Below the pieces are notes generated by a model that was given only the letters and a program-made list of their open reading frames with translations, did no database searches and was not told where the DNA came from. Positions 1 to 12,232 of a stretch of 12,232 nt of DNA are shown piece by piece. Position 1 is the stretch's first letter, and each line of letters starts with the position of its first letter. The stretch lies in assembly GCA_900549335.1 (NCBI GenBank), contig UROJ01000019.1, positions 1 to 12,232 on the forward strand, read 5' to 3'. Origin of the DNA: an uncultured Collinsella sp. (GTDB taxonomy: Bacteria; Actinomycetota; Coriobacteriia; Coriobacteriales; Coriobacteriaceae). The translations under genes were made by a program, and so were the position numbers.

Positions 1-52
1 TGTGACCTCCCGGTTATCAGCCGGACGCTCTAACCAACTGAGCTACAGGTCC
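1..52 (-). tRNA. tRNA-Ile (GAT anticodon), partial, 3' part outside the window
   Basis: The reverse strand begins GGACCTGTAGCTCAGTTGG and carries the anticodon loop CTGATAA, so the anticodon is GAT (isoleucine). The acceptor 5' strand, D-arm, anticodon arm and variable region are present. The T-arm and 3' end lie beyond the window edge. Positions 1-53 are identical to 225-277, the complete tRNA-Ile gene nearby. Its 5' end is 4 nt from the CCA end of the tRNA-Ala gene, so the two are almost certainly one transcript, with Ala first. Confidence 0.93.
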
Positions 53-56
53 ATCA

Positions 57-132
57 TGGTGGAGGTTAGGGGGATCGAACCCCTGACCTCAGGCTTGCAA
101 AGCCCGCGCTCTCCCAGCTGAGCTAAACCCCC
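57..132 (-). tRNA. tRNA-Ala (TGC anticodon)
   Basis: The reverse strand starts GGGGGTTTAGCTCAGCTGG, has the anticodon loop TTTGCAA (anticodon TGC, alanine), the T-loop TTCGATC, and ends with A plus an encoded CCA. The 7-bp acceptor stem closes with one G-T pair. Its 3' CCA is 4 nt from the next tRNA-Ile gene. The 5' end is only 11 nt after the hairpin at 144-188, which leaves little room for a promoter of its own. A tRNA-Ile/tRNA-Ala pair after gyrA is a known actinobacterial arrangement (ileT-alaT in Mycobacterium). Confidence 0.96.
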
Positions 133-143
133 ACGGAGACAGT

Positions 144-188
144 AATAAACACCCCAGCGGCGACTCGGCTCTCGCTGGGGTGTTTATT
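144..188 (-). terminator. Strong hairpin, probable terminator after tRNA-Ile
   Basis: There is a perfect 16-bp inverted repeat (144-159 with 173-188) around a 13-nt loop. The stem is GC-rich in the middle (CCCCAGCG/CGCTGGGG) and A/T-rich at its base, so on the minus strand the 3' arm ends in TGTTTATT. It lies 11 nt after the CCA end of the full tRNA-Ile. The symmetry would allow activity in both directions. The T-tract is short and interrupted, so partial readthrough into tRNA-Ala is possible. Confidence 0.7.
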
Positions 189-199
189 GCGAAAGAAAG

Positions 200-276
200 T
201 GGTGGACCTGACAAGATTCGAACTTGTGACCTCCCGGTTATCAGCCGGACGCTCTAACCAACTGAGCTACAGGTCC
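200..276 (-). tRNA. tRNA-Ile (GAT anticodon)
   Basis: This is a complete 74-nt cloverleaf plus encoded CCA. The acceptor stem GGACCTG/CAGGTCC, D-arm GCTC/GAGC, anticodon arm TCCGG-CTGATAA-CCGGG and T-arm ACAAG-TTCGAAT-CTTGT all pair. The anticodon is GAT. It is the first tRNA after gyrA and has its own promoter just upstream (291-320). It is identical, over the visible part, to the truncated tRNA-Ile at the window start. Confidence 0.97.
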
Positions 277-290
277 ATCGCGCAAGGGAT

Positions 291-320
291 ATATTAGACG
301 AGTCGTTACGCGCGCGTCAA
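291..320 (-). promoter_or_regulatory. Promoter for tRNA-Ile
   Basis: On the minus strand there is a -35 element TTGACG (320-315), an 18-nt spacer, and a -10 element TAATAT (296-291). This is followed by a C-rich stretch before the tRNA 5' end at 276, so the leader would be about 8 nt. The -35 element sits immediately outside the long inverted repeat at 324-509. Confidence 0.6.
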
Positions 321-323
321 CAA

Positions 324-509
324 CTTTTTTGAAAATCTTTGAGGGGTGTCGGCCCCGGCTGCCTGGCGGCATGCGAAGTCGCCTGCTCGGACAGTCCTGC
401 TCGCACGGAGAGCACATTAAGTGCTCTCCGGCTCGTGCGGAACTCGCGATCGACTTCGCATGCCGCCGGGCAGCCGGGGCCGACGTGAGGTTCAAGATTG
501 TCAAAAAAG
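324..509. repeat. Long imperfect inverted repeat, MITE-like or large hairpin
   Basis: The inner arms 348-381 and 451-484 are complementary over 34 bp with a single mismatch (364/468). The outer arms 324-339 and 494-509 pair over 16 bp with one mismatch and end in CTTTTTTG. Between outer and inner arms lie 8-9 nt that do not pair. The centre holds another hairpin (407-415 with 421-429, loop ATTAA), extended by 402-406 with 435-439 across a 5-nt bulge. No believable gene lies here, and the short reading frames crossing it follow from the symmetry. The right end includes the T-tract of the gyrA terminator. Whether it is a dispersed element or a local structure cannot be told from one copy. Confidence 0.8.
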
Positions 510-535
510 CGGTCGGCGCGCAGTGCACCGACCGC
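503..535 (-). terminator. Rho-independent terminator of gyrA
   Basis: On the minus strand an 8-bp GC-rich stem GCGGTCGG/CCGACCGC (535-528 with 516-509) is followed directly by six T (508-503). It lies about 40 nt after the gyrA stop codon and is the expected end of the gyrA transcript. Confidence 0.85.
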
Positions 536-575
536 CGATATATGGGGTCTGATATTTTCTACCAGCTAGGGCCTC

Positions 576-3311
576 TTACTCGTCTAGGAGATTTTCTGGC
601 ATGTCGTTGCCGTCGCCTAGGTCGACTGGGGCCTCTTCGGTGTCGGCTGCGGCCTCGGCGCCTTCGGGCTTCTCCTTGGCGGCCGTCATGCGGGCTACGG
701 CGCAGATGCGGTCGTTGTCGTCGACGGTCATCATCTTGACGCCCTGGGTGGCGCGGCCAGTCTGGCTAATCTCATCGGTCTTGACGCGAATGACCGTCGC
801 GCCCTCCGTCACGATGAACAGCTCGTGCTGCGGGCCCACCGTCTTCATGGCCGCGAGGTTACCCTTACGCTCGGTCATCTGGATGGTGTAGACACCCTGG
901 CCGCCGCGATTCTGCTCCGGGTAGTCCGCAACCGGTGTGCGCTTGCCGTAGCCGCGCTCGGTGATGACAAACAGATCGCCGTTGCCGTTAGTGACTTCCA
1001 TGCCCAGAACGCTCACGCCGTCCTTCATACCGATACCGCGAACGCCGCTGGTATCGCGGCCGGTAGCGCGCACTTGCTCCTCGGAGAACATGATCGCCTT
1101 GCCCGCGGTGGTGGCTAGGATAATCTTGTCGCCCTCGCGCACGCGGCGCACGTTCAGCAGCGCGTCGTCGTCACGCAGGTTGATAGCGATCAGGCCGTCG
1201 CGACGGCTGCGGTCATATGCGCTCATCACGGTCTTCTTGACCATGCCGCTCTTGGTGGCAAACATCAGGTACTCGTCGGCAGGGAACTCGCGGCAGCTGA
1301 TGACGCTCGCGATCTTCTCGCCCTCCTCGAAGGGCAGCAGGTTGACGATCGCGGTACCGCGCGCCTGGCGCGTACCCACCGGCAGCTCGTGCACCTTCAG
1401 GCGATAGACCTTACCCTTGCTCGAGAAGAACAGCACGTACTCGTGCGTGGACGCGATGAACATCTCGTCGATGACGTCGTCCTCTTTGAGGTTGACGCCC
1501 GACACGCCCTTGCCGCCGCGCTTCTGGGCGCGGTAGGCGGCTACCGGGATGCGCTTGACATAGCCGGTGTGGGTGATGGTCACGACCATGTCCTCGTCGG
1601 CAATGAGGTCCTCGACGTCCAGGTCCTTCTCGACCTGGCTGATCTCGGTGCGGCGCTTATCGCCAAACTTCTTGGAGATCTCGCGCATCTCTTCCTTAAT
1701 GACGCCCAGGATCTTCTCCTCGTGCGCCAGCAGGTCCTCGTAGTAGGCGATGGCGCGGCGCAGGCCGTCCAGCTCTTCCTGAATCTTGTCGCGCTCCAGG
1801 CCGGTCAGGCGGCGCAGCTTCATCTCGAGGATGGCCGTGGTCTGCTCGGGCGTAAAGCCAAAGCGCTCGATCAGGCGGCTGCTGGCCTCGGAGTCGGTCT
1901 GCGAGGAGCGGATGATGCTGATGACCTCGTCAATATGGTCGAGAGCCATCAGGTAACCCTCAAGGATATGCGCGCGGGCCTGGGCCTTCTTAAGGTCGAA
2001 GCGGGTGCGGCGGGTGACGACGTCGACTTGGTGGTCGATGTAGTGCTGCAGCATCTCGCGCAGGCTCAGGCATTTGGGGACGCCGTTGACGAGCGCCAGG
2101 TTGTTGGCGCCGAAGGTCGTCTGCAGCGAGGTGTACTTATACAGGTTGTTGAGCACGACCTGCGGAATGACGCCCTTCTTGAGCTCGATGACCAGACGGA
2201 TGCCCTTCTGGTTGGACTCATCGCGCATATCCGAGATGCCCTCGATGCGCTTGTCGTTGACGAGCTGGGCGATCTTCTCCTGCAGGGTGCCCTTGTTGAC
2301 CATGTAGGGAATCTCGGTAAAGACCAGGCGGCTGCGGCCGGTCTTGGTGGACTCCACATGCGCCTTGGCACGCACGGTAATGGAGCCGCGGCCGGTCTCG
2401 TAGCTCTGCTTAATGCCGGCGCTGCCCATGATGATGGCGCCGGTGGGGAAGTCCGGACCGGGCATGATCTGCATGAGCTCGTCGACAGTGGCGTCGGGAT
2501 TATCGATCAGGTAGCAGGTGGCCTCGATCGCCTCGGTGAGGTTATGCGGGGCGATATTGGTGGCCATGCCGACGGCGATGCCCTGGCTGCCGTTGACCAG
2601 CAGGTTGGGGAAGCGCGCAGGCAGTGCCACGGGCTCGGCGAGTGATTCGTCGTAGTTGGGCTGCCAGTCGACGGTATCCTTCTGCAGGTCACGCAGCAGT
2701 TCCATGGCGGGCTTTGCCAGGCGGCTCTCGGTGTAACGCATGGCAGCGGCGCCGTCGCCGTCGATGTTGCCGAAGTTGCCGTGGCCGTCGATGAGCGGCG
2801 TACGCATGGAGAACCACTGCGCCAGGCGAACCATGGCCTCGTAGACCGCGTAGTCACCGTGCGGATGGTACTTACCGATAACTTCGCCGACCGTCCAAGC
2901 GGACTTCTTGTGCGGACGGTTGGGGTAGATGCCGCTCTCGTTCATCGCATACAGAATGCGGCGGTGCACCGGCTTTAAGCCGTCGCGCACGTCCGGCAGG
3001 GCGCGCGCCGTGATGACCGACATCGAATACTCGATAAATGACTGCTTCATCTCGCGGCCAAACTCCGAAATCTGGAGCTGGCCGCCGTTTATATCCTCGC
3101 CGGCCGAGGCGCCACGATCGACTTCGCCAAAGCTCTCCTCGAGCTCACCGTCGTCGTCCTCTTCCTCGTCATCATCGGCATCGGGGTTATAGGCGTCAGG
3201 ATCGCCGTCCTCGCCCTGCTCAGCACGGGCAAGCAGGCGCTTCAGATCGTCGGGCATACCGGCGTCGCCGGCCTCGCCCATACCCTCGTTATTGTTGATA
3301 TCGTCTGCCAC
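576..3311 (-). CDS. gyrA: DNA gyrase subunit A
   Basis: GyrA is the breakage-reunion subunit of gyrase, which works as an A2B2 complex to introduce negative supercoils. The product is 911 aa with a GTG start at 3311, preceded by an ideal AGGAGG. Residues 1-75 are an extension with a run of Asp/Glu at about 44-58, absent from short GyrA proteins such as that of E. coli. The core follows ([12 protein letters not shown] at 107-118). The active-site Tyr is Tyr193 in AAAMRYTES. The quinolone region reads [13 protein letters not shown] (148-160), with Tyr154 at the position of E. coli Ser83 and Glu158 at that of Asp87. The DNA-wrapping C-terminal domain has the GyrA box QKRGGKG at 596-602, a conservative form of QRRGGRG. 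The last 30 or so residues are acidic. It lies 155 nt after gyrB on the same strand and ends at its own terminator. Confidence 0.98.
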
Positions 3312-3359
3312 GTTACCTCCTCATGGTTTGCGTGGTCCATTAGTTCCCTGCCACGGAGA

Positions 3360-3460
3360 CGGCTTTTCCAGGTGCCGCAGATTCGCTCGAAAGAGGAGGG
3401 AAGCGTACTTGGGTACGCGACCGACGATTGAGGGCGAAGGTGCGGTGGCTGGGAAAGCCG
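3360..3460. repeat. Imperfect inverted repeat between gyrB and gyrA
   Basis: The 155-nt gap between the genes is largely filled by an imperfect palindrome. The outer arms 3360-3378 (CGGCTTTTCCAGGTGCCGC) and 3442-3460 match at 15 of 19 positions, with two of the mismatches being G-U pairs in RNA of the plus sense. The apex is a perfect GCGTAC/GTACGC stem (3403-3408 with 3413-3418) around the loop TTGG. The intermediate parts pair poorly. There is no T-tract, so it is not a standard terminator. It could pause RNA polymerase, be an RNA-processing site, or form a cruciform. I see no convincing gyrA promoter in the remaining 48 nt before gyrA, so gyrB-gyrA readthrough is plausible. Confidence 0.6.
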
Positions 3461-3466
3461 AACAGG

Positions 3467-5546
<2,080 letters not shown>

Positions 5547-5549
<3 letters not shown>

Positions 5550-5576
5550 AAAATACCCTCGGGAACGAGGGTATTT
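5547..5576 (-). terminator. Rho-independent terminator after dciA
   Basis: A perfect 11-bp stem (5551-5561 with 5566-5576, AAATACCCTCG/CGAGGGTATTT) with a 4-nt loop is followed on the minus strand by a T-run covering 5553-5547. It lies 26 nt after the dciA stop and separates the dnaN-recF-dciA transcript from gyrB. Confidence 0.9.
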
Positions 5577-5602
5577 GGCTCTACAAGGCCACCAGATGCG
5601 AT

Positions 5603-6166
5603 TTAAGGCTCTTTTTTGCTTTGCACGCCCTTGGCCCACTCGGCACTGGCTCTCATGGCGTTCTCGAGGGCCTCGCGCAGTTTTTGGTCTTCGATGGGCG
5701 CCACTTGGCACTCAATCTCGGTGCGCTCGGCATCGCTGAGGTCGGCATGCGGGGCCGGCGGGCGCTCTGTCGTCGCCGGGCGCAGGCGCTCCTTGGCGGC
5801 GGGCGGCGTGTGACCGGGTGCGGTGGTTTTGAACACCAGGCCGTCCACATGCGCACCGGCGCGCTCCATGCGCGCGCGGATGATCTCGCGCAACAGCGTC
5901 ATTTCCTGCGTCCACGAGGGCGAGTCGAGATACACCAGCAGTTCATTGGACTCGGGCAGGTAACGCAGCCCCGTCACATGCCGCCCCTCGCGCGTGCCCG
6001 AGCACACCGCGTTCCACGCGCGATAGACCGCGCGCGACTCCTCGGCAGCCTCCATCTGCGCACGGCGCTCAGGGGTCGCAGCCGCCAGGATGCGTTGGCG
6101 CTCTGCGTTCAAAAAGCCACTGAAGGCGACCGTTTCGCTCTCGCGCTCGTAATTAGCACGTCTCAC
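5603..6166 (-). CDS. dciA: DciA (DUF721), replicative-helicase operator protein
   Basis: This 187-aa product is at the position, just after recF, where Actinobacteria carry the DUF721 gene (Rv0004 in M. tuberculosis). DUF721 proteins are DciA, which assists loading or action of the replicative helicase DnaB in bacteria without DnaC or DnaI. The DUF721 domain spans about 45-113. The typical pattern is visible: WNAVCSG (51-57), a beta-rich part with LLVYLDSPSWTQEM (76-89), then LLREIIRARM and a closing strand ending VFKTT. A Pro/Ala-rich linker (117-141) leads to a charged helical tail (142-183). The GTG start at 6166 overlaps the end of recF by 14 nt, suggesting translational coupling; GGTGGTGA lies upstream. 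A terminator follows. The role is assigned from domain pattern and synteny. Confidence 0.88.
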   Translation of the reverse strand: MRRANYERESETVAFSGFLNAERQRILAAATPERRAQMEAAEESRAVYRAWNAVCSGTREGRHVTGLRYLPESNELLVYLDSPSWTQEMTLLREIIRARMERAGAHVDGLVFKTTAPGHTPPAAKERLRPATTERPPAPHADLSDAERTEIECQVAPIEDQKLREALENAMRASAEWAKGVQSKKEP

Positions 6167-7259
6167 CCATGCTCACCACCTTGGCTCGATCAAGCAGGTC
6201 ATCGGTAAAGTACCCCAGGTTGGTCGTGGTTATGACCGTCTGGATATCATCGCCGATCAACTGCAAAAAAGCACCGCGGCGCTCGCCGTCGAGTTCGCTC
6301 ATCACGTCGTCCAAAAGCAGCAGTGGGGCGGTGCCCAGGACATCGCGAGCCACGGCCACCTCCGCCACCTTCCAGGCCAGAACCAACGTTCGCTGCTGAC
6401 CTTGGCTGGCAAACGAACGGGCGGAGCGACCCGCCACGGTAAACTCAATCTCATCGCGATGCGGTCCCACCAACGTCACGCCGCGGCGAATTTCCTCGTC
6501 GGCGTGCTCATCAAGGGCAGCCAGCATGCGCTCGTACGCCCAGCCCTTCAGCTCTTCGCGATCCTCGACCTGGGGCAAATCCCCCAGCGTGGACGCATAG
6601 GACACGTTGGCGGCCTCACCGGACGCCACTTGCCCGTAGGCAGCGCGCACATGGCCCGCCAGCCGGTCGAGTAGGGCCAACCGGTGCACGAGCAGGGCCG
6701 AGCCCGCGCGGGCAATCGAATCGTTCCACGCGCCGAGCATCTCGCGGCAGCACCAGGTCTCCTTGAGCAAGGCGTTGCGCTGGGTCACGCAACGCCCATA
6801 GGTATTCGCAAGATCGGCATAGCGTGCGCTCAGTTGCATGCCAAAGTCATCGAGGGCGGCGCGGCGCACACTGGCGCCTCGCTTAACCATGTCCAGATGG
6901 TCGGGGCAAAACAGCACGCTCGGCAGAACCCCGCGCACACCGGCGGCAGAACATCTCTTGCCGTTGCGGCTAAACGAGCGCTTACCGTCCCCCACGCTCA
7001 ATCCCATATCAAGCACGCGGCCGTCGCCCTCGAGCCTCAGCTCGACCTTGCACGAGCCCACGCCGTCATGGACGAGCTCGGCTGCGGTCGGATGCCTAAA
7101 CGAGGCGCCGCTCGTCAGCAGCTGCAGCGCCTCTATGAGATTGGTCTTTCCCGCCGCGTTGGGTCCCGCAAGTATCGTCACGCCCTCGTCCAGGGCAAGA
7201 CGATAGCTATCGAAGCTGCGGTAGTGCGCGACGGAAAGATCGCGGGCGAACATGGTCAT
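6153..7259 (-). CDS. recF: DNA replication and repair protein RecF
   Basis: RecF is an SMC/ABC-type ATPase that binds gapped DNA and, with RecO and RecR, helps load RecA. The product is 368 aa, normal for the family. Walker A is GPNAAGKT (32-39). The ABC signature region is FASQGQQRTLVLAWKVAE (283-300), and Walker B with the D-loop is PLLLLDDVMSELD (312-324). It begins 9 nt after the dnaN stop and overlaps dciA by 14 nt, so the three form one operon. No clear ribosome-binding site precedes the ATG at 7259; coupling to dnaN translation is likely. A second ATG two codons later (7253) is an equally possible start. Confidence 0.97.
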   Translation of the reverse strand: MTMFARDLSVAHYRSFDSYRLALDEGVTILAGPNAAGKTNLIEALQLLTSGASFRHPTAAELVHDGVGSCKVELRLEGDGRVLDMGLSVGDGKRSFSRNGKRCSAAGVRGVLPSVLFCPDHLDMVKRGASVRRAALDDFGMQLSARYADLANTYGRCVTQRNALLKETWCCREMLGAWNDSIARAGSALLVHRLALLDRLAGHVRAAYGQVASGEAANVSYASTLGDLPQVEDREELKGWAYERMLAALDEHADEEIRRGVTLVGPHRDEIEFTVAGRSARSFASQGQQRTLVLAWKVAEVAVARDVLGTAPLLLLDDVMSELDGERRGAFLQLIGDDIQTVITTTNLGYFTDDLLDRAKVVSMGETC

Positions 7260-7268
7260 GGCGCAGCG

Positions 7269-8372
7269 CTAGATGCGGACCGGCATGACCAGGTACAGGT
7301 AGTTGATCTTGTCGTAGGACTTAAAGATGCCCGCCTGCGAGTAGCTCTTGAGCTCCAGCGTGATCTCCTTCTCCTTGGACAGGGCATTGAGGCAGCCGAA
7401 GATGTAGTGGTAGTTGAAGGCGATGGTGCCCGACTCGCCCTCGGCCTCGACATCGATCGTCTCCTGCGCAAGGTCCTGGTCATTGGAAATGGAGGACAGG
7501 CCCATCTGCCCGTTCTCGACATCGATCTCGAACTTGACGGCGGGGTTGGCGCTCGCGATAACGGCCACGCGCTTGAGGGCGGCGTTAAAGGCGGCGACGT
7601 CGATCTTGACGCTCGTCACGCACGAATCGGGGATGAGCTGCTTGTAGTTGGGGTACACGCCCTCGATGCGGCGCGACACGTAGGTGGTGTTGCCGGCCTC
7701 AAAGACGACCTGGGTGTCGGTAGCCCCGATCATGATGGTCGCCCGGCTGGCCATGATGTTCAGCGCGTCGTTAAAGGCGTCGGCCGGAACGTTGAGTTCA
7801 AAGGAGCCCTCGAGGGTTGAGGTCTCGACCTGTGTATCGCACACGGCCAAGCGGAAGGAATCGGTCGCCACCAGGCGCACGGTGTTGTTCTCGACCTTCA
7901 TGTGCACGCCGCCCAGGATGGGGCGGGCCTTGTCGGTCGAGGTGACGCGCCACACGCGGCCGACCATCTCGGACAAGATATCGGTCGGCAGCTCCACGGC
8001 ACTCTCGATGGCATAGGCCGGAAACTCGGGGAAGTCATTGGCATCGAGCGTGTTCAGGCGGAAAGAGCTCTTCTCGCAACCAATCAGCACCTGGCGCTCG
8101 GACAGCTCAAAGGTGACCGGGGCATCGGGGAGAGTCTTGGTGATATTGGAGAGCATCTTACAGGGGATAACCATCTCGCCCTCTTCTTCGACATGCGCCG
8201 CGATGCGATGACGGATCGAGATGGTGTAGTTAGAGGTCTGGAATTCCAAGATGCCGTCTTGCGCCTTGACGAGCACGCCCGACAGGATGGGAAGGGTGGA
8301 TGCCGAAGCGACACCCTTCATAACGACGCCGATGGCTTGTGTAAGCGAGCTCTGGCTGACGGTGAACTTCAT
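7269..8372 (-). CDS. dnaN: DNA polymerase III sliding clamp (beta subunit)
   Basis: DnaN is the ring-shaped clamp that tethers DNA polymerase III to DNA and serves as a docking site for repair proteins. The product is 367 aa, the usual size for three clamp folds of about 120 residues. It starts MKFTVSQSSLTQAI and ends YLYLVMPVRI, corresponding to the conserved MPMRL tail that forms part of the peptide-binding pocket. The ATG at 8372 has AGAAAGGT at 8388-8381, about 8 nt upstream. The upstream gap to dnaA holds AT-rich origin sequence, which could also contain the dnaN promoter; I could not single out one. Confidence 0.98.
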   Translation of the reverse strand: MKFTVSQSSLTQAIGVVMKGVASASTLPILSGVLVKAQDGILEFQTSNYTISIRHRIAAHVEEEGEMVIPCKMLSNITKTLPDAPVTFELSERQVLIGCEKSSFRLNTLDANDFPEFPAYAIESAVELPTDILSEMVGRVWRVTSTDKARPILGGVHMKVENNTVRLVATDSFRLAVCDTQVETSTLEGSFELNVPADAFNDALNIMASRATIMIGATDTQVVFEAGNTTYVSRRIEGVYPNYKQLIPDSCVTSVKIDVAAFNAALKRVAVIASANPAVKFEIDVENGQMGLSSISNDQDLAQETIDVEAEGESGTIAFNYHYIFGCLNALSKEKEITLELKSYSQAGIFKSYDKINYLYLVMPVRI

Positions 8373-8610
8373 CTTTTAATACCTTTCTATAGATATAAAT
8401 ATCTTAATAATAGTAATAGCACTGACGAAACTGTTGATTACTCCCAAAGACGCAGGTCAGACCCAGAAAGAGAATCGACAGCAACCTGTGTGCAACAGGG
8501 GTGGTTTTCCACGTTCAAAACCTGCGCAAAACTTTTCATCACCGCGGATTGGGTTTTAGACACCTTATGCCCGTGGTTTCGACAAGTTTTCAACAGGTGT
8601 CTCTATTTCC
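8373..8610. other. oriC: Putative oriC core: unwinding region and DnaA boxes between dnaA and dnaN
   Basis: The 238-nt gap has a strongly AT-rich end next to dnaN (8374-8419), unlike the GC-rich surroundings. It holds a short palindrome AGATAT-AA-ATATCT (8391-8404) and the triplet run at 8405-8419. Box-like sites follow: TAATCAACA (minus, 8432-8440), TGTGCAACA (plus, 8489-8497, weak), TTTTCCACG (plus, 8505-8513, one mismatch to TTWTNCACA), TTTTCATCA (plus, 8533-8541, weak) and TTTTCAACA (plus, 8587-8595). The last lies within AGTTTTCAACAGGT, which also occurs twice in the cluster at 11771-11876. The dnaA-dnaN gap is where the unwinding element lies in many Gram-positive bacteria. No gene and no terminator for dnaA was found here. 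Confidence 0.75.
8405..8419 (+). promoter_or_regulatory. DnaA-trio run (TAATAATAGTAATAG)
   Basis: Five consecutive triplets TAA-TAA-TAG-TAA-TAG match the DnaA-trio motif (3'-[G/A]AT-5') that guides DnaA filament growth on single-stranded DNA. The run is followed on its 3' side by a short mixed spacer (CACTGACGAAAC, 8420-8431) and a box-like site (8432-8440), and is preceded on its 5' side by AT-rich DNA. This is the order described for the basal unwinding system. Confidence 0.65.
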
Positions 8611-10335
8611 CTACGAGCGCAGTGTAATTTTATCGCGCAGCGACTTGAGGTCTTCGGTGACGGTGCGGTCTTCCTGGATCATCTTCTGGACCTTTTTGTA
8701 ACTCGTGCTGACGGTCGAGTGGTTGCGGTTGCCAAATTCGGCGCCTACCGCCGTGGTCGTCATCTCGCACATTTCGATGGCAAGGTAGATAGCGATATGG
8801 CGTGCTTTGGCGATATTGGCGTTGCGACGCGGGCCGATGAGCTCCTCGTGCGTCACGCCGTACTGCTCTTCGATGACGGACTGAACCGTCTGGACGTTGA
8901 TCTTTTTGGCCGATGTGTCGAAGTACTGGCTGGCGATGGCGTCGATATCGTCAAAGGTGAGTTCCCCTCCCTCGCGCTCGCGGTCGCCCGCCTCGCCGGC
9001 GCAGCGCTCGCAAAAGCTCTCGAGTTCGCGGATGTTGGTGCCTGAGACCTCGGCCATGTGTTTAAAGTGCTCGTCGGTCAGGTGCCCGCCGTCGCCCCCA
9101 TAGGCCGCCAGCAGCGAGTCGTCGCCTGCCTCGGGAGCGGCGACGATGGTGTTCTCGTAATAGCGCTGCAAGATCTTGTATTTCATCTCGTAGCTGGGCT
9201 CTGCGACCAGGCAGAGCATGCCGGCGTTGAAGCGGCTGGTCAGACGCTCATCCATGCTCAAGTCCTTGGGGGCGCGGTCTGCCGCGATGACGACCTTCTT
9301 GTTGTTGCGGATGAACTCGTCCATGAGCTGGAAAAAGTAGTCCACGCTCGCGCGCTTGCCGATGATGTTTTGGATGTCATCGATGATGAGCACGTCCACG
9401 CCGTGGTACGCCTGCATGATGGGGGCGTTGCTCTTCTTTTGGCGGTCGAACTCGGTCATCAGGTCGTCCAGATATGCCTGGGAGTTGGCATACTTGACCT
9501 TGATCTCGGGCGACTTCTCGGCGAGCTCGTTTTTGATGGCGAGCAGCAGGTGCGTCTTGCCCAGGCCCGATTTGCCGTAGATGAACAGCGATGTGCACGT
9601 GCCGCGCTCGTCCGCGAGGGCGGCAAACTTGAGTGCCGAGCGATAGGCATGGCTGTTCTCGGGGCCGTAGACAAAGTTCTCAAAGGTAAATTTTGAGTTC
9701 GCGGCGAGCGGGGCTCCATCCGTATTCTGCTCGGCCGGCACGGTCGGTGCTGGCATGGGTGAAGCGGGGGTCGCAGCTTGCGTGGATTTAGTTGGCGCTC
9801 CGCCCTTCATCTGGTTCATCATGCGACGAAAATCATCGGCCGAGAGCGTGTTTTTGATTGCAATGCCCGAATCCGCGCCCGCCGCTGCGTCGTGAGCGAT
9901 GGGCATGTGCGTGACGGGTGCGTTCGTTGACGTCGCCGCCGCGGTTGGCAACGGTGCCATGGTTTCACGGGAAACATCGCTGTGCTGGTGCTCGATTGTC
10001 GGCACGTCGCCTGCGGAGGCCGGTGCCGCCGGGGAAGCGGCGGGAGCCGTGGCGGGCGCCGTCGCGGCAGCGGATTCCGTTGCGGCGCCTTGCGGTGCCA
10101 CGATGTCGAGCGCGATCGGTGCAAAGGCGATTTCTTCCAGATAGGCCTCAATAGTCGGCTGATGCTTTTTGAGCTGCGCGATGGCAAAGCGCGAGGGGGC
10201 CTCGATCGTGAGCGTATCTTCGGTCAGGCTTATGGCGCGCGATTGCCCCAGCATGTTGATGAGGCGTGCATCTTGACCGCCGCGCTGGCAAAAGGCGATG
10301 GCGTCCCCCAGGATGATGCTTGCTTCCTCGTCCAC
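8611..10335 (-). CDS. dnaA: Chromosomal replication initiator DnaA
   Basis: DnaA is the AAA+ initiator that binds origin boxes and melts the origin. At 574 aa it is longer than usual (about 450-500). Domain I covers about 1-75. Domain II is a long Ala/Pro/Thr-rich linker (80-213). The AAA+ domain carries Walker A GKSGLGKTH (254-262), Walker B VLIIDD (315-320) and the Arg-finger region RLTSRF (364-369). Domain IV (about 475-574) has the helix-turn-helix signature as GNRNHSTV (535-542). The usual RDH is RNH here, so Asp is replaced by Asn538. The GTG start at 10335 has CGGGAG 5 nt upstream. The gene begins 15 nt after the GHKL-wHTH gene, so the two are probably cotranscribed. A parS-like sequence is embedded in the linker codons. 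Confidence 0.97.
   Translation of the reverse strand: MDEEASIILGDAIAFCQRGGQDARLINMLGQSRAISLTEDTLTIEAPSRFAIAQLKKHQPTIEAYLEEIAFAPIALDIVAPQGAATESAAATAPATAPAASPAAPASAGDVPTIEHQHSDVSRETMAPLPTAAATSTNAPVTHMPIAHDAAAGADSGIAIKNTLSADDFRRMMNQMKGGAPTKSTQAATPASPMPAPTVPAEQNTDGAPLAANSKFTFENFVYGPENSHAYRSALKFAALADERGTCTSLFIYGKSGLGKTHLLLAIKNELAEKSPEIKVKYANSQAYLDDLMTEFDRQKKSNAPIMQAYHGVDVLIIDDIQNIIGKRASVDYFFQLMDEFIRNNKKVVIAADRAPKDLSMDERLTSRFNAGMLCLVAEPSYEMKYKILQRYYENTIVAAPEAGDDSLLAAYGGDGGHLTDEHFKHMAEVSGTNIRELESFCERCAGEAGDREREGGELTFDDIDAIASQYFDTSAKKINVQTVQSVIEEQYGVTHEELIGPRRNANIAKARHIAIYLAIEMCEMTTTAVGAEFGNRNHSTVSTSYKKVQKMIQEDRTVTEDLKSLRDKITLRS
9961..9976. promoter_or_regulatory. parS: parS-like centromere site inside dnaA
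   Basis: GGTTTCACGGGAAACA on the plus strand matches 14 of 16 positions of the parS consensus TGTTTCACGTGAAACA, the ParB binding site. On the dnaA strand it encodes VSRET (residues 121-125), the peptide that parS gives in this frame when it lies in a coding region. It falls in the variable linker, where sequence is free to change. parS sites cluster near origins. Both mismatches break the palindrome, so affinity is uncertain. Confidence 0.6.
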
Positions 10336-10350
10336 TGTTTCTCCCGTTCT

Positions 10351-11703
10351 TTAGCTCTGAGCTCGCACGCGAGCGGCGCCGAGTTCGGTCAGATGGTATT
10401 TCTGGCCATGCTTGATGACCAAGCCAGCCTGCGCCAAGTCATTGAGCGTGCGTGACCAAGTGGGGGCCGAGTTTCCAAACGCCCTCGCCAGATCGGTTGC
10501 ACCGCACGCTTGATTTTGCGCCAAATAGCCTAGTGCGGCGTTGCCGCGATCGCTTACGAACACGTCCGGTTGTGGCTGCGCATACTGATTTGCTGCATTA
10601 GGATACATCATTTGAGCTGCTGGTTGTTGAGAACTCTGCATCGGCGGCACTTGCTGTTGAAAACTTTGAGGCCACTGTTGGTAAGGCTGCGGAGGCATCT
10701 GCTGGGCCCAGGGGTTGTACTGCTGCTGCGGCATCTGCTGGTACGGCTGCTGATATCCCTGCTGGTACTGCTGCGGGAACTGCTGGCCGTACCCCAGCGG
10801 CGGCATCTGTTGATATGGATATCCCTGTTGGTACGGCTGATAGCCCATTTGCTGGCCACCCGGTGCGCCCGTCGCCTGCTGCATTGCTGCTGCATCCTGA
10901 TCCGCCAGCGGCACGGCCTCTGGCATGTTTGGCGGCATCGACATCGATGTCGCCTGGGGCTCTTGTGTGGGAAGCATTCCGGGCTGCTGCATCTGCCTCA
11001 CGGGGGGCTGCATCTGCTGCGTTGCCATGGGCTGCTGCGCAAAAGCTCCCGGCAGGGGATATGTGGGCTGCTCCGTCTCGGGCCGCACGGCAGCACCGCG
11101 TCCGCCGGCACGCTCGATTTCCTGCACTCGTTTAGGGTTCAGGCTTACCGTAACCACGGTGCCGTTGCCCATGTTGTCCTCGATGGATACGGCACCGCCG
11201 GCGTTTTCCAAATACTCCTGCACCATGGGAAACCCTGCTCCGGTTCCACGGATATAGCGCTTCATCTTGCTGTTTGCGCTGGTAACGCCAAAGTCGAAAG
11301 CGCGTTCCTTGTCGTCGATGCCGGGTCCTTGATCAGCAAAGCGGATGGTGTCTCCGCCGTCCAGAATCGAGATGATGGGCTCGGCAAAGTGTGCGTGGAT
11401 AAAGTTTTCGACAATCTCGCGGATGACCATGAGCGAGATATGGCCACCTTGTTCTTTCATGCACTGGTAGACGGTGTTGGTAGTCTCTTCCAAATACGTG
11501 CGGACATCTTGCGGATCAATGACGATCACACGCGGTGTCGACAGCATGTCGTCATAGACGGCGATACGCGCGGCGTACATGGCTTTTGGCGCCTGCGTGG
11601 TCGTCTGCTCGCCTTCCGCACGCTCTTCGCGCACGCCGGTGATGTGCTCGTTGTCGGGTGCCGGGTCTCCAGAATCGACCATGGTGTAAAAGTCATCAGA
11701 CAT
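10351..11703 (-). CDS. GHKL ATPase with Gln-rich linker and C-terminal winged helix, function unknown
   Basis: I recognise domains but no named family. From the ATG at 11703 the product is 450 aa. A GHKL (HATPase_c) domain spans about 70-190: N-box REIVENFIHAHF (95-106), G1 FADQGPGI (122-129), G2 RGTGAGF (152-158). No His-phosphotransfer domain or transmembrane segment is visible, so it resembles SpoIIAB/RsbW-type ATPases more than a sensor kinase. Residues about 220-380 are low complexity, rich in Gln, Pro, Met and Tyr (repeated YQQ, QQM). About 381-447 looks like a MarR-type winged helix (ALGYLAQNQACGATDLARAF ... LVIKHGQKYHLTELG). It precedes dnaA by 15 nt and follows a DnaA-box cluster. 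The start is uncertain: the frame stays open to a TTG at 11775 (474 aa), which lies inside a DnaA-box repeat and lacks a ribosome-binding site. A TTG at 11736 has GGTGAG upstream. Confidence 0.85.
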   Translation of the reverse strand: MSDDFYTMVDSGDPAPDNEHITGVREERAEGEQTTTQAPKAMYAARIAVYDDMLSTPRVIVIDPQDVRTYLEETTNTVYQCMKEQGGHISLMVIREIVENFIHAHFAEPIISILDGGDTIRFADQGPGIDDKERAFDFGVTSANSKMKRYIRGTGAGFPMVQEYLENAGGAVSIEDNMGNGTVVTVSLNPKRVQEIERAGGRGAAVRPETEQPTYPLPGAFAQQPMATQQMQPPVRQMQQPGMLPTQEPQATSMSMPPNMPEAVPLADQDAAAMQQATGAPGGQQMGYQPYQQGYPYQQMPPLGYGQQFPQQYQQGYQQPYQQMPQQQYNPWAQQMPPQPYQQWPQSFQQQVPPMQSSQQPAAQMMYPNAANQYAQPQPDVFVSDRGNAALGYLAQNQACGATDLARAFGNSAPTWSRTLNDLAQAGLVIKHGQKYHLTELGAARVRAQS

Positions 11704-11770
11704 GCCGCTCGCAATCTTCAAAAAGGTTTCGAACAAATAGTAGCTCACCGCGCAATGTTTCTCATCTTTC

Positions 11771-11876
11771 GACAACTTTTCAAAACCTGTTGAAAACTTT
11801 GGAAAACGGGTGAAAAGTTCTCAACATTGCCAACATGACCTGTTGAAAACTCGATGAAATATCGTGAAAAGTTGTC
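11771..11876. promoter_or_regulatory. DnaA-box cluster upstream of the GHKL gene and dnaA
   Basis: Six box-like 9-mers lie within about 95 nt: TTTTCAAAA (plus, 11777-11785), TTTTCAACA (minus, 11788-11796), TTTTCACCC (minus, 11808-11816), TTCTCAACA (plus, 11818-11826), TTTTCAACA (minus, 11841-11849) and TTTTCACGA (minus, 11862-11870). The cluster is bounded by a perfect 11-bp inverted repeat, GACAACTTTTC (11771-11781) and GAAAAGTTGTC (11866-11876). It lies just upstream of the GHKL gene and dnaA, so DnaA bound here could both act in initiation and repress its own operon. I could not assign a confident leftward promoter inside it. Confidence 0.7.
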
Positions 11877-11946
11877 ATGCACCGCTAAATCGAGCTTGGC
11901 TTATGGGGGAACCGTGTGAACTGCGCAACCTTTTACCTTTGATTTC

Positions 11947-11976
11947 TTGACATTTGAACATTGATTTCCCTACAAT
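11947..11976 (+). promoter_or_regulatory. rpmH promoter
   Basis: A consensus -35 TTGACA (11947-11952) is followed after 18 nt by the -10 TACAAT (11971-11976). Transcription would start near 11983, giving a leader of about 65 nt before rpmH. The 70 nt between this and the DnaA-box cluster (11877-11946) hold nothing I can identify. Confidence 0.85.
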
Positions 11977-12002
11977 CTTCAAGCTCACGTGTCTATATCT
12001 GC

Positions 12003-12020
12003 GTCCGCGTCCCCGCGGAC
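12003..12020 (+). promoter_or_regulatory. Hairpin in the rpmH leader
   Basis: A perfect 7-bp GC-rich stem GTCCGCG/CGCGGAC (12003-12009 with 12014-12020) has a 4-nt loop TCCC. It lies in the untranslated leader, about 20 nt after the predicted start of transcription and 15 nt before the ribosome-binding site. There is no T-tract, so it is not a terminator. It may stabilise the messenger or take part in control of translation. Confidence 0.5.
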
Positions 12021-12048
12021 ACTCGAAATGCAGCAGGAGGAACTTAAG

Positions 12049-12183
12049 ATGAAGCGTACGTATCAGCCTAATAAGCGTAAGCGTGCCAAGACCCATGGCT
12101 TCCGTGCCCGTATGGCCACTAAGGGTGGTCGTGCCGTGCTCGCCCGTCGTCGCGCCAAGGGCCGCAAGCGTCTCACTGTCTAG
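12049..12183 (+). CDS. rpmH: 50S ribosomal protein L34
   Basis: L34 is a small, very basic protein of the large ribosomal subunit. The product is 44 aa, the standard length, starting [18 protein letters not shown] and continuing with the conserved [22 protein letters not shown]. The ATG at 12049 has an ideal AGGAGG 8 nt upstream (12035-12040), which decides it over the in-frame ATG at 11989 near the promoter. It has a strong promoter at 11947-11976 and is followed 20 nt later by rnpA, the conserved origin-side arrangement on the opposite strand from dnaA. Confidence 0.98.
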
Positions 12184-12203
12184 CAGCGATACACACATCT
12201 CGC

Positions 12204-12232
12204 ATGAAGACTATTAAGTCTCGGCAAGATTT
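12204..12232 (+). CDS. rnpA: Ribonuclease P protein component, first codons only
   Basis: The window ends 29 nt into a reading frame that begins MKTIKSRQDF, typical of the N-terminus of RnpA, the protein subunit of the tRNA 5'-processing enzyme. Its place directly after rpmH fits the near-universal rpmH-rnpA order. No clear ribosome-binding site is visible in the 20-nt gap, so translation may be coupled to rpmH. Confidence 0.8.

Follow-up and report, generated by a model that had tools for sequence, protein, structure and literature searches.

A family of GHKL/winged-helix proteins encoded directly before dnaA in Coriobacteriia and in 16 or more further families of the phylum

We find that a gene located directly before dnaA in a 12,232-nucleotide stretch of DNA from an uncultured Collinsella sp. 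(hereafter the window) encodes a GHKL domain joined by a disordered linker to a winged helix, and that this dnaA-linked GHKL/winged-helix family spans Coriobacteriia as well as no fewer than 16 further families of the same phylum. The family is wider than a first-pass annotation of the same DNA had claimed and is not a Collinsella oddity. That annotation knew of no described system with such an architecture in this place; likewise, no description of the gene or of its setting was found in the literature searched, in which matching papers were covered in part. In the simplest reading, the protein would bind DNA under the control of ATP and act as a regulator at the dnaA/origin locus. The features of the locus are collected in Table 1.

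Table 1. Features of the dnaA-linked locus and of the encoded protein, with positions in the window.
Feature	Position	Strand	Basis or remark
GHKL/winged-helix gene, probable true CDS, 450 aa	10351..11703	-	ATG 11703; start conservation, homologue lengths
dnaA	8611..10335	-	15 nt 3' of the GHKL gene, same strand
rpmH (ribosomal protein L34)	12049..12180	+	divergent from the GHKL gene
GHKL/HATPase_c domain	11131..11580	-	residues 66-215 (474-aa numbering); Pfam, AlphaFold2, alignments
GHKL motifs			474-aa numbering: N-box E120xxxN124xxH127; G1 D148xGxG; G2 G177xGxG181
Q/P/A/M/Y-rich disordered linker	10561..11130	-	residues 216-405; fast-evolving, lineage-specific
MarR-type winged helix	10354..10560	-	residues 406-474; Pfam, AlphaFold2, fold of a compact homologue
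rpmH-GHKL intergenic region	11704..12048	.	DnaA-box-like cluster; candidate origin/dnaA-control region
Head-to-head dyad TTTTCAA-N6-TTGAAAA, two DnaA-like boxes	11777..11796	.	present in gene-less relatives too
DnaA-box-like TTTTCAACA	11841..11849	-	box search

The start of the gene is most likely ATG 11703 and not TTG 11775, from which it had been read at first (10351..11775). The DNA of the 24 codons between these two positions carries indels among relatives, while the protein start M-x-D-D-F-Y from ATG 11703 is conserved in them, and this favours the ATG; the 24 added codons are unconserved, and we moved the start accordingly. Many of the 120 homologues among the matches listed are 449-452 aa long. 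At the other end, the gap of 15 nt between the stop codon and the GTG of dnaA (10336-10350) is confirmed as first annotated, and the two genes probably belong to one operon. In the sources, homologues go under the names of ATP-binding protein, hypothetical protein, HTH protein, anti-sigma regulatory factor and ArsR/TrmB-type regulator.

The position of the gene was compared in 154 genomes. We note that these genomes (106 Coriobacteriia and 48 others) were taken as best matches and spread over genera, and are not a random sample. In all 142 testable genomes dnaA lies directly 3' of the GHKL gene on the same strand, with zero counter-examples; in the other 12 the fetched stretch ended before dnaA. 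Random placement in relatives, which the first-pass annotation would have held against its own reading, is thus not what is seen. This result spans Coriobacteriia and 16 of 18 outside families, the remaining two (f60 and f93) being single genomes with dnaA beyond reach. Divergent rpmH is found upstream in 146 of the 154 genomes, falls outside the stretch in five and has moved in three (G222, G241 and G283). In these three the GHKL-dnaA pair is intact, and the gene is linked to dnaA and not to rpmH. In three genomes of family f2 (loci L100, L104 and L108), rpmH has moved across to the opposite side of dnaA, dnaN is divergent from the GHKL gene, and the GHKL-dnaA pair is kept.

A search of the whole class matched 283 of 296 Coriobacteriia genomes, 19 of them weakly (E 4.5e-8 or worse); these 19 may be other GHKL proteins, and setting them aside leaves 264 of 296 by hand count. 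With a GHKL-domain profile and 296 genomes drawn across the phylum, 119 matched at E 2.1e-15 or better (hand count), 26 in Coriobacteriia and 93 outside, the latter in 18 families (hand count). Nothing fell between 2.1e-15 and 1.4e-8, and the remaining 177 genomes had weak matches or none. The 20 named loci from a genome scan are all from Collinsella, many of them from C. aerofaciens. In a search with the protein of one outside family, the homologues that bore a label were assigned to Actinomycetota or Actinobacteria, Candidatus Solincola and Thermoleophilia (the last of the 70 listed). One of these 70 (P0165) is labelled Candidatus Bathyarchaeia archaeon and is 53% identical to the protein of locus L182; a mis-binned contig is a possible explanation of that label.

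Weak or missing matches were seen in 38 Coriobacteriia genomes, 30 of which we examined. In 20 of the 30, the match to the C-terminal domain of DnaA was missing as well, and absence of the gene is therefore uninformative there; the origin region of these genomes may be unassembled. One further locus lies at a contig edge. In the other nine genomes dnaA adjoins rpmH with no GHKL gene between them, and a search of these nine for a gene remnant revealed no clear one (best tblastn E 0.055). Absence from relatives, the second point that had been named in advance as adverse, thus applies in part, being real in at least nine Coriobacteriia. Two genomes of one genus (L204 and L205, genus g30) are without the gene, which others of the genus carry; in these two the rpmH and dnaA frames are about 0.6 and 1.4 kb apart. 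In other families, the GHKL profile gave no hit at 30 rpmH loci, obtained from 35 genomes that had been selected for having no strong match; dnaA is beside rpmH in 26 of these loci and beyond reach in four.

The architecture first proposed for the protein, a GHKL domain followed by a linker and a MarR-like winged helix, is borne out by Pfam searches and by an AlphaFold2 model. Pfam HATPase_c matches residues 117-213 with E 1.1e-10, over its cut-off. The winged-helix models PF25213 (E 1.5e-7), MarR_2 and IclR match about residues 409-468, all under their own cut-offs; in Pfam, the window protein scores 21.6 bits vs a cut-off of 27 for MarR_2 and 16.1 vs 24.6 for MarR. In the AlphaFold2 model, the GHKL domain (about 66-215) and the winged helix (406-474) have block means of mostly 79-98, and the linker at 235-399 stays under 50. 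The winged-helix DNA-binding fold is present in this model and also in the fold of a compact homologue, for which a family missing from the fold list excludes nothing. Among defence systems, the winged helix gave cross-matches to CARF/CasR/Csa3 and to one SoFic model, none of them with a GHKL part.

The linker (216-405) is composed of 27% Q and 17% P and contains six YQQ units; tandem repeats at 10717-10785 are only weak (best score 67). A regex parse of 143 of the 154 proteins gives median linker lengths of 198 (family f1), 109 (f5), 110 (f2) and 27 (other classes), the longest linker measuring 247. Since this Q-rich segment evolves fast, varies in length and is specific to lineages, we rejected a prion-like linker as a core feature. 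The earlier idea of a functional prion-like or self-association element is unsupported as a property of the family; the linker would instead be a flexible tether of variable length.

Among known systems, sensor histidine kinases lead both the sequence hits (3d36) and the Foldseek list, and they share with the GHKL protein a HATPase_c domain over the Pfam cut-off with N, G1 and G2 motifs. They possess, however, a HisKA/DHp domain with a phospho-accepting His, and no HisKA-type Pfam domain was found at E up to 1 in the window protein or up to 0.05 in ten homologues. A membrane segment is likewise missing (largest 19-residue hydropathy 1.0 in the window protein), so that the statement that the protein has no His-phosphotransfer or membrane part holds. 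GHL ATPases (MutL/GyrB) carry a transducer domain C-terminal to the ATPase, whereas here Pfam gave no match to such a domain and the model shows only the linker and the winged helix in this place. SpoIIAB/RsbW differ from the GHKL protein by its winged helix; the N-box acid and histidine resemble the SpoIIAB/RsbW pattern. The MarR family shares the winged-helix fold, but the GHKL protein remains under the Pfam MarR and MarR_2 cut-offs, is fused to a GHKL domain, and lacks in its model further helices of the kind by which MarR proteins dimerise. GHKL/winged-helix proteins of the DIP2311 type (PDB 3lmm), which have the order AlbA_2-HATPase_c_4-wHTH and belong to COG2865, are distinct in that AlbA_2 and HATPase_c_4 are unmatched in the GHKL protein, both in the window (searched to E 1) and in ten homologues (searched to E 0.05). 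We know of no dnaA linkage for these DIP2311-type proteins. By the features tested, the protein therefore appears to be neither a histidine kinase, nor a SpoIIAB, nor an AlbA_2-type protein.

The motifs of the GHKL domain are nearly invariant. In a regex search of 154 proteins, the N-box ExxxN..H was present in 153, the exception (G296) having Gln for Glu; DxGxG[IV] was present in 152, the other two having DxGxGM; and a G2-like motif was present in 151, one of these being a misparse. In addition, 29 columns are invariant among 31 aligned GHKL domains of Coriobacteriia. These motifs back the predicted ATP binding of a domain that had been annotated as ATP-binding from the outset. Measured against the window, dN/dS is about 0.01 for the GHKL domain, 0.03-0.09 for the winged helix and 0.18-0.21 for the linker in seven distant sequences of Collinsella; three of them duplicate the values of another, which leaves about four distinct ones. 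Six close sequences give noisier values of 0-0.16 for the GHKL domain and 0.11-0.44 for the linker.

Distances between GHKL proteins follow those between DnaA proteins, with a Mantel r of 0.75 in 98 genomes (of 122 with both proteins, f1 having been thinned to 14) and 0.06 as the largest of 999 permutations. Within groups, r is 0.72 in f5 and 0.84 in other classes; in f2 the correlation is weak (r 0.60 vs 0.56 for the largest permutation; 13 genomes). The correlation fits vertical descent and is by itself no proof of interaction. At the level of sequence comparison, these data show purifying selection and co-inheritance with DnaA.

In the winged helix, an Arg of the recognition helix is present in 139 of 154 proteins but in only 2 of 16 in f2, and a wing-position Arg in 98 of 154; the window protein has a Tyr at this wing position and a Lys beside it. 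These counts led us to drop two supposedly invariant arginines, a claim that came from 26 aligned rows with three Coriobacteriia only and the window not included. A basic residue within the wing, on the other hand, is found in 153 of 154 proteins. The core of the recognition helix differs by lineage: it is of a TWSR type in f1 and f5, of a STAYRDL type in many proteins of other classes, and mostly without Arg in f2. The DNA specificity of the winged helix may thus differ between lineages, and the scarcity of the recognition-helix Arg in f2 makes one shared DNA site unlikely. The annotated DNA-binding winged helix keeps its predicted fold and its basic wing, which speak for likely DNA binding, although most f2 proteins have lost the recognition-helix Arg.

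Upstream of the gene, the statement that it begins beside a cluster of DnaA boxes agrees with our counts for the window and for relatives. The word TTWTNCACA, with at most one mismatch, occurs 19 times in the window vs 7.25 expected, and 0 of 200 shuffles reached as many. In the rpmH-GHKL gap, TTTTCAACA is found in 41 of 43 genomes of f1 and 23 of 33 of f5, TTTTCCACA in 13 of 13 of f2 and TTATCCACA in 22 of 44 of other classes; the same words occur within the dnaA coding sequence in 0/43, 1/32 (f5), 1/15 (f2) and 0/41, respectively. Such DnaA-box-like words rank with the most widely shared 9-mers of this gap. Elsewhere in the window, the gene at 5603-6166 between recF and gyrB matches DciA (Pfam PF05258, E 2.8e-6), a replicative-helicase operator.

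The dyad of Table 1, generalised as TTWTCMA-N6-TKGAWAA, occurs in the rpmH-GHKL gap of 40/43 genomes in f1, 7/33 in f5, 6/13 in f2, 2/7 in the order's other families, 3/6 in the class's other orders and 27/42 in other classes. It is rarer in the dnaA-dnaN gap (0/4, 2/28, 0/8, 1/7, 0/5 and 3/35 in the same order), an enrichment that is partly circular since these very sequences had supplied the pattern. The dyad is also carried by 10 of 22 rpmH-dnaA gaps of gene-less relatives, and it is therefore not assignable to the GHKL protein; we rejected it as a winged-helix operator. Weak occurrences were noted in three of the nine gene-less Coriobacteriia, all of one genus. More probably, the dyad is an ancient pair of DnaA boxes belonging to the control region of dnaA; it recurs head-to-head in the phylum whether or not the GHKL gene is present, and may represent an old element of dnaA autoregulation or of the origin. 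The motif comparison of the rpmH-dnaA region found no operator specific to the GHKL/winged-helix protein.

From this evidence we infer, with about even confidence, that the protein is cytosolic and that, under nucleotide control, it binds DNA and regulates the dnaA operon or the adjoining origin. On binding ATP, the GHKL domain would change its dimeric or open/closed state and thereby govern the binding of the winged helix to DNA in the rpmH-dnaA control/origin region. Consequently, transcription of dnaA, or the access of DnaA to its boxes, would follow the nucleotide state of the cell, and in f2 the altered recognition helix would lead to a different DNA site. Of the regulator proposed in the first-pass annotation, ATP-responsive and acting on dnaA or the origin, what stands is a GHKL/winged-helix protein tied to dnaA; regulation itself stays conditional, the sole candidate operator being found in gene-less relatives too. 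A broader form of this reading, an old and previously undescribed ATP/ADP-responsive GHKL switch of replication initiation in Actinomycetota that couples nucleotide state to dnaA expression or to DnaA action at the neighbouring origin, is tentative.

Transcription need not be what the protein acts on. It could load on oriC via its winged helix as a direct partner of DnaA or of the origin and act on DnaA assembly or origin opening, and the adjoining DnaA-box cluster, the pairing with dnaA that outlasts separation from rpmH in three genomes and the correlated protein distances all fit such a partner; sequence gives no separation of this role from transcription control, however, and the correlation is also expected from the vertical descent of neighbours. 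We regard such a direct partner as rather unlikely. A serine kinase or partner switch akin to SpoIIAB/RsbW, in which the GHKL domain would phosphorylate or sequester a protein partner, perhaps DnaA, with the winged helix positioning it at the locus, is unlikely. The SpoIIAB model TIGR01925 reaches 24.1 bits vs a 135-bit cut-off in the single homologue, out of five, that lists this model and is not in the best 25 of 43 families for the window protein, and a STAS match at E 1e-3 is missing from 5 of 20 gene-carrying genomes, although the other 15 have one; for these two reasons a classical partner switch would not be general. The GHKL domain may nonetheless act as a kinase on another partner. 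Furthermore, the neighbours of the gene in the window are rpmH and dnaA, and the N-box Glu is replaced in G296. Least probable to us is that the protein is a regulator of unrelated genes and is encoded in the dnaA operon merely to share its level of expression. Such a regulator would agree with a winged helix that in homologues matches MarR, TrmB and IclR types of diverse functions, with a recognition helix that varies among families and with the lack of an own local operator in our search, but one would not usually expect it to keep so constant a position across many families.

Control of DnaA outside a few model bacteria is, to our knowledge, a long-standing gap, and for Coriobacteriia we found nothing on it in the literature searched, where matching papers were covered in part. 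A gene that directly precedes dnaA wherever its position could be tested, across 17 groups made up of Coriobacteriia and 16 families, offers a direct experimental entry point. Shuttle vectors and transformation are reported for E. lenta and other Coriobacteriia (PMC9734109). The protein encoded beside dnaA, with its ATP site and likely DNA-binding domain, may be an overlooked regulator of the timing of replication start.
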